A stretch of DNA of 64,000 nucleotides from Gemmatimonadales bacterium (lineage in GTDB: Bacteria > Gemmatimonadota > Gemmatimonadetes > Gemmatimonadales > GWC2-71-9). The DNA lies in contig DASUJH010000060.1 in assembly GCA_036279355.1 (NCBI GenBank), positions 62,001 to 126,000 of the forward strand, given 5' to 3'. The notes under the pieces are model-generated. The model was not told the DNA's origin and ran no database searches. It saw nothing but the letters and a program-made list of their open reading frames with translations. Below, piece by piece: positions 1 to 64,000 of this stretch (its first letter is position 1; each line of letters opens with the position of its first letter). Position numbers and translations under genes: made by a program.

Positions 1-248
1 CCGACCTGCATTCCAATGCTCACATGCAATCGCGTGACCTGCGGCGGTTCTGTCCGGTGGGTGAGCCGGCTGCGTCGCTGCTGAGAAGCGCCGCGGAACG
101 GCTAAGTCTATCGGCGCGAGCGTGCCATCGCGTCGTCAAGCTCGCACGCACGATCGCGGACCTCGCTGGCGACGAGGTAATCGGCGTAGCCCACCTGAGC
201 GAGGCGATTCAGTATCGGAGTTTGGATCGGAGGCGTGCTGCGGTATGA
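1..248 (+). CDS. comM: ComM/YifB-type Mg-chelatase-like AAA+ ATPase, 3' end only
   Basis: Only the last ~80 residues are in the window; the reading frame is open from base 3 and runs off the left edge. The visible part is the Mg_chelatase_C region of ComM/YifB proteins: an asparagine-rich start (NAHM), then LRRFC, a helix with LSARACHRVVKLARTIADL, and the closing AVQYRSLDR-like motif, here EAIQYRSLDRR, right before the stop. Known family role: ComM is a hexameric helicase that extends branch migration during natural transformation and is related to MCM/magnesium chelatase ATPases. The ATPase core cannot be checked here. The stop is followed by 245 bases without a convincing gene. Confidence 0.88.
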   Translation, partial: DLHSNAHMQSRDLRRFCPVGEPAASLLRSAAERLSLSARACHRVVKLARTIADLAGDEVIGVAHLSEAIQYRSLDRRRAAV

Positions 249-493
249 CGAAGCGCGCATCCAGCGTTTGCCTTTGACAAAAACCTCAACCTGCTTGCGG
301 CTGTTGATGCGCGTCCGCCCCTTGCCGTTCCGGAAATCGACACCGCAACGCCTTCCTCCCATCTTCCCCCGGCAGCGGCACCACGCCGCCGCGACTCAAG
401 ACTTTACCACACTGGGCGGCTTCGAGCCCGACACGCGCCAGAGCGGCGGCCGGACCTCCCGTAGTGCACCCCTTCAGCCGGCAGGAGGATTCC

Positions 494-940
494 ATGCCCG
501 CGCAAGCCACCATGCTCTCACCGCAGCAGCTCATCGACGCCGCCAAGGCGCCCGAGATCGCCTTCGGCAACAAGGACTGGAACGCCGTGAAAGCGGCGAT
601 CACCCCCGACTTCGTCTACGACGAGATCGCCACGGGGCGGAAAACGAACGGTGCGGACGAGGCGCTGTCGCTCTGGAAAGGATGGGCCGCCGCGTTCCCT
701 GATTCCAAGCCCACCTTCCACAACGCCGTCGCGAGCGGCACGACGGTCGTGCTGGAAGCCACCTGGAGCGGCACCCACAAGGGACCGCTGCTCACGCCGA
801 ACGGCACCGTCGCACCGACCGGCAAGCGGATCGACGTCCGCGCCTGCATCGTGAACGAGATGGCGGGCGAAAGGGTCCGCGTGCAACGCCACTACTTCGA
901 CATGGCCACGCTGCTCCGCCAGCTCGGCGCCGGCGCCTGA
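494..940 (+). CDS. SnoaL-like / NTF2-fold ester cyclase family protein
   Basis: A 148-residue protein of the cystatin-like NTF2 fold. Visible marks are an N-terminal helix followed by FGNKDWNAVKAAITPDFVYDE, the central DEALSLWKGWAAAFPD segment and a C-terminal RVQRHYFDMATLLRQLG, the pattern of SnoaL-type polyketide cyclase relatives. Many such proteins are small hydrolases, isomerases or binders of unknown substrate; no substrate can be assigned here. The start at 494 is chosen over the in-frame ATG at 464 because AGGAGG lies five bases upstream. It is a stand-alone gene facing a methyltransferase, with a strong GC hairpin between the two stops. Confidence 0.8.
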   Translation: MPAQATMLSPQQLIDAAKAPEIAFGNKDWNAVKAAITPDFVYDEIATGRKTNGADEALSLWKGWAAAFPDSKPTFHNAVASGTTVVLEATWSGTHKGPLLTPNGTVAPTGKRIDVRACIVNEMAGERVRVQRHYFDMATLLRQLGAGA

Positions 941-952
941 TCCACACGCATC

Positions 953-981
953 GGGCGGGGCGCCGGATGGCCGCCCCGCCC
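953..981. terminator. GC hairpin between convergent genes
   Basis: A perfect 10-bp stem, GGGCGGGGCG pairing with CGCCCCGCCC, with a 9-base loop, fills the 45-base gap between two convergent stops. No T-tract follows on either strand, so it may act as a bidirectional RNA 3'-end stabiliser or weak terminator rather than a classical intrinsic terminator. Confidence 0.5.
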
Positions 982-985
982 GCCG

Positions 986-1834
986 TCACACCCGGCTCAG
1001 CTCGATGATGCTCGACGCCTTCCGCATCATCTCCTGCCGGCGCCGGGTCACGGCCATCAATCGCCAGAGCCACATGCCGGCCGGCGTCCGCTGGAGGCGG
1101 CGGCCCTCGTCCAGCATGATCCGCTCCTCCGTACACGCCCAGCCGTAGGGGAGAAAGAACTTCGGCCCCTCCTCCGGCCCGAAGTGCATCGGCGCGCCGC
1201 CCCGCTCCAGCGCCTTGCCGTACCGGCGCTGCATGAACTTGAGAATCCAGGGCGACGCGACCTCGGCGAGCCACGTCGCGAAGCTGAGCGGCGCGTGCAG
1301 GTCGGTAGCGAGACTCGCCACCTGCTCGGGCTTGAGGTAAGCCAGCAATCCCTCGGTCACCACGACGACGCGGCGCGACTCGCCGCCCAAGCGCGCGAAA
1401 AGCGCGCGCCGGCCCTCGAGATCGGTGAGGTCGAGCGCCACCGTCTCGAGCCGGCACCTCGGCGTTTCCCCCGCGAGCTGCTCGGCCTTGTACGCCAGGA
1501 TGCCCGGCAGGTCCACGTCCACCCACCGCAACCGTGCCGGAAGGTCGAGCCGGTACGCCCGCGCGTCCAGCCCGGCCGCGAGGTTGAGCACCGTATCGCA
1601 CCCGTCGCGCGTGACCGCCCGCATGATCAGCTCGTCGAGCACCGCCGTGCGCACGATCATCGCCCATGCCATGCCGCGACCCCAGCGCAGGCCGCGCACG
1701 ATCTGTTCGCCCTGCTCGCCGGCGAGCCGCCGCGCGAACGGGTCGTGGAAAAGCGCGTCGGGCCGCTCGGTCTCCATCGCCCGGTAGAAGGCGACCCACC
1801 GCGCCGTATCCGAGATGTGCGTGATCGGGGCCAT
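986..1834 (-). CDS. Leucine carboxyl methyltransferase-family SAM-dependent methyltransferase
   Basis: 282 residues with the signature of the bacterial PPM1/LCMT-like methyltransferases (TIGR00027-type). The N-terminus has the FHDPFARRLAG helix, residues 84-96 carry NLAAGLDARAYRL (SAM-binding loop, motif I), DVDLP follows at 106-110 (motif II acidic residue) and VVVTEGLLAYL is the motif IV region. The bacterial members methylate diverse carboxyls or are of unknown substrate. The ATG at 1834 sits just downstream of the arfB stop at 1844, so both are probably one transcript. The substrate is not predictable from the window. Confidence 0.88.
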   Translation of the reverse strand: MAPITHISDTARWVAFYRAMETERPDALFHDPFARRLAGEQGEQIVRGLRWGRGMAWAMIVRTAVLDELIMRAVTRDGCDTVLNLAAGLDARAYRLDLPARLRWVDVDLPGILAYKAEQLAGETPRCRLETVALDLTDLEGRRALFARLGGESRRVVVVTEGLLAYLKPEQVASLATDLHAPLSFATWLAEVASPWILKFMQRRYGKALERGGAPMHFGPEEGPKFFLPYGWACTEERIMLDEGRRLQRTPAGMWLWRLMAVTRRRQEMMRKASSIIELSRV

Positions 1835-1843
1835 GGCGTTCTC

Positions 1844-2302
1844 CTAATCCTCGTCGTGTCGCGCCGGCCGGCGCGTCCGCTTGAGCGCACCGCGGCGGCG
1901 CTTCCGGTCGAGGCGCTGAGCCTTTGCCGCCGCAGGCGGGCGAGTCCGCTTGCGCGGCTTCCGCTCCGCCAGCGCGCGCCGCACCACTTCTTTCAATCGC
2001 GCGGTGGCGTCCTCGCGATTCCGCAACTGGCTGCGCGAGCCGCTCGCCACCACCCGGAGCCGCCCCTCCGAGTCCAGTCGCGTCTCAAGCCGGGTGAGGA
2101 GCCGCGCGCGGATCGCCTCGTCGAGCGAGGGCGACCCGGCGACGTCCCACACGACCTCCACCCGCGTGGACGACGTGTTCACGTGCTGTCCGCCCGGCCC
2201 GCCGGCGCGCGACGCGCGAAACACCAGCTCGGCATCGGGCACGGTAAAGCCCGGGACGTCCCCGGGCGCGGGCGATCGAATCACGCCACAACGGTAACGC
2301 AT
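1844..2302 (-). CDS. arfB: Peptidyl-tRNA hydrolase ArfB, ribosome rescue factor
   Basis: 152 residues. The GGQ loop (AGGPGGQHVN, GGQ at residues 37-39) is that of class I release-factor-like proteins, but codon-recognition domains are absent and the C-terminus is a long Lys/Arg-rich tail (KPRKRTRPP onwards), the ArfB/YaeJ architecture. Known role: hydrolyses peptidyl-tRNA on ribosomes stalled without a stop codon, with the tail threading into the mRNA channel. The open frame extends to 2437, but that would overlap the divergent larE; the ATG at 2302 or a GTG at 2284 is more likely. The tail is longer and more Arg-rich than is typical. Confidence 0.9.
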   Translation of the reverse strand: MRYRCGVIRSPAPGDVPGFTVPDAELVFRASRAGGPGGQHVNTSSTRVEVVWDVAGSPSLDEAIRARLLTRLETRLDSEGRLRVVASGSRSQLRNREDATARLKEVVRRALAERKPRKRTRPPAAAKAQRLDRKRRRGALKRTRRPARHDED

Positions 2303-2402
2303 CCGGCGCGGCGCGCCAGCATGCCGCTCCGGCACGTCGTAGCGCACGCCGCGCGGCGCCGTTCCGCTGGCGACCATCTCCCGGCCCGCGTACGTTTCCC
2401 CC

Positions 2403-3227
2403 ATGCCCGCGCTCGCCGCTCTGCAACATCTTCTCACCGGCTACGGCCGCGTCCTCCTGGGCTACTCGGGGGGCGTGGATTCCGCCCTCCTCGCCGTGGC
2501 CGGAAGGCGGGCGCTCGGTCGAGAGCGTCTGCTCGCCGTGCTCGGCCGGAGCGCGTCGTATCCGGCGGTGCAGTGGCACGCGGCGCTGGACCTCGCGCGG
2601 CGCTTCGACATTCCGCTGCTCGAGCTCGACACGCGCGAGCTGGATGATCCGCGGTACCGCGCCAACGCCCCGGACCGCTGCTACTTCTGCAAATCCGAGC
2701 TCTGGACGCGGCTGGGCAAGGTGGCCCGCGAGCGCGGATTCGACGCGGTCATCGACGGGACCAACGCCGACGACTTGGGCGAGCACCGCCCGGGCACCCG
2801 CGCCGCCGGCGAGCACCGGGTGCGCTCGCCGCTCGCCGAGCTGGGGTGGACCAAGGCCGACGTGCGCGCCGCGGCGCATGCGCTCGACATTCCCACGTGG
2901 GACGCGCCCGCCGCGCCCTGCCTCGCGAGCCGAGTGGTCTATGGTCTCGAGGTGACGCCCGCGCGCCTGAGCCAGGTCGAGCGAGGCGAGGCCTACCTCC
3001 GCTCGCTTGGCGTCACCGGCGACGTGCGCGTGCGGCACCACGGCCTTGTCGCGCGGCTCGAGGTGGGCCGCGAGCACCACGGCTGGCTCGGCGAGCGCTG
3101 GGCGTCGGTGTCCGCGGCCTTTGCCGCGCTCGGTTTCGGCGGCGTCGAGCTGGACCCGCGGGGGTATCGGCGCGGGAGCCTGCTCGCGGTGCTGGAGCAC
3201 GCCGGCGCGGGCCAGCCCGGCGGCTGA
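2403..3227 (+). CDS. larE: ATP-dependent sulfur transferase LarE family
   Basis: 274 residues of the PP-loop ATPase superfamily. SGGVDS (22-27) is the pyrophosphate loop. Known role: LarE activates and thiolates pyridinium-3,5-biscarboxylic acid mononucleotide to build the nickel-pincer cofactor of lactate racemase-like enzymes. Cys173 in PCLASR occupies the position of the sacrificial cysteine, and a CYFC pair (Cys93, Cys96) adds two more, the three-Cys pattern of [4Fe-4S] LarE homologues. LarB, LarC and LarA are not in the window. Its stop overlaps the start of thpR by one base. Confidence 0.92.
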   Translation: MPALAALQHLLTGYGRVLLGYSGGVDSALLAVAGRRALGRERLLAVLGRSASYPAVQWHAALDLARRFDIPLLELDTRELDDPRYRANAPDRCYFCKSELWTRLGKVARERGFDAVIDGTNADDLGEHRPGTRAAGEHRVRSPLAELGWTKADVRAAAHALDIPTWDAPAAPCLASRVVYGLEVTPARLSQVERGEAYLRSLGVTGDVRVRHHGLVARLEVGREHHGWLGERWASVSAAFAALGFGGVELDPRGYRRGSLLAVLEHAGAGQPGG

Positions 3228-3781
3228 TGCGGCTCTTCGTCGCGCTGCCCATTCCCGAGCCCGCGCGCGACGAAATCGCGGGCCTGCTCGGCCGCCTCAG
3301 GGCATGCGAGTGGCCGGTGCGCTGGGTGCGCGACGAAGGTCTCCACGTCACGCTCAAGTTCTACGGCGAGGTGGCGCCGGAACGGCTCGACGTAATCGAA
3401 GAGTCAGTGCGCTTTGCCGCGGCGGACAGCGCTCCCGTCTCACTCCGCCTGGCCGACGTCGGCTCGTTTCCCTCGGCCAGGCATCCGCGCGTGCTCTGGG
3501 TGGGACTCGAGCCCCCGTCCGCGCTCACGCTGCTCTATGACCGGCTCGAGCGCGGCGGCGAGTCCATCGGTTTTCCGCCCGAGGGCGCGCCGTTCTCCCC
3601 GCACGTGACGCTCGGCCGAGTGCGCGAGGGCCACCGCCTCCCCCCCGGCGCGCTCGACCGATTTCGAGGAGGCCATCCCAAGGTGTCCTTCCGCGCCGAG
3701 CAACTCGTGCTCTATGAGAGCCTGCTCTCGTCCGAGGGCCCTCGCTACGAGGCGCGGCTTGCGCTCACGCTCGGCGAATGA
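3227..3781 (+). CDS. thpR: RNA 2',3'-cyclic phosphodiesterase (2H family)
   Basis: 184 residues with both HxT motifs of the 2H phosphoesterase superfamily, HVT at 40-42 and HVT at 126-128. The N-terminal MRLFVALPIP strand and the LHVTLKFYGEV block match ThpR/LigT. Family members open 2',3'-cyclic phosphates on RNA, and LigT can ligate tRNA halves in vitro; the physiological role is unclear. It starts inside the larE stop (TGATG) and its own stop overlaps the next start (ATGA), so translation is coupled on both sides. Confidence 0.93.
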   Translation: MRLFVALPIPEPARDEIAGLLGRLRACEWPVRWVRDEGLHVTLKFYGEVAPERLDVIEESVRFAAADSAPVSLRLADVGSFPSARHPRVLWVGLEPPSALTLLYDRLERGGESIGFPPEGAPFSPHVTLGRVREGHRLPPGALDRFRGGHPKVSFRAEQLVLYESLLSSEGPRYEARLALTLGE

Positions 3782-4416
3782 AGGGCTGCATCACATGCTC
3801 GTTCCGCGTGCTCGGCTGCCTCGGCCTCGTGGTGCTGCTCGTTGTGGGTTGGCTCTACCGCGACCGGCTCGGCGCGGCCTGGCGGACGCTCACCGGTCAT
3901 CCCGCCGAGGTCACGAAGGCGGCGCCGGGTGCGGCGGCGCTCGAGAGCGCGCGGGGGAAGCTCAATGCGGTCACCCGCGGGCGCGCCGACTCCGTCGTGC
4001 TCACGGCCGCCGAGACCGCGTCGCTCGTGCGTGAAGGACTGACGCCCGCGGTGCGCGACCGGCTCGACTCGCTCCAGGTGACCCTGCTCGATGGCGGCAT
4101 TCGCGTCGGCGCAGACGTCGAGACGGGCGGCGTCGCCCACGAGCTGCTCGGCCCGCTCGCATTTTTTCTGAGCGATCGCCAGCGGGTGCAGGTGGCCGGT
4201 CCCGTGCGGGGTACCTCTCCGGGACACGCTGCCTGGACCATCGAGAGGATGGAGATTCACCACATTCCCATTCCGACCGACGCCGTGAATCGATTCGTTT
4301 CCCACGCGCTTGGACGCACCGACACGCGCACGGTGCCGCTCACGCTACCGGCCGGCGTGCGGGCCGTGCACATCCGACCGTCGGGCACCGTGCTGGTGGG
4401 GACGCGGGCGCGGTGA
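3778..4416 (+). CDS. Membrane-anchored protein of unknown function
   Basis: 212 residues. One N-terminal transmembrane segment (about 10-26, VLGCLGLVVLLVVGWLY) anchors a soluble domain, probably outside the cytoplasm. The domain is mixed alpha/beta with an LTAAETASLVREGL stretch and a C-terminal beta-rich part. I do not recognise a family. The ATGA overlap with thpR and the short gap to the NtrC-type regulator indicate membership of the same operon. Two cysteines (Cys4, Cys7) precede the membrane segment. Confidence 0.75.
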   Translation: MKGCITCSFRVLGCLGLVVLLVVGWLYRDRLGAAWRTLTGHPAEVTKAAPGAAALESARGKLNAVTRGRADSVVLTAAETASLVREGLTPAVRDRLDSLQVTLLDGGIRVGADVETGGVAHELLGPLAFFLSDRQRVQVAGPVRGTSPGHAAWTIERMEIHHIPIPTDAVNRFVSHALGRTDTRTVPLTLPAGVRAVHIRPSGTVLVGTRAR

Positions 4417-4440
4417 GCCGGGCACCGTGAGGGGAGTGCC

Positions 4441-5808
4441 GTGAGCCAGCGCGTTCTCATCGTCGACGACGAGCCCGGCATCCGCCAGGCGTTGAAGCAG
4501 GTGCTCGAGTACGAGGGGATGGAAGTGCGGAGCGCCGCCTCGGGTGGCGAGGCGATCAGCACCTACCCCGAGTTCCGCCCGCGGCTGGTCTTCCTCGACG
4601 TCAAGATGGCCGGGCTCGACGGCCTCGAGACGCTCACGCGGCTGCGCGATCTCGACCCGCACGCCGTCATCGTGATGATCTCGGGCCACGGTACCATCGC
4701 GACCGCCGTCGAGGCGACGCAGCGCGGCGCGTTCGACTTCCTGGAAAAGCCGCTCGACACCGACCGGCTGCTCGTCACCGTGCGGAACGCATTGCAGCAC
4801 GCGACGCTCACCGGCGAGAACGAGCGGCTGCGCGAGCTGGCGGCGAGCCGCTACGCGATGGTGGGCGGCGGACCCGCGCTTCAGGGCGTGCGCGAGCTGA
4901 TCGCGCGGGTGGGACCCACGAGCGCGCGCGTCCTGATCACCGGCGAGAACGGGACCGGCAAGGAGCTGGTCGCACGGGCGCTGCACGAGGCCTCGCCTCG
5001 GCGCGGGCGGGCGTTCATCGAGGTGAACTGCGCCGCGATCCCGTCGGAGCTGATCGAGAGCGAGCTGTTCGGGCACATGAAGGGCTCGTTCACCGGCGCG
5101 TTTGCCGACCGCGCGGGCAAGTTCGAGCAGGCGGACGGCGGCACGCTCTTCCTCGATGAAGTGGGCGACATGTCGCTCCCCGCGCAGGCCAAGCTGCTGC
5201 GCGTCTTGCAGGAGGGCGTGGTCACGCGGATCGGCGGCGCCAAGGCGATCCAGGTGGACGTGCGCGTCATCGCGGCGACGAACAAGGACATCGGGCTTGA
5301 AATCGCGGAGCAGCGCTTCCGCGAGGACCTGCTGTACCGGCTCAACGTGGTGGAGATCCTGGTGCCGCCGCTCCGCGAGCGGCTGGAGGACGTGCCTGCG
5401 CTCGTCGCCTTCTTCACCCAGCAGCTTTCGGCCGGCGCGGGAGTGGCGCCGAAGCCGTTCGCGGAGGATGCGGTGCGGCGGCTTCAGGCGCGGATGTGGC
5501 CCGGCAACATTCGCGAGCTGCGCAACGTCGTCGAGCGCGCGCTCATCCTGGCGCCGGGCAAGACAGTCACCGCCGCCGACATCGATCGGCTCTTTCCCGG
5601 CGCCGACGGTCCGCTCCCGCCGTCGGTCGCGGCCGCGGGCGCGCAGACGTTCGAGAACTTCAAGCACGAAGCCGAGAAGGCGTTCCTGCACCAGAAGCTG
5701 CGGGAACACGACTGGAACGTTTCCGAGACCGCGCGCGCGCTCAAGATGCCGCGCTCCAATCTCTACAAGAAGATCGAGCGGTACGGGCTCACGCGGGAAT
5801 CGATGTGA
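4441..5808 (+). CDS. NtrC-family sigma-54-dependent response regulator
   Basis: 455 residues in three domains. The receiver (1-120) has acidic pocket DD at 9-10, phospho-acceptor Asp53 in FLDVKMAG and Lys103. The AAA+ sigma-54 interaction domain (about 140-375) has Walker A GENGTGKE at 168-175, the sigma-54-contacting loop as GSFTGA at 215-220 (Ser instead of the common Ala) and Walker B GGTLFLDE at 233-240. A Fis-type helix-turn-helix closes the protein (WNVSETARALKMPRSNLYKKIERYGL). It starts with GTG after a GGGGAG ribosome site. No cognate histidine kinase or -24/-12 promoter was recognised nearby; the downstream partner overlaps its stop. Confidence 0.96.
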   Translation: MSQRVLIVDDEPGIRQALKQVLEYEGMEVRSAASGGEAISTYPEFRPRLVFLDVKMAGLDGLETLTRLRDLDPHAVIVMISGHGTIATAVEATQRGAFDFLEKPLDTDRLLVTVRNALQHATLTGENERLRELAASRYAMVGGGPALQGVRELIARVGPTSARVLITGENGTGKELVARALHEASPRRGRAFIEVNCAAIPSELIESELFGHMKGSFTGAFADRAGKFEQADGGTLFLDEVGDMSLPAQAKLLRVLQEGVVTRIGGAKAIQVDVRVIAATNKDIGLEIAEQRFREDLLYRLNVVEILVPPLRERLEDVPALVAFFTQQLSAGAGVAPKPFAEDAVRRLQARMWPGNIRELRNVVERALILAPGKTVTAADIDRLFPGADGPLPPSVAAAGAQTFENFKHEAEKAFLHQKLREHDWNVSETARALKMPRSNLYKKIERYGLTRESM

Positions 5809-6311
5809 GCACGCCGCCGCGGGACTGGGACAAGGAGCTGGCGGCGATCGACCGCGCGATCGAGCGGAGCGCGCCGCCCGCGGGTACACCGGCAGCGCCG
5901 AGCCCGGGGCGTCCCGGCGGAGCACCCGCCATGGGCGCGGCGCCGGCTGCCGCGCTGCCCGCGGCGGCATCGTCCGCGAGCCCCAAGCCCGCGCTCCCCG
6001 CGCATGTCGCCGGCCCGCGCGCGACCACGACCACGTGGCTCCGCGTCGTGCTCGCCGCCGTGCTCGCGGCGGCGGTACCGTTCTGGCCCTACGGACGCGC
6101 CTGCGGGGCGGGGCTCTTCCTCTATCTAGGCGTGACCGGAATGGTGGTGCTTGCGGGCGGGTGGAGCGCGGTTTCGGCTTGGCACCGCCGGCGGCCGCGG
6201 GCGCACCTCGTTGCTCTGCTGGTGACACTCTGGGGCGTGGGGCTCGTCGCGCACGAAATCCTCCCGCGCATCGGGTACGCCCGCGCCGTGGCACACTGGA
6301 CCTGCGGCTGA
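5805..6311 (+). CDS. Small membrane protein with Ala/Pro-rich N-terminal region
   Basis: 168 residues beginning at a GTG that overlaps the regulator stop (GTGA). Residues 1-75 are a soluble, Ala/Pro/Gly-rich segment opening with an acidic/basic helix (RDWDKELAAIDRAIE). Three hydrophobic segments follow, around 78-93, 98-118 and 130-150, consistent with a small integral membrane protein. No family recognised. Its coupling to the sigma-54 regulator suggests a partner or target, but that is only context. Confidence 0.7.
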   Translation: MSTPPRDWDKELAAIDRAIERSAPPAGTPAAPSPGRPGGAPAMGAAPAAALPAAASSASPKPALPAHVAGPRATTTTWLRVVLAAVLAAAVPFWPYGRACGAGLFLYLGVTGMVVLAGGWSAVSAWHRRRPRAHLVALLVTLWGVGLVAHEILPRIGYARAVAHWTCG

Positions 6312-6323
6312 GTACCTTCCGCC

Positions 6324-7814
6324 ATGCCCAAGACCTACCAGAACTTCATCGGCGGTGAGTGGGTGGCGCCCGCGGGTGGCGCCTACTTCGAGAACCGAAA
6401 TCCGGCGGACACCGGCGATCTCATCGGTTGCTTTCCCGACTCCGGCCCCGAAGATGTAGCGGCCGCGGTGCGTTCGGCGCAGCGCGGCTTCGACCGCTGG
6501 CGCCGCACGCCGGCCCCCGCGCGCGGCGACGTGCTGCGCCGCGTCGGTGACCTCCTCACGGCCCGCAAGGACGCGATCGCCGAGGCGATGACGCGCGAGA
6601 TGGGGAAGGTGGTGGCGGAGACGCGGGGCGACGTCCAGGAGGGGATCGACACCGCGTACTACGCGGCCACGGAAGGCCGGCGCCTTTTCGGCCAGGTGGT
6701 GCCGTCCGAGCTTGCGAGCAAGTGGGCGATGACGTACCGGCGCCCCATTGGCATCTGCGGCCTCATCACGCCGTTCAACTTTCCGATGGCGATCCCCACG
6801 TGGAAGTCGTTTCCCGCGCTGCTCTGCGGCAACGCGGTGATCCTCAAACCATCGGAAGACGTGCCGCTGACCGCGCACACGCTGGTCGAGATCCTGCTCG
6901 AGGCGGGGCTTCCGGCCGAGGTGATTCAGCTCGTGCACGGGCGCGGCGAGGTCGCGGGCCGAGCCATCGTGGAGCATCCCGACGTGCCGGTGATCTCGTT
7001 CACCGGCTCGACCGACACCGGCGCCATCATCGGCGAGATCTGCGGCCGGATGCACAAGCGGCTCTCGCTCGAGATGGGCGGAAAGAACGCGCAGATCGTG
7101 ATGGACGACGCGAACCTCGATCTTGCGCTCGAAGGCGTGCTCTGGGGCGCGTTCGGCACGGCGGGCCAGCGCTGCACGGCGACGAGCCGGCTCATTCTCC
7201 ACGCGCCGATCTACGAGCGCTTTCTGCAGCGCGTCGCGGATGCCGCCGGCAAGCTCCGCCTGGGCGATGGCCGCGTGCCCGCCACCGAGGTAGGGCCGCT
7301 CATCCACGAGGCGGCGCGGGAGAAGGTCGCGTCGTACGTGGGCGTGGGCCGCGGCGAAGGCGCCGAGCTGGTGACCGGCGGCCGCGAGCCGGGCGGAGCG
7401 CTCGAGCGGGGCTGGTTCTTCGAGCCGACGATCTTTGCCGGCGTGCGCGCGGGCAGCCGGCTCGAGCAGGAGGAGGTTTTCGGGCCGCTGCTGAGCGTGG
7501 TGAAGGTGGATTCGTTCGACGAGGCCGTGCGGGTGAACAACGGGGTGCGGTACGGTCTTTCCAGCTCGATCTACACCTCGAATGTGGATCTCGCCTTCCG
7601 CGCGCTCGAGCTGCTCGACAACGGAATCACCTACGTCAACGCGCCCACGATCGGGGCGGAAGCGCACCTGCCGTTCGGCGGGGTCAAGGCCACCGGCAAC
7701 GGCCACCGCGAGGGCGGCTGGGAGGTTTACGATTTCTACTCGGAGACCAAGGTGTGCTACGTCGACTATTCCGGCCGCCTGCAGCGCGCGCAGATCGACA
7801 CCTACGACGCGTAA
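6324..7814 (+). CDS. NAD(P)-dependent aldehyde dehydrogenase, ALDH7/KGSADH-like
   Basis: 496 residues, full-length ALDH superfamily. Catalytic features are all present: oxyanion Asn152 in TPFNFP, the Rossmann FTGST at 226-230, general base Glu250 in LEMGGKN and nucleophile Cys284 in GTAGQRCTATSR. The GQRCT context resembles aminoadipic-semialdehyde and alpha-ketoglutaric-semialdehyde dehydrogenases more than betaine- or succinic-semialdehyde enzymes, so substrate is left open. The last codons run into a 13-bp tandem repeat that contains the stop. Position 12 bases after the membrane gene suggests the same transcript. Confidence 0.93.
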   Translation: MPKTYQNFIGGEWVAPAGGAYFENRNPADTGDLIGCFPDSGPEDVAAAVRSAQRGFDRWRRTPAPARGDVLRRVGDLLTARKDAIAEAMTREMGKVVAETRGDVQEGIDTAYYAATEGRRLFGQVVPSELASKWAMTYRRPIGICGLITPFNFPMAIPTWKSFPALLCGNAVILKPSEDVPLTAHTLVEILLEAGLPAEVIQLVHGRGEVAGRAIVEHPDVPVISFTGSTDTGAIIGEICGRMHKRLSLEMGGKNAQIVMDDANLDLALEGVLWGAFGTAGQRCTATSRLILHAPIYERFLQRVADAAGKLRLGDGRVPATEVGPLIHEAAREKVASYVGVGRGEGAELVTGGREPGGALERGWFFEPTIFAGVRAGSRLEQEEVFGPLLSVVKVDSFDEAVRVNNGVRYGLSSSIYTSNVDLAFRALELLDNGITYVNAPTIGAEAHLPFGGVKATGNGHREGGWEVYDFYSETKVCYVDYSGRLQRAQIDTYDA

Positions 7815-7860
7815 GCGTAACGCGTAAGCGTAAGGCGTGAGCGTAGCGCGTGAGCGGCGC
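7809..7860 (+). repeat. 13-bp tandem repeat, about 3.7 copies, spanning the ALDH stop
   Basis: Units are GCGTAAGCGTAAC (7809), GCGTAAGCGTAAG (7822), GCGTGAGCGTAGC (7835) and a partial GCGTGAGCG (7848). The ALDH stop TAA (7812-7814) is part of the first unit. The array lies between ALDH and the sigma-factor promoter. The drift of copies 3 and 4 (A to G at the same place) indicates expansion from two variants. Confidence 0.9.
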
Positions 7861-7955
7861 GGGTCGAATGCGCCCAAGTGTGAGCCACGTCGCCCCGCTC
7901 GTGTGCCGCAGGCTCCGCACTGGCGCCATGCACGCAATGAATGTCGCGCGTGCCG

Positions 7956-7984
7956 TTGCGCGGGGACGCGGCGGTGGGTAAGGT
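7956..7984 (+). promoter_or_regulatory. Candidate sigma-70 promoter of the sigma-factor gene
   Basis: TTGCGC at 7956-7961 and TAAGGT at 7979-7984 with exactly 17 bases between them, about 50 bases before the chosen ATG at 8034. The 219-base gap from ALDH holds otherwise only the 13-bp repeat. Confidence 0.5.
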
Positions 7985-8033
7985 ACGCGCAGTGAGAGTT
8001 TGCGCGGGGCACTCCGTGGTGAGGTCGAGTCGT

Positions 8034-8903
8034 ATGCGTCCAATGCAGGTTGGCTCCGGCAGGCGCGGGCCGTCTTTCGACGAGGGATCGCTGGACCAGT
8101 ACCTGCGCGAGATCAGCAGGTACCCACTCATCCCGCAGGAGGAGGAGGTCAACCTCGCGCAGCGCATCCGCGTGGGCGAAGCCGAGGCGCTCGACAAGCT
8201 CGTGCGCAGCAACCTGCGCTTCGTCGTATCGGTGGCCAAGAAGTATCAGAACCAGGGCGTCTCGCTCGCCGACCTCATCAACGAGGGCAACCTCGGCCTC
8301 ATCCGCGCGGCGCACAAGTTCGACGAGACCAAGGGCATCAAGTTCATCTCGTACGCGGTGTGGTGGATCCGCCAGGCCATCCTCCAGGCGCTGGCGGAGC
8401 AAAGCCGCATCGTCCGCGTGCCGCTCAATCGCGCGGGCACGCTGCACCGCATCGGGAAGCGCTCGTCGGCGCTCCTCCAGGAGCTGGGCCGCGAGCCCAC
8501 GCCGTCCGAGATCGCCGAGGGCATGGACATCTCGATGGAAGAGGTGCAGAAAACCCTCTCCATCTCGCAGAACCACCTCTCGCTGGACGCCCCGCTCACC
8601 CCGGGCGAAGACAACAAGCTCCTCGATTATCTCCCCGACACGCAGAACCCCGGCCCCGATTCGGAGACCTTCGAGCACGCGCTCACCGAGTCAATAGAGG
8701 AAGTGCTCTCGACGCTCAAGGAGCGCGAGGCGAAGATCCTCCGGCTCTACTTCGGCCTGGATGGCCCCGAGCCGATGACGCTGGAAGAAATCGGCAGCCT
8801 GCTCGGCATCACGCGCGAGCGGGTGCGGCAGATCAAGGAGAAGGCGCTGAGTCGGCTGCGCCATGTGAGCCGGGCGCGCGCGCTGGAGAGTTTTCTGGCC
8901 TGA
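8034..8903 (+). CDS. Sigma-70 family RNA polymerase sigma factor, RpoD-like, no region 1.1
   Basis: 289 residues. Region 1.2 (SLDQYLREISRYPLIPQEEE, 19-38), region 2 with the core-binding and -10 recognition helices (LVRSNLRFVVSVAKK to KFISYAVWWIRQAI, 57-116), region 3 and region 4 with the HTH MTLEEIGSLLGITRERVRQI are all present. The acidic region 1.1 of large RpoD proteins is missing. This short form is used as the primary sigma in Bacteroidota and is common in group 2 sigmas elsewhere, so housekeeping function is possible but unproven. ATG at 8034 follows GAGGT; an earlier in-frame ATG at 7941 would precede the promoter. The 3' end overlaps metX on the other strand by 71 bases. Confidence 0.95.
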   Translation: MRPMQVGSGRRGPSFDEGSLDQYLREISRYPLIPQEEEVNLAQRIRVGEAEALDKLVRSNLRFVVSVAKKYQNQGVSLADLINEGNLGLIRAAHKFDETKGIKFISYAVWWIRQAILQALAEQSRIVRVPLNRAGTLHRIGKRSSALLQELGREPTPSEIAEGMDISMEEVQKTLSISQNHLSLDAPLTPGEDNKLLDYLPDTQNPGPDSETFEHALTESIEEVLSTLKEREAKILRLYFGLDGPEPMTLEEIGSLLGITRERVRQIKEKALSRLRHVSRARALESFLA

Positions 8904-9927
8904 GCGCCGCGGCCACCTGATCCCACTCGATGAGAAATGCGTCGTGCCCGTACACCGAGGCGATCTCGGTGTAACGGGCGTTTGCGCCCGCCGCCCGATA
9001 GGCGGCGGTCCAGTCGCGCACCTCCGCGGGGTAGTAGAGGATATCGCTGTCGATCCCGACGCCAACGATCTCACGCACCCGCTCGGCCGTGGCGCGCCCG
9101 GCGGCGGCGAGGTCGCCCACGTCGTGGAGATCCATGGCGCGCATGAGCGCCACATAGCTCGCGGCGTCGAACCGCGCCACCAGCTTTTCGCCCTGGCGGC
9201 GGAGGTAATGCTCCACGTCGAATCGCCCGGCGGTCCGGGTGCGTTCGCGTCCGAAGCGCGCCGCGAATTCGGGCGCCGAGCGGTAGGTGATCATCGCGAT
9301 CGCGCGCGCGGCCGCGAGCCCGGCGGCCGGGCCACCGCCGGCCGGGTACCGGCCTCCTTGCCACGCCGGGTCGGCCTCGATGACCATCCGCTGCGTCGCG
9401 TTCCAGGCGATGGCCTGCGCGGACGTTGCGGCCGGCGCCGCGAACACGACAAGCCGGTCCACCGGCACCGGGCTCAGGCGCCCCCACTGGAGGGCCACCA
9501 TGCCGCCGAGCGAGCCGCCGCTCACGCAGGCAAGGCGCGTGACGGCGAGGTGCTCGAGCAGCGGCACGTGCGCGCGGGCCAGGTCGAGCGAGCTCAGAGC
9601 AGGGAACCGGGGACGCGCGCCGGCCGGCCACTCGCCCGGGCCGGTCGAGCCGTAGCAGCCACCCAGCAGGTTGGCGCTGACGATGGCGTGACGCGTGGTA
9701 TCGAGCGCGCGACCCGGCCCCACGAGCGGCCCCCACCAGTCCGCCACGTGCGCGTTGCCGGTGAGCGCGTGGAACGCGAGAATCCAGCCGTGCTCTTCCG
9801 CGGCCTCGATGTCGCCCGTGACCTCGAAGCGGAGGCGCGCATCCTCCAGCACCTCACCGGCGGCCGTGGTGAAGCTGCCGAGCGCGAAGTCGCGCGCCAC
9901 GCCGGGCGTGGGGGATGTCACGGTCAT
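8833..9927 (-). CDS. metX: Homoserine O-acetyltransferase
   Basis: 364 residues, alpha/beta-hydrolase fold. The nucleophile Ser139 sits in SGGSLGGM, with the Asp in GIDSD and the His in YGHDAFLIEWD completing the triad; LTGNAHVADWW and NLLGGCYGSTGP are MetX signatures. Acetylates (or in some lineages succinylates) homoserine for methionine synthesis; pairing with metY favours O-acetylhomoserine. The last ~22 residues (Pro/Ala/Ser-rich) extend beyond the usual end of the family and are encoded by antisense of the sigma-factor gene. Its ATG overlaps the carbonic anhydrase stop by four bases. Confidence 0.94.
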   Translation of the reverse strand: MTVTSPTPGVARDFALGSFTTAAGEVLEDARLRFEVTGDIEAAEEHGWILAFHALTGNAHVADWWGPLVGPGRALDTTRHAIVSANLLGGCYGSTGPGEWPAGARPRFPALSSLDLARAHVPLLEHLAVTRLACVSGGSLGGMVALQWGRLSPVPVDRLVVFAAPAATSAQAIAWNATQRMVIEADPAWQGGRYPAGGGPAAGLAAARAIAMITYRSAPEFAARFGRERTRTAGRFDVEHYLRRQGEKLVARFDAASYVALMRAMDLHDVGDLAAAGRATAERVREIVGVGIDSDILYYPAEVRDWTAAYRAAGANARYTEIASVYGHDAFLIEWDQVAAALRPENSPARAPGSHGAADSAPSP

Positions 9928-10463
9928 AGGGACCCGGCGGCCGCGCCGGGCCGGACGGGCGCGGCGCCGGTGCTCACCTCGGTGAGCCGGCCGGTGTCGA
10001 CGTCGAACACCATGCCGCGGATCACCGTCGTCCGCGCGATGAGCGGCGACGCGCGCAGGAACGCGACGTCGTCGCGCACGCTCTCCTCCAGATCGGCAAA
10101 CCCCTGCACGTCGAGCTGACTCGCGTCGGCGCCCAGATCGCGTTTCACCCGGGCGCGGACGTCATCGTTGCTCAAGCCCAGCATGGCGCACCGCGTGTGG
10201 TGCACCACCGCGATTTCGTTGGTGCCGGCCATCCGCTCCGATACGACGAGCGAGCGCAGCGCCTCGCGGGTGCGCCCGCCGGCGTTCCGGATCACGAACG
10301 CGCTTCCCTGATCGAGCCCGAACGCGACGAGCGGTACGATCCGCGGGTCCATGCAGGTGACGAGCGCGAGCCGGCAGTCGCCCAGCGGACGGATCGCGCG
10401 CGGCTCGAGGCCGCGCACGTATTCCGCGTTTGCCTCGAGCATGGCATCGACAGCGGAGGTCAT
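9924..10463 (-). CDS. Beta-class carbonic anhydrase
   Basis: 179 residues. Zinc ligands Cys37, His89 and Cys92 and the Asp39/Arg41 dyad are visible in VTCMDPR and HHTRCAM. This is the compact beta-CA type found in many bacteria, interconverting CO2 and bicarbonate. It lies between metY (19 bases upstream) and metX (ATGA overlap), so it is co-transcribed with methionine synthesis genes. The ATG at 10463 is preceded by GGGAG; an in-frame start at 10526 would overlap metY. Confidence 0.9.
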   Translation of the reverse strand: MTSAVDAMLEANAEYVRGLEPRAIRPLGDCRLALVTCMDPRIVPLVAFGLDQGSAFVIRNAGGRTREALRSLVVSERMAGTNEIAVVHHTRCAMLGLSNDDVRARVKRDLGADASQLDVQGFADLEESVRDDVAFLRASPLIARTTVIRGMVFDVDTGRLTEVSTGAAPVRPGAAAGSL

Positions 10464-10482
10464 CGGCCGGTCCGCTCCCGGG

Positions 10483-12485
<2,003 letters not shown>

Positions 12486-12505
<20 letters not shown>

Positions 12506-13778
12506 GCGGCGCGTCGGCGCCGCGCTGCTCGGTGCCGCGGCGGCCGCGGTGCTCGCGGCGGCGTTCGTCGGCAGCTGCGCCCCTCCCGCGCCGGCCGGCG
12601 CGCCAACCCCGATGGGCGCCCCCGCGAGCGGCGAGCCGATCCTGCAGGTGGGGCTCATCGTCGGTGCGCCCGCGGTGACGCTCGGCGGGGACGCCGCGCT
12701 CCTCGTGACCGGCCCCGATGGCACGCGCCTCACCCAGGTGCCGGCCGGCGACACCTGGCGCGCATCCGCCACGACCGACGGCATCTCGCTCGCCACCGGC
12801 TCCGGCGTTGCCACCGGCAATGTGCCGCAGGCGGTGGTGACGCCGGCGGAGCCGGGCGCGCCCGTGCGGGTGAACGGCCGCGCATATCGCGGCGCGCTCA
12901 CGCTCTTTCGCGACCGCACCGGGCTCACCGTGGTGAACCAGGTGCCGATAGAGGCGTATCTCCTCGGCGTCGTATCCGCCGAGATGGGGCGGCGCGCCGC
13001 GAGCGAGCGCGAGGCGCTCCGCGCGCAGGCCGTCGTGTCGCGCACTTACGCGCTGCGCAACGTGGGGCGCTGGCGCGCGCAGGGTTTCGATCTCTATGCC
13101 ACCGTGGCCGACCAGGTGTACGCGGGCATCGGCGCCGAGACGCCCGAGGGTCGCGAGGCCGTCGAGTCCACCCGCGGGCTCTTCGTCGCCTGGAACGGCG
13201 CGCCGATCGACGCCTTCTTCTTCTCGACCTGCGGCGGCCGCACGGCGGAGGGCACGGAAATTTTCCGCGGCGCGGCGCGGCCGTATCTCCGCTCGGTGTC
13301 CGATGTGGGTCCGGATGGCATCGCCTATTGCAGCATCTCGCCGCGCTTTCACTGGCGGGAGGAGTGGTCGGGCGACGCGCTGCGCGCGGTGCTCCGGCGC
13401 ACGCTCCCCGCCGCAGTTGGTGCCCCGCCACCGCGCCTCGACGAGCTGCAGGATGTCCGAGTGGAAAGCCGCAGCGCGTCGGGCCGCGTGGCCGAGCTCG
13501 GCATTGTCCTGCCCGGTGAGGAGCTCAGGGTGGATGGCCCGCTCGTACGGCAGGTGCTCCATACCGCCGCGGGCGAGCCGCTCCGGAGCAATGCGTTCGC
13601 GCTCACACCGACGCTCGCCGGCGGCCGGCTCACTCACCTTGTAGCCGAGGGAGGCGGCAATGGGCACGGCGTCGGGTTCTGCCAGTGGGGCGCCGTGGGC
13701 CGGGCGCGGGCCGGCCAGACGTTCGATCGCATCCTCGCAGCGTATTACCCGGATACCGAGTTGAGCCGCCTCTACTGA
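12486..13778 (+). CDS. SpoIID/LytB-domain lipoprotein
   Basis: 430 residues starting at TTG inside the yajQ 3' end. Residues 9-31 form a lipoprotein signal with lipobox VGSC (Cys31). The SpoIID domain follows: IEAYLLGVVSAEM, the EALRAQAVVSRTYAL helix, and AFFFSTCGGRTA, ending with GHGVGFCQWGAVGRARAG. SpoIID itself is a lytic transglycosylase acting on denuded glycan strands; Gram-negative relatives without sporulation are probably cell-wall glycan enzymes or binders. The GHGVGMCQWGA motif is well conserved here. A TTG start is unusual, but no other start codon precedes the signal peptide. Confidence 0.88.
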
Positions 13779-13803
13779 GGCGCCGGCTCACTGGAGCGAG
13801 CGC

Positions 13804-14808
13804 GTGGGCGACACGTTGAAGGTCGGGGTCATCGGCGCGGGCGCGATCACCCAGATCGCACACCTGCCGACGTTCAAGAAAATGAAGACCGACGTGCGCG
13901 CGCTCTGCGACAGCGACCTGCCGAAGGCCCGCGCGCTGGCCGAGCGGTACGGCATCAAGGACGCATTCGACGACATCGAGGAGCTGCTGCGCTACGAGGA
14001 GCTGGACGCGGTCGTGGTCTGCTCGCCGACGCACCTGCACGAATCCCACATCCTCGCCGCGCTCTCCGCCAACCTGCACGTACTGGTCGAGAAGCCGCTC
14101 ACGATTTCGCTCGCGAGCGCGCAGCGGATTCAGCGCGCGGTCGAGCGGCGCGGGCGCGTCGTGCTCGTCGGGATGAATCATCGCTACCGGCCGGACGTCC
14201 AGATCGTCCGCAGCTTCGTCCAGAGCGGCGAGCTGGGCGCGCTCGAGAGCGCGCGCGGCAGTTGGCACGTGTACCGCCCCGCGCGCGCGCAGCTCGGCTG
14301 GCGCACCCGGCGGGAGCAGTCGGGCGGCGGGGCGATGTTCGATCTGGGGCTCACGATTCTCGACCTCAGCCTCTGGCTCGCGGGCAATCCCCCCCCGATC
14401 CGCGCGAGCGCCGCCCTCGACCGCGCCGGCAAGGACCGGGTGGAGCAGTCCGGCAGCGCGTTCCTGGTATGCGATGGCGGGTTCTGCCTCTTCTTCGACG
14501 TGACCTGGCGCCACATCGGCGAGGGAGAACGCTTCGGTGTCGGGATCCGTGGGAGCAAGGGAACGGCGGCGGTGAATCCGCTCAAGGTGTGGAAGGAGCT
14601 GCACGGCGTACCGACCGACGTGGCGCCCACGGGGTCGGGGGGCCGCGAGAATCCGTTCCTCGCCTCGTTCCGCGCGCAGTGGGCGCACTTCGAGGCGGCC
14701 GTGGCGGGCGACACCGCGGTGCCGCGGCTGGACGAGCAGGTGGTGCTGCATCGCGTGCTGGAGGCGATCTACCGCTCGGCGCAGGACGGGCGCGACGTGC
14801 AGTTGTGA
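13804..14808 (+). CDS. Gfo/Idh/MocA-family NAD(P)-dependent oxidoreductase
   Basis: 334 residues, GTG start. N-terminal Rossmann fold with VGVIGAGAITQIAHLP (7-22) and the conserved EKP (VEKPLTIS, about 95-102) whose Lys lies in the active site; MNHRYRPDV opens the substrate domain. Family members oxidise or reduce sugars, inositols or biliverdin. Substrate unknown. Its stop overlaps the GTG of the DUF4105 gene by GTGA, so the two are translationally coupled. Confidence 0.92.
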   Translation: MGDTLKVGVIGAGAITQIAHLPTFKKMKTDVRALCDSDLPKARALAERYGIKDAFDDIEELLRYEELDAVVVCSPTHLHESHILAALSANLHVLVEKPLTISLASAQRIQRAVERRGRVVLVGMNHRYRPDVQIVRSFVQSGELGALESARGSWHVYRPARAQLGWRTRREQSGGGAMFDLGLTILDLSLWLAGNPPPIRASAALDRAGKDRVEQSGSAFLVCDGGFCLFFDVTWRHIGEGERFGVGIRGSKGTAAVNPLKVWKELHGVPTDVAPTGSGGRENPFLASFRAQWAHFEAAVAGDTAVPRLDEQVVLHRVLEAIYRSAQDGRDVQL

Positions 14809-16166
14809 GAGGCGGACGGGCGGACGGGCGGACCGGCGGAGCGGCGGACAGATGGGGCGCCGTCCTGAACCTGTGCGCGGCCGTTGCGCTGTTGGCGATG
14901 GCCGCTCCATCGGCCCACGCGCAACCCGGAGTGGCCGCGCCTCCCGCCGTCCGCCCGTCCGCCCGTCTGCCCGTCCGCCCGTCCGACTCCTCCCTCATCA
15001 TCTCCCTCCTCACGATGGGCGTCGGCGCCGAGGTGTGGGAACGCTTCGGGCACAACGCCATCCTGGTGCAGGACCGGCTTCACGGCACCAGCATCGCCTA
15101 CAACTACGGGCTGTTCGATTTTCGGCAGGAGAACTTCGTGCTCCGCTTCATCCAGGGGCGGATGCTCTACTGGATGGAAGGCTTCGATGCGGCGCCGATG
15201 ATCGAGCACTACATCCACGACAATCGCACGATCTGGGTACAGGAGCTCAATCTCTCATCCGAGCAGAGCCGCGCGCTCGCCGATTTCCTCGAGTGGAACG
15301 CGCGCCCGGAAAACCGGTTTTACCACTACGACTACTACAAGGACAATTGCTCGACCCGCGTGCGCGACGCCATCGACCGCATCCTGGGCGGCCAGATGCG
15401 CGCCGAGATGGACACGATCCCCACCGGCACCACCTATCGCTCGCATACGGAGCGGCTCACCGAATCCGATCCGGCGCTCTACTCGGCGCTGCTCCTCGCC
15501 CTGGGCGAGCCGGCCGACCATGAGCTGAGCGCGTGGGAGGAGATGTTCCTGCCGGTCGAGCTGCACCGCTGGCTCGCGCAGGTTCACGTGCGCGGGGCGG
15601 ACGGCCGTCCGATGGCGCTCGTGCGTGCCGAGCGCACGTTGTATCTGAGCACGCGGCCCGTGCCGCCCGCGAGGCCGCCGCACTGGCTCGTGGCCTACCT
15701 CGCGGCCGGGGTCGCGATCGGCGCGGGGCTCGTCGTGCTGGCGCGGCGCGCGGTGGCGTCGCGGCGTGCGGCGCGCGGATTTGCGTGGCTCGCCGGCGGC
15801 TGGACGCTCATGATCGGGGTCGCGGGCGGCATTCTCGCCTTTCTCTGGGCGTTCACCGACCACACGGCGGCGTACCGCAACGAAAATCTCTTCCAGGCCA
15901 ACCTGCTGCTGCTGCCGCTCGCGTTGCTCGCGCCGAGGCTCGCGCGGGGCAGCGCATGGGCGCGGCAACCGGCGGTGACGCTCGCGTGGGCGGTGGCGGC
16001 CGTGTCGGTGTTAGGACTGCTGGTGAAGCTGCTGCCGGGGTTCGATCAGGCCAACGCGGAGGTGCTGGCGTTCGCCGTGCCGGCCAACGTGGGGCTCGGG
16101 ATCGGCGTGTCGATGGTGGCTCGGCAGCGGCCGGTGAGCGGCGGCGCGCCGGGCGTCAAAGACTGA
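14805..16166 (+). CDS. DUF4105 (Lnb N-terminal-like) membrane protein
   Basis: 453 residues from a GTG overlapping the oxidoreductase stop. A signal-like hydrophobic segment (about 20-38, cleavage after AHAQ) is flanked by Arg/Gly- and Pro/Arg-rich stretches encoded by octamer repeats. The DUF4105 domain follows: VWERFGHNAILVQD, YNYGLFDF, FYHYDYYKDNCSTRVRDAID (His, Asp and Cys look like an active-site set; the Cys-containing NCSTRVRD is the family hallmark). Four transmembrane segments (about 285-450) end the protein. Related domains occur in lacto-N-biosidase chaperone-like proteins; biochemical role unknown. Confidence 0.85.
   Translation: MRGGRADGRTGGAADRWGAVLNLCAAVALLAMAAPSAHAQPGVAAPPAVRPSARLPVRPSDSSLIISLLTMGVGAEVWERFGHNAILVQDRLHGTSIAYNYGLFDFRQENFVLRFIQGRMLYWMEGFDAAPMIEHYIHDNRTIWVQELNLSSEQSRALADFLEWNARPENRFYHYDYYKDNCSTRVRDAIDRILGGQMRAEMDTIPTGTTYRSHTERLTESDPALYSALLLALGEPADHELSAWEEMFLPVELHRWLAQVHVRGADGRPMALVRAERTLYLSTRPVPPARPPHWLVAYLAAGVAIGAGLVVLARRAVASRRAARGFAWLAGGWTLMIGVAGGILAFLWAFTDHTAAYRNENLFQANLLLLPLALLAPRLARGSAWARQPAVTLAWAVAAVSVLGLLVKLLPGFDQANAEVLAFAVPANVGLGIGVSMVARQRPVSGGAPGVKD
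14811..14990. repeat. Inverted pair of octamer GGAC-repeat arrays around a signal peptide
   Basis: Left array 14813-14850: head-to-tail octamers of the GGACGGGC type (GGACGGGC twice, then GGACCGGC, GGAGCGGC, GGACAGAT). Right array 14948-14988 is the same repeat on the other strand (GCCCGTCC type, four to five copies). About 95 bases encoding the hydrophobic core of the signal peptide lie between. The arms can pair in RNA or single-stranded DNA. Confidence 0.85.
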
Positions 16167-17067
16167 TCGTCATGCCCTCGCGCGCGGCGTCCACCTCGAG
16201 CCCCTTCGCCCGGTGTGCGCCGTGCGCGCGCGCATCGCGCAACAGATTGTCGATGGTGTCGTCGTCGTGCTCGGGATCGTGGTGGAACAGGATCAGCCGC
16301 CGACAGCCGACGTCGCCGGCGAGCTCCACCGCCTCGCGCGGCGTCGAGTGGCCCCACCCCGCGCGGGCCCGGATGATGCCCTCCGAATACATCGCGTCGT
16401 GGATCAGCGTGTCGATGCCGCCGAGAAACTCGATGAGCGCGGTGCGCCAGCCGGCCGGCACCCGGTAGCGGCCGCCGGGACCCAACTCGTTGTCCGTGAG
16501 ATAGGCGATCTCACCGCCGCCGTCACGCGGCCGCAGGCGGAAACCGAGCGTCGTACCCGGATGGCGCAGGCAGAACGTGGAGACCTGGAAGGGCCCGATC
16601 TCGAACGAGCCCTCACCGATCTCGGAGATCGAGAGCGTCGCCGCGAGCGCGGTGAGCGGGACGGGGAAGACCATGGGATCCATCTGCCGGCGCAGAATGT
16701 CGCCGAGGCTCACGCCATCCTGCGCGGCGCCGTAGATCCGGACCCGCGTGCCCGCGACGCTGAGCGGCTTGAAGAACGGCAATCCCTGAATGTGATCCCA
16801 GTGGGTGTGCGAGAGGAGAAGATCGACCTCGCGCGCGCCGCCGTAGCCTCTCTCGGCCGCGCCATCAGCGGGCGCGGCGCCATCCGCCTCGCTGCGCATG
16901 AGCGCGTCGCCTAGCGCTCGAAGCCCGGTGCCCGCGTCCAGCACCACGAGGCGGCCATCGCGGGCGGTAATGCCGACGCAGGGGGTATTGCCGCCGTAGC
17001 GGTGGGTCTTCGGGCCCGGTGTCGGAATCGAACCCCGGGTGCCCCAGAACGTCAGGGTGTAACTCAC
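16156..17067 (-). CDS. MBL-fold metallohydrolase
   Basis: 303 residues from GTG at 17067 (MSYTLTFWGTRGSIPTPG), which matches the usual N-terminus; a longer frame reaches 17115. The metal motif HxHxDH is SHTHWDHIQG (His87, His89, Asp91, His92), with GGNTPC upstream, a later His in FCLRHPG, Asp in LTDNE and a C-terminal LILFHHDPEHDDD. This is the RNase Z/PhnP/class II cyclic-nucleotide phosphodiesterase-like branch. It lies directly downstream of a Crp-like gene, which makes a nucleotide phosphodiesterase worth considering, but no substrate is proven. Its 3' end overlaps the DUF4105 gene by 11 bases on the opposite strand. Confidence 0.87.
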   Translation of the reverse strand: MSYTLTFWGTRGSIPTPGPKTHRYGGNTPCVGITARDGRLVVLDAGTGLRALGDALMRSEADGAAPADGAAERGYGGAREVDLLLSHTHWDHIQGLPFFKPLSVAGTRVRIYGAAQDGVSLGDILRRQMDPMVFPVPLTALAATLSISEIGEGSFEIGPFQVSTFCLRHPGTTLGFRLRPRDGGGEIAYLTDNELGPGGRYRVPAGWRTALIEFLGGIDTLIHDAMYSEGIIRARAGWGHSTPREAVELAGDVGCRRLILFHHDPEHDDDTIDNLLRDARAHGAHRAKGLEVDAAREGMTISL

Positions 17068-17169
17068 GAGGCCCCGATGCGAGAGGAATCCGGCGGGTGT
17101 GGCCCCCGCCGGCACGCTCGAAAGTCGGCCGCGACCCCGGGCGCGGCGAGAGCCGCACTCACCGGGGCC

Positions 17170-17187
17170 GCGTGACCGGGGTCACGC
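17170..17187. promoter_or_regulatory. CRP-like palindrome GTGA-N6-TCAC
   Basis: GCGTGACC and GGTCACGC form a perfect inverted repeat with a 2-base centre (17170-17187). Read as a CRP/FNR-type box it is GTGA (17172-17175), six bases, TCAC (17182-17185), the core of the E. coli CRP consensus. It covers the stop codon of the crp-like gene and lies about 105 bases upstream of the MBL hydrolase start. Confidence 0.55.
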
Positions 17188-17859
17188 GCGGCGCGCCGCG
17201 AGCATCAACGCTTGTCGATCCTTGAGCGTGATGTCCTTGCGGGTGACCTGGATGATGCTGCGCTCGACCAGATTGCGCATCGTGCGCGACACCGTTTCTC
17301 GGCTGGAGCCGATCATCTGCGCGATCGTATGATGGGTGAGCTTGCGGGTGATCCGGTCCCCGTGCTCCTCGTCGGCCATGCGCAAGAGCAGGTGGGCTAC
17401 CCGCCCGTTCACGTCGAGCAGCACGAGGCTGCCGATCTTCTCGTCCGCGCGCCGCAGGCGGCGTGAGATTTCCTTGAGGAGGGAGATCGCCACTTCCGGC
17501 ATGCTGCGGAGCCGCGCGTGGAAATCTTCGCGGCGGATCACGAGCAGGTTGGAGTCTTCCATTGCGATCACGTGGGCGGAGCGCGGCTCTTCGTCGATCA
17601 CCGCCATCTCACCAAAGAAGCTCCCCTCGCCGAGCACCGAAAGAATGACCTCGCGGCCGTCTTCGGCAATGAGCACCACCTTCACCTGTCCTCCGGCGAC
17701 GAGATAGAGCGCGTCGCCCGGATCGTCCTCGAATACGATGACGCTGCCCTTCGGATAGCTGCGTTCGCGGGCCAGGTCCGCGAATGACTGCAGATCATGC
17801 TCGGTCAGCCCGTGAAACAGGGGGACCTTGCGCAACACGTCTATGGCGGCAACAGGCAC
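17182..17859 (-). CDS. Crp/Fnr-family transcriptional regulator
   Basis: 225 residues from GTG at 17859 with GAGAGG just upstream. Cyclic-nucleotide-binding domain at 10-125 with the phosphate-binding cassette [17 protein letters not shown] (Gly-Glu and Arg-Ser both present, so nucleotide binding is plausible), a dimerisation helix, then a winged HTH with [24 protein letters not shown] as recognition helix. No Fnr-type N-terminal cysteine cluster, so an oxygen sensor is unlikely. A perfect palindrome lies 27 bases upstream and a CRP-like box covers its stop. The regulon is unknown. Confidence 0.93.
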
Positions 17860-17885
17860 GGGGACCTCTCTCTCGCAGGATGTTC

Positions 17886-17908
17886 GCGGGTCACGGTGCA
17901 TGACCCGC
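17886..17908. promoter_or_regulatory. Perfect palindrome upstream of the crp-like gene
   Basis: GCGGGTCA, a 7-base spacer, then TGACCCGC. It lies 27-49 bases upstream of the chosen GTG and could be an operator or an RNA hairpin in the leader. It differs from the GTGA-N6-TCAC box in half-site polarity, so if it is a protein site a different regulator is likely. Confidence 0.45.
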
Positions 17909-17983
17909 TGCAAGGTGCCCTGAACGTGTACCGCGGCCGGGCCGCTCTCACAAGGGCGCGCGGCGCGCCGCAGCGCTCGGGGA

Positions 17984-18012
17984 TTGATCGGAACCCACTG
18001 AGACCGTTAGAT
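17984..18012 (+). promoter_or_regulatory. Candidate sigma-70 promoter of the rpmE-prfA operon
   Basis: TTGATC at 17984-17989 and TTAGAT at 18007-18012 with a 17-base spacer; the predicted start near 18019 leaves a leader of about 69 bases before rpmE. Confidence 0.6.
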
Positions 18013-18087
18013 TTCGCCGTTTCCGGCCCGACCGGCCGGCGCTCGTGTCAAACCCATCGATCCCGACGCATTCGAAGGAGCACAACC

Positions 18088-18300
18088 GTGAAGGCCGATC
18101 TCCATCCCAACTATCGGAAGGTCACCGCCGTCTGCGCGTGCGGAAACTCCTTCGAGACCCGCTCCACCGCGGCGTCGATTCACGTCGAGGTCTGCGCGCA
18201 ATGCCATCCGTACTTCACGGGCAAGCAGCGCCTGGTCGACACGGCGGGCCGGGTGGACCGCTTCCGCCGCAGGTACCAGGGCGAGGCGGCCAAGGCGTAA
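18088..18300 (+). CDS. rpmE: 50S ribosomal protein L31 (zinc-binding type)
   Basis: 70 residues, GTG start with AAGGAG seven bases upstream. [22 protein letters not shown] opens the protein and the cysteines (CAC, then [14 protein letters not shown]) form the zinc site of the C+ form of L31. C+ L31 serves as a zinc store and is normally replaced by a C- paralogue under zinc starvation. Only four bases separate it from prfA, as in many bacteria. Confidence 0.97.
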
Positions 18301-18303
18301 GCC

Positions 18304-19362
18304 ATGGAGGCCCGACTCCGCCAGGCGCTCGCCCGCGCGGAGGAGGTGTCCCGGGCGCTGGCCGAGCCCGACGTGGCGCGCGATCCGGCCCGGCTCAAGG
18401 CGCTTGGCCGCGAGCACACGCGGCTCGCTCCCGTCGTCAGGGCCGCCGAGCGGCTGACCCGGCTTGAAGACGAGTTGGCGCAGGCGCGGGAGCTGGGCCA
18501 GGACGGTGATCCCGAGCTCGCCGCGCTCGTCCGCGCGGACCTCGTCCGCCTCACTCCCGAAATCGATGCGCTCCGCCGCGAGCTGCACGAGCTGCTCATC
18601 CCCCGCGATCCCCACGACGACCGCGATGCCATCGTCGAGATCCGCGCCGGCACCGGCGGCGACGAGGCCGGCCTCTTCGCCGGCGAGCTGGTGCGCATGT
18701 ACACCCGCTACGCCGAGCGCCACGGCCTCGCCGTCGAGCCGATCGCGCTGAGCGAGGGAAACCTGGGCGGCGTGAAGGAAGCGATCTTTGCCGTCCGCGG
18801 CGACGATGCGTACGGTCTGCTGCGCTGGGAGAGCGGCGTGCACCGGGTGCAGCGTGTGCCGGCCACCGAGACCCAGGGCCGCATTCACACCTCCGCCGCG
18901 ACCGTGGCCGTGCTGCCCGAGGCGGAGGAGGTGGACGTCCGCATCGAGCCCAACGATCTCAAGATCGACGTGTTCCGCTCGAGCGGTCCCGGCGGCCAGA
19001 GCGTCAACACCACCGATAGTGCGGTCCGGATCACCCATCTCCCCACCGGGCTCGTGGTGCAGCAGCAGGATCAGAAGTCGCAATTGCAGAACAAGCTCAA
19101 GGCGCTCGAGGTGCTGCGCGCCCGGCTGCTCGACCGGATGATCGCCGAGCAGGAGTCGCGGCGCGCCCGCGAGCGTCGCGCCATGGTGGGCACCGGCGAC
19201 CGCTCGGCCAAGGTGCGGACCTACAATTTTCCCCAGAGCCGCGTCACCGAGCACCGGCTCAACCTGTCGATCCACAACCTGGCCGAAGTGCTCGACGGGC
19301 GGTTGGAGCCGCTGGTCGACGCGCTGCGCATGAAGAGCCGGGAGGAGCAGGCCGGTGACTGA
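18304..19362 (+). CDS. prfA: Peptide chain release factor 1
   Basis: 352 residues. The tripeptide anticodon PAT (186-188, in RVPATETQGRIHTS) identifies RF1 rather than RF2, so UAA/UAG recognition is expected. The catalytic GGQ is at 230-232 in SSGPGGQSVNTTDSAVR, with Ser in place of the usual His after GGQ. The preceding gene is rpmE and the following one is prmC, the methyltransferase that modifies this Gln; prmC starts eight bases before the prfA stop. Confidence 0.97.
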   Translation: MEARLRQALARAEEVSRALAEPDVARDPARLKALGREHTRLAPVVRAAERLTRLEDELAQARELGQDGDPELAALVRADLVRLTPEIDALRRELHELLIPRDPHDDRDAIVEIRAGTGGDEAGLFAGELVRMYTRYAERHGLAVEPIALSEGNLGGVKEAIFAVRGDDAYGLLRWESGVHRVQRVPATETQGRIHTSAATVAVLPEAEEVDVRIEPNDLKIDVFRSSGPGGQSVNTTDSAVRITHLPTGLVVQQQDQKSQLQNKLKALEVLRARLLDRMIAEQESRRARERRAMVGTGDRSAKVRTYNFPQSRVTEHRLNLSIHNLAEVLDGRLEPLVDALRMKSREEQAGD

Positions 19363-20239
19363 GCTCGTCGCGACGCTGGCCCCGCTGCTCGCCGACGCTG
19401 CGGGCCGCCTCGCCGCTGCCGGTGTCCCGGCGCCCCGGCGCAATGCGCTCCGCCTCTGGGCGGATCTCAATGCAACGGAGCCAGCGCGCGCGTGGCTCGT
19501 GCGCGAGCACGAGGTCGCGCCGAGCGATGCGGCGCGCTTCCTCGATGCCGTCGCGCGGCGCGCGGCCGGCGAGCCCCTCGCCTATGTTTCGGGCGTCGTG
19601 GGCTTTCGCCGGCTCACGCTCGAGATTGACCGGCGCGCGCTCATTCCGCGGCCGGAAACCGAGGGTTTGGTGGGCCTCGTTCTCACGCGCGTTCCCGGCG
19701 GCTCCGTGGCCGACGTGGGCACCGGCTCGGGTTGCATCGCATTGAGCCTCGCGGTCGAGGGCAGCTACGAGCGGATCGTGGCCGTCGATCGGTCCGGCGG
19801 GGCGCTGTCACTCGCCGCTCACAACGCGCGCCGGGCCGGCATTCGTCGCATGGCGCGGCCCGGCGGACCGTCGCCGGTCTCCTTCGTCCGCGGCGATCTA
19901 ACCGGCGCTTTGGTGACGAGCGGCCTCGACGCCGTGGTCTCCAACCCGCCATACCTCACGACGGCGGAATATGCCGCCGTCGACGACGCGGTGAGGGCTT
20001 GGGAGCCGCGCGACGCGCTGGTGGGCGGCGCGGACGGACTCGACGCGGTGCGCGGGCTCGCGCACGATGCGCACCGGGTGGTGCGCGCGGGCGGGTGGCT
20101 CGCGCTCGAGGTGGACAGCACCCGCGCCGCGGCGGCGGCGAGCCTCGTGGTCCGGGCCGGGTGGACCGATGTGACGGTGGGCATGGACCTTTTCGGGCGC
20201 GAGCGCTACCTCCTCGCGCGAAGGAGCGACGGACCGTGA
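19355..20239 (+). CDS. prmC: Release factor glutamine N5-methyltransferase
   Basis: 294 residues, GTG start within the prfA 3' end. SAM motif I is DVGTGSGCIALSL (120-132) and the substrate-gripping NPPY is at 197-200. The N-terminal five-helix domain (1-80) recognises release factors; LIPRPETEGLV precedes the catalytic domain. Methylates the Gln of the GGQ motif in RF1 and RF2. The order rpmE-prfA-prmC is a common bacterial arrangement. Confidence 0.95.
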   Translation: MTELVATLAPLLADAAGRLAAAGVPAPRRNALRLWADLNATEPARAWLVREHEVAPSDAARFLDAVARRAAGEPLAYVSGVVGFRRLTLEIDRRALIPRPETEGLVGLVLTRVPGGSVADVGTGSGCIALSLAVEGSYERIVAVDRSGGALSLAAHNARRAGIRRMARPGGPSPVSFVRGDLTGALVTSGLDAVVSNPPYLTTAEYAAVDDAVRAWEPRDALVGGADGLDAVRGLAHDAHRVVRAGGWLALEVDSTRAAAAASLVVRAGWTDVTVGMDLFGRERYLLARRSDGP

Positions 20240-20589
20240 TCTGGGACAAGGCACAGGACCTGGGCCGCAGCATCGGGCAGACGCCAGAGTATCAGGCGCT
20301 CAGGCGCGCCGAGACGAGCTTGCGGGAAGACAAGGACACGGTCGCCAAGCTGGACGAGATCCAGCGTCTCGCCCGGCAGGTCGATCAGCTTGTGGCCCAG
20401 GGCCAGATGCCCGACCAGCCGACCGCGGAAGCGTACGAGAACGCCGTGCGCGACCTGGAGACGAGCTCCGTGGGCCAGGCGTACGTGGTGGCCCGCGCCA
20501 ACTTCGAGAAGTTGATGGGCCGGGTGAATCAGCAGATCAGCGAGGGCATGGAAAAGGGCGCGACGAGCAGCATCATCACGCTCTCGTGA
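20236..20589 (+). CDS. YlbF-family protein
   Basis: 117 residues from GTG overlapping the prmC stop (GTGA). All-helical, with SIGQTPEYQALRRAETSLREDKD and a later NFEKLMGRVNQQI, the Com_YlbF pattern. In Bacillus, YlbF, YmcA and YaaT form a complex controlling RNase Y; no partner is visible here and an equivalent role is not established in diderms. Likely co-translated with prmC and followed by tmk. Confidence 0.82.
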   Translation: MIWDKAQDLGRSIGQTPEYQALRRAETSLREDKDTVAKLDEIQRLARQVDQLVAQGQMPDQPTAEAYENAVRDLETSSVGQAYVVARANFEKLMGRVNQQISEGMEKGATSSIITLS

Positions 20590-20599
20590 TCGCGCCGCC

Positions 20600-21235
20600 G
20601 TGAGCGGGTTCTTCCTCGTCGTGGAGGGTCCCGAGGGCGCCGGCAAGTCGACGCTTGTCGCCGGGCTCGAGCGCACGATGCGGGAACGGGGTCTCGACCC
20701 CGTGGTGGTCCGCGAGCCCGGCGGGACGCCTGCGGCCGAGCGGATCCGCTCCGCCTTTCTCGATCCGGCCAGCCGGTTCGCGCCGGCCACCGAGCTGCTG
20801 TTCCTCGCGGCGGCCCGGGCCCATTTGGTGCAGGAGGTGATCCGGCCGGCACTCGGCGCGGGGCGAATCGTGCTCGGAGATCGCTACCAGCTGTCGACCG
20901 AGGCATATCAGGGGGCGGGACGGGGCCTGGACGCGGCCACCATCAGCCTCGTGGGCATTGTCGCCACTGGCGGGCTCCGGCCACAATTGACGCTGGTACT
21001 CGACATCCCTCCGGCGCTCGGGCGGCAGCGCCAGCGAAACGCCGGCAAGTCGCGCGACCGGCTCGAGCGGGAAGACCCCGGCTTTCACGACCGCGTGGCC
21101 CGCGCCTATCTGGCGGCAAGCGGCGAGGGGGTGCGACATTTGGACGGAACACTGGCGCCGGCGGCGCTCCTCGAGGCCGCGTGGGCCGAGGTGCTCGCAG
21201 CGGCACCGGAAACCTTTCGGGGGACGCGCGGGTAG
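20600..21235 (+). CDS. tmk: Thymidylate kinase
   Basis: 211 residues, GTG start. P-loop EGPEGAGKST (9-18), VREPGGTPAAERIR (the DR[YH]/TREPGG region that contacts dTMP), LGDRYQLSTEAYQGAGRG, and the lid region with DRLERED. Phosphorylates dTMP to dTDP for DNA synthesis. It is the fifth gene of the rpmE-prfA-prmC-ylbF-tmk run and 25 bases ahead of the C-terminal processing protease. Confidence 0.95.
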   Translation: MSGFFLVVEGPEGAGKSTLVAGLERTMRERGLDPVVVREPGGTPAAERIRSAFLDPASRFAPATELLFLAAARAHLVQEVIRPALGAGRIVLGDRYQLSTEAYQGAGRGLDAATISLVGIVATGGLRPQLTLVLDIPPALGRQRQRNAGKSRDRLEREDPGFHDRVARAYLAASGEGVRHLDGTLAPAALLEAAWAEVLAAAPETFRGTRG

Positions 21236-21260
21236 CGGTCCCGGTCTGTCTGGAGGCAGT

Positions 21261-22904
21261 ATGAAGCAACGCTGGGGTGTGATCGGCCTGGTGGCGATGC
21301 TGTCGTTCTTCAGCGGCGGCTGGCTCTTGCAGCGCGGCGTCGCGGCGAACGGCAACGTTTATCAGCAGGCGCGCCTCTTCGACGACGTGCTCGCTCACGT
21401 CCACAATTACTACGTGGACTCGATCGGCGAGTCCGACCTGTACGACAAAGCCACCAACGGGATGCTCGAGGAGCTGAAGGACCCGTATTCGGTCCTTCTC
21501 ACCGGCGACGACTACAAGGCGCTCACCGAGCAGACGTCGGGCAACTATGCGGGGCTCGGTATCCAGATCGACGTGCGCGACGGGTGGATCACCGTGGTGG
21601 CGCCGCTCCCCGATACGCCCGCCGAACGCGCCGGCATCGAAACCGGCGACCAGATCATTCAAGTTGAAGGCAAGTCCACCGAGGGCTGGAAGACGGAGCA
21701 GGCGGTGAAGGCCCTGCGCGGCGATCCGGGCAGCCACATCGCGCTCCAGGTGCGCCGTGCGGGCATCATGGACCCGCTCAAGTTCGATCTCACCCGCGCT
21801 GCCATCCATGTCCGCTCGGTGCCGCCGGGGACACTCTTCGACAGCGGCGTGGGCTACATCTCCCTCAATCCGGTGGCCGAGACCTCGGCGAGCGAGCTGC
21901 GCGACGAGGTCACGTCGATGAAGGCCAAGGGAATGAAGGCGATGGTGCTCGACTTGAGGCTCAACCCCGGCGGCCTGCTCGACCAGGGCGTCAAGGTCTC
22001 CGACCTCTTCCTCGACAAGGGCCAGGAGGTCGTCTCCACCCGCGGCCGCGCGCGCGGCTCGAGCAAAGAGTTCTACGACGACGTCCGGCAGCCGTGGCCC
22101 GATCTGCCGGTGGTAGTGCTGGTGAATGAAGGCACGGCGAGCGCCGCCGAGATCATCGCCGGCGCCTTGCAGGACCACGACCGTGCCGTCGTCGTGGGCA
22201 CGCCGACCTTCGGCAAGGGCCTGGTCCAGACCCTCTTCCCTCTTGGCGATGGCGTGGCGCTCAAGCTCACCACCGCGCGGTGGTACACACCAAGCGGACG
22301 CACCATTCAGCGCACGGCCAAGAACGAGGAAGACCAGTTCGCGCAGGCGCAGGCCGCGGCGCTCGACAGCACCGGCGCGGCCTCGAGCGACGCCACCTCC
22401 GACTCGGCGCTCAAGCAGCGGCCCGCCTACCATACCGATGGCGGCCGCACCGTGCGCGGCGGCGGCGGGATCGTGCCCGACATCGTGGTGCGGCCCGACA
22501 CGCTCACCACGAGCGAGCGTGAGTTCGCCCGCGCACTCGGCGGCAAGACGCCGGTGTACCGCGACGTGCTCACCGATCTGGCGCTCGACCTCAAGCGCAC
22601 CAAGGCCGTCACCGCCGAGAACTTCAAGGTGACGCCGGAGATGCGGCAGCAGGTCTATCAGCGGCTCAAGGCCAAGGGCGTGGACATGACGCCGCAGGTG
22701 TTTGCCGGGGCGGGCTCGCTCATCGATTCGCAGTTGGGCTACGAGATCGCGCGCTACATCTTCGGGCGGCCGGCCGAGTTCAAGCGCCGCTCGCTCGACG
22801 ACGAGCAACTGCAGACGGCGCTCGGTCTGCTTCGCAAGGCGCAGACACCGAAGGAGCTGCTCGGGCTCGCGATGTCGAGCGCGACGGCACAGAGGACGAA
22901 CTGA
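21261..22904 (+). CDS. S41-family C-terminal processing peptidase (CtpA type)
   Basis: 547 residues. N-terminal membrane anchor (8-28), a CTP N-terminal helix region, a PDZ domain (about 92-175, GLGIQIDVRDGWITVVAPLPDTPAERAG) and the S41 protease domain. Catalytic Ser294 in NEGTASAAEI and Lys319 in PTFGKG have the expected 25-residue spacing. The C-terminal ~150 residues are helical. Such periplasmic proteases trim or degrade envelope proteins. It precedes a DUF2520 gene that seems to start on its stop codon. Confidence 0.95.
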   Translation: MKQRWGVIGLVAMLSFFSGGWLLQRGVAANGNVYQQARLFDDVLAHVHNYYVDSIGESDLYDKATNGMLEELKDPYSVLLTGDDYKALTEQTSGNYAGLGIQIDVRDGWITVVAPLPDTPAERAGIETGDQIIQVEGKSTEGWKTEQAVKALRGDPGSHIALQVRRAGIMDPLKFDLTRAAIHVRSVPPGTLFDSGVGYISLNPVAETSASELRDEVTSMKAKGMKAMVLDLRLNPGGLLDQGVKVSDLFLDKGQEVVSTRGRARGSSKEFYDDVRQPWPDLPVVVLVNEGTASAAEIIAGALQDHDRAVVVGTPTFGKGLVQTLFPLGDGVALKLTTARWYTPSGRTIQRTAKNEEDQFAQAQAAALDSTGAASSDATSDSALKQRPAYHTDGGRTVRGGGGIVPDIVVRPDTLTTSEREFARALGGKTPVYRDVLTDLALDLKRTKAVTAENFKVTPEMRQQVYQRLKAKGVDMTPQVFAGAGSLIDSQLGYEIARYIFGRPAEFKRRSLDDEQLQTALGLLRKAQTPKELLGLAMSSATAQRTN

Positions 22905-23749
22905 CCGGCCCGCTCCGGACGGCCCTGGTCGGGCCGGGCCGGATGGGGCAGGGCATCGCGCTCGCGCTCGTTGCGGGCGGATGGGAGGTGACGCTGCTGG
23001 CGCGCTCGGCGCGGCCGGTGGCGTCACCTCTCGCGTTGCGGACGGGAGACTGGGGGCCCGCGGTCGGCGCGGCGGAACTCGTGCTCGTGGCGACGCCCGA
23101 CGACGCGATCCCCGATGCGGCGGCCGCGCTCGTGGCGTGTGGCGCCGTCGGGCCGGCGCACGTGGTGCTCCATCTGGCGGGTCCACTCGATCGGAGCGCG
23201 CTATCCGCACTCGCGCCGACCGGCGCGGCGCTCGGCTCCTTTCACCCATTGCAGACCGTGGCCGACTCCGCCCGCGCGCCGGCGCGTCTCCGCGGCGCCT
23301 TTGCCGGCATCGAGGGCGACGCGCGCGCGCTCGCCGCGGCAGAACGGCTCGCCGAGGCGCTCGGCATGACGCCCGTGCGGCTCAGGGCCGAAGCGAAGCC
23401 GCTCTACCACGCGGCCGCGGTGATCACGGCGAATTACACGGTGGCATTGGCGGCCATGGCGGAGCGGATCGCGCAGTCGGCGGGGGTGCCCGAAGAAGTC
23501 GTGGGGCGGATGTATCAGCCGCTACTGGCCGGCGCCGTCGGCAACGTGGCGGCCCTCGGCGCCCGACGCGCGCTCACCGGCCCCATCCGTCGCGGCGACG
23601 TGGCAACGGTGCGGGCGCACCTCACGGCGCTCGCGCCCGGAGACGCGGCCATCTACCGGGCGGTGGGGCGCGCAGCACTCGCGCTCGCGCGCGAGGCGGG
23701 GCTCGGTGAGCAAGCCGCGGCCGAGCTGGCGCGCCTGCTCGCCGACTAA
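22901..23749 (+). CDS. Rossmann-like/DUF2520 dehydrogenase-family protein, CTG start
   Basis: 282 residues if started at CTG 22901. The Rossmann strand and GxGxxG loop (TALVGPGRMGQGIALAL) are complete only with this start; the first ATG (22943) lies inside the loop and would delete the first strand. GAGG precedes the CTG by five bases and the CTGA overlaps the protease stop like the ATGA/GTGA junctions elsewhere. The C-terminal all-helical DUF2520 (YHAAAVITANYTVAL) resembles the ketopantoate reductase/6PGDH C-terminal domain. Possible oxidoreductase; substrate unknown. Its stop interlocks with the lolA stop on the other strand. Confidence 0.82.
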   Translation: MTGPLRTALVGPGRMGQGIALALVAGGWEVTLLARSARPVASPLALRTGDWGPAVGAAELVLVATPDDAIPDAAAALVACGAVGPAHVVLHLAGPLDRSALSALAPTGAALGSFHPLQTVADSARAPARLRGAFAGIEGDARALAAAERLAEALGMTPVRLRAEAKPLYHAAAVITANYTVALAAMAERIAQSAGVPEEVVGRMYQPLLAGAVGNVAALGARRALTGPIRRGDVATVRAHLTALAPGDAAIYRAVGRAALALAREAGLGEQAAAELARLLAD

Positions 23750-24486
23750 CCCTGCTCGATCACCCTGACGCCGTCCGGCACGTCGAAGGTGAACGTCTTG
23801 TCGCTCACGGGGACGTTGATACGGAGGTGGTGCAGCGTGAGTGTGCGGTGCTGGCCCGAGATCTCCTCGATCTCGATCCGTCTCGGCAGCGCGTCGGCCT
23901 TGTCGAGCCACACGGTGGCCTTGGTGAACGGCATGTCGGGCACGGTGGGTAGCATCTCGATCACGTCGACCGCGCGCCCGTCGATCCGATCCGCGCGGAC
24001 GTACGTGGAGGCGTACCGCTCAGCGGGCCGGTCGAGCAGCCACGCGATGAGATTGTAGCCGTACACCGGCCCGCCGCTCGGCACCGGCAACTTGAGCACC
24101 TGGCCGGGCGTGGTGCTTGGCGTGTACACCCAGACATGCTCGCCGTCGATCACGATCGCTTCGCCCGGCGGATCGGTGAAGCGCATCGAAAGTTTGGCGT
24201 GGCCCGACTGGGTGAGCACGCCCTTGCTTTCCTGGTCACCGATCATCGGGTTCTCGATCGTCTGATCGAAGTCGGCCCGGAGCGAAATGAGCGAACGGTA
24301 GGCGTCCGCCGCGCGGTCGACGATGGCGGGGGCCTCTTGGGCGGACAGATGGACAGACGGACAGACGGACAGCGCGGCGCCCGGGATGATCGCGCCGGCC
24401 AGGCGAACTACGGCCGCCCAACCCGCGGCGCGGCGCCCGGCCCTGCATCTGCCTGTCCGACTGTCCGCCCGTCCGCCCACCCTCAC
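23746..24486 (-). CDS. lolA: Outer-membrane lipoprotein carrier protein LolA
   Basis: 246 residues from GTG 24486, overlapping the aroF stop (GTGA). The N-region ([12 protein letters not shown]) and the segment after the hydrophobic core ([11 protein letters not shown]) are encoded by octamer repeats; mature protein probably begins near [17 protein letters not shown]. The LolA half-barrel follows: [48 protein letters not shown]. Shuttles lipoproteins through the periplasm from LolCDE to the outer membrane. No LolB is visible. It is the last gene of the long minus-strand run. Confidence 0.9.
24341..24480. repeat. Second inverted pair of octamer GGAC-repeat arrays, in lolA
   Basis: On the plus strand 24341-24372 holds GGACAGAT, GGACAGAC, GGACAGAC, GGACAG; 24450-24478 holds the reverse orientation (CTGTCCGA, CTGTCCGC, CCGTCCGC). 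About 75 bases encoding the signal-peptide core separate them. Same octamer frame, orientation and position relative to a GTGA start as the copy at 14811. Confidence 0.85.
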
Positions 24487-25523
24487 GCCCGCTCCCCCGC
24501 CGGCTCCGTCACCCGCCGTCCGATGGCCTCGGCGATGAGCCGCACCTCGCGCATCATCTGGCTGAACTGCGTCGGAAAGAGGCTCTGCGCGCCGTCGGAG
24601 AGCGCGCGGTCCGGATCGGGATGGACCTCGATGAGAAGTCCGTCGGCGCCAGCCGCAACCGCGGCGCGCGCCATCGGCGTCACCATGTCGCGATGCCCGG
24701 TGGCGTGGCTCGGGTCGGCCACGATGGGCAGATGTGACGCGCCGTGCACGACCGGAATGGCCGCGAGGTCGAACAGGTTGCGCGTTGCCGGGTCGAAGGT
24801 GCGGACACCGCGCTCGCACAGGATCACGTTCGCGTTGCCCTCGGCCAGGATGTACTCGGCCGAGAGGAGCAGCTCCTGGATGGTGGCGGCGAGGCCGCGC
24901 TTGAGCAACACCGGGCGGCCGCAGTGGCCCGCGCGCTTGAGCAGCGAGTAGTTCTGCATGTTGCGCGCGCCGATCTGCACCACATCGGCGACGGCTGCCA
25001 CCGCGTCGAGACCCTCGGGATCCATCGCCTCGGTCACGATGAGCAGGCCGGTCTCCTCGCGCGCCCGGGCGAGAAGTGCCAGGCCCCGGGCGCCAAGCCC
25101 CTGAAAGGCGTACGGCGAGCTGCGCGGCTTGAACGCGCCACCCCGGAGCACGGTGGCGCCGGCATCCCGCACCGCGCGCGCGGCGTCAATGATCTGGCGC
25201 TCGCTCTCGACGGAGCAGGGACCCGCCATCACCACGATCTCCTCGCCGCCCACGGCGACCCCGCCGCCGAGCTGTACCACCGTGGACTGCGGGCGCCATT
25301 CGCGCGATACCTGCTTGTACGGTTTGGTGACCGGAATGCATTCCTGCACCCCGGCCAGTCCCGCAAGGCGCGAGGGATCGACGCGGCCGTCGTTGCCGAC
25401 CAGGCCCACCGTGGTGCGTTGGCGGCCCGGCATGACCCGCGCCTCGTAACCCATCTCCTCGATGACGGTGGCCACCTGACGAATCTCCTCGTCGGTAGCG
25501 CCGTGGCGCATCACGATCAGCAT
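24483..25523 (-). CDS. aroF: 3-deoxy-7-phosphoheptulonate synthase, type I-beta
   Basis: 346 residues. The N-terminal ~75 residues form the ferredoxin-like regulatory domain of Thermotoga-type DAHP synthases ([33 protein letters not shown]). The KDPG/DAHP barrel follows: [15 protein letters not shown] (metal Cys), [16 protein letters not shown] (phosphoenolpyruvate binding), LLKRGLAAT, and [10 protein letters not shown]. Catalyses the first shikimate-pathway step; the N-domain probably mediates Tyr/Phe feedback. Located between smc and lolA on the same strand. Confidence 0.95.
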
Positions 25524-25559
25524 GGGAGCTCCGCGGCGGGGCGCGCGAGCGGTCGGGGA

Positions 25560-28500
25560 CTACGCATGCGCCGCGACCGCTCGCGCCGGCTCGGCGTGCA
25601 CCGGCTCCACGTGCGCCGCCTCACCCAGCCGCACACCGACGATGGTCGAGATGCCCGGCTCCTGCATCGTCACACCGAACACCGCGTCGGCCGCCTGCAT
25701 GGTGCGCGGGTTGTGGGTGATGACGATGAACTGGGTGCTTGCCTTGAACTCGTCCAGCAGCCGGGTGAAGCGGCCGACGTTGGCGTCGTCGAGCGGCGCG
25801 TCTACTTCGTCCATCAGGCAGAATGGGCTCGGCTTGGTGAGATAGAGGCCGAAAAGGAGCGAGGTGGCCACCAGCGTGCGCTCGCCCATCGAGAGGAGCC
25901 GCACGTGCTGGATCCGCTTGCCGCGCGGCGCCGCGAGGATCTCGATCTCGCTTTCCAGCGGGTCGTCCGTGTTGGCGAGCCGCAGGTCGCATTCGCCGCC
26001 GCCGAAGAGGGTCTGGAAGACGGTATGGAAGTTCGCCTTCACCGCCTCGAACGTCTCGAGAAAGAGTCGTCGCGCCGTGCCGTCGATTTCGCGGATGGCC
26101 TGAAGCAGCGCCTGCCGTGCGCCGACCAGATCGTCCCGCTGGCCGGTGAGGAATTCGAGCCGCTTCACCTCGTCGGCATGCTCCTCCACGGCGAGCGGAT
26201 TGACCGGGCCGATCGCCTCGAGGGCGGCGACGATGCGGGCCGACTCGGATTCCAGCGTCTCGCGGTCGAGGTCGAGCAGCGCGGCACCGTCCATCAGCAG
26301 GTCGATCGGCTTGCGCCATTCGGTCTCGACCGCCTGGACAATGCCGCGCCGGAGGCCGGCGCCCTCGGTCAGCTCGATCTGGTGTCGATGGCTCTCTTCG
26401 GCGTGCGCGTCCACCGCGGCTCGCGCGGCGGCCACGGCGCGCTCGGCCTCGGCAAGATCCGCCTCCGCGGCCGCGAGGCCGAGCTCCGCGTCAGTGTCCG
26501 CCGCCTCCAGCTCGAGCAGCGCGACGCGCCGCTCGGAGCGGGCTTCCTGCCACTGGAGCTGCTGCGCGCCAAGGCTGGCGGCGTCATGCTCGAGTTGCGC
26601 CAGCTCGGAGGTGAGCGATCCGATGGCGGCCGATGCGCCATCGTGCGCCGCGAGCGCGCGGGAAAGCCGCTCCGAGGCGCCGCGCAGTCCGGCGGCCACG
26701 TGCGCTTCTTCGACCTGCCGATGCGCCCGCTGCTCGCGCGCCAGCTCCTGCGCGGTCTCCAGCTCGGCGAGCGCGGCGCGCGCCGCGCCCAACGCCTCGT
26801 CGAGCCGCGCGCGAGACCGCTCCCCTTCGATGAGCAGCGCGTCGACTTCGACCAGCCGCTGCTCCGCGCGCGCCAGCCGCTCGGCGAGCCGCGCCACCTG
26901 CGCCTCGGAATCGGTGAATTCCCGGCTCAGGTTGGCAACGAAGCGCGCGGCGTCCTCGCGCGCGGCGATGGCCTGGCGCTCCGCATCCCGACAGGCGTCG
27001 GCCTCGGCACCCGCGGCCGCCTGCGCGCGCTCCAGCTCCGCCAGCTGCGCGACGGTGGCGGCGAGGCGCGCTTCCGCCGCCTCGAGCACGCCGGTGGCGT
27101 GCGCCGCTTCCTGGCTGATGGCGGCAAGCTCCGCCCGCCGGCGAAGCGGCCCCGACGGGCCCGCCGGCGCGCCGAGGAAGATCGCGCCGCTCGCACGGCG
27201 GAGCACGTGGCCCGCGTCGTCGAGCACCTCGGAGCCGGCGAGTGCCGCCGCCACCCAAGCGGCTGCGGGGCCTTCCGCGCGGAATCGGCCGGCGAGCGAC
27301 CGATCGCCCGCGGGTGCCGATGGCCCGGGCTCGACCGGCAACAGCACCAGCGCGCCCGGTTGGTGCTCGGCGTGCCACGCGCGAATGACGTCGATGGTCT
27401 CGTGGTCCTTCACCAGCACGGCGTGAGTCCATTCTCCAAGCAGGCGCTCTCCCAGCTCGGCGTCCTCGCGCGCCGCGCTCACGAAATCGCTCAGCGGTCC
27501 GAGCACGCGGCCGTCAAAGCGGTCGCGCGCGGAGAGCAGGGCGGCGGCGCCGGGCGCGAGCCCGACACGGTCGCGCTCCAGCTCCTCCAGCACCTCCCGC
27601 CTCGCGGTGATCTGTGCGAGCGCCTCCTCGGCCCGGCGCCGCTCCGACCGGTTCGTCGCCTCGTGCTCCCGCGCCTCCGCAACGAGGTGCCGCGCGTGCT
27701 CCGCCGCCGCGGCGGCGCGGATGGCGTCATGGCTCCGGCTCGCGGCCTGCTCGGCGGCGTGGTCCCGCTCGCGCTCGGCGCGGCCCAGCTCGCCTTCGAG
27801 CCCCCCGCTGTGCGCGCCCGCCTGCGCCAGCCGCTCGCGGAGGGATGCAAGCTCGCCCTCGAGCGCCGCGCGCTCGCCCTCGAGCGAATGCAGCGTCTGC
27901 GCGTGCACGTGCAGCCCGTGCTCCCGCTGTCGCACGCCGGCTCGCTGCTCCAGCAACCGCGCGCGCCCCGTTTCTTCCTCCGCCGCGCGCGCCGTCACGT
28001 CGGCCTGAATCCGCTCGTGCTCGCGCGCGGCCGCGTCCTGCTCGGCGGCCGCGGCCTCGCGCTCGGCTGCGGCCTCAGCGGCGCGCTGCACCATCTGCGC
28101 CCGCTCGTCCTCGGCCCGCGCGCGGCGCGCGGTCGTGTTGGCGAGCCGCTCGGCGGCGAGGGCCAGATCGCCGTCCAGCTTGCCCAAGTCCACGCGAACT
28201 GCACCGAGGCGCCGGGCGATCTCGGTGCGTTGCAGCTCGGCTGCCGCCCGTCCGCGCGACAGTTCCTCGCGCCGCGCCTCCGCCGCCGAGAGCTGCTCGC
28301 GCTCCGCCGGGAGCAGCGCCGTGAGCTCGCCGAAGCGCGCGTTGAGCCCGGCGGATCGCTCGGCCAGCTCGTCCAACTGCCGCCGCGCGAGCGTGATCTG
28401 CACGGCGAACTTCTCCTCGGTGAGCTTGGCGTGCCGCTCGGACTTGCCCTTCTGCCGCGCGAGGCTCCGGATCTGCGACTGCACCTCGGCGATCAGATCT

Positions 28501-29075
28501 TCCACCCGCTGCAGGTCGGCCGCCGTCTCCTCCAGGCGCCGCTCGCTCGAGTGCTTGCGGTCGCGGTAGAGGCCGATGCCCGCCGCCTCCTCGAAGAGCG
28601 AGCGGCGCTCGTCGGCGCGGTCGGAGAGCAGCAGCTTGATCATCTCCGACTCGATCACGACGCCCGCGTCGCTGCCGAGCCCGGTGCCGCGCAGCAGATC
28701 CTGAATGTCGCGCAGGCGCACCGGCGAGCCGTTGAGCAGGTAGTCGCTCTGACCGGAGCGCGAGAGGCGGCGGGCGATCACCACCTCGCGGTAGGCGATC
28801 GGCAGGTCGCCGTCGCTGTTGTCGAGGTAGAGCGCCACCTCGGTCACGTTCACCGGCCGGCGATTGGCGGAGCCCTGGAAGATCACGTCCTCCATCTTGC
28901 CGCCGCGGAGAAGCCGCGCCGACTGCTCGCCCAGTACCCAGCGCACGGCGTCGGAGACGTTGGACTTGCCACAACCGTTCGGCCCAACGATGGCGGTGAC
29001 GCCCTGCTCGAAATCGAGCGTCACTGTGTCCGCGAACGACTTGAAGCCGGAAAGCTCCAGCCGGGTGAGCTTCAT
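25560..29075 (-). CDS. smc: Chromosome segregation protein SMC
   Basis: 1171 residues. N-terminal head with Walker A GPNGCGKSN (32-40), two long coiled coils (about 165-500 and 665-1015) and a central hinge (about 505-660). The C-terminal head has the LSMGERTLVA signature and Walker B FCLMDEVDAPLDDAN. Bacterial SMC with ScpA/ScpB condenses and segregates chromosomes; scpAB are not in the window. The signature reads SMGER rather than SGGE. Very Ala/Glu/Arg-rich coiled coils produce a large antisense open frame that is not a gene. Confidence 0.97.
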   Translation of the reverse strand: MKLTRLELSGFKSFADTVTLDFEQGVTAIVGPNGCGKSNVSDAVRWVLGEQSARLLRGGKMEDVIFQGSANRRPVNVTEVALYLDNSDGDLPIAYREVVIARRLSRSGQSDYLLNGSPVRLRDIQDLLRGTGLGSDAGVVIESEMIKLLLSDRADERRSLFEEAAGIGLYRDRKHSSERRLEETAADLQRVEDLIAEVQSQIRSLARQKGKSERHAKLTEEKFAVQITLARRQLDELAERSAGLNARFGELTALLPAEREQLSAAEARREELSRGRAAAELQRTEIARRLGAVRVDLGKLDGDLALAAERLANTTARRARAEDERAQMVQRAAEAAAEREAAAAEQDAAAREHERIQADVTARAAEEETGRARLLEQRAGVRQREHGLHVHAQTLHSLEGERAALEGELASLRERLAQAGAHSGGLEGELGRAERERDHAAEQAASRSHDAIRAAAAAEHARHLVAEAREHEATNRSERRRAEEALAQITARREVLEELERDRVGLAPGAAALLSARDRFDGRVLGPLSDFVSAAREDAELGERLLGEWTHAVLVKDHETIDVIRAWHAEHQPGALVLLPVEPGPSAPAGDRSLAGRFRAEGPAAAWVAAALAGSEVLDDAGHVLRRASGAIFLGAPAGPSGPLRRRAELAAISQEAAHATGVLEAAEARLAATVAQLAELERAQAAAGAEADACRDAERQAIAAREDAARFVANLSREFTDSEAQVARLAERLARAEQRLVEVDALLIEGERSRARLDEALGAARAALAELETAQELAREQRAHRQVEEAHVAAGLRGASERLSRALAAHDGASAAIGSLTSELAQLEHDAASLGAQQLQWQEARSERRVALLELEAADTDAELGLAAAEADLAEAERAVAAARAAVDAHAEESHRHQIELTEGAGLRRGIVQAVETEWRKPIDLLMDGAALLDLDRETLESESARIVAALEAIGPVNPLAVEEHADEVKRLEFLTGQRDDLVGARQALLQAIREIDGTARRLFLETFEAVKANFHTVFQTLFGGGECDLRLANTDDPLESEIEILAAPRGKRIQHVRLLSMGERTLVATSLLFGLYLTKPSPFCLMDEVDAPLDDANVGRFTRLLDEFKASTQFIVITHNPRTMQAADAVFGVTMQEPGISTIVGVRLGEAAHVEPVHAEPARAVAAHA

Positions 29076-29109
29076 GCGGCGCGTCCTCCGCTCGGAATGC
29101 GTTGACGAG

Positions 29110-30546
29110 TCACTGCGCGGGTCGGTCCTGCGGGGTCACCACGAACGACGGCATGCCCAGCGTCTTGCCGGCCGCCTCGGCCTGTTCCCGCGTGGCGTAG
29201 GGGCCGAGCACGACGCGATAGGCCTCGTCACCCTGCTTGGGCGGGAGGACCGATGCGGGGACGCCGGCCGCTTTGAGCTTGTCGGCCAGCTCGCCGGCCC
29301 ATGACGGATTGCGCGAGCTGCTCACCTGCAGGTAGATGCCGGCGCCGGCGGGCGCGGCGGAATCTGCGGTCGAATCGGCGGCTGCGGAGTCGGCGGCCGC
29401 GAGCTGCGCCTCTTCCGTGGCGGGCAGCCACGCGAGCGGGAGCCAGATGTCCGCCGCCCCGCCCTCGACGGTGCCGCTCGACGGGAGTCCCTCTGCGGAG
29501 AGATCGCGCGCGGAGAGGTCCGCGCCGGCGCGGAGCAGGAGCGTGTGATGGCCTGCCACGGCGGGAAGGTCGTAGCTCCATCCGCTGAGCACGGTGCCCG
29601 CGATCCGGCCCGAGGCAGCATCCACCACCCAGACCGAGTCGCCACGTTCGGGCCGCGCGAGCAGCCACGCGCCATAGAAGTCGCCACGCAGCTCGCGCGC
29701 CGGCCCCGGCAGCGCGATCCGCTTGAGCGTCTCACCGCTGAAGCGATCGATGATGCGAAGGCCGCCGCCGGCATCCGCCACGTAGAGGCGGTGGCCAGAC
29801 GGCGAAAACGCTACCGCACGCGCGTGCTCCACGTCCACGGTGCGCGTGGCGCGCTTGGCTTGAGGCTGGTAGAGCACGACCGCGCTGTCCGCCGCGATCG
29901 CGACCAGGTCGCCAAGGAACGTGGCCGCCGCATCTCCGCGCGGGAGCGCCGCGCGGCCTGTCGCCTGGTCGGGGCCCAGCGCCTCGGCATCGCTGCGCTC
30001 GGAGGCGGGGATCGCGATGAGCGAGCCGTCCATCGTGCCGTAGAGCGCGCGACTGGTGCCGGCAAGCCGATCGCGGAACCGCACCGGTGCCCGGCGCACG
30101 AACTGGGTCACGACGCCGCCGGTGTCGACCGCGTACACGGAGCCGTCGGGCCCGATGGCCGCCTCGCGCACCTCCGGCAGGAAGGTGCGGACGTGACCGG
30201 ACTCGAGATCGAGCCCGATAAGATTGCGCTTGGCGTCGAGCGCAAAAACGATCCGCTGCTCGAGATCACCGCCCACCACCTGCTTTAGCGCGGGGAGCTT
30301 TTCGCGCGCCTTCCACTCGGATTCGGACAGGTCGGGGATGCGATAGAGGCGGGCGAGCCCGCCGCCACGCGGCACGCGGAGCACGCTCGCCGGCGTCGTC
30401 GCGCGCGGCGATTCGGGAAGCCGCGGCACCGCCGTGGTCGAGCGGCCGCCGCAGCCGGTCGCGAGCACGAGCGCGGCGAGCGCGGCCGCCCGGGCACACT
30501 CGGGCGCGAGCGCCACTCTGCGTGCGGATTGGTGTCGGAGAAGCAC
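29110..30546 (-). CDS. Lipoprotein with beta-propeller and C-terminal SPOR domain
   Basis: 478 residues from GTG 30546. A lipobox (VLATGC) follows a short signal peptide. The middle (about 60-370) contains repeated beta blades with GPDGSVYAVD, AFSPSGHRLYVADAGG and similar motifs of YVTN/NHL-type propellers. An Ala/Asp-rich linker leads to a SPOR domain (about 405-478: YLQVSSSRNPSWAGELADKLKAAGV ... YRVVLGPYATREQAEAAGKTL), which binds glycans stripped of stem peptides. A function in septal or envelope surveillance is plausible but unproven. The longer GTG start at 30582 is disfavoured because it lies inside a terminator-like hairpin. Confidence 0.82.
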   Translation of the reverse strand: MLLRHQSARRVALAPECARAAALAALVLATGCGGRSTTAVPRLPESPRATTPASVLRVPRGGGLARLYRIPDLSESEWKAREKLPALKQVVGGDLEQRIVFALDAKRNLIGLDLESGHVRTFLPEVREAAIGPDGSVYAVDTGGVVTQFVRRAPVRFRDRLAGTSRALYGTMDGSLIAIPASERSDAEALGPDQATGRAALPRGDAAATFLGDLVAIAADSAVVLYQPQAKRATRTVDVEHARAVAFSPSGHRLYVADAGGGLRIIDRFSGETLKRIALPGPARELRGDFYGAWLLARPERGDSVWVVDAASGRIAGTVLSGWSYDLPAVAGHHTLLLRAGADLSARDLSAEGLPSSGTVEGGAADIWLPLAWLPATEEAQLAAADSAAADSTADSAAPAGAGIYLQVSSSRNPSWAGELADKLKAAGVPASVLPPKQGDEAYRVVLGPYATREQAEAAGKTLGMPSFVVTPQDRPAQ

Positions 30547-30562
30547 GGCCGGAAAATAGCCC

Positions 30563-30589
30563 GAGCGGGGTGCAGGGGGCACCCCGCTC
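30563..30589 (-). terminator. Intrinsic-terminator-like hairpin
   Basis: Perfect 11-bp stem GAGCGGGGTGC/GCACCCCGCTC with a 5-base loop, 20 bases beyond the stop of the protease-propeller-barrel gene. On the minus strand it is followed by GGGCTATTTT, a short T-rich tail. Confidence 0.6.
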
Positions 30590-30608
30590 AGCCCTGCAGG
30601 ATGCCCCG

Positions 30609-33600
30609 TCAGAACACCGGACCCAGGCTCAGCGTCCAGAGGCTCTTGATCTCCCGCCGGAGCGGGCGCGCATAGTCGAGCCGCAGCACCACGAAGCCGA
30701 ACAGATTGGTGCGGAGCGAGCCGCCGTACGCCATGAGCGGCTCGCGCACGAGCACCGGATCATCGCCGGCGTGCCGCTGCCACACGATCTTGTCGCCGCT
30801 GTCCCATGCGAGGCCGATGTCGTAGAAGAGCGCGCCCTCGAGTGGCGGAATGGCGGATGGCAGCCCGTGGATCAGGCGGTTATTGAGGATCGGGAACCGG
30901 ATCTCGAAGTTGCCGACGGCGATCCGGCTTCCGACCAGTTGGTCGAGCGCGCCGCACCCGGTGAAGCCGTTTGGGTTCACGGTGGCGGTGAGGCACTCGT
31001 GGTTGAGGAACGATCCCGAGGTATAGCCTCGAAGGATGTCCGGGAGGCCGGCGAAAATGCGGAACTGGTCGGCGTCGCGGCCGAGCCGGCCGAGAAAGAG
31101 CGCGCGGGAGGCGAACACGACCGGACCGGCGATCCTGTCGTAGCGGCGGAAGTCCGCCAGCAGCTCGCTGTATCGCCACCCGCCGATCGCCTGCGAGGCG
31201 GAGAAGCGGTACCGGCGCCCGATGAAGGGCCCGACGTAGCCGAACAGCGTGTTGTCGAACACCAGCGCCGCGGTGGGCTCGATGTAGCTGTGGGAAGGAC
31301 TGTCGAACCGCTCGATAGACGGATCGGCCCCGAAATTGTACGGCTCGACGATCTGGTAAATGCCGTCGGCAACGTTGACCGCGCGCGCGCCGATTTCGAC
31401 CCGCTGGAACCGGCTGAACGGGTAGATGGCCTGCGCAAACGCGGAGCGGAACACAAGCCGGCGGATATTGGAGACGAGGCTGATCCCGCCCGGCACCCGC
31501 GGATCCTGGACGAACGCGCTCTGCTCGAAGAAGAAGTACGGGTCCTGCTCGAGCCCCACCTGCCAGTTGAGCCGGTGCCTGAGGTTGGTGTACGCCGCGA
31601 GCGCCTGCGCCTCGGTGATCCGCCCGTTTATGAAGCCGGCGAAGGTGAGGGCATGGTCGCCGAGCATGTCGGTCAACTGGATGGCGCTGCCGCCGTAGAG
31701 CCCGCTGCCGAAGTTGTCACGCACGTAGCCCACCGTCGGCCGCTGCACGTAGTCGGCGGAGAAGCCGATCTTGTACGGCTTGATGGTGAACTCGCTGGTG
31801 TCGGGCAGCGCGAAGTTGGCGGAGTCGAGCAGGGACGCGACCGTCACCGGCGCGACGGTCTTGCTCGTGTCCGTTGCCCGGCCCAGATCGCCCGAGGCGC
31901 GGAAGCCCTGCTCGCTCCGGTAAATCGAGCCGCCCTCGCCGATCTGCGGATTCTGCTCATTCGCCGCGCTCGCCACGGCGACCCCGGTATCGGCCGGCTC
32001 CCCGCCGCGCGCCACCGCCGCGGTGTCCACCGCTGCCGCGCGGTACGGCTCGCGCCGGAGCGCGCGCGGGTTGTCCAGCGTATAGACGTCGTAGTTTCCC
32101 TTCTCGTAATAGTTGAACGCGAGCCGATCCGCGCCCGCCGACCACGACAGCACCGGCGAGAGCGGCGTGATGCCCTGCACTCCGGTGTAGAAGTCGGTGA
32201 TCTGGTAGACGTCGTGGCTGCGCAAGTCATATAGGAAGATGTTGCTCACGCCGTTCCGGTCGGACACGAACGCGAGCGAGCCGCCATCGGGCGCCCACTG
32301 GGGGCTCACGTTCTTTCCCTCGTCCATGTGGTCCAGGACGTCGATCGCACCGGTGTCGAGGTGATAGAGCGCGAGCCGGAAGTTGCCGATGGCGAGCGTG
32401 CGGAAGTCGGTGCGCGGCCCGCGGTCGGTGGCGAACGCGATGGTACGCCCGTCCGGCGACCAGACCGGGTGCAGGTCGGCGTACTTGTCGTCGGTGAGCC
32501 GGCGGAAGCCGGTCCCGTCGCGATTGATGACGAAGAGATCCGAGAGGCCGCCGTCGTAGCCGGTGAAGACAAGCTGCTGGCCATCCGGGCTCCAGGCCGG
32601 CGTGGTGACGCCGTTCAGCTTCACGCGGATTTCCTTCACCCGCTTGTTGCGCTTGACGTCCACGATGACGATGTCGTCCTGCGGCCCGCGCTTCGCGGCA
32701 AAGGCAAGGAACCGGCCGTCGGGCGACCAGTTGGCTTGCGAGTTGATGAAGCGGTACGTCTCGTAGTTGCTGCTGAACGTGGACTTGAGGATCCGGCGTT
32801 TGACCTTGCCGGTCGTGGCGTCGGCGAGGTAGAGATCGACGAAGTAGAAGTCCTTCTCGCTGAAGTAGGCCACCTGCGACCCGTCGGGCGAGAGCGCCGG
32901 GGCCAGGTGAAGCGTTCCCTCGCTGCGCTTCTCGGTGAGCAGCTCCTTCGCCACCGAGCGCGCCCGCACCCTGGAGCCCACCTCCGGCAGGTATTTCTTC
33001 TGCACCGCGTCGCGCCACTGCGCCGAGAGCTGCGGCAGGGTGAGGCCGGTAACCTTGCGGAAGGCGTTGTCGATACCTCCGTTGATCGAGCTCTTGAGGA
33101 TCTGGCCGATGGCCTCGTCGCCCCAGCGCTCGCCGACATACGCCCAGAGCGCGTGGCCGAAGCGATACGGGAAGATCCGGGGATCGTAGGTGAGCTGCTC
33201 GATGGTGGGCAGCGTGCCCTCGAGCGACGCGTCACGCAGCCACATCGCCGTCTCGGGCGTCACGGGCCCGAGCGAGAGGTACTCGGCCATGCCTTCCATG
33301 AACCAGAGCGGCGGCTGGACCTGCAGGACGCCCTGGAGCGCCGAGCCGCCCCGCCCGCGCGAGAAGACGTCGAGCTGGAACTGGTGTGCCATCTCGTGCG
33401 TGAGCACGTGCTCGATGTCGGCGTACGAGCCGGTCAGCGGGATGATGTTCCGCTGCTTGAAGTAGTCGGTGAAGCCGCCGGTGCCTTCGCCCACCTCGCC
33501 CGGCGTGGTGTTGGTCTGGGAGAAGTCGGAGTGCGAGGCGTAGAGGATGATCGTCTTGCGCTCGCGGAAGCGATGGTCGAGCACCCGCGAGAGCCGCGCG

Positions 33601-33803
33601 TACGAGCGCTCGGCCATCCGGGCCGCGTCCATCGCCGCCGCGCGCTCCGACGGGTAGAAGTGCACGTCGAAGTGCTCGGTCTGGATGATTCGCCAGTCGA
33701 AGGTGTTGTACTGGACCTTGTTCTGGCCGAAATAGTCCTGCGCCGCAAGGACCGAAGGCGCGGCCGCCAGGAGCAGCAGCGCAACGCCCGACCATCGAAG
33801 CAT
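30609..33803 (-). CDS. Secreted gluzincin protease, TolB-like propeller and outer-membrane barrel in one protein
   Basis: 1064 residues. Signal peptide (1-20, cut before AQDYFG). Residues 35-290 form a peptidase MA-like domain with HEMAH (136-140) and WFMEGMAEY (Glu170 as probable third zinc ligand). Residues 300-610 carry at least five PD40/TolB blades (ALSPDGSQVAYFS, NWSPDGRFLAFAA, AWSPDGQQLVFTG, VWSPDGRTIAFAT, QWAPDGGSLAFVS). From about 690 to the end the alternating pattern and terminal Phe (LWTLSLGPVF) indicate an outer-membrane barrel related to Omp85/surface antigen. The propeller probably lies in the periplasm. Upstream is rsfS; a terminator-like hairpin follows. Confidence 0.88.
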   Translation of the reverse strand: MLRWSGVALLLLAAAPSVLAAQDYFGQNKVQYNTFDWRIIQTEHFDVHFYPSERAAAMDAARMAERSYARLSRVLDHRFRERKTIILYASHSDFSQTNTTPGEVGEGTGGFTDYFKQRNIIPLTGSYADIEHVLTHEMAHQFQLDVFSRGRGGSALQGVLQVQPPLWFMEGMAEYLSLGPVTPETAMWLRDASLEGTLPTIEQLTYDPRIFPYRFGHALWAYVGERWGDEAIGQILKSSINGGIDNAFRKVTGLTLPQLSAQWRDAVQKKYLPEVGSRVRARSVAKELLTEKRSEGTLHLAPALSPDGSQVAYFSEKDFYFVDLYLADATTGKVKRRILKSTFSSNYETYRFINSQANWSPDGRFLAFAAKRGPQDDIVIVDVKRNKRVKEIRVKLNGVTTPAWSPDGQQLVFTGYDGGLSDLFVINRDGTGFRRLTDDKYADLHPVWSPDGRTIAFATDRGPRTDFRTLAIGNFRLALYHLDTGAIDVLDHMDEGKNVSPQWAPDGGSLAFVSDRNGVSNIFLYDLRSHDVYQITDFYTGVQGITPLSPVLSWSAGADRLAFNYYEKGNYDVYTLDNPRALRREPYRAAAVDTAAVARGGEPADTGVAVASAANEQNPQIGEGGSIYRSEQGFRASGDLGRATDTSKTVAPVTVASLLDSANFALPDTSEFTIKPYKIGFSADYVQRPTVGYVRDNFGSGLYGGSAIQLTDMLGDHALTFAGFINGRITEAQALAAYTNLRHRLNWQVGLEQDPYFFFEQSAFVQDPRVPGGISLVSNIRRLVFRSAFAQAIYPFSRFQRVEIGARAVNVADGIYQIVEPYNFGADPSIERFDSPSHSYIEPTAALVFDNTLFGYVGPFIGRRYRFSASQAIGGWRYSELLADFRRYDRIAGPVVFASRALFLGRLGRDADQFRIFAGLPDILRGYTSGSFLNHECLTATVNPNGFTGCGALDQLVGSRIAVGNFEIRFPILNNRLIHGLPSAIPPLEGALFYDIGLAWDSGDKIVWQRHAGDDPVLVREPLMAYGGSLRTNLFGFVVLRLDYARPLRREIKSLWTLSLGPVF

Positions 33804-33816
33804 GGCGAACCCTCAC

Positions 33817-34179
33817 TCAGGAAGAGCGAATCAGAAGCTCCGGTGCATCGCCCCAGAGGCGCTCGAGCTGGTAGAACGAGCGGGTCTCCGGGTGGAAGAG
33901 GTGGACGACGAAGTCCACGAAATCAAGCAGGACCCACCGGCCGCCCGGCAGTCCCTCGACGTGATGCGTGCGATGTCCCTGCTTGTGCAGCTTTTCCATC
34001 ACGTGCTCCGCGATGCCGCGGACATGCGCATCGGAGGTGCCCGAGGCGATCACGAAGAAATCGGTGGCGTTGCTCAAACCCCTGAGATCGAGCACCACCG
34101 GCTGGACGGCCTTCAGGTCCTCGATCGCATCCAGCGCCGACCGGAGCCCTTCCGGCAGGCGCGGGTTCACAAGATCCAT
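33817..34179 (-). CDS. rsfS: Ribosomal silencing factor RsfS
   Basis: 120 residues from ATG 34179. DLRGLSNATDFFVIASGTSDAHVRGIAEHV and WVLLDFVDFVVHLFHPETRSFYQLERLWGDA are the RsfS (DUF143) signatures. Binds L14 on the large subunit and blocks subunit joining in starvation. The open frame goes back to 34269, inside the upstream gene, and is not used. No strong ribosome site is visible near the ATG; GAAAGGA is 14 bases away. Confidence 0.95.
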   Translation of the reverse strand: MDLVNPRLPEGLRSALDAIEDLKAVQPVVLDLRGLSNATDFFVIASGTSDAHVRGIAEHVMEKLHKQGHRTHHVEGLPGGRWVLLDFVDFVVHLFHPETRSFYQLERLWGDAPELLIRSS

Positions 34180-34198
34180 GGGTGTAGACGTAGTCCTT

Positions 34199-36055
34199 TC
34201 ATTCAATCGCACCATGCGTGAGGTGCGTTGGCGTGCCGTCCTCAATCTGGTAGAACAGGCCCCAGGCACCTTCGCCCACGTGAGTGGCGAGCACGCCGGT
34301 GACGAGGGAGACGAAGCAGTCGCGCGGGCGGTACGCCTGGACCAGCGCGGCGCGGATTCGCTCCGCCACCGCCGGGGCGTTGGCGTGCGCCACGCCGAAG
34401 CGCACCACCCGAGGCCGCGGCATGAGCCGCCGCGCGAGTAGCGCCAGCACCCGGCTCACCACCTTATCCGATCCGCGCACCCGGGCCACCGGAACGACGC
34501 GGCCCGCGTCGTCGAGCGCCATGATCGGCTTGAGGTCGAGCATCCCGGCGAGCCATGCCCGGCCCCGGGTGACCCGCCCCGATCGGAGGAGATTCTCGTA
34601 CCGGTCCACCGTGAGAAACATACCCGATTGGCCCCGCACCCGATTCAACTCCGTCACGATGTCCGCCGCTCGCCAGCCGGACTCGGCCAGCTCGGCCGCG
34701 CGCAGGGCCAGGAGGCCCACGCCCAGTGAGACGGTGCGGCTGTCGAAGAGGTGGACCGAATCGAGCCCGGCCGCTCGAGCGGCCGCGATGCCCGACTTGA
34801 ACGTACCCGAGAGCGCCGACGAGAGCAGGACCGCGATCACCTCGTCGGCATTCCGGGCGGCGTCGCCCAGCACCCGGGCGAAATCGGCGGGCGTGGGTTG
34901 CGAGGTCGTCGGCAATTCGGGGGCAGCGCGAAGCCGCCGATAGAACTCCTCGGGGGCAAGCTCGATCCGGTCACGCCAGCTCGTAGCGCCGAACGCGACC
35001 TGGAGCGGGACCATGGCGATGCGATGCTGCGCCAGCATCGCGTCGGACAGGTCGGCCGAGCTATCGACTACGACGGAGGCGGGCTGCCGCTCGGGATGGG
35101 CGAGCTGGCGATGCTGGGCCCGCATGTCGTCGGCCTTGGTCGCCTCCACGCGCCCCCAGCGTGCGGCGTGGCCGAAGACCGCCTCCGGTGTGTCGGTGTG
35201 CACGTGGAGCTTGAGGATGTCGGCGGTCACGGCGACGACGATCGAGCCGCCGAACTGGTGGAGGGCCTCCCGCACCTCGCTCGCGGCCGGGAGGCGGTCG
35301 CCGCGGACCAGCACCTCGGTGCAGTAGCGGAAATCGCGCTCGACGGCCGTCTCGACCCGCGCGGCCGGAACCAAATCAGCGGGCGCGCGCGCGACGTGCG
35401 CCGAGACGGGAATCTCATTTCCCTCGATAAGCCGCACGACGCCTTCCAGCATCCGCGCGAACCCGGCCCCGCCGGCGTCGACCACGCCCGCCTCGGCGAG
35501 GAGCGGCATGAGCGCCGGCGTGCCCGCCACACTCCGCTCCGCATCGGCGGCGAGCCGGCGCATGAACTCGCCGAGCTCCGGCGCCTCGGGCGCCAGCCGC
35601 TCCGCTGCGTCGGCCGTCTGTCGGGCCACCGTGAGCATCGTCCCTTCGCGCGGCTCGTCCAACGCGTCGCGCAGCCGGTCGGCGCCGCGGCGGAACGCGG
35701 CCGCAAGGTCGGCGATCGAGGCGCGCGTGCGCCCGGCGAGCGCGTCCGAGAACCCGAGCAGAAAATGGGCGAGCAGGATGCCGGAATTGCCCCGGGCGCC
35801 GAGCACCGCGGCGCGGGCGGCAGCGCTCGCCACTTCCGGGAGCGGCGGCCCACGATGCGCCGCGTCGCCGAGCGCGTGGAGCGCACCGACGACGGCGTGG
35901 AGCGTGAAGTTGAGGTTGGTGCCGGTGTCGCCGTCGGGCACCGGAAAGACGTTGATCCGGTTGATCTCGTCTCGGCCGGCGGCGACCCAGTCGGCCGCCG
36001 CGACGAGGGCGCGCGCCAGCCGCGGCCCATCGACGTAGGCGATGCCGGCCGTCAT
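34199..36055 (-). CDS. FakA-like kinase fused to DegV/FakB fatty-acid-binding domain
   Basis: 618 residues. 1-200: DhaL-type kinase domain with nucleotide/Mg motif VPDGDTGTNL (39-48), GARGNSGILL and EGTMLTVAR. 240-310: FakA middle-domain signature FRYCTEVLV and LKLHVHTDTPE. 327-618: complete DegV domain, VVVDSSADLS, LPTTSQPTP, LLSSALSGT and LLRSGRV, the lipid-carrying FakB fold. In Firmicutes FakA and FakB are separate and phosphorylate exogenous or recycled fatty acids for phospholipid synthesis; here kinase and carrier are one chain. It lies between rplI and rsfS. Confidence 0.9.
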   Translation of the reverse strand: MTAGIAYVDGPRLARALVAAADWVAAGRDEINRINVFPVPDGDTGTNLNFTLHAVVGALHALGDAAHRGPPLPEVASAAARAAVLGARGNSGILLAHFLLGFSDALAGRTRASIADLAAAFRRGADRLRDALDEPREGTMLTVARQTADAAERLAPEAPELGEFMRRLAADAERSVAGTPALMPLLAEAGVVDAGGAGFARMLEGVVRLIEGNEIPVSAHVARAPADLVPAARVETAVERDFRYCTEVLVRGDRLPAASEVREALHQFGGSIVVAVTADILKLHVHTDTPEAVFGHAARWGRVEATKADDMRAQHRQLAHPERQPASVVVDSSADLSDAMLAQHRIAMVPLQVAFGATSWRDRIELAPEEFYRRLRAAPELPTTSQPTPADFARVLGDAARNADEVIAVLLSSALSGTFKSGIAAARAAGLDSVHLFDSRTVSLGVGLLALRAAELAESGWRAADIVTELNRVRGQSGMFLTVDRYENLLRSGRVTRGRAWLAGMLDLKPIMALDDAGRVVPVARVRGSDKVVSRVLALLARRLMPRPRVVRFGVAHANAPAVAERIRAALVQAYRPRDCFVSLVTGVLATHVGEGAWGLFYQIEDGTPTHLTHGAIE

Positions 36056-36062
36056 CCGCGCC

Positions 36063-36509
36063 CTATTCGGCGGTGACCGTAACCCGCACTTCGGCGTGGA
36101 CCTCGGGGTGGAGGCGGACAGAGACAGTGTGCTCGCCCAGGCTTTTTATCGGCTGCTCCAGCTCGATCCGGCGCCGATCCACCTCGAACCCCTGGCGCGC
36201 CAGTGCGTCGGCAATGTCCTGCGCCGTCACCGACCCGAACAGCTTTCCCTCCTCGCCGGCCCGGCCGGTGAGGGTTAGTGGGACGGCGGCGAGCCGGGCG
36301 GCGTATGCCTCCGCATCGGTACGCTCGGCGGCGTTCCTCGTGGCGCGCGCCTTTCTTTCGGCGGCGATCCGCTTCCGGTTGCCCTCGGTCGCTTCGAAGG
36401 CGAGGCCCTTCGGAAGGAGAAAATTGCGCGCGTAGCCCGGCCGCACCCGAACCAGCTCGCCCGCCTTCCCGAGCGACTGCACGTCCTCGCGGAGAATGAC
36501 TTCGATCAT
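36063..36509 (-). CDS. rplI: 50S ribosomal protein L9
   Basis: 148 residues, canonical length. N-domain MIEVILREDVQSLGKAGELVRVRPGYARNFLLPKGLA is diagnostic; a long connecting helix (about 42-75) and C-domain with KLFGSVTAQDIADAL follow. Binds 23S rRNA near L1 and limits frameshifting. Standard position downstream of rpsF-rpsR, with a DUF2232 gene between. Confidence 0.97.
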   Translation of the reverse strand: MIEVILREDVQSLGKAGELVRVRPGYARNFLLPKGLAFEATEGNRKRIAAERKARATRNAAERTDAEAYAARLAAVPLTLTGRAGEEGKLFGSVTAQDIADALARQGFEVDRRRIELEQPIKSLGEHTVSVRLHPEVHAEVRVTVTAE

Positions 36510-36531
36510 GGTCGAACCCTCGGTCGATCCG

Positions 36532-37431
36532 TCAGGTTGCCGGCGGCGCGAGCCGCCGCCGGAAGTCTAGCCAGGTGTCCGCGAGGCCGAGGAGCGTGAG
36601 CCCGCAGAGCACGAACGGCAGCAGGACCACGGCCACGAGCCCGAGGGCAACGGCGGTGGGGCTCGGGAGCCGGCCTGCGCCGGCGCGCACCACCGCGAGC
36701 CCGCGCGCCGCGTACAGCGTGCCGCCCACGAGCAGGAGATTCGGGCCCAGGTCGCCGGGTACCCATGGCGGCAGCCGGAAGAGCACGAGCGCGAGCCCCG
36801 CCACCACGAGCCAGACCAGATGATCGCTGAACCGGAACCGCGCGAACGCATCGGCCGCAGCGCCGAGTGGACGCGCCGACATGCGGCGATGCAGTCCCCA
36901 GGCGAGAAGCGAGCCCGCCATCAGCTCGAGCAGCGTCACGCCCGGAAGCAACGCGGCCCAGTTCGGCGCGGCCTGCGACATGTCCCGGATCATGCGCGCG
37001 GCGTCCGGATCGCGGGGCTGGGCTTGGGTCGCCATGGCGTCGAGCGTCTGTCGCACGGAGTGCGTGGCGGCGCTCCGGATGTCCGCCCAGCCGATGTGGA
37101 ACGCGGCGCACCATGCCGCAAACGCCACGAATGCGATCACCGCCGCCACGAGCGAGCGTGGCACCGGCCGGCCCATGCCGGCGAGCGTGAGCGCGGCAAA
37201 GGCGCCAGCCGCGAGCGCGCCCACCGCGCGCATGCTTTGGGCGGCGATGTCGCCCGGCTGCGCGATCCAGTAGCCCACCGCCGCCGCGCCGAGCAGGATC
37301 CAGATCCACTCGCGCCAGCTGGTGGGCCGGGAGCAGAGCAGGAGCAGCGTCAGCGGCGCCACCAGGAAGCCGGGCGGCGCCAGCAGCAGGAAGGCGAGCG
37401 AGAGCCAGACGAGCCCGGAGCCCAGGATCAG
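36532..37431 (-). CDS. DUF2232 multi-spanning membrane protein, probable CTG start
   Basis: 299 residues if started at CTG 37431, which overlaps the rpsR stop (CTGA). About eight transmembrane segments: [46 protein letters not shown], and further ones to the C-terminus. No ATG, GTG or TTG lies in frame between the rpsR stop and the second membrane helix; upstream starts would need overlap with rpsR. DUF2232 proteins are found between rpsR and rplI in several phyla; function unknown. Confidence 0.75.
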
Positions 37432-37649
37432 CCGCCGAAGCCCTTGATGTAGGGCAGCAGGGCGAGCTGGCGCGCCCGCTTGATCGCGGTGCTCAACTGA
37501 CGCTGGTGCCGCGCGCAAGTGCCTGACAGCCGGCTCGGCAGGATCTTGCCGCGCTCGGTCAGGAAGCGCGCGAGGGTGCGGTCGTCCTTGTAGTCCACCA
37601 CGCGGACGCCCGACTCGCAAATGGCGCAGGTCTTCTGGGGCCGCCTCAT
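37428..37649 (-). CDS. rpsR: 30S ribosomal protein S18
   Basis: 73 residues. [67 protein letters not shown] is typical S18 and keeps the CxxC plus Cys pair (zinc-type). ATG overlaps the rpsF stop by four bases. Binds next to S6 on 16S rRNA. Confidence 0.97.
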
Positions 37650-37987
37650 TCGTCATCCTCCTCACCGCTCTTGGCGGCCGCCGCCGGCACCGGCTGGGCG
37701 CCCTCGTTCACCACGACGAGGAAGCGCAGCACCCCCTCGTCGAGCTTGACCGCCCGCTCGAACTCGGGCAGCGCCGCGGCGTTCGCCTCGAACTTGGCGA
37801 CCGCGTAGTAGCCGGTCTCGTGTTTCTTGATGGGATAGGCGAGCGTCCGCTTGCCCCAGTAGGCCAGCTGCGGCGGCTCCGCGCCGGGCTCCTGGATCAG
37901 AGTGTGGAAGCGGGCGAGCTTTTCGTTGATGGCGGCCTCTTCGAGCGCGCTGTCGAAGATGTAGACCACCTCGTACTGGCGGGTCAT
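37646..37987 (-). CDS. rpsF: 30S ribosomal protein S6
   Basis: 113 residues from ATG 37987 with AGGAAAGG upstream. [27 protein letters not shown] and [24 protein letters not shown] are diagnostic. An Ala-rich acidic tail (KSGEEDDE) ends the chain. Partner of S18 in the platform. The 83-base gap before ychF holds its leader; no S6:S18 leader structure could be confirmed by eye. Confidence 0.96.
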
Positions 37988-38070
37988 GGCACCTTTCCTT
38001 TGGTCGTGGTCGCCCCGGCCCCGGTGCGAGGTCGAGGAGGATGGTATGTGAACCGGCGCAAGATAACCCT

Positions 38071-39168
38071 TCAGTTGCTGAAGCGGAACAGCATTACGTC
38101 CCCGTCGCGCACCACGTACTCCTTGCCTTCTGCCCGCGTGAGTCCTTCTTCGCGCGCGCCTTTCCATCCCCCCGCGCGCACGAAATCGTCGTACGCCACG
38201 GTCTCCGCTCGGATGAAACCCGTCTCGAAGTCCGAGTGGATCACGCCGGCCGCCGCAGGCGCCTTGTCGCCTCGGTGAACGGTCCACGCGCGCACTTCCT
38301 TTTCCCCGGCGGTGAAGTAGCTCTGCAGGCCCAGCAGGTGATACGCGGCGTGCGCCAGACGATCGAGCCCCGACTCGGTGAGACCGAGCGATTCCAGGAA
38401 CTCCGCACGATCCGCCGGCGGCAGCTCGGCCAACTCGGCCTCGACCTTGGCACTGAAGGTGACGATCTCCGCCGTCTCGTCCTCCCGGGTCACCGCCGCC
38501 GCGAGTGCGGTTACGTAGGGGTTGCCGCCCGCCACCTCGTCTTCGGCCACGTTCGCGGCGTAGAGCACCGGCTTGGCCGTGAGCAGATTGAGTGAGCGAT
38601 AGGCGGACACCTCCTCCTCGCCCGGCACCACGGCGCGTGCGGGGCGTCCGTCGGCAAGCGCGCGCTGGAGCGACTCGAGCACGCGCTGCTCCACCTTGGC
38701 CTGCGGATCGCCAGACTTGGCCGCCCGCCCCGCACGGTCGAGCCGCTTCTCGACCGTCGAGAGATCGGCGAGACCCAGCTCGATGTTGACGATCTCGCGG
38801 TCGCGCACCGGATCGACCGTCGCCATCACATGCTGCACGTCGGGGTCCTCGAAGCAGCGGACCACGTGCAGGATCGCGTCCACCTCGCGAATGTTGGCCA
38901 GAAACTGGTTTCCGAGGCCTTCCCCCTGGCTCGCGCCGCGCACGAGTCCGGCGATGTCAACGAACTCGACCGTGGCCGGCACGACGCGCCCGGGCTCGAC
39001 GATGCGCGCGAGCACGTCGAGCCGCGGATCGGGCACCTGCACGACCCCGGTGTTGGGCTCGATGGTGGCGAAGGGATAGTTTGCCACCAGCGCCTTGGCG
39101 GCGGTGAGTGCATTGAACAGGGTGGACTTGCCGACGTTGGGCAGGCCGACAATGCCGAGGCGAAGCAT
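38071..39168 (-). CDS. ychF: Ribosome-binding ATPase YchF
   Basis: 365 residues, Obg-family P-loop protein. G1 GLPNVGKSTLFNALT (8-22), G3 DIAGLVRGASQGEGLGN, and the G4 position reads NVAED, the ATP-preferring variant. A coiled-coil region follows (about 130-200) and a C-terminal TGS domain (FFTAGEKEVRAWTVHRGDKAP to DVMLFRFSN). Binds ribosomes and is linked to redox stress and translation quality. Follows pth by 16 bases. Confidence 0.97.
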   Translation of the reverse strand: MLRLGIVGLPNVGKSTLFNALTAAKALVANYPFATIEPNTGVVQVPDPRLDVLARIVEPGRVVPATVEFVDIAGLVRGASQGEGLGNQFLANIREVDAILHVVRCFEDPDVQHVMATVDPVRDREIVNIELGLADLSTVEKRLDRAGRAAKSGDPQAKVEQRVLESLQRALADGRPARAVVPGEEEVSAYRSLNLLTAKPVLYAANVAEDEVAGGNPYVTALAAAVTREDETAEIVTFSAKVEAELAELPPADRAEFLESLGLTESGLDRLAHAAYHLLGLQSYFTAGEKEVRAWTVHRGDKAPAAAGVIHSDFETGFIRAETVAYDDFVRAGGWKGAREEGLTRAEGKEYVVRDGDVMLFRFSN

Positions 39169-39184
39169 CAGGCGGGGCGGGGCA

Positions 39185-39751
39185 TCACAGGTTGAAGCGG
39201 CTCATGGCGCGCTCGATCCCTTCGGCCAGCCAGCATTCGACCGCCCGGGCCATCGGGTCGAGCAGTTCGTCGAGCGCACTCCGTTCTTCACGGGTGAATT
39301 CGGCCAGGACGAAATCGGCGAGGTCGTCGATCTCGGGCGGCCGCGGCCCGATGCCGATGCGAAGCCGGGCGTAGTCCTGCCGCTGGAGCGCGCCCTCGAT
39401 GCTCTTGAGGCCATTGTGCCCGCCGGCCGAGCCGGCGCCGCGCAGGCGGAAACTGCCGAGCGGAAGCGCCACGTCGTCCACCAGCACGAGCAGATCGCGC
39501 GCGGGGTCGAAGTCCGGATGCGCGCGGAGCGGGGCAAGCGCCGCCCCGCTCCGGTTCATGTACGTCTGCGGCTTGACCAGCATCACCGCGGCGCCGTCCA
39601 CCGTGCCCGACACGGCACGCGCCCGCTCGGCCCGGCGGAACCCGCCCAGCGACCAGCGCGCCGCGAGGTGATCGGCCAGGCGGAAGCCGGCGTTATGCCG
39701 GGTGTCCTCGTACTCTGGGCCGGGATTGCCCAGCCCCATGATGGCGCGCAG
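39185..39751 (-). CDS. pth: Peptidyl-tRNA hydrolase, probable CTG start
   Basis: 188 residues if started at CTG 39751, giving MRAIMGLGNPGPEYEDTRHN, which restores the first beta strand seen in all homologues (M-K-x-I-V-G-LGNPG). The only ATG nearby (39739) would begin at MGLGNPG and remove it. The catalytic His is in TRHNAGF (residue 19) and Asp in LVLVDDVALP; SAGGHNGLKSIE and RLRIGIGRP-like motifs follow. Recycles peptidyl-tRNA released from ribosomes. Only three bases after the rplY stop. Confidence 0.93.
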   Translation of the reverse strand: MRAIMGLGNPGPEYEDTRHNAGFRLADHLAARWSLGGFRRAERARAVSGTVDGAAVMLVKPQTYMNRSGAALAPLRAHPDFDPARDLLVLVDDVALPLGSFRLRGAGSAGGHNGLKSIEGALQRQDYARLRIGIGPRPPEIDDLADFVLAEFTREERSALDELLDPMARAVECWLAEGIERAMSRFNL

Positions 39752-39754
39752 GGG

Positions 39755-40420
39755 TTACTCGCCGGCTTCTTCCTCTTCCTCGGCCTTCGGCTTGCGAATG
39801 AGCTCGGGTTCGGTGGTCACCGCGGCCGCCTCGACCGGCGCCGCTGGCGCCTCTTCCGCCCTCGGCGCCACCACGGTGCAGACGGGCGTGTCGGGGTCGT
39901 TCAGGATCTCCGCCTTTTCGACCTTGATGTCGCGGACGAAGAGCGAGTGGCCGATGGCGAGGGCCGTCACGTCGAGCGTCACGTGCTCGGGGATGTCGCC
40001 CGGAAGCACGCGGATGTCGAGGTCGCGGAGCGAGTGGTCGAGGATGCCGCCGAAGTTCCGCACGCCGTCGGGGATGCCGGTGAGCTCGATCGGGACCGAC
40101 AGCTCGATCTGCTCGTCGGCGTGGACCTCGTAGAGATCGAGGTGCAGGATGTCACTTCCGCGGAGGGGATCGCGCTGGATCTCGCGGATGAGCGCCTTGA
40201 CGGGCGCGCGGTCGTCCACCGTGACGTCCACGATGGCGGTGGCCGCGTTCACGCCGACGAGCATCCGGCCGAGGGCGGCGGTGTCGACGGTGACGGCCTC
40301 GGGGTCGCGCCCGTGGCCGTAGATGACGCCGGGCACCTTGCCCGCGCGCCGGAGGGCCCGGGCGGCGCCCTTGCCGGTTTCCGCTCGCGTATTCACGGTG
40401 AGAGTCACCTGTTCTGCCAT
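39755..40420 (-). CDS. rplY: 50S ribosomal protein L25, long CTC/TL5 form
   Basis: 221 residues with an N-terminal L25 domain (TRAETGKGAARALRRAGKVPGVIYGHG, 5S rRNA binding) and a C-terminal TL5-type beta domain (VHADEQIELSVPIELTGIPDGVRNFGGILDHSLRDL), then a Glu/Ala-rich tail. Long forms (CTC) act as general stress proteins in Bacillus. It is the second gene after prs, as in many bacteria. Confidence 0.95.
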   Translation of the reverse strand: MAEQVTLTVNTRAETGKGAARALRRAGKVPGVIYGHGRDPEAVTVDTAALGRMLVGVNAATAIVDVTVDDRAPVKALIREIQRDPLRGSDILHLDLYEVHADEQIELSVPIELTGIPDGVRNFGGILDHSLRDLDIRVLPGDIPEHVTLDVTALAIGHSLFVRDIKVEKAEILNDPDTPVCTVVAPRAEEAPAAPVEAAAVTTEPELIRKPKAEEEEEAGE

Positions 40421-40467
40421 CGTTCCGTCCTTCCCCTCGTGTCCTTCGATTCGGGCGGCCGCGCCGG

Positions 40468-41421
40468 TCAGTCGAAGAGCGAGCTGACCGACTGGTCGCT
40501 GTGAGTATAGCCGATCGCCTTCGACAGGAGCCCGGCGATCGAGAGCACCTTGAGCCGGTCGAAGCGCCGCTCGGGCGGAATGGCGATCGTGTTGGTGACC
40601 GCCACTTCCTTCACCGGTGACGCCACGAGCCGCTCCACCGCCGGCCCCGACAAGAGCGCGTGGGTGGCGCAGCAGTAGATGTCGTTCGCGCCGAGGCGCT
40701 TCAGCGCATAGACCGCCTCGGTGATCGTCCCGGCGGTATCGATCATATCGTCGGGGATGAGACAGTCGCGCCCTGTCACCTCGCCCACGACGTTCACCAC
40801 TTCCGCGATGTTGGCCGACGGCCGCCGCTTGTCGATGATCGCGATCGACGCGTTGAGCCGCTTGGCGAACCCGCGGGCCATCTTGGCCGAGCCCACGTCG
40901 GGAGCCACGATTACGAGATCGCGCAGCGCCTTCTGCCGGTAATGGCTCACGAACACCGGCGCCGCGTAGAGGTGATCGACCGGCAGGTCGAAGAACCCCT
41001 GGAGCTGGTGCTGGTGAAAGTCGATGGCCAACACCCGATCCGCACCCGCCACCGACACCATGTTGGCCATGAGCTTGGCGCTGATGGCCACCCGCGGCTG
41101 GTCCTTGCGGTCCTGCCGCGCGTAGCCGAAGTACGGCATCACGGCCGTGATCCGCGCGGCGCTCGCCCGGCGCGCGGCGTCCATGAGGAGCAGGAGCTCC
41201 ATCATGTTCTCCGCCGGCGGGTTGGTGGGCTGAATGATGAAGACGTCCCGCCCGCGGACGTTCTCGTCGATCTTGACGAACAGCTCGCCGTCGGCAAATC
41301 GGCGGATCGTAACCTGGCAGAGCGGCTGGTTGAGGTGCGCCGAAACCTCTTCGGCGAGCGGACGGTTGGCCGTGCCGCTCATCAGCAACATCTGGCTTCG
41401 GGCCTGCGAAAGATCCGCCAT
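40468..41421 (-). CDS. prs: Ribose-phosphate pyrophosphokinase
   Basis: 317 residues. Class I PRPP synthase: FADGELFVKIDENVRGRDVFIIQPT, the ATP loop YARQDRKDQPR, PRPP-binding DDMIDTAGTITEAV and NTIAIPPERR. Makes PRPP for nucleotides, His and Trp. A promoter with -35/-10 elements lies so close that the mRNA leader should be only about eight bases and no Shine-Dalgarno site is visible. Confidence 0.96.
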   Translation of the reverse strand: MADLSQARSQMLLMSGTANRPLAEEVSAHLNQPLCQVTIRRFADGELFVKIDENVRGRDVFIIQPTNPPAENMMELLLLMDAARRASAARITAVMPYFGYARQDRKDQPRVAISAKLMANMVSVAGADRVLAIDFHQHQLQGFFDLPVDHLYAAPVFVSHYRQKALRDLVIVAPDVGSAKMARGFAKRLNASIAIIDKRRPSANIAEVVNVVGEVTGRDCLIPDDMIDTAGTITEAVYALKRLGANDIYCCATHALLSGPAVERLVASPVKEVAVTNTIAIPPERRFDRLKVLSIAGLLSKAIGYTHSDQSVSSLFD

Positions 41422-41435
41422 ATCAAGAGCCGGGC

Positions 41436-41465
41436 AACATAGTTAGCTCCCCCGACCGGCGTCAA
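41436..41465 (-). promoter_or_regulatory. Candidate sigma-70 promoter of prs
   Basis: On the minus strand TTGACG (41465-41460) and TATGTT (41441-41436) with an 18-base spacer. The predicted start near 41429 is about eight bases from the prs ATG at 41421. Confidence 0.6.
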
Positions 41466-41613
41466 CGCCAATCCTGGCATGCACACTGCCCGGGCGGCGC
41501 CTTAACGCCGCGCGGCGGCCGGCGTCTCTCCCGCCGTTCACGCACCAGCGGTGCAGGGCGGCGATCCGCGCCGCGCCCTCGGTCCCCGCGCCCTTCCCTC
41601 CAGGAGGCTTGCG

Positions 41614-42078
41614 ATGTTCCGTATCCGTCTCGCGGCCGTTGGCGCCGCGCTCCTCATCGTCGGAGCTCCCGCCGCCGTGCGTGCCCAGGCACCGGCCGGT
41701 CCCGCCCCTGCCGCTGACGCGCCGCACGATCGCCACGACATCCGCCACGACCGGCGCGACATTCGCCACGATCGGCGCGACCGCCGCGCCGACGTGCGTG
41801 ACGTCCACCACGACCGCCGGGACCTGCGCGCCGATACTCGCGACGTCCACCGCGACCGTGCGGACCTGCGGCAGGATCGGCGCAAGGGGGCGAGCGCCCG
41901 CGAGCTCGCGAGCGATCGTCGCGACATCCGCTCCGACAAGCGAGGCGTTCGCCACGACCGCCGGGACGTGCGTCACGATCGGCGAGACATCCGCCACGAC
42001 ACCCGCGACATCCATCACGACCGGCGCGACGTACGCCATGACCGGCGTGAGCTCCGCGGCGACCGCGGTCAGTCGTGA
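41614..42078 (+). CDS. Secreted charged heptad-repeat protein
   Basis: 154 residues from ATG 41614, with AGGAGG six bases upstream. Signal peptide (1-26, MFRIRLAAVGAALLIVGAP then AVRAQ). The rest is almost entirely Asp/Arg/His in a seven-residue register D-R-R-D-[IVL]-R-[HA] repeated about thirteen times (for example HDRRDIR, HDRRDLR, HDRRDVR). This predicts a long single helix with opposite charges i to i+3/4. No family recognised. A hairpin with a T-tract follows. The opposite strand is open too (Val/Ala repeats) but is a shadow. Confidence 0.85.
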   Translation: MFRIRLAAVGAALLIVGAPAAVRAQAPAGPAPAADAPHDRHDIRHDRRDIRHDRRDRRADVRDVHHDRRDLRADTRDVHRDRADLRQDRRKGASARELASDRRDIRSDKRGVRHDRRDVRHDRRDIRHDTRDIHHDRRDVRHDRRELRGDRGQS

Positions 42079-42108
42079 TTCATTTCCGGCGCCACACACG
42101 CCGGCTCC

Positions 42109-42141
42109 CGGGGGCGCCTCACGGCGCCCCCGCGCGCTTTT
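42109..42141 (+). terminator. Intrinsic terminator after the heptad-repeat gene
   Basis: 10-bp perfect stem CGGGGGCGCC/GGCGCCCCCG with TCAC loop (42109-42132), then TTTT at 42138-42141. It is the best terminator in the window and also separates the convergent gene at 42188. Confidence 0.75.
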
Positions 42142-42187
42142 CCACCCGCCGTGCACTCGATGGTCGGCTGCCGCTCGAAGGAACGGC

Positions 42188-42397
42188 TCAGAACCGCCCG
42201 GGCCACTCGGCGCCGCATGCGCAGCGGTGCCGCCCGTTGTGATCCGCGTCGCGGTAGCAGACGCAGGATCCGCCGCCGCTTCCGGTATGTGCCAGGCAGA
42301 CCAGATCCTCGCCGGACTTGGTCAGCGTGCGCTCGAGGTTGCGGGCGATTTCGCGAAGCAGGGAGCCGTGGGAGGGAATCTGGGTCGCTGGTGTCAT
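42188..42397 (-). CDS. Small protein with CxC-x12-CxC motif
   Basis: 69 residues from ATG 42397 (a GTG at 42409 is also in frame). The N-terminal half is a helix (SLLREIARNLERTL). The C-terminal half has Cys-Val-Cys, 12 residues with two His, then Cys-Ala-Cys-Gly (CVCYRDADHNGRHRCACG), followed by AEWPGRF, which looks like a small zinc site. No family recognised and ribosome site is weak, so the gene call is moderate. It sits between the heptad-repeat terminator and the glycosyltransferase. Confidence 0.45.
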   Translation of the reverse strand: MTPATQIPSHGSLLREIARNLERTLTKSGEDLVCLAHTGSGGGSCVCYRDADHNGRHRCACGAEWPGRF

Positions 42398-42527
42398 CGG
42401 TCTCACCACAGTTTGCCGGTCTGCCGGCCGGGATGCCGCCGAGGGAGGCGCTATGCTACGGATTAACTATCCACACCGCCAGACCTCGGTTTTCCACCTC
42501 GCTTTCCAGAAAATGGGGAAAGATCCG

Positions 42528-44306
42528 TCAACTTGGGGTCGTGGTTGCGCTTGACTCCGACTCGGTCGGTGCACCACAACCGCTCGCGGGCACGTGGAGC
42601 ACTACGACGGGCAGCTTGGGACCGGGTTCGAGCGCCGGCACCGCGCGCGCGGCGGGGCAAAGGCGCGCGACATCGGCGCCGCCGACGAGGTAACCCGGTC
42701 GTATCGCGCGCTGCGCCGCGTTTTCAGCTGGACCGCTGAGGTCGGCATACCAGGGCACCTCGTCTCCCGACGCCCAGTACGTGATCGAGCGCTCGCCCAA
42801 CCAGAACTTGAGGTAGTAGCTCAGCCGCCCGATCGCCTCGTCCGGTTGGAGCAGCACGACGGCGACGCGCTCGTCCGGCCGGATCCGCTGCTCGATGGCG
42901 GTGATGAGACGCGACGGTGGCCCGAGCGACGTCTGGCTGTACAGCTCGCTGTACCACCCCACGTTGAGGACGAGCGGCAGCACCGCGAGCCACGCGGTGC
43001 ACGGCCACAATCGGCTGCGCGCGCGGGCTGCGCCCAGGGTAGCCATGAGCGCGAGCAGGCCGATCACCGCCGCGGCCTCGAGCCCGCTGCCGAAATTGCG
43101 GCGCAGGAGCCACGGCAGCGTGAGGCTCGGCGCGTCGATCGGCGTGGCGCGAGTGAGCGTGAGGTGCGCGAGCGGACTCACCGAGAGCACGATCGTCGCG
43201 AGCACGACGCCCGCCGCTACCCGGCCGATCGGCGGCGTGCGCGCGGTGAGAAACGCGGCGAACAACAGCGGACCCACCGCGAACAGATAGCGCTCGTGCG
43301 GTCGGAGGCTCGAATTCATCAGCACCGTGTGTCGCGCGCCGGCCAGGAGATAGAGCAGCATCACCAGCACGGCGAACCCTGCGAGCCACGCGCGCGTCGG
43401 GTCCGTGCGCTCCGACCGGCGGCTCACGAGGCTCGCGACCGGTACGACACCGGTGCCGAGCGCGAGCGCCGCGAGCAGCGCGACAGCGACGGCGGCCGCC
43501 GGTGCGATGGCGGGAATGATGGGTCCGCTCATCTCTTCCGCGTAGAATCGGCTCAGCAGCACCGCGCCCGCCGAGCCGGATGCTTGCGCGGGCGCAGCGA
43601 GGGCGTGCCGCGCGAGCAGCGCCGCACCGAGTGCGATGAGCGGCCCCGCGCGCACCGCGAAGGGGGCGAGCAGAGGGCCCCGCGCATCTCGAGTCCGTCC
43701 GCGACCGCGCAGCGCCAGCGCGCCCCACGCAAACACCGCGACGCCGTAGGCCCCGATCAGCACCAGCGCGAGCGGCTTCGCGAGGTAGGCGAGCCCGAGC
43801 GCCACCGCGCACGCCGCCGCATCGCGGGCGCGTCCGCGCAGGAGCACCCGCAATGCGAGCCAGCAGGCGAGCACGAACAGCGGATAGTAGAGGTTTTCCT
43901 CCATCATGAGCGCGGAATAGACGCCGCAAGGCGTGAGCACCGCGAGCGCGGCGACGGCAACGGCCGCGTCGCGCTTGCCGAACTCGCGCGCGAGCGCGTA
44001 GGCGGGAAAAACGACCGCGCTCACCAGCATGGCGTTGACCGCCTGCGCCACGTCGAACGCCGCCCGCGCGTCGCCGGCCGAGAAGGCCACGCTCAGGACC
44101 GCCGGATAGAGCACGGCCGGGTAGTGCACGACCTGGCCGAACAGCACGAACGGCTCATGAAAGGCAAACGCCCGCGCCATCTGCCAGTGGATCAGCTCGT
44201 CGCGGAAGATGCGGGGCTCGACGATGGGCATCGCGGCGAGCCAGCGTGCGGCGCTCGAGAGGGCCCAAAGCCCGACGAGCCGTGCCGCCGTCCCCGCGGC
44301 GTTCAT
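42528..44306 (-). CDS. GT-C fold (family 39-like) membrane glycosyltransferase
   Basis: 592 residues from ATG 44306, just after the flippase gene. About 11-13 transmembrane helices. The first periplasmic loop has the acidic pair of GT-C enzymes in EPRIFRDELIHWQMARAF, followed by YPAVLYPAVLS; a periplasmic C-terminal domain has QPDEAIGRLSYYLKFWLGERSITYWASGDEVPWY. Such enzymes transfer sugars from polyprenyl-phosphate donors outside the membrane. The GT2 and flippase genes immediately upstream would provide the donor. Acceptor unknown. A longer open frame to 44468 overlaps the flippase gene. Confidence 0.85.
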   Translation of the reverse strand: MNAAGTAARLVGLWALSSAARWLAAMPIVEPRIFRDELIHWQMARAFAFHEPFVLFGQVVHYPAVLYPAVLSVAFSAGDARAAFDVAQAVNAMLVSAVVFPAYALAREFGKRDAAVAVAALAVLTPCGVYSALMMEENLYYPLFVLACWLALRVLLRGRARDAAACAVALGLAYLAKPLALVLIGAYGVAVFAWGALALRGRGRTRDARGPLLAPFAVRAGPLIALGAALLARHALAAPAQASGSAGAVLLSRFYAEEMSGPIIPAIAPAAAVAVALLAALALGTGVVPVASLVSRRSERTDPTRAWLAGFAVLVMLLYLLAGARHTVLMNSSLRPHERYLFAVGPLLFAAFLTARTPPIGRVAAGVVLATIVLSVSPLAHLTLTRATPIDAPSLTLPWLLRRNFGSGLEAAAVIGLLALMATLGAARARSRLWPCTAWLAVLPLVLNVGWYSELYSQTSLGPPSRLITAIEQRIRPDERVAVVLLQPDEAIGRLSYYLKFWLGERSITYWASGDEVPWYADLSGPAENAAQRAIRPGYLVGGADVARLCPAARAVPALEPGPKLPVVVLHVPASGCGAPTESESSATTTPS

Positions 44307-44316
44307 CGCGCGCACC

Positions 44317-45333
44317 TCACGGAGTCGGGACCGCCTCGGCGCGCGGGGGCTCGGCCGCCGTGGCTCGGCCCAGCGGATGGCGCAGCGAGACGACGAAGCC
44401 GATCGCGATGTTCTCCAGGTTGAGCAACAGGATGAGCGCGGAGAGCGCGAGCGCCGCGGCGGCGGCATAGCCGTAGGCCGCGAGCACCGCGATGAGAATG
44501 GCGTCGCGCACGCCGAGCCCCGCGACGCTGATCGGCAGCGTCTGCGCGATCGCCACGAGCGCCATGGCGGACACCAGCGCGAGCAGCGGGATGTTGATCT
44601 CGAGCGCGGCGAACAGCAGCCAGAGCCGCGCCATCGTGACGGTGATGGCGGCGAGGGTCACGGCCAGCACGATGCCCAGGCGCGCGGGGCGGAGCCCCAT
44701 GCCGGTGAGCTGGCCGCGCCACCGCTCGAGCGCGGCGCCTGCGCGTCTCGGCGCCGCCCGCCGGACGAGCCCGATCAGGCGCTCGCGCGGGCGCCGCGCG
44801 ACAAGCGCCGGCACCGCCGCGACGAGCGCCGCCGCCACGGCGATCGCTACGGCAGCCACCAGCCCGGCGAGGCGCGGCGGCGCGAGTTGGCGGAAGGCAA
44901 CGAGGCCGAGCACGCTGAGCACCGCCATTACGAGGAGGTCGAAGAGGCGATCGAGCAGCACGCTGAAGAGCGCCGGAGCCATCGGCTGCCCGCGCGCGCG
45001 GAGATACCATGCCTTGATGAAATCGCCCGACTGGCCGGGCGTGGCGGCCGCCGCGAAAAGCCCGATCATGTAAAGCACCATCGCGTCGCCCGGCGACGGA
45101 GGCGCGAGCCGCAACTCGCCCACCAGCAGCCGCCAGCGCCACGCCTTGAGCGCGATGAAAATCGGGTAAAGCGCGAGTGCCACGACGAGCGGAATCCAGT
45201 GCACGCCCCGGAGGTGCGCGGCGATCCGGCCGAGGTCCGTGGTGGCGAGAAACCACGCGAGGATTGCCGGTCCGATGAGGCGCGGCAGCCGGCGCGCGTA
45301 TCGGTCGGCCGCGCGGGGCGCTGGTTCGATCAA
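44317..45333 (-). CDS. Flippase-like membrane protein (UPF0104/LPG synthase TM family), TTG start
   Basis: 338 residues from TTG 45333, overlapping the GT2 stop (TTGA). About eight transmembrane helices with the family motifs LVGELRLAPPSPGDAMVLY, AAATPGQSGDFIKAWYLRARG and LPISVAGLGVRDAI. The family covers the membrane half of lysyl-phosphatidylglycerol synthase and proteins proposed to flip lipid-linked intermediates. No aminoacyl-transferase domain is present. Operon position between a GT2 and a GT-C enzyme supports a role with polyprenyl-linked sugars. Confidence 0.85.
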   Translation of the reverse strand: MIEPAPRAADRYARRLPRLIGPAILAWFLATTDLGRIAAHLRGVHWIPLVVALALYPIFIALKAWRWRLLVGELRLAPPSPGDAMVLYMIGLFAAAATPGQSGDFIKAWYLRARGQPMAPALFSVLLDRLFDLLVMAVLSVLGLVAFRQLAPPRLAGLVAAVAIAVAAALVAAVPALVARRPRERLIGLVRRAAPRRAGAALERWRGQLTGMGLRPARLGIVLAVTLAAITVTMARLWLLFAALEINIPLLALVSAMALVAIAQTLPISVAGLGVRDAILIAVLAAYGYAAAAALALSALILLLNLENIAIGFVVSLRHPLGRATAAEPPRAEAVPTP

Positions 45334-46244
45334 CGCTCCGGGCCCCGGAAGCGCAGGCTCGCGATCTGTTCGGAGATGAGGCCGAAGAGGAACAACACGA
45401 TCCCGCCGAGAAAGAACATCACGGTGGAGGGCGGCAGGTGCAGCCACGCGCCGCCGCGGGCCACCGACCAGCCGTACGCCGCGAGCGCCAGCGCCTCGAG
45501 CCCGACGCAGATCGGAAAGAAGAGCCGGAGCGGGCTGAAGAGCGTGGCGATCCTGAGAATGATGAGCACGAACTTGACGCCGTTCGGCAGCAACTGCTGG
45601 GTGCTGCGTCCGGCCTTGCGCTTTCGCATCGTGATCGGCTCGAACCGCACGTGGTAGCCGGCCTTGGCAAAGGCGAGCGCGCTCGTAGTGGGCCAGGAGA
45701 ACCGGTTCGGGAGCAGGTGCAGGAACTCGGCGATCACGTCGCGCCGCATGGCGCGAAACCCGGAGGTGAGATCGCGCACCTCCACGCCGACCAGATAGGA
45801 GCCGAGGCGGTTCAGGATGCTATTGCCGAGCCAGCGGAAGGCGTTCTGCTGGCCGGCGCGGCTGCGCTCGCCGACCACCATGTCGTAGGGGCCGATGTGC
45901 GCGAGGAGCCGCGGGATGTCGGCGGGGTCATGCTGGCCGTCGCCGTCGATGATGAGGATGACGTCGCCCTGCGCCGCGCGGATGCCGGTTTTGACGCCGG
46001 CGCCGTTGCCGAGGTTGTACGGCCGACGAATCACCCGCGCGCCCGCCCCGGCGGCCACTTCCGCCGTGTCGTCGGTCGATGCGTCGTCCACCACAACCAC
46101 CTCGGCTCCGGGGCACTGCTCCCGCGCGACCGCAATGACATGGCCGATCGTCGCCCCTTCGTTGAACGCAGGTATGACGATGCTAACGCTGAAGGGCCAG
46201 GCGGCGGGCAGGGGGACCGCGAGCGGAGCAATCTCGGTCGCCAT
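45330..46244 (-). CDS. Family 2 glycosyltransferase, polyprenyl-phosphate sugar synthase type
   Basis: 304 residues, ATG 46244 with GGAGG eight bases upstream. GT-A fold: VSIVIPAFNEGATIGHVI, VVVDDASTDDT, GNGAGVKTGIRAAQGDVILIIDGDGQHDP (DxD region) and LTSGFRAMRR. Two C-terminal transmembrane helices (about 240-262 and 272-296) make it GtrB/ArnC/DPM-like, attaching a sugar to a polyprenyl phosphate at the cytoplasmic face. First gene of the three-gene cassette that follows tRNA-Gln. Confidence 0.9.
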   Translation of the reverse strand: MATEIAPLAVPLPAAWPFSVSIVIPAFNEGATIGHVIAVAREQCPGAEVVVVDDASTDDTAEVAAGAGARVIRRPYNLGNGAGVKTGIRAAQGDVILIIDGDGQHDPADIPRLLAHIGPYDMVVGERSRAGQQNAFRWLGNSILNRLGSYLVGVEVRDLTSGFRAMRRDVIAEFLHLLPNRFSWPTTSALAFAKAGYHVRFEPITMRKRKAGRSTQQLLPNGVKFVLIILRIATLFSPLRLFFPICVGLEALALAAYGWSVARGGAWLHLPPSTVMFFLGGIVLFLFGLISEQIASLRFRGPER

Positions 46245-46291
46245 CGATCGTCCTCCGGGCGGTGAAGCGCGCGACGACACTGCGGCCGGCA

Positions 46292-46362
46292 TTGGCCCTG
46301 GTGGATTCGAACCACCATTAACGGATCCAAAGTCCGCTGTCCTGCCATTGGACGAAGGGCCA
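46292..46362 (-). tRNA. tRNA-Gln (UUG)
   Basis: Minus-strand cloverleaf of 71 bases. Acceptor TGGCCCT/AGGGCCA, D-stem GTCC/GGAC, anticodon arm GCGGA-CTTTGGA-TCCGT with anticodon TTG, T-arm GGTGG-TTCGAAT-CCACC, discriminator A. The 3' CCA is not encoded (TGCC follows). It lies between ispE and the glycosylation cassette. Confidence 0.95.
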
Positions 46363-46439
46363 GTCCCACAACAGTAACGGGAGGACCGGGCGCGGTGAAC
46401 GGGCCCGCGCCGCGCGAAGATCCGCGCGGTCCGCGGCGC

Positions 46440-47351
46440 TCAGCCCGCGTCGAGCACGTCAGGCCCTGGTGGCGCCGCCGCGAGCGTCTCGACCGGCGTG
46501 ATCGTCCCGTGCCGGCTCCCGAGCATCATCGCGGCGTCATCGCGGTCGCGGGCGCTCCGGTAGATCGCAAAGAGCGTGGCCCCGGACCCACTCATCCGGC
46601 ACACCAGCGGATGCGTGCCGGCGAGCGCCTCGAACGCGCGCCGGACCTCCGGGAAGCGGCCGAAGACCGGAGACTCGAAATCGTTGCCGGCCAATCGTCC
46701 TACGTCGCCCCAAGTGGAGAGCGCGCCGAGGTCGAACGCCACTGCGCCGCGGCGGCCCGACTCCTGGCGCGCCGCATCGACCCAGCCGTATGCGTCGGCC
46801 GTGGCGATCGCCACCGGCGGCGTGAGCAGCAACGCCGGTGCGGCCGGGAGCGGCGGCAGGCGGAGCATCCGCTCGCCGTGACCCCAGGCGAGCGCGAGCG
46901 GCGCCCCGGTGAAGACGAACGGTACGTCGCTGCCGAGCCGGGCGGCGAACTGCAGCAGCTCGTGCCGAGGGACCGCATCACCGGCCAGTCGGTTCACGGC
47001 CGTGAGCGCGGCGGCGGCGTCGCTCGACCCGCCGCCCAGGCCCGCCCGCACCGGGATCCGCTTCTCGAGCGCGAGCTCGACGCCAAAACGCTCGCCGGTC
47101 GCCTCGAGCACGAGCCGCGCGGCGCGGACGGCGAAATTCTCGGCGTCGGGCCCGACCTCCGCGCCGCGCACGTCGATCGCGACGCCGCGCTCCTCCCGCC
47201 GCCGCGCGGTCAGCGTGTCGGCGAGGCTCATGAGGCAGAACAGCGTTTCCAGGCCGTGATAGCCGTCGCGCTCGCGCGCGAGCACCCGAAGCAGGAGGTT
47301 GAGCTTCGCGTGGCACGCGATGGTGACCGCCTGCGCGCCGGCGGCGCTCAT
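46440..47351 (-). CDS. ispE: 4-diphosphocytidyl-2-C-methyl-D-erythritol kinase
   Basis: 303 residues, GHMP kinase fold. AHAKLNLLLRVLARERDGYHGLETLF-type N-terminus, ATP motif VRAGLGGGSSDAAAAL (P-x3-GLGGGSSD) and GSDVPFVF; the C-terminal MSGSGATLFAIYRS is the GHMP motif 3. Fourth MEP-pathway step for isoprenoids. In many genomes ispE is followed by tRNA-Gln and prs; here tRNA-Gln follows but prs is 5 kb away. Confidence 0.95.
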   Translation of the reverse strand: MSAAGAQAVTIACHAKLNLLLRVLARERDGYHGLETLFCLMSLADTLTARRREERGVAIDVRGAEVGPDAENFAVRAARLVLEATGERFGVELALEKRIPVRAGLGGGSSDAAAALTAVNRLAGDAVPRHELLQFAARLGSDVPFVFTGAPLALAWGHGERMLRLPPLPAAPALLLTPPVAIATADAYGWVDAARQESGRRGAVAFDLGALSTWGDVGRLAGNDFESPVFGRFPEVRRAFEALAGTHPLVCRMSGSGATLFAIYRSARDRDDAAMMLGSRHGTITPVETLAAAPPGPDVLDAG

Positions 47352-47378
47352 CGCGTCAGCTCGGCCGAACGCACGGCA

Positions 47379-48381
47379 TCATGGCGCCGACGCCCGGCGC
47401 AGGTCCTTCAACGCGAGCGGCGTCCGGGTCAAGGACCAGAGGCCGAGCAGCGTGATCGGCACGAACGTCGTGACGTGATAGGCGATCGCGTAGGAGAAGC
47501 TTCGGTCCGGCGCGATGCCATAGAGCGAGAGCGCTGCGCGAATCGACGCCTCGAAGGGGCCGAGATACCCGGGCGTCGACGGCAGCGATACGCCGAAGGC
47601 GACGAGGCCTTCGAGCAGCACCGCCCCTGTGAAGTCCACCCGGATGTCGAACGCGGCGAAGCCGACGTAGAACGCCAGCGCATTGACGAGCCAGAGCACG
47701 AGCGACCAGACGACGACCGCGGCCGCGCGCTTCGGCGCCTGCAGCACCGCGAGGCCCTGCCGGATTCCCTCGATGAGCCGGACGAGCCGCTCGGCCAGCC
47801 GGCCGCGCGGGAGCAGCGCGCGGACGACCCGCTCCGCCGCGAGCGGGCGCAGGACGACCCCGATCGCCACGGCGAGCAGAAGCAGGAAAACGGCTCCGCC
47901 CACCGCCGCACTCTTCGCGACCGAAACGCCACCCACCTCGACGCCGGCCCCGAGCCCGGGGCTCAGCAGCGCGAGACCGAGCAGCAGGGCGAGCGTGAGC
48001 CCGTCGAAGATGCGCTCGATGGCGATCGATGAAAACGCCGCCGTGAAGCGAACGTCCGCGAGCCGGGTGACTGCGAGCGGCCGAATAAGCTCACCCAGGC
48101 GGAACGGGAGCACGTTGTTCGCCATGAAGCCGATGGCAGTGGCGTGCCAGAGCGCGGACCACGTGATCGGCTCGTCACGCGCGTCGCGAAGGAGATATCG
48201 CCAACGGACGGCGCGGATCGGGAAGGTGAGCGTCGCCAGGACGACGGCGCCCGCGAGCGGCAGGGCGTGGGCCGCGGCCAGATGGCGCCCGACGTCCCGC
48301 AGATCGACGCCGCGGATGGCATACCAGATGAGGCCGGCCGAGATCGTGAGGCCGATGAGCGCCGGCCAGAGGCGCGAGCGC

Positions 48382-48398
<17 letters not shown>
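47379..48398 (-). CDS. Second UPF0104/LPG synthase-type membrane protein, TTG start
   Basis: 339 residues from TTG 48398, overlapping the HPt-like gene by 17 bases; no ATG or GTG is in frame before the first membrane helix. About eight helices with RAVRWRYLLRD, MANNVLPFRLGELIRPLAV, IAIERIFDGLTL and VSLPSTPGYLGPFEASI, the AglD/UPF0104 signatures. It is a paralogue of the 44317 gene, only distantly similar. Probable lipid or lipid-linked-sugar membrane function. A single-gene role cannot be assigned. Confidence 0.84.
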
Positions 48399-49974
<1,576 letters not shown>

Positions 49975-50093
49975 GGCACCTCGATGAAAGGCACGCGGAT
50001 TCGGGGTGGGGGCGGCGCACGAAGTGTAGAATCCGCACCCTGCCCGAGCAAGCCAGGTATACTTCTCGAACCCTTTTGCCCGCTGGAGTTTCG

Positions 50094-50609
50094 ATGGCCT
50101 CGCGTCACCCCACGTCGGCACAACTCATGCCGCTGCGCCGGCCCGGCGCGCTGAGCCCGCTGCTGGCCATACTGCTTCTCGGCACGCCCGCGGTCCTCGA
50201 AGCCCAGTCGCCGAGCCAGGCACCCCCTGCACCCTCGCTATCCGTGACCCGGGTCGCGCTTCGCCTCACGGTCACCGCCGCGGGGCCCGAGGCGGGCAGC
50301 TACACGATGCGCGGTGAGGGGGGATGCCAGAACTACGGCGATGCGAAGCAGCCCAACTGGACCATCGGCTGGTCCGCGCCGGACGCGTCCGAGCTGTTCA
50401 TCTTCCGGATTCGCGGCAACGCCGAAGGCAAGACCGAGCAGAACCTCGTGCTCGCCGGGAAGGGCAAGCCTCGTTTCACTTCGCTTGCCGTGAACGTGAC
50501 CACCATCGCCCGCCGCGGGAAGCATGGCTTGAGCTTCAAGATCGACGGCACGGACGTGGGCGGCCGAAAGCTCGCCGGCACGATCACCTGCGCCTCCGAG
50601 ACCGTCTGA
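50094..50609 (+). CDS. Secreted protein of unknown function
   Basis: 171 residues from ATG 50094, with GGAG six bases upstream. Signal peptide about 1-37 (ending VLEAQ). Mature part is a predicted beta-rich domain with two cysteines (GEGGCQNYG and GTITCASETV) that could form a disulfide, and repeated Lys/Gly-rich segments. No family recognised. TATACT at 50058-50063 is a possible -10 element but no good -35 was found. Confidence 0.7.
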   Translation: MASRHPTSAQLMPLRRPGALSPLLAILLLGTPAVLEAQSPSQAPPAPSLSVTRVALRLTVTAAGPEAGSYTMRGEGGCQNYGDAKQPNWTIGWSAPDASELFIFRIRGNAEGKTEQNLVLAGKGKPRFTSLAVNVTTIARRGKHGLSFKIDGTDVGGRKLAGTITCASETV

Positions 50610-50623
50610 CGGCTGGATGCGAG

Positions 50624-50653
50624 AGCGCCGGCCGCGCGAACGCGACCGGCGCT
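50624..50653. terminator. Hairpin between convergent genes
   Basis: AGCGCCGG/CCGGCGCT arms with additional CGCG pairing inside and a CGAA tetraloop-like tip. No T-tract. It fills the 60-base gap between two convergent stops. Confidence 0.5.
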
Positions 50654-50669
50654 GTCATGAGGAATCGCG

Positions 50670-51044
50670 CTACGGCTGGATCGTTACACTCACCACGTCG
50701 CCCGGGCGCACATCGAGCGGCTGGGTGAAATCGGCGCCCGCCGCGCCGATCGGTGTCGCCAGGAACTGCACGGAACCGTTTTCAACCAACTGGGAAGGAA
50801 ACTGGAACGTGCTCGTGGCGTTGTTGCCGGTGGCGGTGCCGACCCGGAAACGCTGCCCTTGGGCGAGCAGGAAGACGTTCATATCGTAAAAGTTACGATT
50901 GGTCACCTGAAGCGTCGTCTTAGGCGCCGTCGCGGCGTTCACAGGTTCGGCCCCGGTCGCTGGCGGAGGACCCTTGCAGGCGGCGACCGCGGTGACGGCG
51001 GCAAGTGCCATGGCAAAGCAGGCGGTGCGGGGCAGGCGAAGCAT
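50670..51044 (-). CDS. Small lipoprotein
   Basis: 124 residues. Lipoprotein signal with AVAAC (Cys23). Mature part starts with a Pro/Ala linker and has a beta domain (TTLQVTNRNFYDMNVFLLAQGQRFRVGTATG ... PLDVRPGDVVSVTIQP) typical of small envelope beta-sandwich proteins. No family recognised. Alone on its strand. Confidence 0.75.
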   Translation of the reverse strand: MLRLPRTACFAMALAAVTAVAACKGPPPATGAEPVNAATAPKTTLQVTNRNFYDMNVFLLAQGQRFRVGTATGNNATSTFQFPSQLVENGSVQFLATPIGAAGADFTQPLDVRPGDVVSVTIQP

Positions 51045-51117
51045 CGGGCCTCCAGGGAGACGTAGTCGAGGAATTTTATCGCCTTGGGGACGTGCGGCCA
51101 GCGAGCCAGGTCACACA

Positions 51118-51855
51118 TCAAGCTCCGGTACGGGCGGCGCGCACCAGCTCGGCCATCGTGCGCACCGCCTCCTCCATGCCGTACAGGACGGCGCGGCTCA
51201 CGATGCTGTGCCCGATGTTGAGCTCCTCGATTTCCGCGATCGCGGCCACCCGTTGCACGTTGGCGTAGGTGAGCCCATGCCCCGCGTGCACCGCGAGGCC
51301 CAGAGCGGCTGCATGGCGCGCGGCGGCGCGCAACTCGTCGAGCGCGCCGGTGCTCTCGCGCCAGGTGTGGGCGTAGCGCCCGGTGTGCAGCTCCACCGCG
51401 GCCACGCCGAGCGCGCGGGCGGTGTCGATGGCCGCGCGGTCCGGATCGATAAAGAGGCTCACCCGGATGCCCGCGCCGCTGAGTCGGGCGATGGCACTGT
51501 GGAGGCGGGGCGGCGGGTCGCCGAGATCGAGCCCGCCCTCGGTCGTGATCTCTTCGCGCCGCTCCGGCACGAGCGTCGCCTGATAGGGCCGGAGCCGGCA
51601 GGCGAGCGACACGATCTCGTCGCTCGTGGCGAGCTCGAGATTGAGCACGGTGGTCACGGCGCGGTGCAGGCGCTCGACGTCGCGATCCTGAATGTGCCGC
51701 CGATCCTCCCGCAGGTGCACGGTGATGCCGTCGGCCCCGGCGCCCTCGGCGAGCGCGGCCGCCGCCACGGGGTCGGGCTCGACCGTCTTCCGCGCCTCGC
51801 GGACGGTCGCCACATGATCGATGTTGACGTAGAGCCGGAGCGCGCGTGCCGTCAT
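51118..51855 (-). CDS. pdxJ: Pyridoxine 5'-phosphate synthase
   Basis: 245 residues, TIM barrel. [61 protein letters not shown] and [12 protein letters not shown] are diagnostic of PdxJ, including the Glu/His residues of the active site. Condenses 3-amino-2-oxopropyl phosphate with deoxyxylulose 5-phosphate in the DXP-dependent vitamin B6 route. PdxA is not in the window. It starts 23 bases from the divergent lipoprotein gene. Confidence 0.96.
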
Positions 51856-51878
51856 TGCTCGCGGCCCGGGCGCTCGTT

Positions 51879-52442
51879 ATGATCCCACTCCGTCTCTCGC
51901 CGGTCGAGTCTCGCGTGTCTCATCGGTCCAAGCTCGTCGGAGCGTTGCTCGGTTCAGTCTGCGGCCTGCTCGCCTGCGGAGGCGGCGCGTCGCCTTCGAC
52001 GGCGGCGCCGCCCGCCTCGTCGGCCGAGCAGGCGGTGAAGAGCTTCATGCAGGCGGCGGCTGACAGTAATCTCGCCAAGATGGCGTCGCTCTGGGGCACG
52101 CGCCAAGGGGCCGCCGCCGTGACCGGGCAGCCGCCCGACTACGAGCGGCGCGTCGCGATCATGCAGGTGTATCTGGCCGGCGCGCCTTACCACGTCCTCT
52201 CCGGCGGCCCGATGCACGTGGAGTCGGCGCCCCCCGGTGACGCCGCCGAACAGCCCGCGGATTCGGCCGAGACGCATCAGGTCGTGGTGCAGCTGGAGCG
52301 GCCCGGCTGCCCCAAGTTCGTGCCGTTCACGGTGGTCCGGACCGACGCCAACCGGTGGGTCGTGAACGACGTCGATCTCGCGGCCGCAGGAAATCCCCGC
52401 CACCCCTGCAACGAGAAGGCGCCGGCGGATTCAGCATCGTAG
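51879..52442 (+). CDS. Lipoprotein of unknown function, NTF2/DUF-like domain possible
   Basis: 187 residues from ATG 51879; a GTG at 51846 would overlap pdxJ. Lipobox LLAC (about residue 33) after a hydrophobic VGALLGSVCGLLAC. Mature part: Ser/Ala linker, then AEQAVKSFMQAAADSNLAKMASLWG, as in NTF2-like or DUF4878 domains, and a C-terminal FTVVRTDANRWVVNDVDL. A cystatin-fold lipoprotein is likely; the function is unknown. Confidence 0.72.
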   Translation: MIPLRLSPVESRVSHRSKLVGALLGSVCGLLACGGGASPSTAAPPASSAEQAVKSFMQAAADSNLAKMASLWGTRQGAAAVTGQPPDYERRVAIMQVYLAGAPYHVLSGGPMHVESAPPGDAAEQPADSAETHQVVVQLERPGCPKFVPFTVVRTDANRWVVNDVDLAAAGNPRHPCNEKAPADSAS

Positions 52443-52480
52443 CTTCGCGGCCCGGAACCTTGGTGAGGGGCGCGGCGTTG

Positions 52481-52876
52481 CTACTCGGTGAGTTCGATCA
52501 GAATGCCGGCCGTGGCCCGGGGGTGCACGAACGCGATGCGCCGCCCCCCGGCGCCCGGCCGGGGCGTTTCATCCACCAGTTGAAACCCGTGCGCACGGCA
52601 GGCGGCGAGCGCGGCGTCGAGATCGGGCACACGGTAGCAGATGTGATGGATGCCGGGCCCGCGCCGCGCGAGAAACCGCGCGATCGGACCGCCCGGATCC
52701 CGCGGCGCGAGCAGCTCGACCTCGGCATCGCCGAAGGTGAGCGACACGATGTCGGCGCCATCGGCCGCTTCCGGCGCGTGCGGCGTGAGCCCCAGCACCT
52801 GCTGGTAGAAGGCGAGCGCCGCAGCGATGTCCGGCACCGCGATGCCGACATGAGCAATCCGGGGACGATCGGTCAC
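52481..52876 (-). CDS. mce: Methylmalonyl-CoA epimerase
   Basis: 131 residues from GTG 52876, with AGGAG seven to eight bases upstream. Vicinal oxygen chelate fold with RIAHVGIAVPDIAAALAFYQQVLGL and GIHHICYRVPDLDAAL; metal ligands His (IAHVG), His (IHHICY) and C-terminal Glu (ILIEL). Epimerises methylmalonyl-CoA between propionyl-CoA carboxylase and mutase. Mutase genes are not in the window. Divergent from trxA, 37 bases apart. Confidence 0.9.
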   Translation of the reverse strand: MTDRPRIAHVGIAVPDIAAALAFYQQVLGLTPHAPEAADGADIVSLTFGDAEVELLAPRDPGGPIARFLARRGPGIHHICYRVPDLDAALAACRAHGFQLVDETPRPGAGGRRIAFVHPRATAGILIELTE

Positions 52877-52913
52877 ACGATCTCTCCTTTCACTTGCACT
52901 GGAGCATAACACC

Positions 52914-53249
52914 ATGAGTGGGACCAACACCGCGACCACGCAGGTCACCGATTCCACCTTCACCAGTGAGATCGAGCAGTCCCAGGGCCTCGTGCTCGTC
53001 GATTTCTGGGCGACGTGGTGCGGCCCCTGCCAGATCGTGGCGCCGATCCTCGATCAGCTTGCGGGTGAATACGCCGGCCGCGCGAAAGTCGCCAAGCTGG
53101 ATGTCGATGCCAACCAGCGGACCGCCACGCGGTTCAACGTGCGCACGATCCCAAGCATTCTGTTCTTCAAGGATGGCAAGCACGTGGACACGGTCGTCGG
53201 TGCGGTGCCGCGCGCGGCGCTCGAGGGCAAGATCAAGCAGCACCTCTAA
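52914..53249 (+). CDS. trxA: Thioredoxin
   Basis: 111 residues. Active site WCGPC in VDFWATWCGPCQIVAPILDQLA, cis-Pro in VRTIPSILFFKDG. Cytoplasmic disulfide reductase. A 37-base gap with low GC content separates it from mce; GGAG lies 11 bases before the ATG. Downstream rsmI begins 12 bases later. Confidence 0.97.
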   Translation: MSGTNTATTQVTDSTFTSEIEQSQGLVLVDFWATWCGPCQIVAPILDQLAGEYAGRAKVAKLDVDANQRTATRFNVRTIPSILFFKDGKHVDTVVGAVPRAALEGKIKQHL

Positions 53250-53261
53250 GCCCGGCCGGCC

Positions 53262-54140
53262 GTGGCCGCCACGCTCTACGTCGTCGCGACGCCGCTCGGC
53301 AATCTGGCCGACCTCACTCCGCGCGCCGCCGACCTGCTCCGGCAGGTCTCGGTGGTCGCGGCCGAAGACACCCGACGCACCCGCGGACTCCTCGCGCATC
53401 TCGGCGCGAGCGGGTCGCGGGTGTTGAGCTTTCATGCCCACTCGCCGGCGCGGCGCCGCGACGTGCTCCTCGAGATGTTGCGCGACGGGCGCGACGTAGC
53501 GCTCGTCACCGATGCGGGCACGCCCGCCGTGAGTGATCCCGGGGCCGAGCTCGTGGCCGCCGCGCGCCTTGCGGGATTTTCCGTCGTGCCGCTGCCCGGC
53601 GCGTCGGCGGTGACGGCGGCGCTCTCGGCCTCGGGCTTCCCCGCCGATCGGTATCTCTTCCTCGGCTTCGTGCCGCGAAAGGGCGGGGAGCGCACGCGGC
53701 TGCTGGCCCGCGCGGCGGACGAGGAGTGGAGCGTCGTGCTGTTCGAGGCGCCGGGGCGGCTCGCCGCACTGCTTGCCGATCTGGTGCCGCTCGCGGGTGC
53801 GGGGCGCCGTGCCGTGGTGGCGCGCGAGCTCACCAAGGTGCACGAAGAATTCCGCGCGGGGACGCTTGCCGAGCTGGCGGATTATTATTCGGCGGACGAA
53901 CCGCGTGGCGAAATCACGGTGGTACTCGAGGGCGCCGGCGCACCCCCTGCCTCGACTTTCGATGTGGAGGAGGCGCGTGCGCGGGCCGACGCGCTCCTGG
54001 CGGAAGGACTCACGCGGCGCGAGGTCGCGCAGCGCCTGAGCGCGGCGCTCGGACTGTCGCGGAACGAGGCGTATCGAGTGGCGGCCGGGCGGCCGGAAGC
54101 GGAGCGAGACCGGCAGCCGGACGAGCGGGGCGAATCGTGA
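53262..54140 (+). CDS. rsmI: 16S rRNA (cytidine1402-2'-O)-methyltransferase
   Basis: 292 residues, GTG start. Tetrapyrrole methylase fold: LYVVATPLGNLADLTPRA, AAEDTRRTRGLLAHLG, ALVTDAGTPAVSDPGAELV and VPLPGASAVTAALSASG. Modifies C1402 in the ribosomal P site together with RsmH. The C-terminal tail (about 250-292) is Arg/Glu-rich. Its stop overlaps the GTG of the DUF4159 gene, opening a chain of seven coupled genes. Confidence 0.95.
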   Translation: MAATLYVVATPLGNLADLTPRAADLLRQVSVVAAEDTRRTRGLLAHLGASGSRVLSFHAHSPARRRDVLLEMLRDGRDVALVTDAGTPAVSDPGAELVAAARLAGFSVVPLPGASAVTAALSASGFPADRYLFLGFVPRKGGERTRLLARAADEEWSVVLFEAPGRLAALLADLVPLAGAGRRAVVARELTKVHEEFRAGTLAELADYYSADEPRGEITVVLEGAGAPPASTFDVEEARARADALLAEGLTRREVAQRLSAALGLSRNEAYRVAAGRPEAERDRQPDERGES

Positions 54141-54868
54141 AGTTTGCGTGGCTGGCAGCAGTGCTCGGAGCGTGCGTGGTGGCCGGGACCGGATCGGCGG
54201 ATGCGTCGAGCGCGCCCCGCCCGCGTTACGCGAATGCCTGCCCGCCCGATTGCGCTCCGCTCATGACCATCGGGCGCCTGCATTACGACGGCGGTGGCGA
54301 CTGGTACGCCAACCCTTCAAGCCTGCCGAATCTCCTCGAGGCCATCCGCACCAGGACCGCCCTGCCGGTTGCCGCTCAGGAAAGGGTCGTGACGCTCGAC
54401 GATGACGATCTCTGGAGCGTCGCCTTCATGCACATGACGGGGCACGGCAACGTGCACTGGAGCGACCGCGACCTCGTCACGCTCCGGCGCTGGCTCACCC
54501 AGGGCGGCTTTCTCGAGATCAGCGACAACTACGGGATGGACGCGTCGATTCGCCGCGAGCTCAGGCGCCTCTTTCCGGATCACGCCCTGGTGGAGGTGCC
54601 GCTGAATCACCCGATCTACCATCTCGTGTACGACTTCCCCAGGGGCCTCCCCAAGATCCACGAGCACGACGGCAAGCCGGCGCAGGGGTTCGGGATCTTT
54701 CTCGACGGGCGGCTCGCGGTCTTCTACGACTATCAGTGCGATCTGGGCGACGGCTGGGAAGATTTCGAGGTGCACCACGATCCACCGGCCAAGCACGAGG
54801 CGGCGCTGCGTATGGGTGTGAATCTCTTCGCGTACGCGGTCGGCTATGGCGGAGGTCGCGGCCAGTGA
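54137..54868 (+). CDS. DUF4159 exported protein
   Basis: 243 residues from GTG 54137 (GTGA overlap with rsmI). Signal peptide about 1-25. DUF4159 domain: TIGRLHYDGGGDWYANPSSLPNLLEAIRTRT, FMHMTGHGNVHWSDRDLVTLRRWLTQGGFLEISDNYG and a C-terminal VNLFAYAVGYGGGRGQ. The fold is related to class I glutamine amidotransferase-like domains without obvious catalytic Cys. In other phyla DUF4159 often sits with MoxR, DUF58 and BatA-like genes; none is in the window. Coupled to the DUF4175 gene by GTGA. Confidence 0.86.
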   Translation: MKFAWLAAVLGACVVAGTGSADASSAPRPRYANACPPDCAPLMTIGRLHYDGGGDWYANPSSLPNLLEAIRTRTALPVAAQERVVTLDDDDLWSVAFMHMTGHGNVHWSDRDLVTLRRWLTQGGFLEISDNYGMDASIRRELRRLFPDHALVEVPLNHPIYHLVYDFPRGLPKIHEHDGKPAQGFGIFLDGRLAVFYDYQCDLGDGWEDFEVHHDPPAKHEAALRMGVNLFAYAVGYGGGRGQ

Positions 54869-57800
54869 CGTCGCCGTCGGCGCCGCGACCCATGACGGCG
54901 GCGCCGGCCACCGCGCGCGCGCTCGAGCAGCTGGCGCGCCCCATCCGCGCGCGGAGCCGGGCGGCGTGGCTCGCCGCCGCGCTCGGGGTCGCGGCGCTCG
55001 TGCTCGGGCTGATGGCGTGGCTCGCGCGGCTCGAGGTGCTCTCGGCCCCCTGGTGGGTCCTCGCCGCATGGGCACTCGCGCTGGCCGGGCTCGCCGGCGT
55101 CATGTTCCACGCGGTTCGTCGCGAACCCACGCTCGCGCTCAGGAGCTTTGCGCGGCAGCTGGAGCAGGCGGGCGGCTGGCGCGAGGGCGCGCTGGCGACG
55201 ATGCTCGACCGCCCGGCGGCCGGCACCAGCGACGCGCTCCTCGGCCTTGCCGACCGCGCGCGGGCCGACGATCTCGCCGCCCGCGGGCGTGCCGCCGCGG
55301 CGCCGCTCGCGCGTTCCGCCGCCGAACGACTGGTCGCCGGCGGCACGTGCCTCATGCTCGGCCTCGGCACGCTGGCGGCGGCCGGGCCGCTCGGCGGCGG
55401 CGCGGCCGCGCTCTGGCACCCCGCGCGGGCGTGGCGCGCGACGATGGCGCCCGTCCGGCTCGCCTCCGATGCACGCGTCGTCGACCGGGGCGGCCGGGTG
55501 GCGCTCCACGTCGAGGCGGTCGGTCGCCACGAGGCCACGCTCTGGCTCCGCGCGCCCGGCGAGGAGTGGCGCCCGACGCCGCTCGCGCTCGACTCGCTGG
55601 GCCGCGCGCGATTCGTCGCCGGCCCGCTCCGCGGCGATCTTTTCGCCCGTGCGACAAGCGGGCACCGCGCGTCGGATACGATAACCGTGCGCGTCCGGCC
55701 GCCCGTTTTTCTCGGCGCGCTCACGGTGACCGCCCATTATCCCCGCTACCTCAACCTGGACGACGAGCCGATCGCCACCTCGGGCGATACGGTCCTGCTT
55801 CCGGCCGGCACCCGGATCGAAACGCACGGCGAGGCAAGCGCGCCGCTGGCGAGCGCGGTGTGGACCGGCGGCGCGCGCGCCGAGTCACTCGGCGTCGCCG
55901 CGACGCGCTTTCGCGGCAGCTTCGTTCCGCACGCGTCGGGCGGCTATGCCCTCGCGCTGGCCGCCGAGTCGGGCACGCCGCTCGCGGGCGACACCGCGCG
56001 CTTCGCCGTTCGCCTCGTCGAAGACAGCGTGCCGGTGGTCGACGTCCCCTCGCCCGGAGCCGATACGGTCGCACCGCTCGACCTGCGCGTGCCGCTCGTG
56101 ATCGATGCCCGCGACGATCACGGACTCCGCGCGCTCGCGGTCGAGAGCCGCCGGATCGCGCGGCTCGGCGGCGCCGACCCGGCGGTGCGGGAGATCGTGC
56201 CGCTGCCGCCCGGCACCGGCGATCGAGGCATCGCGATGTTCACGCTCGACCTCAACCGCCGCGGGCTGCTACCGGGCGACACGGTGCGCTATGTCGCGAC
56301 GGCGACCGACAACTCGCCTCGCGGACAGACGGGGCGCTCGCGCGAGTACGTGATCCGCCTCCCCACGATGAGCGAAGTGCGCGCAGCCGAGCGGACCGCG
56401 AGCCGGGCGATCGGCGGGAGGATTGACAGTCTCGCCGAGCGAAGCCGGGCGCTCGAGCGCGCCACCGAGGATCTGGCGCGCGAACAGCCGCGCGCGACGG
56501 GCGGAGAATCCCAGCGGAACGACGCGCTCTCCTACGGCGAGGCCAAGCGGGCCCAGCAGGTGGCCGGCGATCAGCGCCAGCTCGTGCGAGAGGCGGAGGC
56601 GTTGCAGCAGCAGCTCGCGCAGCTCGAGCGAAGCGCCGAAGCGGCGGGCGTCCGCGATTCGGCATGGCAGCGGCAACTGGCCGACATTCGCCAGCAGCTC
56701 GCGCGCGCGCTCACGCCGGAAATGCGGCAGAGCCTGGAGGCGCTCGAGCGGGCGCTCAAGGATCTCAACGCCGAGCAGACCCGGCAATCGCTCGAGGCCC
56801 TGGCCGAGCACCAGCGGGAAATGCGCGCCGCGCTGGAGCAGAGTCGCGAGCTGTTCCGGCGCGCGGCGCTCGAGGGCGAGCTTGCGAATCTGAGCCAGGA
56901 ATCGCGCGATCTGGCGCGGGAGCAGCGCCGGTGGTCCGAGCAGGTGCCGGCCGCGGACAGCGCGCGCGCCTCGGCTGCCGAGCGCCGGCTCGCCGGGCGC
57001 ACCGACTCGCTCTCGGCGGCGTTGCGTTCGCTCGCGCCAAATCATGCTGACTCGTCGGGAGGCAGCCCGCAGTCGCAACTTGCCGATGCGGCCCGGCGCG
57101 CGGACGACGCGGCCCGTGAGATGAAACAGGCCGCCGGCGCCGCGCAGGCGGGCCAGCGCCCCTCGGCGCAGCAGCGTGGCGAGCACGCGGCGGAGCAGCT
57201 TCGATCGCTCGGCGAATCGCTCCAGCAGCAGCGGCAGGGCATGCAGCAGGCGTGGCGCCGGGAGGTGGCGGAGGCGCTGGACCGCGCGCTGGCCGAGACG
57301 AGCCGCCTCTCCGAGCGCCAGTTGGCCGTCGCGCAGGCGTTCGAGCGCGGCGCCGCGGCGATGGCGCTGCGGGGCGAGCAGGCCGCCATCGAGGAGGGCG
57401 TGACACGGCTCCAGGCCCAACTCAAGGATGTTGCCGGAAAGAACGCGCTGGTGCCGCCCACGATCGCGCAGGCGCTCGCGGCGGCGTCGCAGTCGATGGA
57501 GCATTCGCGCGACGCGGTCAGCTCGGCCAATCCCAACGGTCGCGAGGCGGCCGAGCAGGCGGGCGAAGCCGTGGACGGGCTCAACGTCGCCGCCTATCAG
57601 ATGCTGCGGGCGCGCGACGCCGTATCGGGCGCGCAGTCTGGGAGCGGGCTCGCCGAGGCGCTGGAGCAATTGGGCAAGCTCGCCGACCGCCAGGGACAGT
57701 TGGGCCAGCAGAGCGGCGGGCTGCTGCCGATGGTGGGGGCGAGCGGCTATCAGGAGCGGCTGCGCCAACTGGGCGCCGAGCAGCGTGCGCTGGCGCAGCA

Positions 57801-58173
57801 GCTCGAGCGGCTCAAGGGGCAGGGGAGCATCGCCGGTGCCGGCGAGATGGCGGACGAGGCCAAGGATCTCGCGCGGAATCTCGAGAACCGGCAGCTCGAC
57901 CGGGGCATCGTGCAGCGACAGGAGCGGCTGTTCCGACGGATGCTGGACGCCGGCCGCACGCTGCAAGGACGCGAGGAAGACGAACGCAAGGAGCGCCAGA
58001 GCACGCCGGGCAGCGACGACAACGTCCGCCTGCCGCCGGCGCTCCGCGCGCGGCTGCTCGACGACGCCGACCGGCTCCGGATGCCGAGCTGGGAGGACAT
58101 GCAGCGACTCTCGCCCGAGGAGCGGCGGCTGGTAATGGATTACTTCCGTCGGCTGTCGGAGGCACCGCGATGA
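54865..58173 (+). CDS. DUF4175 membrane protein with long coiled coil
   Basis: 1102 residues from GTG 54865. Three N-terminal transmembrane helices (about 34-54, 62-83 and 150-175), then beta-rich domains (about 195-490; LTVTAHYPRYLNLDDEPIATSGDTV, VDARDDHGLRALAV) and about 500 residues of Gln/Glu/Arg/Ala-rich coiled coil (QQLAQLERSAEAA, QLVREAEALQQQ) ending near YFRRLSEAP. This is the DUF4175 architecture seen in Bacteroidota and myxobacteria. No enzymatic motif. It probably spans or tethers in the periplasm as an organiser of the neighbouring exported proteins. Confidence 0.85.
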   Translation: MTSPSAPRPMTAAPATARALEQLARPIRARSRAAWLAAALGVAALVLGLMAWLARLEVLSAPWWVLAAWALALAGLAGVMFHAVRREPTLALRSFARQLEQAGGWREGALATMLDRPAAGTSDALLGLADRARADDLAARGRAAAAPLARSAAERLVAGGTCLMLGLGTLAAAGPLGGGAAALWHPARAWRATMAPVRLASDARVVDRGGRVALHVEAVGRHEATLWLRAPGEEWRPTPLALDSLGRARFVAGPLRGDLFARATSGHRASDTITVRVRPPVFLGALTVTAHYPRYLNLDDEPIATSGDTVLLPAGTRIETHGEASAPLASAVWTGGARAESLGVAATRFRGSFVPHASGGYALALAAESGTPLAGDTARFAVRLVEDSVPVVDVPSPGADTVAPLDLRVPLVIDARDDHGLRALAVESRRIARLGGADPAVREIVPLPPGTGDRGIAMFTLDLNRRGLLPGDTVRYVATATDNSPRGQTGRSREYVIRLPTMSEVRAAERTASRAIGGRIDSLAERSRALERATEDLAREQPRATGGESQRNDALSYGEAKRAQQVAGDQRQLVREAEALQQQLAQLERSAEAAGVRDSAWQRQLADIRQQLARALTPEMRQSLEALERALKDLNAEQTRQSLEALAEHQREMRAALEQSRELFRRAALEGELANLSQESRDLAREQRRWSEQVPAADSARASAAERRLAGRTDSLSAALRSLAPNHADSSGGSPQSQLADAARRADDAAREMKQAAGAAQAGQRPSAQQRGEHAAEQLRSLGESLQQQRQGMQQAWRREVAEALDRALAETSRLSERQLAVAQAFERGAAAMALRGEQAAIEEGVTRLQAQLKDVAGKNALVPPTIAQALAAASQSMEHSRDAVSSANPNGREAAEQAGEAVDGLNVAAYQMLRARDAVSGAQSGSGLAEALEQLGKLADRQGQLGQQSGGLLPMVGASGYQERLRQLGAEQRALAQQLERLKGQGSIAGAGEMADEAKDLARNLENRQLDRGIVQRQERLFRRMLDAGRTLQGREEDERKERQSTPGSDDNVRLPPALRARLLDDADRLRMPSWEDMQRLSPEERRLVMDYFRRLSEAPR

Positions 58174-59903
58174 GCACGCGCGCGTGGCTGCTCGCCTCGT
58201 TGCTGCTCGTGCCGGCCGCGAGCGCGGCAGCGCAGCAGTCGGACTCGCTCCGGCACGCGTACGATCTCGAGCGGAGGGGAAGTTTCGCCGATGCCGCCGC
58301 CCTGTACCGGGGCGTGCTCGCCGCGCACCCTGCTGAATCCGCCGCACTCTTCGGGCTCGAGCGCACGTTGCTCGCGCTCAATCGGGCGCCCGACATCCTT
58401 CCCGAAGCGCGGGCGGCGATCGCGGGCATGCCGGGCACCGGCGCCTTCTATGGCGTCGCGATCCGCGCCTGGGCCGCCGCCGGGCAAATGGACAGCATCC
58501 GCACCACCGCACTTGCATGGGCCAGCGCGGTCCCGGACGAGGAGGCGCCGTACCGCGAATGGGGCGCCGCGGCGCTCGCGCGCCACGATCGGGCGGAGGC
58601 GCGGCGTGCCTATCGCGCAGGGCGTGAACGGTTGCGGCGCCCCGACGCGCTGGCGCCCGAGCTGGCGCGGCTCGCCGTGGAGGACAGCGACTGGGCCACC
58701 GCCGTGCGAGAGTGGGTCACGGCCACCGCGCGCGCGCCGGCCTATCGGGCGACTGCGGCCACGGCGCTCGCCGGCGCACCCGACGCGGTGCGCGCGGGCC
58801 TGCTCCATCGCCTGCGCGACACGGACGCTCCCGCAGCGCGGTGGATCGAGGCCGATCTGCGCGCCCGCTGGGGCGATCCGCTTGGCGGCTATCAGATACT
58901 TGCCGGCGCGCTACCGGACGATCGCGGACAGGCGGCGGACGCGCTGCGCGTCTTCCTCGGCGAGTTGCGCGATACGCCGGGTCAGGCCGCGGCGCGGGCG
59001 CGGGGCTTGGCACTCGAGGCGCTCGCCGCCCGCGCTGAGGACGGCGAGCGCGAGCGCCTCAAGTTGGAAGCGGTGCGCGCGTTCACGGCGGCGGGCGATC
59101 AGGCCGGCGCCGAACGGATGGCCGGTCAGCTCGCCGCGGATTCGAGCGGCTCGCCCGGCGCTGCGTCGGATGCGGCGGGCGCGGTGGTCGGCCTCCTGCT
59201 TGGCAAGGGCAATGTCGAGGGCGCCGAGCGGAAGCTCGCCACGTTGAAGGACACGCTCCCGGGCGACCGGTATCTGGCCCTTCGCCGCCGGGTGGCGTGG
59301 GCCTGGGTGCGCACCGGCCGGCTTGATCGCGCCGATTCGACGCTTGGCGCGGACACCACCGTCGACGGACTTGCCCTGGCCGGCAGGCTTCGACTGCTGC
59401 ACGGCGATGTGCGTGGCGCGGTGGAGCGCCTCGCCGCGGCGGGACCCTACGCCGGAACGCGCGAGGAGGCCACGCAGCGTACCGCGCTGCTCGCGCTGCT
59501 CCAGCCGATCGAAGCGGACTCCCTCCCGGCGCTCGGCCGGGCGCTGCTCGGCCTCGAGCGCGGCGATACCGCGCGCGCGATCGCAGGGCTCACGGACGCC
59601 GCCGGCGGGCTGCCGCCGGCGAAGGGCGGAGCGGCGCTTCGGCTCTATGCCGGCACCATCGCCCGCGCTGCCGGAAACGACGCCGACGCCGAGCGGCTCT
59701 TCCGTGCGGCCGACATCGCTGAGGCTGAGGCCACGGCGCCCGCGGCGGAGCTCGCGCTCGGGCGGCTGTTGCTCGACCTCAACCGGGCCCCCGAAGCAGT
59801 GAAGGTACTTGAGCAACTCATCCTCGCGCACCCGCAAAGTGCGCTGGTGCCGGCGGCGCGGCGCGCGCTCGACGAGGCGCGGGGCGGGGTGCCTCCCACA
59901 TGA
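58170..59903 (+). CDS. Secreted TPR-repeat protein
   Basis: 577 residues from ATG 58170 (ATGA overlap). Signal peptide 1-21 (ASAAAQ). Then helical hairpins of TPR type: LRHAYDLERRGSFADAAALYRGVLAAHP, APYREWGAAALARHDRAEARRAYRAG, and a C-terminal AELALGRLLLDLNRAPEAVKVLEQLILAHPQSA. Probably a periplasmic adaptor. No enzymatic domain. It couples directly to the Tat-exported protein by ATGA. Confidence 0.88.
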   Translation: MSTRAWLLASLLLVPAASAAAQQSDSLRHAYDLERRGSFADAAALYRGVLAAHPAESAALFGLERTLLALNRAPDILPEARAAIAGMPGTGAFYGVAIRAWAAAGQMDSIRTTALAWASAVPDEEAPYREWGAAALARHDRAEARRAYRAGRERLRRPDALAPELARLAVEDSDWATAVREWVTATARAPAYRATAATALAGAPDAVRAGLLHRLRDTDAPAARWIEADLRARWGDPLGGYQILAGALPDDRGQAADALRVFLGELRDTPGQAAARARGLALEALAARAEDGERERLKLEAVRAFTAAGDQAGAERMAGQLAADSSGSPGAASDAAGAVVGLLLGKGNVEGAERKLATLKDTLPGDRYLALRRRVAWAWVRTGRLDRADSTLGADTTVDGLALAGRLRLLHGDVRGAVERLAAAGPYAGTREEATQRTALLALLQPIEADSLPALGRALLGLERGDTARAIAGLTDAAGGLPPAKGGAALRLYAGTIARAAGNDADAERLFRAADIAEAEATAPAAELALGRLLLDLNRAPEAVKVLEQLILAHPQSALVPAARRALDEARGGVPPT

Positions 59904-61237
59904 GGCGGCGCGACTTTCTCGCCCGCGCGGGCGCGGCGCTCGCGGCACTTGCACCCGCCGGGGGGCTCTCGTCCGCTGCGGCGCTCGCGCCGCTCGGCGG
60001 TCCGCTCGCACGATCGTCGTGGGGCAGGCGCGCGGCGCCGTGGCTCCTCGCCCCGATGGACGACGCGCAGACCGATCACCTCAAGGCGTACGGGCTCGCC
60101 TACCGCGCAGTCGAGCGCGGTGCGCGGGCCGAGTGGTTCCTCAACTTCAGGAACGGGTCCTTCCTCCTCCCGGCCGATGGCGCGGTGGAGCGTGACGCCG
60201 CTCTCGCCGGCATCGCGCTCGAGCGGCTCGACGACGGCGCGCTCCTCGCGATTCGCGGGCGGATCCAGAACGAGAACATGGACGCCATCCCGCTGGAGAA
60301 GGCGCCGCGGGTGGCCGTGTACCAGCCGCCCAATGCGCCGCCGTGGGACGATGCGGTGACGATGGCCCTCAACTATGCGGGCATCAAGTTCGAGACCGTA
60401 TGGGACGCAGAGGTGCTGCACGACGGACTCCGGCGGTACGACTGGTTGCACCTGCACCACGAAGACTTCACCGGCCAGTACTCCAAGTTCTACCTCAACT
60501 ACGCCGGCGCGCCGTGGCTTGCCGACATGGTCCGGCAGAACACGGCGATGGCGCGGGCGCAGGGCTTTCCCTCGGTACCCGAGCTCAAGAAGGCGGTGGC
60601 GCGCGCGATCGCCGCGTTCGTCGAGCGGGGCGGCTTTCTTTTCGCGATGTGCACCGCCACGGAAACCCTCGACCTGGCGCTCGCCGGCGAAGGCGTCGAC
60701 ATCTCGACCAATTTTGCCGACGGCACCCCGATGGATCCGAACGCAAGCGCCAAGATGCACTGGGACCGCGCCCTCGCCTTCCAGAACGCGCGGCTCGAGC
60801 CCGATCCGATGACGCCGGTGTTCTCGGACATCGACGGCCACCAAGTCAACTCCCTCGATCACCGGCAGCCGCTGGGCTCGTTCGCGCTGTTCAACTTCAG
60901 CGCCAAGATCGATCCGGTGGCCACCATGCTGGTGCAGAACCACCGGCAGGTCATCCCCGACTTCTACGGTCTCACGACCTCGTTCACCCGCCGCACGCTC
61001 AAGCCGAGCGACACGGTACTGGCCGACGAGCCGGGCGCGCCCTGGGTCAAGTACATTCATGGGGAGCGGGGGCAGGGCACCTGGACGTTCTTCGGCGGAC
61101 ACGACCCGGAGGACCCGCAGCACCAGATCGGCGACGTGCCGACCGATCTCTCCCTGCATCCGCACTCGCCGGGCTACCGGCTCATCCTGAACAACGTGCT
61201 GTTCCCCGCGGCGAAGAAGAAAGAGCTCAAGACCTGA
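59900..61237 (+). CDS. Tat-exported conserved protein of unknown function (often labelled asparagine synthetase B)
   Basis: 445 residues. Twin-arginine signal RRRDFLARAGAALAALAP (2-19). The mature protein is highly conserved with Bacteroidota proteins: LLAPMDDAQTDHLKAYGLAY, DWLHLHHEDFTGQYSKF, GGFLFAMCTATETLDLAL, GTWTFFGGHDPEDPQHQ and SPGYRLILNNVLFPAAKKKELKT. These are sometimes named asparagine synthetase B, but neither an N-terminal Cys glutaminase nor a PP-loop is present, so the name is not supported. An amidotransferase-like (ThuA/DUF4159-like) fold is possible. Role unknown; location suggests envelope. Confidence 0.87.
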   Translation: MRRRDFLARAGAALAALAPAGGLSSAAALAPLGGPLARSSWGRRAAPWLLAPMDDAQTDHLKAYGLAYRAVERGARAEWFLNFRNGSFLLPADGAVERDAALAGIALERLDDGALLAIRGRIQNENMDAIPLEKAPRVAVYQPPNAPPWDDAVTMALNYAGIKFETVWDAEVLHDGLRRYDWLHLHHEDFTGQYSKFYLNYAGAPWLADMVRQNTAMARAQGFPSVPELKKAVARAIAAFVERGGFLFAMCTATETLDLALAGEGVDISTNFADGTPMDPNASAKMHWDRALAFQNARLEPDPMTPVFSDIDGHQVNSLDHRQPLGSFALFNFSAKIDPVATMLVQNHRQVIPDFYGLTTSFTRRTLKPSDTVLADEPGAPWVKYIHGERGQGTWTFFGGHDPEDPQHQIGDVPTDLSLHPHSPGYRLILNNVLFPAAKKKELKT

Positions 61238-63780
61238 TGATCACGGCGCAACCGACCGATCGGCTGGCCGCCGGCGCCCGGGCGTATCTCGCCCGCGAGA
61301 TTGCCGCCGCGGACGGGCGCGAGGTGTCGTTCGTCGCACGGCTGGACCAGGACGGCGTCGTCGTTGCCGCGCGGGCCGTGGCGCGCGGTACGGTCGACAT
61401 GGTGCTGGCGCTCCCCGGCGCGGCCGGGCGCGGCGAGATGCTGCTGCACAACCATCCGAGCGGCCGGCTCGACCCTTCGCCCGCCGATCTGGGCGTGGCC
61501 GCCCGGCTGCACGATGCCGGCGTGGGCTTCGGCATCATCGACAATGCGGCCACCGAGCTGTACGTGGTGGTCGAGGTGCCGCGCGCGCATGCGGTCGAGC
61601 GCATCGATCCCTACGACGTGGTGGCGAGCCTCGACGAGGGGGGCGCGGTGGCGAACGTGCTGGGCCAGTTCGAGGACCGGCCGGCCCAGCGCGACATGGC
61701 CGCGCACATCGCGGACAGCTACAACGGCGGCGGCGTTGCCCTGCTCGAGGCGGGCACGGGGATCGGCAAGTCGTTCGCCTATCTCGTGCCCGCGCTCGCC
61801 TGGGCCCGCGCGAACGGCGAGCGCACTGTGGTGAGCACCAACACGATCAATCTGCAGGAGCAACTCGTCGGCAAGGACCTGCCGCTCCTCAGGAAGGCGC
61901 TTGCGGATGACGGCTACACGCCGACGTTCGCGCTGCTCAAGGGCTGGCGAAACTACCTCTGCCTCTCCCGCCTGCACGGCGCTGTCAGCGGCCAGCGCAC
62001 GCTGCTCGAGCCCGACAAGCACGACGAGCTGCTCGGCATCGCCGAGTGGGCGGGGCGCACGGCCGACGGCACGCTGAGCGACCTGCCCGTGGCGCCGACG
62101 CTCGAGGTGTGGGACGAGGTGAGCGCGGAGCCCGACCTCTGCACCCGGCTCAAGTGCCCGCACTTCGACCGCTGCTTCCTGTTTCGCGCCCGCCGCCGCG
62201 CCGCCGAGGCCGACGTGGTCGTGGTCAACCACCATCTTCTTGCCGCCGATCTCTCGGTGCGCCGGGTGCAGGACAACTGGGAGGACGCGGCGGTGCTGCC
62301 GCCCTACCGGCGGCTCGTGCTCGACGAAGCGCAGCACGTGGAGGACGTCGCGGCGCAGCACCTGGGCGTGCACGTCAGCGGTCGGAGCTTGCGGCGCCTG
62401 CTCGGCCGGATCGAGCGCAACGGGCGAGGGCTCGCGCCCACGCTGGCGCACGAGCTGATGGCGCGGAACGACCTGCTGAGCCGCGCGAGCCTCGACCTGC
62501 TGCAGCAGCGGCTCCTCCCCGCTTTGCAGCAGGCGCGGCAGGCGACCGACGCGCTGCTGCTCCGGCTGCACGAGCATCTCGCCGACTTCCCCTCGCCCCA
62601 GGTCCGCCTCGGCGAGGATTTCGCGGCGGATCCGATCTGGAGCGCCGGTTTGGGCGCCGAGCTCGACGCGCTGCTCGCCGCGTTCCGCGCGCTGGGCGAG
62701 CAGCTCGAGACCATCGCCGACCGGCTCGCGGCCGCCGACGAGCCGGTCGCCATCGCCCGGGGTGCCAACGAACGGTCCGGCCAACTCCTGCACGAGCTGC
62801 GTGGCGTGGTGCGCCGGCTCGCTGCCGCGTCGGATGGTCTCAACCGGACGCTCCGGCCGGTGCCGGGCGGCCCCCCGAGCGTGCGCTGGATCGAGCGCGG
62901 CGGCCAGCGGGGCCAGCAGGTCTCGCTCTCTGAAGTGCCGCTCGACCTGGCACCCGTCCTTCGGGAGCTGCTCTTCGATCGCCTGGAGACGGTGGTGCTC
63001 ACGAGCGCCACGCTCGCGGCCGGCGGCGAATTCGAGTTTCTGGAGTCGCGCCTGGGCCTGAGCGGGAATGACAGCCCGGTCACGGTGCGCGAAATCTTCG
63101 CGTCGCCCTTCGACTACCCCTCGCAGTGCCTCTTCGGCATCCCGACAGACGTGCCGGACCCGCGCGACGACGCGGAAGGCCACGGCGCGGCACTCGAGCG
63201 GATCGTGGGCGACGTCGCGTTCGCCTCCGACGGCGGGATGTTCGTGCTCTTCACCAGCCACGCGGCGCTCCGCCGCGCCGCCGCCGCGTTGCGCGAAACG
63301 CTCGGCGCGCGCTGGCCGCTGCTGGTGCAGGGCGAGGCATCGCGGGACCAGCTGCTCCGCCGCTTCCGCGACGCGGGCAACGCGATCCTGCTCGGCACCG
63401 ACTCATTCTGGGAAGGGGTGGACGTGCCGGGGCGCGCGCTCCGCGCCCTCGTCCTGAGCAAGTTACCTTTCAAAGTCCCGTCGGAGCCGATCACGGCCGC
63501 GCGTCTCGAGCGCCTGGCCGAGCAGGGTGCCGACGGATTCATGGGGTATCTCTTGCCCCATGCGGCGCTCAAGCTCAAGCAAGGCTTCGGACGGCTCATC
63601 AGGAGCCGGAAGGACTTCGGCATCGTGTTGCTGCTCGACAGTCGCGTGGTGACGCGCCGGTACGGACCGCTCGTGCTGGGCGGGCTGCCGCGCGCAGACC
63701 GCATCGTCGGGAGCTGGCCCGAGGTTCGCACCCGGCTCGAGGATTTCTTTGCCCGCTTCGGCGTGGGCGCGAGCGTATGA
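61237..63780 (+). CDS. JAMM/RadC-like domain fused to DinG/XPD-family helicase
   Basis: 847 residues. 1-120: a RadC-like MPN domain with HNHPSGRLDPSPAD, the JAMM pattern H-x-H-x7-S-x2-D (His71, His73, Ser81, Asp84). From 150: superfamily 2 helicase with Walker A EAGTGIGKS (171-179), four Fe-S cysteines (242, 302, 307, 313), DEAQH box (363-367) and C-terminal ILLGTDSFWEGVDVPG and QGFGRLIRSRKDFG. DinG unwinds R-loops and D-loops; Gram-positive DinG carries an N-terminal exonuclease instead. Its start shares one base with the previous stop (TGATG). Confidence 0.93.
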   Translation: MITAQPTDRLAAGARAYLAREIAAADGREVSFVARLDQDGVVVAARAVARGTVDMVLALPGAAGRGEMLLHNHPSGRLDPSPADLGVAARLHDAGVGFGIIDNAATELYVVVEVPRAHAVERIDPYDVVASLDEGGAVANVLGQFEDRPAQRDMAAHIADSYNGGGVALLEAGTGIGKSFAYLVPALAWARANGERTVVSTNTINLQEQLVGKDLPLLRKALADDGYTPTFALLKGWRNYLCLSRLHGAVSGQRTLLEPDKHDELLGIAEWAGRTADGTLSDLPVAPTLEVWDEVSAEPDLCTRLKCPHFDRCFLFRARRRAAEADVVVVNHHLLAADLSVRRVQDNWEDAAVLPPYRRLVLDEAQHVEDVAAQHLGVHVSGRSLRRLLGRIERNGRGLAPTLAHELMARNDLLSRASLDLLQQRLLPALQQARQATDALLLRLHEHLADFPSPQVRLGEDFAADPIWSAGLGAELDALLAAFRALGEQLETIADRLAAADEPVAIARGANERSGQLLHELRGVVRRLAAASDGLNRTLRPVPGGPPSVRWIERGGQRGQQVSLSEVPLDLAPVLRELLFDRLETVVLTSATLAAGGEFEFLESRLGLSGNDSPVTVREIFASPFDYPSQCLFGIPTDVPDPRDDAEGHGAALERIVGDVAFASDGGMFVLFTSHAALRRAAAALRETLGARWPLLVQGEASRDQLLRRFRDAGNAILLGTDSFWEGVDVPGRALRALVLSKLPFKVPSEPITAARLERLAEQGADGFMGYLLPHAALKLKQGFGRLIRSRKDFGIVLLLDSRVVTRRYGPLVLGGLPRADRIVGSWPEVRTRLEDFFARFGVGASV

Positions 63781-64000
63781 TCCCGCTCCGTCCCGGCAAG
63801 ATCATCGGCGTCGGCCGCAACTACGTCGCCCACGCGGTCGAGCTCGGGAACGAAGTCCCGGCCGAGCCGATCCTGTTCCTCAAGCCGACTACCTCTCTGC
63901 TCGAGCCCGGTGGCACGATCCGCCTCCCGAGCGTCTCTCAACAGGTTGAGTTCGAGGCGGAAATCGGGGTGGTTGTGGGCCGCCGGCTGCACCGCGCCTC
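63777..64000 (+). CDS. Fumarylacetoacetate hydrolase-family protein, 5' part only
   Basis: 74 codons are in the window, ATG overlapping the helicase stop (ATGA). IIGVGRNYVAHAVELG, PILFLKPTTSLLEPGGTI and QVEFEAEIGVVVGRRL are FAH-family signatures, including the start of the metal-binding ExE region. Family members are acylpyruvate hydrolases, oxaloacetate tautomerases or decarboxylases; the part that would discriminate them lies beyond the window. Confidence 0.88.
   Translation, partial: MIPLRPGKIIGVGRNYVAHAVELGNEVPAEPILFLKPTTSLLEPGGTIRLPSVSQQVEFEAEIGVVVGRRLHRA

Follow-up and report, generated by a model that had tools for sequence, protein, structure and literature searches.

Xanthomonas and Nostoc carry arrays of the heptamer GGGNATC, and in Xanthomonas these arrays form 70-75 convergent inverted pairs (Rehm et al. 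2015, PMC4692102). REP sequences occur as inverted doublets with a spacer (REPINs) and also as singlets, form hairpins in single-stranded DNA or mRNA, and in some cases sit inside genes such as uvrA; the units are small palindromes tagged with GTAG or CGTC, and the GTAG types accompany RAYT genes (Bertels and Rainey 2011, PMC3116915; Di Nocera 2013, PMC3733652). Rickettsia palindromic elements (RPEs) measure 105-146 bp, have a conserved sequence and lie in frame within conserved protein genes (Delihas 2007, PMC2229807). Finally, the enterobacterial RU-2 repeat, found at few loci, forms part of a predicted signal peptide in YPO1552 (Delihas 2007, PMC2759123). Dispersed bacterial repeats have mostly been described as intergenic, whereas the octamer family reported here lies largely in translated sequence.

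The window is the whole stretch of DNA analysed here, 64,000 nucleotides from a Gemmatimonadales bacterium. A first-pass annotation of this sequence had described an inverted pair of octamer arrays around the signal-peptide core of a protein with a DUF4105 domain, for which Lnb_N is the current Pfam name, and had claimed that the arrays can pair so as to place the start codon at the base of a hairpin. Both descriptions hold. The pair is present (Table 1) and is built from the octamer word GGAC(A/G)G(G/A)C, with 41-nt arms that are 88% complementary and a stem that starts a few bases past the GTG at 14805. RNA folding of this pair gives -140 kcal/mol (z -8.1), and none of the shuffled sequences was equally stable. 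The further claim that the same layout occurs in a second, unrelated gene is likewise borne out by pair 2 in lolA, the arms of which are 81% complementary and fold at -99 kcal/mol (z -5.1), a stability that again no shuffled sequence reached. Scores of 18 or more are attained by four arrays in the window and by none in 30 order-3 Markov resamples of it. The two host genes are situated approximately 8 kb apart and both have names from lipoprotein biology (Lnb-like and LolA); Lnb_N and lolA genes are also close together in several relatives.

Table 1. Position and reading of the two octamer pairs and their host genes in the window, and repeat words at the lolA signal peptide of the genomes compared (identified by G numbers).
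Feature	Source	Position	Strand	Remarks
Predicted start codon GTG of Lnb_N (DUF4105) gene	Window	14805..14807	+	Overlaps TGA stop of upstream gene (14806-14808); from the sequence
Pair 1 5' (G-rich) arm, ~five octamers	Window	14811..14851	+	Translated ..GGRADGRTGGAADR.., signal-peptide n-region
Pair 1 loop	Window	14852..14941	+	Codes for hydrophobic signal-peptide core and likely AHA|Q cleavage site (by inspection)
Pair 1 3' (C-rich) arm	Window	14942..14987	-	Translated ..PAVRPSARLPVRPSD..
Mature Lnb_N protein	Window	14991..16166	+	Lnb_N domain and Lnb transmembrane domain; Pfam PF13387, PF25221
lolA gene, outer membrane lipoprotein carrier	Window	23746..24480	-	Pfam PF03548
Candidate lolA start GTG	Window	24484..24486	-	Overlaps TGA stop of upstream gene (24483-25523, -); next GTG 24478-24480; from the sequence
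Pair 2 G-rich arm	Window	24451..24477	-	5' along lolA; ..GGRADSRTG.., n-region
Pair 2 loop	Window	24373..24450	-	Codes for LolA signal-peptide core
Pair 2 C-rich arm as read along lolA	Window	24340..24372	+	c-region and likely cleavage site
lolA octamer GGACRGNC	G000			
lolA array GTCGGACN	G009, G098			
lolA array GTCGGATN	G018			
lolA array remnant	G023			
lolA heptamer GCGGANT	G014, G024			
Other lolA octamers	G030, G032			Another family

All 16 of the Lnb_N orthologues that were read are without octamer arrays, and several of them have the same coupled GTG start, as judged from their N-termini. Orthologues with a clear coupled start also have the shorter N-termini. By manual count, they carry approximately 27-41 residues ahead of the conserved domain, compared with 62 in the window protein, and LolA of the window has 48 such residues compared with approximately 20-27 in its nearest orthologues. 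In both proteins the added length is about the sum of the two arms, and the segment between the arms resembles an ordinary host signal-peptide core.

The octamers are not confined to these two genes. The pattern GGACNGNCGGACNGNCGGAC has 40 exact matches at approximately 30 loci in the window's genome, a census that combined pattern searches with fetched stretches, and for which a search with the pattern reversed is no independent control, since octamer arrays may in part match the reversed pattern too. Among 41 genomes, the same pattern has many matches in some members of the family (180 in G009, 52 in G018 and 30 in G001), whereas many genomes have no match at all. Phylum-wide, 53 of 298 genomes have matches, 36 of them among the 65 genomes of the window's family (manual count), and the matching genomes outside that family mostly have few matches each. 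The octamer repeat is concentrated in one bacterial family, probably of the Gemmatimonadota; a scan of named genomes gave distant relatives only, of which the one suitable for placing the phylum is a Gemmatimonadota MAG with 49% identity. Some copies are shared, as those in MeaB and Tgt occupy the same site in G009 and G018. An Rfam search of the window returned a tRNA only, and a literature search on Gemmatimonadota repeats found no relevant report.

The arms in G009 and G018 are mostly 33-35 nt, corresponding to four units of GTCGGACN, and those of the window's genome are commonly 27-33 nt and more varied. Units within one array are usually unlike each other, and position 5 (N) of the octamer is nearly free in G009; the arm scan required six of the eight positions, so that conservation at those six is partly ascertained, with positions 5 and 7 exempt. 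The G-rich arm came first in 42 of 42 neighbouring opposite pairs, and a second, independent sample, made up of 40 stretches in eight genomes, gave 18 such cases versus 1, for a total of 60 of 61. This convergent order is strict for intergenic copies as well. The compact form of the element is approximately 76-80 bp, its loop sequence is not conserved, and comparison of the loops revealed no spacer sequence common to the copies. As read from their sequence, the octamer and its complement are free of stop codons in every frame. The subfamily GTCGGATN has 17 matches in G018. Where it forms pairs there, each of the two arms belongs to the subfamily, an agreement that speaks for the arms having been copied together as one unit.

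When the arms of G009 pairs are set in the natural hairpin register, N bases that face each other can pair 16% of the time, compared with 29% for shuffled partners (a value this low arose in 15 of 2000 shuffles), and position 7 pairs above the shuffled level (11 of 2000 shuffles). Such avoidance of N-base pairing would produce a series of 7-bp stems with single mismatches between them. G018 shows the avoidance less strongly (201 of 2000), and the window's genome does not show it. That the arms are simple copies of each other is disfavoured by the below-shuffle pairing of N bases in G009. Across genera, the two arms of the MeaB copy have hardly changed, and in the Tgt copy one change is matched by the opposite arm (GTGGGAC with GTCCCAC), a compensatory change that, as a single case, is suggestive only.

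Signal peptides hold 35 of approximately 149 sampled copies: 12 of 31 in G009, 7 of 31 in G018, 3 of approximately 35 in the window's genome and 13 of 52 in the independent set. Even placement would predict 1.4, 1.0, 0.9 and 2.1 copies, respectively, which for G009 and the independent set is 4-5%. The P values for the excess (6e-9, 5e-5, 0.06 and 1e-7, in the same order) are guides only, as copies were classed by eye, the background rule is crude, with a 20% signal-peptide share assumed for the independent set, and some copies are common by descent. Placement of the copies used a gene caller trained on codon use. Of the N-terminal copies in G009, 12 are at signal peptides versus 2 at other N-termini, against a background of 17 in 74 genes. 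Typical signal-peptide products are MNRKASDSRTVGLTDGMRAVGMSLVLSLSPTVRLSAQ.. in a peptidase M42 and MLKSDGRTVGRSDNPRMAVVALAGIVFLSASPTVRLSGQ.. in a DUF1800 protein. Signal-peptide copies also have longer loops, with medians of approximately 24 versus 11 nt in G009 and G018 (P 0.004) and a difference in the same direction in the independent set (P 0.045). The remaining copies are found in conserved proteins, including RadA, UvrA, ThiC, NadE, AtpG, Tgt, MeaB and Era, at gene ends and in intergenic DNA, and one copy in the window's genome sits between tRNA genes. The cytosolic proteins RadA, UvrA, ThiC and NadE are among the hosts in the window's genome. Away from signal peptides, in-frame copies within proteins occupy linkers and loops. 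The octamer repeat is over-represented at signal peptides and is not exclusive to exported proteins. The leaning towards exported N-termini that the first-pass annotation proposed is therefore real as an excess, but the element is not dedicated to them. Separately, two loci of G018 (L136 and L138) encode a tandem family of related exported proteins; the signal peptide carries an octamer hairpin in most of these proteins and is of the ordinary kind in one.

Short-repeat arrays are present at the lolA signal peptide in 9 of 33 genomes compared, made of several different words and spread over two families. In G014 and G024 both arms lie upstream of the hydrophobic core. Folding z values range from -6.1 to -2.1 across G000, G030, G032, G024, G018, G098 and G009, and folding is ordinary for G014 and G023 in the stretch tested, although the whole leader of G014 folds into a long hairpin. 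The majority of the 33 lolA loci have neither arrays nor unusual folding. In several genera the lolA arrays follow a GTGA or ATGA coupled start.

Comparison of host proteins with and without the element gives a mixed picture of how copies arrive. Relative to PDB 2r6f, UvrA has a 31-residue insert that equals arm plus loop plus arm, and UvrA of G018 is without it. Tgt and AtpG of G009 are approximately 16-20 residues longer at the element than their PDB relatives. In contrast, RadA linkers with arms are equal in length to those without, and Era shows no gain in length at the element, indicating that some copies are not simple insertions. Either inserted copies are later trimmed, or octamer-like codons can also give rise to arms where they stand. 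Mobilisation of the RAYT/IS200 type was rejected, as no arms were found near any of 19 Y1 transposase loci checked; presence of Y1 and presence of arrays are only weakly associated among the genomes of the family. One Y1 transposase gene in G009, a RAYT (L171, 2000-2335), is flanked by three copies of a palindrome of its own, AACCCCGGGCGCNAGCCCGGGGTT or its reverse complement, which are spread between 174 bases upstream and 381 bases downstream of the gene start and are unrelated to the octamers.

The explanation that we favour, and regard as somewhat probable, is that the copies in the window are members of a non-autonomous, dispersed family of hairpin repeats that multiply as paired units and are tolerated where the protein is permissive. 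Each element would have a variable loop between two arms, each arm a short series of G-rich octamers, with the arms always arranged convergently, and the paired unit would multiply inside genomes of the window's bacterial family. In favour of this are the approximately 30 dispersed loci in the window's genome and the 0 to 180 matches in relatives, the fixed order of the arms and their mostly uniform length in G009 and G018, the UvrA insert, the GTCGGATN pairs of G018, the sites shared by G009 and G018, the signal-peptide excess and the variable loop. Since neither strand of the octamer contains a stop codon in any frame, copies could persist within genes wherever the protein sequence is permissive, for example at termini, in linkers between domains, in surface loops and in the n- and c-regions of signal peptides. 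Signal peptides may be especially favoured because the G-rich arm reads as an Arg-rich sequence suited to an n-region and the reading of its C-rich partner, ..PTVRLSAQ, resembles the native cleavage regions of these bacteria, in which case tolerance would be the cause of the signal-peptide excess. Counting against this explanation, the arms flank a native-looking core in the window genes and in many other signal-peptide copies, an arrangement that is not easily explained by one-step insertion of a unit. The lack of arms near the 19 Y1 loci checked, the RadA linkers of unchanged length and the Era protein without added residues count against it as well.

Alternatively, slippage, gene conversion or template switching could enlarge octamer-like host codons, such as those for VRLS in RadA or RLSAQ in signal-peptide c-regions, with the partner arm built opposite and no transposition of a unit. 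Growth in place, which we consider possible but unlikely, fits the RadA linkers, whose length is unchanged and whose armless relatives share PPVRLS-like residues at the same place, as well as Era, which shows no gain, the armless signal peptides that already end in ..RLSAQ or similar, and the native look of the core between the arms. It sits poorly with the clean 31-residue UvrA insert and its foreign loop, with opposing N bases in G009 that pair below shuffled partners, unlike a templated copy, and with a convergent order that is strict even between genes. Another reading is that an early-codon hairpin of coupled exported genes controls translation, coupling or co-translational export, and is kept or repeatedly re-evolved by selection. 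In its favour are the arrays of several words at lolA in 9 of 33 genomes and two families, the one compensatory change in Tgt, position 7 pairing above shuffled partners in G009 and strong folding of pairs 1 and 2. However, most of the lolA loci compared lack both arrays and unusual folding, many copies lie within genes for cytosolic proteins, at gene ends or, in one case, between tRNA genes, and the pairing statistics differ between genomes, and we find such selection doubtful. Improbable too is the proposal that hairpins from unrelated 7- and 8-letter words are repeatedly installed around the signal-peptide codons of translationally coupled genes for exported proteins, and most of all at lolA, where an mRNA hairpin with regular mismatches would control translation or export and the word would turn over while the place and architecture persist.

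Phase variation, in which octamer slippage would shift the frame and switch the gene on or off, is brought to mind by a unit of 8 that is not a multiple of 3 and by arrays that follow start codons. We think it very improbable, given that units within an array usually differ, which disfavours slippage, that the arms are open in every frame and that many copies are outside genes. Chance, or ancestral low-complexity protein sequence, has almost no probability left to it: the high GC content of the genomes and the likeness of native c-regions to a single octamer speak for it, but it is refuted by the absence of such arrays from all 30 resamples, by most other families being without matches and by the Lnb_N orthologues without arrays. 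The first-pass annotation was thus right to see in the octamers a copied element and not ancestral protein sequence. As for the idea that the element supplies or remodels the N-terminus of exported proteins, the hairpin repeat that we favour may have such a use at signal peptides or may merely be tolerated there, and stop-free repeats that recur at export signals offer a natural test of N-terminus remodelling versus mere tolerance.

Other repeats accompany the octamers. Hairpins of 7-letter words (GCGGANT, GGGGANT and similar) were seen at L065, L066, L117 (3114-3211), L225, L227, L228 and L135 (3162-3215), with arms of approximately 31-33 nt in the same convergent order. Four relatives have 29 to 93 matches each to this heptamer family and one more has 6, and in the stretches examined 10 of 10 heptamer pairs have that order. 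A second dispersed hairpin in the window's genome, with the conserved core GGCTCCGCCGACAAGCACACAGTCGGCTCCGCC, occurs at L085, L088, L090, L087 and other loci (contigs C4, C11, C26, C28, C33 and C59). Every copy has a self-complementary outer stem, but the stem sequence changes from one copy to the next. As in bidirectional terminators, several copies are preceded by an A-tract and followed by a T-tract, and some are located next to octamer arms or between them. The window also contains a 21/42-base tandem repeat (41725-42047) and a 6/12-base tandem repeat (48561-48656), the consensus sequences of which are unrelated to the octamers.

Compared with the described systems, the octamer element is like REPINs in forming inverted doublets in a fixed order. 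Unlike REPs, its arms are tandem arrays, no GTAG- or CGTC-tagged palindrome was seen by inspection, and the 19 Y1 loci checked are without octamer arms. Like RPEs, it is found in frame in conserved genes, as in the UvrA insert and in the Tgt and AtpG proteins that exceed their PDB relatives in length, but, comparing by description, its compact form of approximately 76-80 bp has no conserved loop. Whereas RU-2 involves a few loci, 35 of the approximately 149 octamer copies sampled are at signal peptides, and in many of these the core is flanked by an arm on either side. With the Xanthomonas GGGNATC arrays it shares a short G-rich word with a variable base, about four units, dispersal and convergent pairs. 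GGGNATC, in contrast to the octamers, is a 7-nt word whose G-triplets can form quadruplexes, and it is under-represented in coding regions, whereas the octamer is an 8-nt word with GG only, many copies of which are translated, with an excess at signal peptides. A strict order, arms of approximately four units and a single free position are also found with other repeat words in related genomes and, according to the literature, in Xanthomonas, and this recurrence of architecture hints at a shared way of making such hairpins.
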